Shown: positions 1 to 5,471 of the stretch, piece after piece
Numbering within the stretch: position 1 is the stretch's first letter
Layout of the letters: each line of letters opens with the position of its first letter
Assembly (NCBI GenBank): GCA_027335985.1
Contig: DAHWGX010000023.1
Coordinates: 1-5,471 of the forward strand
Reading direction: 5' to 3'
Length of the DNA: 5,471 bases
From: Nitrospirota bacterium
GTDB taxonomy: Bacteria > Nitrospirota_A > Leptospirillia > Leptospirillales > Leptospirillaceae
The notes under the pieces: generated by a model
Seen by the model: only the letters and a program-made list of their open reading frames with translations
Told to the model about the DNA's origin: nothing
The model's database searches: none
Position numbers and translations under genes: made by a program

Positions 1-229
1 ATCTGGATCCCGCGAACTGTCCATTCAGGTCGGTAATCAGGGCTTTCTCCCTGTTCGGAGACGTGTCGACTCCCTCCAGAATCCTGTACAGAAGATAATG
101 GATCGCTTGGCTTTTGCCCGACCCGGTGGTAGCGGGAATGAGCGTATGCTCGAGTTCGGATCCAGGGGGGAAGTCCAGCCCCGGAAGCCCGAAGGGAAAG
201 CTTTTCTTTCCAAATATTTTTCCAAACAT
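1..229 (-). CDS. Type IV coupling protein ATPase (TraD/VirD4-like), N-terminal fragment, cut by the window edge
   Basis: The first 76 residues are visible and the gene continues past the left edge. Residues 33-40 (ATTGSGKS) fit the Walker A pattern [AG]xxxxGK[ST], in the context IPATTGSGKSQAI typical of conjugative coupling proteins. After about 23 residues comes a strand ALITDLNGQF, resembling the 'ivyDrsGeF' segment that follows the P-loop in TraD/VirD4 proteins. Such ATPases hand the relaxase-DNA complex to the secretion channel at the inner membrane. The ATG at 229 is preceded by GGAGG (236-240) with 6 nt spacing, which fixes the start. The oddity is that the P-loop lies only 33 residues from the start and no membrane segment precedes it. 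In F TraD two N-terminal helices and well over 100 residues come first. The neighbouring gene at 247-642 could supply the missing anchor. A general HerA/FtsK-like ATPase is the main alternative, because Walker B and the C-terminus are outside the window. Confidence 0.82.
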   Translation of the reverse strand, partial: MFGKIFGKKSFPFGLPGLDFPPGSELEHTLIPATTGSGKSQAIHYLLYRILEGVDTSPNREKALITDLNGQFAGSR

Positions 230-235
230 TTCGGT

Positions 236-240
236 CCTCC
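236..240 (-). promoter_or_regulatory. Shine-Dalgarno of the coupling ATPase gene
   Basis: GGAGG on the minus strand, 6 nt before the ATG at 229. It lies in the 17-nt gap after the TAA of the upstream membrane protein. It matters because it shows the ATPase has its own translation start, which argues against a simple frameshift artefact separating it from the membrane-anchor gene. Confidence 0.75.
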
Positions 241-246
241 TTGTTT

Positions 247-642
247 TTAGCTGAGTCTCCCGCCTCGAAGGACGGCAGCGCCTTTTTTATTGATTGCCCG
301 GACGACAGCCGCGGCTACCAGGATCCCGATCGTCGTTCCGACGAGAAAGGGAGCCCAGAACGACGCGACGAACGCATCGTACTGGTGCTGGGCGCGAAGC
401 CACGTCTCGAAAGAACCCCATGTCCCCAGGTCGCCTTTGTAGGGCGGATACAAATGGCTCCAGAAAGCCAGCCAGTACGCATGAAAAATGTCGGATCGGC
501 TCCAGTGACCCGGTCCCCACCCCAGACGCCACCAAAGGATCTCGAGTCCGATCCAGGTCCCGCATCCTGCCAGCAGTCCGGCCAGGACCCCTCCAACTCC
601 GGCCCCGTTGTTCTGATTGTCAAAACCCTGAAAGTTGTTCAT
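247..642 (-). CDS. Small two-helix membrane protein, candidate detached membrane domain of the coupling protein
   Basis: A 131-aa protein with two clear hydrophobic helices, about residues 15-38 (Gly/Ala/Leu rich) and 93-116. They flank a ~54-residue tryptophan-rich segment containing W42, W47, W57, W61, W75 and W81. A short basic tail (KK at 119-120, then R126 and R128) suggests cytoplasmic ends and a periplasmic loop. This helix, ~55-residue loop, helix layout is that of the N-terminal domain of TraD/VirD4 coupling proteins. The following gene encodes the cytoplasmic ATPase part without that domain, 17 nt away. I infer that the two proteins together form the coupling protein. The ATG overlaps the TGA of the RHH gene (ATGA, 639-642), implying translational coupling. 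It could instead be an unrelated small transfer membrane protein. No diagnostic sequence motif was recognised. Confidence 0.72.
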   Translation of the reverse strand: MNNFQGFDNQNNGAGVGGVLAGLLAGCGTWIGLEILWWRLGWGPGHWSRSDIFHAYWLAFWSHLYPPYKGDLGTWGSFETWLRAQHQYDAFVASFWAPFLVGTTIGILVAAAVVRAINKKGAAVLRGGRLS

Positions 643-1121
643 TTCGCTCCCTCCGCTGTTCCAATGCCCATCTCCTTGAGCATTTGTTCCGATTCTTCCT
701 TCGTCAGGACCTTCGTCTCGATCCGGTCGACATCTTCGATATCAGAAAGCCTCAGGCTCTTGAGGATCCTTTCCGACTTCTTCTCCGCAATCCGGATCCT
801 TTCCTCGTGTTCTTTAAAATTTCCCGGCGACAGGAGCAGGGAGATCTGTCTCAGAAGATTTTCGGTCTTTGCCACGTCTGCGACCAGAAAACGGAGAACT
901 TCCGCAGGAACGCCGGAGCCTTCCGACTTCATGGCCTCCATCACCGTCTCCAGGGAGATTCCGGAGACGGGAACAGATTCTTTCATCGTTGTGCCTTCCA
1001 GGCCGGCTTCGATCAGATCCCGGACAAACGCGGAACGGGACTTTCCGCTCGCGCTGGCCGCTTTTGTGACCCTGGCGAACATCGCCGGCGTGACACAGAC
1101 TCGCATCGTTTCGTCGTACAT
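639..1121 (-). CDS. Ribbon-helix-helix DNA-binding protein, probable relaxosome accessory protein or autoregulator
   Basis: A 160-aa protein with an N-terminal MetJ/Arc-type ribbon-helix-helix unit: strand MRVCVT (6-11), helix 1 (about 12-25), the GKS turn (26-28), and helix 2 SRSAFVRDLIEAGLE (28-42). Residues ~75-125 form a charged helical region that could be a coiled-coil oligomerisation domain. The ATG at 1121 has AAGGAGG (1127-1133) at 5 nt. Residue M6 is a possible alternative start. RHH proteins next to coupling-protein genes (TrwA of R388, TraM-like, NikA of R64, MobC) bind oriT, help relaxase loading and often repress their own operon. This gene lies between a palindrome-rich 500-bp region and the coupling-protein genes, exactly where such a protein is found in R388-type plasmids. 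The nearest palindrome is 33 bp upstream of its start. A plasmid-partition or antitoxin-type RHH regulator is the alternative. Confidence 0.75.
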   Translation of the reverse strand: MYDETMRVCVTPAMFARVTKAASASGKSRSAFVRDLIEAGLEGTTMKESVPVSGISLETVMEAMKSEGSGVPAEVLRFLVADVAKTENLLRQISLLLSPGNFKEHEERIRIAEKKSERILKSLRLSDIEDVDRIETKVLTKEESEQMLKEMGIGTAEGAK

Positions 1122-1153
1122 CGTTCCCTCCTTCTTTTCAGGTTCCTTCCAAA

Positions 1154-1169
1154 GTTGGCATATGCCAAC
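1154..1169. repeat. Palindrome 1 (GTTGGCATATGCCAAC)
   Basis: Perfect 16-bp dyad, centre between 1161 and 1162. It is the copy closest to the RHH gene (33 bp before its ATG), so binding there could block transcription of that operon. Confidence 0.9.
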
Positions 1170-1219
1170 GAAATCACGAGGACCGGAGCCATTCCCGGAT
1201 TGGCATATGCCAATCCGAA
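1155..1219. repeat. Direct repeat module A (two dyads plus spacer)
   Basis: A 65-bp unit matching 1332-1396 at about 52 of 65 positions by hand alignment. Conserved blocks are both dyads, GAAATC just after the first dyad, GACCGGAGCCAT in the spacer and the trailing TCCGAA. Differences cluster in two short spacer patches, so the spacer block itself is also under constraint or the duplication is fairly recent. Confidence 0.8.
1196..1217. repeat. Palindrome 2 (22-bp perfect dyad)
   Basis: Perfect 22-bp palindrome: the TTGGCATATGCCAA core extended by CGGA/TCCG arms. Its centre (1206.5) is 45 bp from that of palindrome 1. It is the longest perfect dyad in the set. Confidence 0.9.
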
Positions 1220-1240
1220 AACCCCTTTTTCCCCCGGATC

Positions 1241-1265
1241 AGGGAATCGGGACCCCTGCTTCCCT
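1241..1265. repeat. Inverted repeat AGGGAA...TTCCCT
   Basis: A 6-bp inverted repeat (1241-1246 with 1260-1265) around a 13-nt loop, lying between the two dyad modules. Short stems like this can arise by chance in GC-rich DNA. Confidence 0.35.
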
Positions 1266-1287
1266 CTCGGGAGCCTCCGGAGAGATG

Positions 1288-1304
1288 CCGGTAGCGGATA
1301 CCGG
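1288..1304. repeat. Hairpin CCGGTA-GCGGA-TACCGG
   Basis: Perfect 6-bp stem (1288-1293 with 1299-1304) and 5-nt loop midway between modules A and B. It is of a different sequence class from the TTGGC dyads. In an oriT such a hairpin could mark a relaxase recognition arm, but nothing here proves that. Confidence 0.45.
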
Positions 1305-1307
1305 GAC

Positions 1308-1323
1308 CTCTCGAATTCGGGAG
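1308..1323. repeat. Imperfect palindrome centred on GAATTC
   Basis: A 16-bp dyad centred between 1315 and 1316 with one non-complementary pair. A shifted pairing (CCTCTC 1307-1312 with GAGAGG 1321-1326) is also possible. It lies 4 bp after the CCGGTA hairpin. Confidence 0.4.
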
Positions 1324-1330
1324 AGGGGAT

Positions 1331-1346
1331 GCTGGCACATGCCAAT
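1331..1346. repeat. Palindrome 3, variant (TGGCACATGCCA core)
   Basis: A degenerate copy of the dyad. The core 1333-1344 (TGGCACATGCCA) has one mismatch at the centre and loses the outer T:A pair on the left. Its centre (1338.5) is again exactly 45 bp from the next copy. Confidence 0.8.
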
Positions 1347-1396
1347 GAAATCGTCCGGACCGGAGCCATCAACTCGTTGGCATATGCCAATCCGAA
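1332..1396. repeat. Direct repeat module B (two dyads plus spacer)
   Basis: Second copy of the 65-bp unit of 1155-1219, offset by 177 bp in the same orientation. The spacing between its two dyad centres is conserved at 45 bp although the spacer differs in places, and the shared GACCGGAGCCAT block keeps its place. Confidence 0.8.
1376..1391. repeat. Palindrome 4 (TTGGCATATGCCAA core)
   Basis: Perfect 14-bp core 1377-1390, centre 1383.5, followed by the same TCCGAA as palindrome 2. Confidence 0.9.
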
Positions 1397-1417
1397 GGAC
1401 CCTCTGCGAGCGGGGCA

Positions 1418-1453
1418 TTGGCCAACGACTGTGCCAACGTTCCGGCATTGGCA
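1418..1453. repeat. Cluster of TTGGC/GCCAA half-sites
   Basis: TTGGCCAA (1418-1425) is a compressed dyad lacking the central bases. TGCCAA (1432-1437) and TTGGCA (1448-1453) form an outward-facing pair with a 10-nt loop, the mirror image of the other dyads. These look like decayed or rearranged binding sites. Confidence 0.65.
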
Positions 1454-1456
1454 TAG

Positions 1457-1474
1457 CATGGGCATATGCCCATG
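1457..1474. repeat. Palindrome 5 (CATGGGCATATGCCCATG)
   Basis: Perfect 18-bp palindrome with the same GGCATATGCC centre but CATG flanks instead of TT/AA. It is followed by GAAAAATCGGCTCCGGA, which loosely resembles the spacer after the first dyad in modules A and B, so it may be the remnant of a third module. Confidence 0.85.
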
Positions 1475-1575
1475 AAAAATCGGCTCCGGACAACGCCTTC
1501 CGACGATTTCCGGGACATCCGCCAGGGTGCGTGGTGTCCCAACAAGCGAAGGGTCCTTTTCCGGAGCGCCGGAGG

Positions 1576-1605
1576 AGGGGTCCGGGGAGTATCCCCGGTG
1601 CCCCT
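1576..1605 (-). terminator. GC-rich hairpin behind the antirepressor gene (terminator-like, no U-tract)
   Basis: Read on the minus strand it begins 13 nt after the antirepressor TGA. The stem is AGGGG, CA, CCGGGG, loop ATACT, CCCCGG, A, CCCCT: 11 pairs with a small asymmetric internal loop. No T-run follows, so it is not a canonical intrinsic terminator. It could still pause polymerase, mark the 3' end of the upstream operon's mRNA, or protect that end from exonucleases. Confidence 0.4.
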
Positions 1606-1618
1606 GGTCGTTGTCTTT

Positions 1619-2518
1619 TCATCCTTTCTGCTCCTCGAGAAACTGCCTCACCGCCGCTTCGAGAGTCTCCTGGTAGGAAGGAATCCGTCTTTCTTCCTCC
1701 AATATCCGCTCCCGAATCGTGTAGGAGATGTCGAAGATCTTCCGGGAGATCCGCTCAAAGGTCTCCAGGTTCCGGGATGTCGGTGGAATGCCCCGTTCCA
1801 TCAACCACGAATCCAGACCGGAACTCCCGCCCGTCCAAAGAAGGGCCAACGGCTCTTGTGCAAGAGCCCGGTACAGGACCACAAGCGTGGCGGGATCCTC
1901 GTCCGCCGGAACCGGCTTTTCCTCTCCGGGACTCGGGCCGGTCGGATCCTCTCCCAACAGGAGAACCACGACGCTCCAGGCCGCCCGCCGCGCGTCCGCG
2001 AGACCAAAGATCTCGCGCTCCCGGAAATCCAGGATCGTCTTTTTGAGCTTCATCGCCCGGTCTGTCCGGAGCCGCATCGCTTCGAGCCGGAGACGCTCCC
2101 GCTCAAGGATCCGGTCCGAAGGCTCCGGGACCGGATGATCCTCCGGAAGACGGGGATTGGTCACTTGGCCTTTCGTCCAGTACTCCCAGAGAACGTCGTC
2201 GCACTCGTTCTGAAAGGCCAATGCTTTTTCCCGGATCTCCGGCTTCAGACGAGAGACCTGGATGGTCATAAGCCAGCCGGGAAGCTTACGGAGGGGCATG
2301 CAAAGTGTGTCCTGATCTCCGCTTTGGGAAGGTATCCGTATAACACGGATACCCCATCTTTCCCTGTCTCTATTCAACCGATCATTTTGTCCTGTCCAAC
2401 TCAGTCCCATTCCTTCGACGATGGGCTTCATGGGGGTAAAGGGTTCACCCCCGACATCGACAAGAAAAAGATCGTTCCCGTGAAATGGAACACTCATGGT
2501 TCTGATTTCCGTTGTCAT
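1619..2518 (-). CDS. Phage-type antirepressor with P22_AR_N domain
   Basis: A 299-aa protein. Residues ~8-117 match the P22 antirepressor N-terminal domain family (P22_AR_N) in order: VPFHGNDLFLVDVGGEPF near the start, then MKPIVEGMGLSW, QNDRLNRD, LCMPLRKLPGWLMTI (72-86), and a closing VLWEYWTKG (109-117). Proteins of this family inactivate phage repressors or act as regulators in prophages. Residues ~135-180 are a charged helical stretch, and the C-terminal half is not recognised. The ATG at 2518 has AAAGGA about 7 nt upstream, with M8 as an alternative start. It follows the preceding membrane-protein gene by 18 nt, so it probably belongs to the same transcript as conjugation genes. That is an unusual position for a phage regulator. 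By inference it may control transfer genes by antagonising an element-encoded repressor. The domain call is firm, the role is not. Confidence 0.88.
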   Translation of the reverse strand: MTTEIRTMSVPFHGNDLFLVDVGGEPFTPMKPIVEGMGLSWTGQNDRLNRDRERWGIRVIRIPSQSGDQDTLCMPLRKLPGWLMTIQVSRLKPEIREKALAFQNECDDVLWEYWTKGQVTNPRLPEDHPVPEPSDRILERERLRLEAMRLRTDRAMKLKKTILDFREREIFGLADARRAAWSVVVLLLGEDPTGPSPGEEKPVPADEDPATLVVLYRALAQEPLALLWTGGSSGLDSWLMERGIPPTSRNLETFERISRKIFDISYTIRERILEEERRIPSYQETLEAAVRQFLEEQKG

Positions 2519-2536
2519 TTTTCATCCTTTCGCTTG

Positions 2537-3076
2537 TCAGTGGAGGTTGCAGGTCAGTCCCGAACTCATGGAAGGGGGGATTCCGGTCATGGAGGAGAGA
2601 GGGCCTCCTCCCCCGGCGGCCGGCCCGGACCCCGAAAGCTGGGCGAATCGAGGAAGGTCCGGAACAGCGGCGAAGAGGGCGGCCAGAACAATCACCAAAA
2701 AGACGCCCGCGGCAACGACTCCTGGCGCGCCGCCCCGTCTTCGGAGGGCGCGTTCGATCTTCCCCAAAAGGAGCCGATTGGAATCCGCATTCCCCGGACT
2801 TCCGATCGGAACCGTTTTTCCGTTTCCATCCCGCACGTGGACCCCATCCTCGTCGGACGAAAAGACGACTTCCGCCTCGAGGGGAAGAACCCCGACCCGC
2901 GTTCCGTCTCCCCATTCGAGAACCCAGGATCCTTTCCGGCCCCGAATCCGGGCCCAGGACTTAGGTGCCGGAACCTTTTTTCCGGCACTCCTCCGGGCAA
3001 TCAGAACCTTGAAAATCCTCCGGAAACGATTGGGTTTTTTGACCGGAGGTCCCGCTTCTTCCCTGATTTCTTCCAT
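2537..3076 (-). CDS. Single-span membrane protein of the transfer operon, function unknown
   Basis: A 179-aa protein with a strongly basic N-terminal region (KKPNRFRR at 13-20, RR at 28-29, KK at 33-34). A beta-rich middle (~50-92: WVLEWGDGTRVGVLPLEAEVVF, then DGVHVRDGNGKTVPIG, both partial quotations) could be a small barrel-like fold. One membrane helix lies at about 117-138. A Gly/Pro/Ser-rich tail with one cysteine (C176) completes it. The helix near the C-terminus, with the basic end presumably cytoplasmic, would leave only ~40 residues in the periplasm. I do not recognise the family. Its place after an IcmC/TraQ-like gene suggests a secretion-apparatus component. A longer frame exists to 3307, but it overlaps the upstream gene and is low-complexity. 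The ATG at 3076 with AAGGAG at 5 nt is the better start. Confidence 0.7.
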   Translation of the reverse strand: MEEIREEAGPPVKKPNRFRRIFKVLIARRSAGKKVPAPKSWARIRGRKGSWVLEWGDGTRVGVLPLEAEVVFSSDEDGVHVRDGNGKTVPIGSPGNADSNRLLLGKIERALRRRGGAPGVVAAGVFLVIVLAALFAAVPDLPRFAQLSGSGPAAGGGGPLSSMTGIPPSMSSGLTCNLH

Positions 3077-3081
3077 CTCTT

Positions 3082-3087
3082 CTCCTT
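3082..3087 (-). promoter_or_regulatory. Shine-Dalgarno fixing the start at 3076
   Basis: AAGGAG, 5 nt before ATG 3076, inside the 56-nt gap after the TGA (3133-3135) of the upstream gene. It decides for the 179-aa form over a 256-aa upstream-extended form. Confidence 0.75.
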
Positions 3088-3132
3088 GGTTTTTGATTTT
3101 TGTCCGGATCGGTTTCAGACCGCCCTCCGGTC

Positions 3133-3666
3133 TCACCCGACCGGGCCTGTCCCCATATAGCCCCCCATCATTCCCAGGAATTGCTGGATGTTGATCAGGA
3201 AGATCCCCGCGACGAAATGCGTCGTTCCCCTCCAGACCGTTCCCGGAGGAGAACCCGACCGGGCGGATTCGGACCAGAGGAGAAAGGCCCGGAATGCCGC
3301 GAGCCACCCGAAGAATTTCAGGATGACGAAGGCGAAGGAGGGGATCCCTCCCGTCGGGGACGTGCCGGATCCGCTTGAGCCCGTATAGGAAAACGTCGAA
3401 AGACTTCCCGTCGAGAACCCGATGGTCTGGGTGGCAGAGTTCACAAAATAGACGAAGTTCACGAGACCGATGCCCAAGACAAACTGGGCGACGGCTCCCA
3501 TCAGGGACTCTCCCCGTTTCTGGTCCTCGACTGCCCGGTACAGTCCGTACCCGCAGAACACAAGCCCCGTCAGGGTCGCGAACGTGGTCAGGAGCGTCCA
3601 GAAGGCGGGCAAGTCGTTCGCCACCTGCTGCAACATGGCGGTGGCCGTGGAAGTCATGCCGCCCAT
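3133..3666 (-). CDS. Four-helix membrane protein, IcmC(DotE)/TraQ-like type IVB secretion component
   Basis: A 177-aa protein with four predicted membrane helices at about 22-44, 57-77, 110-131 and 150-171. A Ser/Gly/Thr-rich loop (~85-108) separates the two hairpins. The pattern agrees with the IcmC/DotE and IncI TraQ family as I remember it: helix 1 followed by a short charged stretch (YRAVEDQKRGES), a second Gly-rich helix, then WLAAFRAFLLW, and a final helix beginning with His (THFVAGIFLINIQQF). These are small inner-membrane parts of type IVB apparatuses, but the match is by pattern only. The ATG at 3666 lies one base after the TGA of the nuclease gene (TGAC-ATG), with GGAG 11 nt before it. 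A second ATG at 3657 is possible. The longer frame upstream to 3879 overlaps the nuclease gene and is rejected. Confidence 0.7.
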   Translation of the reverse strand: MGGMTSTATAMLQQVANDLPAFWTLLTTFATLTGLVFCGYGLYRAVEDQKRGESLMGAVAQFVLGIGLVNFVYFVNSATQTIGFSTGSLSTFSYTGSSGSGTSPTGGIPSFAFVILKFFGWLAAFRAFLLWSESARSGSPPGTVWRGTTHFVAGIFLINIQQFLGMMGGYMGTGPVG

Positions 3667-3667
3667 G

Positions 3668-4339
3668 TCAGTTCGGGCTCCAGGACCGGTTGGATCCCCG
3701 GGTCCAGATTCTCCGGAACGTCTCTTCGAATTTCCGGACCTCCCGGGGATTGCCCGTGACGAACAGGTTGTTGTCCTGCTGGTTCCAATGATTCCGGTAT
3801 CCCCTGGTGCAATAAGCCCCCTCCCCGGGGGGCGACCAGTTGGCCGACCCTGTCCGGAGCCATTTCCCGTCGATCGCATAGGCCTTCAGATGCATGATGT
3901 TTCGGGACGAATTGCGTTTGACCTCTATTTGGATAAGTCCTTCCCGACCGGCACGGGAAGACAGAATGCGTCCCGATTTGTCGCCCCGGTCCCGGATCTG
4001 GATACCGTCCCGATAGATCCACACCCGGACCCCACGGGAGGCCGCGCGGATCACCGCGTCGGCGATAGGTCGGTCCGTGAAGGCATACATGGCAATTTCG
4101 ATCCTTTGCCTGGCGTGGTCGATCAGATCCACATCGATGGATTCGAGGTTCTCTTCCGGAGAGTAGTGCTCCCCAAGAAGGGATTCGGGAGAGGCCGAAA
4201 TCTCCCTCGAACACGAAAACATGCGGCCGGAGCCGGGGAAGGACCAGGCGCCCGCCTGGGCGCTTCCCGCCAGAAGAATGCCGGAAATTGCCAACATGGA
4301 GAATCCAGGTGCGATCCGGGAGGAAGAAGGAAACTTCAC
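3668..4339 (-). CDS. Secreted PLD-superfamily (HKD) nuclease, Nuc-like
   Basis: A 223-aa protein with a signal peptide: basic start, hydrophobic FSMLAISGILLAGSAQA, probable cleavage after AQA (residue 29). Hence it is periplasmic or exported. The phospholipase D fold follows: LIDHARQRIEIAMYAF (72-87), then RGVRVWIYRD (102-111). The single catalytic HxK(x4)D motif is H150, K152, D157, with the downstream GSANWS (164-169). One HKD motif and this length match the Nuc subfamily of pKM101 and similar plasmids, which dimerises to form the active site and cleaves DNA non-specifically. The start is GTG at 4339, with GGAGG only 4 nt upstream. It overlaps the TGA of a 16-codon ORF (GTGA), so translation is probably coupled to it. 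In conjugation systems such nucleases are common passengers whose role is unsettled. Confidence 0.9.
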   Translation of the reverse strand: MKFPSSSRIAPGFSMLAISGILLAGSAQAGAWSFPGSGRMFSCSREISASPESLLGEHYSPEENLESIDVDLIDHARQRIEIAMYAFTDRPIADAVIRAASRGVRVWIYRDGIQIRDRGDKSGRILSSRAGREGLIQIEVKRNSSRNIMHLKAYAIDGKWLRTGSANWSPPGEGAYCTRGYRNHWNQQDNNLFVTGNPREVRKFEETFRRIWTRGSNRSWSPN

Positions 4340-4386
4340 GCGGCCTCCGTCTTTTTCCGGGCTTTCTTTTTTCCGGGACCTTTCAT
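4336..4386 (-). CDS. 16-codon lysine-rich small ORF coupled to the nuclease gene
   Basis: It reads MKGPGKKKARKKTEAA then TGA. Its ATG (4386) has a near-ideal AAGGAG (4395-4400) at 8 nt, much better than the signal of the nuclease gene itself. The stop overlaps the nuclease GTG start as GTGA, the same coupling device seen at 4890-4893. It is therefore likely translated and delivers ribosomes to the nuclease start. The A-rich run of lysine/arginine codons could also slow ribosomes and set expression. Whether the peptide has a function of its own is unknown. Confidence 0.55.
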   Translation of the reverse strand: MKGPGKKKARKKTEAA

Positions 4387-4437
4387 TGGATATTCTCCTT
4401 CAATTGTAAACGGTATATAAAAATACCATTTTAATAT
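4387..4437 (-). promoter_or_regulatory. AT-rich gap with inverted repeat, candidate promoter for the nuclease operon
   Basis: Between the prepilin peptidase stop and the small ORF lies a 51-bp AT-rich stretch, in sharp contrast to the GC-rich surroundings. It contains an inverted repeat at 4412-4427 (GGTAT, 6-nt loop, ATACC) and -10-like hexamers on the minus strand (TATATA inside the repeat, TACAAT at 4402-4407). No good TTGACA was found at the right distance. The repeat overlapping a possible -10 would suit an operator. Promoter assignment is tentative. Confidence 0.35.
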
Positions 4438-4893
4438 TTAAAAATGAAACAGACTCCTGTTACGAAAGACAAATGATAAAAGACACCCGGTCAGGCCCCC
4501 AGCGGCCAGAAAGGGTCCGAACGGAAAGATCTTCTCTTTTTTCCGGACCCCGACAACAGCCAGGGCCATCAGTCCTCCGGAGACAAGGGCGATTCCCAGT
4601 CCCATGAGGCCGAAAAAGGCTCCGGTCGCGCCAGCGAATACGGCATCCCCGAACCCGAACGTTTTTTGTCTTTTCCAGGCCAGGATTCCGAGGGGAACGA
4701 TTCCGGCCGTGAAGCCCAGAAAAGATTCCAGGGGAGTCAGCCCGTTTCCCGAAACGAACGAAAACAGAAAACCGAGTCCCGCCAACGGAAGGGTCATCCG
4801 GTGGGGAAGACGGAGTGTCTTCAGGTCGATCGCCGAGAGGACCGTCCCGAAGACGGCGAATATGCCGGCCTTGAACCAGAAAACGGATGTCAC
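4438..4893 (-). CDS. Prepilin peptidase, A24 family (minimal catalytic form)
   Basis: A 151-aa, very hydrophobic protein with about five or six membrane helices. The aspartyl-protease signature of A24 enzymes is present: D23 in AIDLKTLRLPHRMTLPL and the GFGD motif at 80-83 (D83). A family-typical FPFGPFLAAGG closes it at 123-133. It cleaves the leader of type IV prepilins at the cytoplasmic face of the inner membrane. It lacks the N-terminal methyltransferase/zinc-binding half of PilD, like CpaA/TadV-type enzymes, so it may not methylate its substrates. IncI plasmids also carry a prepilin peptidase (PilU) for their thin pilus, in keeping with the type IVB-like neighbours. The start is GTG at 4893, overlapping the TGA of the upstream gene (GTGA). 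No strong ribosome-binding site precedes it, so translational coupling is likely. No pilin gene is visible in this window. Confidence 0.88.
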   Translation of the reverse strand: MTSVFWFKAGIFAVFGTVLSAIDLKTLRLPHRMTLPLAGLGFLFSFVSGNGLTPLESFLGFTAGIVPLGILAWKRQKTFGFGDAVFAGATGAFFGLMGLGIALVSGGLMALAVVGVRKKEKIFPFGPFLAAGGLTGCLLSFVFRNRSLFHF

Positions 4894-5471
4894 GGACAGC
4901 GTTCCGCCCGTTCACGGATCCACTCCTGGGCTGTCTGGGCGTCCTCCAAAATCCGTTCCTTCCCCATCGACCGGATCTTCAACCCCGTCCGGAAGGTCTC
5001 CAGCATCCAGCCCGCCGTGTCTTCCCGGGAGAGTTTTTCGGAAAATGGCACCACGAAACATGAAAGGACCCCTCCTTCGATCAGGTCGACAATTTCCCGG
5101 TAAATCCGGAACATGTCCCAGTCGATCCGGACGTCGTCGATTGTCACGCCGTGAAGCGTCGTCGTTCCCCGGGCGTGGAAATCGAATCGGGCAATGGTGC
5201 TGCGGTGATTTCCGTCGGTTGACACGTAGAAGTCCAGCCCGTCCAGGGTGATGTAGGTCATTTCCGGAAGCTTCCGGACGGTTTCGAGATAATAATCAGG
5301 ATTCGTTTCGTGAAGCGCCAGGTTTTCCGGCATCCGTTTCCCGTTCTCGAGCATCCACCGCCAGCTCATGTTTTTGTAGTCCGGGTGTCTGGTCCCGACG
5401 ATCCGGAAGACATTGACCGATCCCGAATCGCACCAGTAGCGCCGTTTGACGAACGGCAGCGCCTCCCGGTA
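4890..5471 (-). CDS. ParB/sulfiredoxin-fold-like protein, C-terminal part, cut by the window edge
   Basis: The frame stays open from the TGA at 4890-4892 to the right edge, giving at least 193 residues. The ATG at 5369 has no Shine-Dalgarno, and the 34 codons upstream of it read as normal protein (for example RYWCDSGSVNVFRIVGTRHP), so the true start is outside the window. The recognisable core is YITLDGLDFYVSTDGNHRSTIARF (quoted in part), in which strands lead to DGNHR at residues 86-90 of the visible fragment. This resembles the GxxR/DGNHR motif of ParB N-terminal and sulfiredoxin-like domains, which bind nucleotides or act as nucleases. A second strand (HGVTIDDVRIDW) follows, then helices. 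No helix-turn-helix of a true ParB is seen. Its role next to a prepilin peptidase is unknown. Assignment to the superfamily is moderate and function is not assigned. Confidence 0.7.
   Translation of the reverse strand, partial: YREALPFVKRRYWCDSGSVNVFRIVGTRHPDYKNMSWRWMLENGKRMPENLALHETNPDYYLETVRKLPEMTYITLDGLDFYVSTDGNHRSTIARFDFHARGTTTLHGVTIDDVRIDWDMFRIYREIVDLIEGGVLSCFVVPFSEKLSREDTAGWMLETFRTGLKIRSMGKERILEDAQTAQEWIRERAERCP

Follow-up and report, generated by a model that had tools for sequence, protein, structure and literature searches.

What is the function of a gene-free gap that is filled with related palindromes and lies directly upstream of a gene for a ribbon-helix-helix (RHH) DNA-binding protein? 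The gap occupies positions 1122..1618 (497 bp, no strand assigned) of a 5471-bp window, by which we mean the whole stretch of DNA analysed here, and all likely genes of the window lie on the minus strand. We treat the gap as a candidate relaxosome/oriT and operator region, and we put the probability that it is an RHH-bound relaxosome/oriT region that also autoregulates at about 0.47. The oriT reading is plausible and unproven, and comparison with two plasmids strengthens it somewhat. The window itself probably lies on a transferable (conjugative) element of Leptospirillum-like bacteria. If the reading is right, a conjugative element of the Leptospirillum lineage, acidophiles used in biomining, gains a candidate oriT region, and a natural series of RHH proteins with differing DNA-reading domains becomes available for following how proteins and sites are paired. 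As a mechanism, such an arrangement has precedents in R388, pWBG749 and other systems.

Which genes surround the gap? Downstream of it on the minus strand are the RHH gene (639..1121), whose 160-aa product combines an N-terminal RHH domain with a helical C-terminal part that close relatives conserve, an ORF for a 131-aa protein with two hydrophobic regions (247..642), and the first 76 aa of a coupling-protein-like ATPase (2..229) that runs off the window. The ATPase fragment matches TrwB_AAD_bind (6.4e-8) and TraD_Ftype (1.3e-4), the latter alignment starting at profile position 161, and holds no hydrophobic segment. An RHH gene followed by a coupling-protein gene had been claimed in the first-pass annotation; the order is right, but the 131-aa ORF lies between the two. 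Its product matched no family of Pfam, NCBIfam or PHROGs at E 0.01 or better. Since the ATPase aligns from TraD position 161 onwards and lacks a hydrophobic segment, the 131-aa protein is plausibly the membrane anchor of the coupling protein, encoded separately. No relaxase gene was seen within the 5471-bp window, which ends inside the coupling gene.

On the opposite side of the gap from the RHH gene, and likewise on the minus strand, are genes for a P22_AR_N/anti-repressor-like protein (1619..2518), a protein with one hydrophobic segment (2537-3106), an IncI1 TraQ-like membrane protein (3133..3675), a PLD-family protein with a hydrophobic N-terminus (3668-4339) and an A24 prepilin peptidase (4438-4893), followed by an unknown, open-ended ORF (4890-5471). 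The match of the TraQ-like protein to NF033883 (1.6e-13, 50.9 bits, below the cut-off of 80) suggests a transfer region. The PLD-family protein resembles NucT nucleases and, more weakly, DrmC of DISARM; PLD nucleases are frequent companions of transfer genes.

Is the gap truly free of genes, and is its array of dyads real? Five ORFs crossing the gap gave no Pfam match at E 0.1, and Rfam returned nothing at E 0.1 for window positions 1000-1750, which bears out the earlier claim that no gene lies there. The dyad array is real and far above chance. When the window was scanned with TTGGCATATGCCAA at up to 3 mismatches, five 14-mers were found (starting at 1155, 1200, 1332, 1377 and 1459), all within the gap and none elsewhere in the 5471 bp; 0.07 were expected for the whole window, and 0/200 shuffles reached five. 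Three of the five are exact, and two carry 2 mismatches. Perfect even palindromes of at least 12 nt number four in the 497-bp gap, zero in 1-1121 and two in 1619-5471, and the same count in 300 shuffles of the gap had a mean of 0.18 and a maximum of 2. The half-sites TTGGCA/TGCCAA, also claimed earlier, are concentrated in the gap as well, which holds 9 of the 10 in the window, and an 8-mer present five times, as in the gap, was seen in 0/1000 gap shuffles.

Dyad 1 (1154..1169, GTTGGCATATGCCAAC; perfect arms over 16 bp) is the closest to the RHH start codon, 33-48 bp upstream of it. Dyad 2 (1196..1217) is the perfect 22-bp palindrome CGGATTGGCATATGCCAATCCG, with a strong single-strand fold (z -5.3). 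Then come dyad 3 (1332..1345), the variant CTGGCACATGCCAA with 2 mismatches, dyad 4 (1377..1390), which is TTGGCATATGCCAA itself with perfect arms over 14 bp, and dyad 5 (1457..1474, CATGGGCATATGCCCATG), perfect over 18 bp and differing from the 14-mer at 2 positions. The earlier count of at least five palindromes sharing the GGCATATGCC centre was slightly generous, because five dyads are present and the centre is exact in four, the dyad at 1332 having GGCACATGCC. The first four dyads are carried by a 71-nt repeat on the plus strand, copy 1 (1156..1226) holding dyads 1 and 2 and copy 2 (1333..1403; 79% identity to copy 1) holding dyads 3 and 4, each pair spaced by 45 bp.

Might these dyads belong to something other than the RHH protein? 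Either the P22_AR_N protein or a replication protein could use them as its target, or the palindrome could be dispersed and unrelated. Two records of a plasmid collection, p49879.1 and p49879.2 of Leptospirillum ferrooxidans (tblastn E 0.01 and 0.005), encode a relative of the RHH protein, and we looked for REP-like scatter of the dyad, raised by the first-pass annotation as a possible objection, in the window and in both plasmids. Three loose matches occur in p49879.1, a number reached by 0/100 shuffles, and this argues for dispersal; the two matches in p49879.2 are at chance level (24/100 shuffles), and no further dyad lies in the window. Two dyads in each copy of a 71-nt repeat placed directly before the RHH gene also argue against dispersal, as do scans of IMG/VR for paired dyads, which gave 0 stretches under strict and 10 under loose settings, none with a convincing RHH relative. 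We consider an allegiance of the dyads elsewhere very unlikely. The ten loose stretches (L004-L013) were set aside, their flanks being different and a profile search of their ORFs giving a best E of 0.85. One of these contigs, L009, carries the 22-bp palindrome AGTTTAGGCATATGCCTAAACT twice, 59 bp apart, at 3732-3812, apparently unrelated to the RHH family.

What kind of protein is encoded beside the array? The RHH protein matches RHH_1 (0.00096) and a NikA-like model (0.0014), both under the Pfam cut-offs, and in other profile collections a RelB-like antitoxin model (0.0015) and a phage repressor family (0.0049). With all four at about 0.001-0.005, family names do not decide its role. Among 25 relatives at E 0.1, RHH_1 matches 11 (best 4e-4) and the NikA-like model 9 (best 1.1e-5). 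An AF2 model places residues 1-40 at pLDDT 77-90 and the rest poorly (mean of the whole model 65.6, pTM 0.28), and Foldseek ranks RHH proteins on top (TacA/AtaR antitoxins and CopG, all at E >0.07), a NikA fragment coming 25th. Profile matches and model agree on a predicted ribbon-helix-helix domain at the N-terminus.

The relatives of this protein numbered 25 in a first protein search and 56 in a profile search, which scored the 7993 candidates sharing most words; P0019 and P0021, among the first 25, are not in the list of 56. An organism is named for six of the 56, as Leptospirillum ferrooxidans, Leptospirales bacterium or Nitrospiraceae bacterium, which makes an origin of the window in the Leptospirillum lineage probable. 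One alignment (A1) used 24 of the 25 relatives, omitting P0022 (269 aa), and a second (A2) used 16 of the 25 with the window protein and the p49879.1 protein. In the close set, mean identity is 43% for N-termini and 67% for C-termini (23 of 25 aligned rows, the window protein included); in the wide set the means are 42% and 43% (53 of 60 proteins, 7 being omitted by length). A generally lower conservation of N-termini was rejected, as it holds in the close set only and not in the wide set, and for this reason we use only pairwise contrasts between the two parts. The window protein and P0007 share 27% identity at the N-terminus and 86% at the C-terminus. An N-terminus at ≤40% with a C-terminus at ≥85% is found in 17 of 1378 pairs and the reverse kind, N ≥80% with C ≤50%, in 10 of 1378, pairs that share proteins and are not independent. 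From these alignments, it seems that domains were exchanged within the family or evolved at unequal pace. Related loci were confirmed in 0/126 and 0/62 stretches of genome contigs and in 0/9 and 0/46 stretches of viral contigs for the window protein, and in 0/15 stretches for the p49879 relative.

Is any part of the gap conserved? The first-pass annotation had advised a comparison with related elements, and the two L. ferrooxidans plasmids, whose RHH relatives score profile E values of 1e-26 and 1.7e-23 (the set of ORFs searched being small), provide it: they share a hairpin block and a CACGCACCC block upstream of the RHH relative. Being 97.6% identical over the compared stretch, p49879.1 and p49879.2 count as one comparison. 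When both were tiled at 450 bp, the best local match of the gap fell directly upstream of the RHH gene in each. In p49879.1 this best tile contains CGGGGATRCTCCCCGRACCCCTC (21/23, score 36, 0/200 shuffles; next tiles 32 and 30), and in p49879.2 it scores 31 (1/200 shuffles; next 28), with a weaker match to the hairpin than in p49879.1. The corresponding hairpin block of the window, CGGGGATACTCCCCGGACCCCTC (1575..1597, minus strand; 21/23 identity with the block upstream of the p49879.1 RHH gene), is the best-conserved part of the gap, rather than the dyads, and its 20-base core at ≤3 mismatches occurs once in each source (window, p49879.1 and p49879.2).

The CACGCACCC block (1525..1533, minus strand) has a single occurrence in the window and a single one in the examined stretch of each plasmid. 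As the longer string ACA[CG]CACGCACCC it comes after the hairpin block in the same order and orientation in all three. Shuffles reached its score in 11 and 5 of 300 cases over 95 nt and in 9 and 15 over 200 nt, and over 453 nt it is unremarkable (38 and 32/300). These shuffles, those of the tile scan and those for the palindrome count of the gap used a home-made swap method; those for repeated 8-mers and for the R388 string discussed below used an Euler-path method. An unusual hairpin around CACGCACCC was rejected, since folding there is ordinary (z -0.7 and -0.3; 1.35 in p49879.1). The hairpin block was likewise rejected as a terminator, with no terminator-like site in 1000-1700 and divergent genes flanking the p49879.1 block.

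The layout common to the window and p49879 thus consists of hairpin block, CACGCACCC block, element-specific sites and RHH gene. What are the specific sites of the plasmids? The sequence GAGGAGCA, chosen by eye, occurs three times within 78 bp upstream of the p49879 RHH gene, and these are all three occurrences in the 25.9 kb of p49879.1 examined, although the count itself is ordinary for that length (1.1 expected; 9/100 shuffles reach 3). An 8-mer present three times in the 221 bp upstream was seen in 0/1000 shuffles for p49879.1 and 1/1000 for p49879.2; among tiles of the two plasmids, 13/234 and 5/248 contain some 8-mer three times, counting the tiles over the RHH upstream stretch.

A second candidate for the origin of transfer exists on these plasmids. 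The MOBQ-type core TAAGTGCGCCCT, which we take to be a MOBQ nic core motif, adjoins mobQ in both (13673-13684 in p49879.1 and 21985-21996 in p49879.2, in coordinates of the stretches examined), about 2.5 kb from the RHH locus. The RHH locus therefore need not be the nick site there and is not the sole candidate oriT of the p49879 plasmids. No coupling gene is listed for them among the features seen (27/30 and 33/33; the PLSDB table is incomplete). The two loci thus agree in a homologous RHH gene with the hairpin and CACGCACCC blocks upstream in the same order, and differ in that p49879.1/.2 lacks the dyad of the window and has another site (GAGGAGCA, three times), no listed coupling gene and a MOBQ-type core about 2.5 kb away.

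Could the gap then be an operator and nothing else, through which the RHH protein autorepresses the coupling-protein operon by way of the dyads, with oriT elsewhere on the element? This is a serious rival to the relaxosome/oriT reading, if on balance somewhat unlikely. The distance of about 2.5 kb between RHH gene and MOBQ-type core in p49879 fits it, as does the position of dyad 1, some 40 bp upstream of the RHH start codon, and repressor and antitoxin models fit the RHH protein about as well as the NikA-like model. The sites bound by RHH accessory factors lie within nic or close to it, and autorepression is described for some of these factors, MobC of RA3 (PMC4175270) and TrwA (PMC3937220) among them. 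TrwA represses only its own promoter (PMC3937220), and deletion of the MobC operator had no effect on transfer when another promoter drove the operon (PMC4175270). Five sites across about 320 bp are, however, many for a single promoter, and p49879 shares the hairpin block at the other end of the gap. A sigma-70-like promoter was sought in 1000-1700 and not found, which is weak evidence against an operator. Because dyad 1 lies so close to the start codon, the relaxosome/oriT reading incorporates repression as well: the RHH binding that would build the transfer complex probably also represses the operon.

A segregation function deserves the same scrutiny. RHH proteins also act as centromere binders, and the array might be a centromere- or StbA-like stability site bound by the RHH protein and placed beside transfer genes, as in R388, where the trwA-stbA gap holds repeats that are presumably StbA sites. 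The NikA-like model gives this some colour, matching in p49879.1 the annotated ParG and not the RHH relative (in p49879.2 it matches nothing). Yet the genes next to the array are the two-TM ORF and the coupling-like ATPase, with P22_AR_N across the gap, and no ParA/ParM-like motor gene was seen beside the RHH gene within the window. Moreover, p49879.1 already has an annotated ParA and ParG besides its RHH relative, and p49879.2 a ParA-family protein. We regard a stability site as quite unlikely.

If the gap is a relaxosome/oriT region, where would it be nicked? TATCCTGY, which we take to be an oriT nic-core motif, is absent from the gap at ≤1 mismatch, in agreement with the earlier statement that no IncP/IncI-type nic core is present; elsewhere in the window it occurs five times at ≤1 mismatch against 3.46 expected. 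A MOBP/MOBQ nic core in the gap was rejected, as both TATCCTGY (1 mismatch) and TAAGTGCGCCCT (3 mismatches) are absent and the best scores are at chance. For MOBF we used GGTGCGTATTGTCTATAG, presumably the nic-strand sequence of R388, a 14-base string with a single occurrence in the R388 record. Within the gap it matches best at the CACGCACCC block (plus-strand 14-mer from 1526, 11/14), and it does so in both plasmids too, the strand being the same each time with respect to the RHH gene. Shuffles reached the match in 7/400 cases for the window and in 4 and 9/400 for p49879, scores that share the CACGCACCC block and hence are not independent. Extended to 18 bases the match weakens (12/18 in the window; 22, 51 and 39/400 shuffles), and the bases beside the R388 nick position differ, TGTCC in the window against TGTGT in p49879. 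On sequence likeness, this gives a hint only of an R388-like nic site.

How would such a region work? In the model that we favour, the gap controls in cis an operon for conjugative DNA processing. The RHH protein would bind the TTGGCATATGCCAA dyads through its N-terminal beta-ribbon, probably as two dimers per dyad, and the occupied sites would form a nucleoprotein complex next to the relaxase target. This target may lie on the conserved side of the gap, at about 1500-1600, where the hairpin and CACGCACCC blocks are found, which would place the dyads between it and the RHH gene. The helical C-terminus could then join the complex to the relaxase, the coupling protein of the same operon, or both.

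This model has several precedents. The order in R388 (IncW) is gap, trwA, coupling gene and relaxase, and the window resembles it in that a gap without genes precedes an RHH gene and then a TrwB-family coupling gene, both reading away from the gap, and in its 11/14 match to the nic string in the same orientation. R388 TrwA itself matches the window family profile weakly, in the RHH part (E 0.063). Unlike R388, the window has an extra two-TM ORF before the coupling protein, whose start has no hydrophobic segment, shows no relaxase within its bounds, and carries an IncI-like TraQ-like gene, whereas R388 is typed MPF_T. The original proposal of an oriT/relaxosome site in R388 layout is partly supported. 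The order of the genes suits a TrwA-like protein beside its sites, as do the N-terminus of the RHH protein, the start of the coupling protein and the nearby TraQ-like gene, but neither a relaxase gene nor a clear nic site was seen in the window, and the gap, at 59% GC, is not AT-rich.

A Burkholderia plasmid and a Staphylococcus family offer further parallels. In the Ptw plasmid, oriT-ptwABC combines an RHH gene, a coupling gene and a repeat-rich gap with a secretion system of another family, as in the window, and the authors of that report did not see a nic sequence like that of R388 (PMC4853378). Unlike here, mobilisation established the Ptw oriT, its relaxase gene is identified and its gap has AT-rich segments. 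The pWBG749 family of Staphylococcus (PMC8136818, PMC4652767) likewise has an RHH gene beside its sites, common blocks together with element-specific sites, and a divergent DNA-reading N-terminus; the N-terminus of its SmpO sets oriT specificity, and when a clone carried an oriT along with the matching smpO, a helper with a different specificity mobilised it. The window has five dyads and not two oss sites, and the likeness described here is one of layout.

Might the locus form part of an exchangeable cassette? In Leptospirillum-type elements, oriT-like blocks and an RHH gene could travel together as a transfer cassette in which the reading domain and the sites change together and the coupling-facing C-terminus is kept. 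Non-conjugative plasmids like p49879.1/.2 would carry a copy besides their own MOBQ oriT, and so ride the coupling protein of a conjugative element. We consider this idea unlikely. If true, it would amount to a hitch-hiker/helper specificity code like staphylococcal SmpO/oriT, but in a lineage of acidophiles, where the apparatus would be IncI-like and the coupling protein split.

Database searches recovered few further relatives. The whole window gave one 75-bp match among plasmids, in the P22_AR gene, and none among phages, and the gap alone gave three plasmid records, all at E 0.1 or worse. Searched against plasmids, the p49879.1 upstream stretch found itself and p49879.2, beyond which came 21 records with E values of 1 or worse, and the p49879.1 RHH relative found the two p49879 plasmids and one record at E 0.5. 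The TraQ-like protein gave one weak plasmid record (E 0.05); the 2537-3106 protein, the coupling fragment and the 131-aa protein gave nothing there. The hairpin-plus-CACGCACCC pattern had 0 matches in viral contigs.

Several features of the neighbourhood are worth recording in their own right. A TraQ-like IncI1 protein beside a TrwB/TraD-like coupling protein suggests a mixed transfer system. The coupling protein is possibly split, with an anchorless ATPase start (2-229) and a separate two-TM 131-aa protein (247-642); a class of coupling proteins that lack a TM domain has been described (PMC7431656). A phage anti-repressor-type P22_AR_N protein (1619-2518) sits among likely transfer genes. Finally, the AT-rich intergenic stretch ggtatataaaaataccattttaatattta before the PLD gene (4340-4440) may, judged by eye, hold a promoter, and it includes a short inverted repeat.
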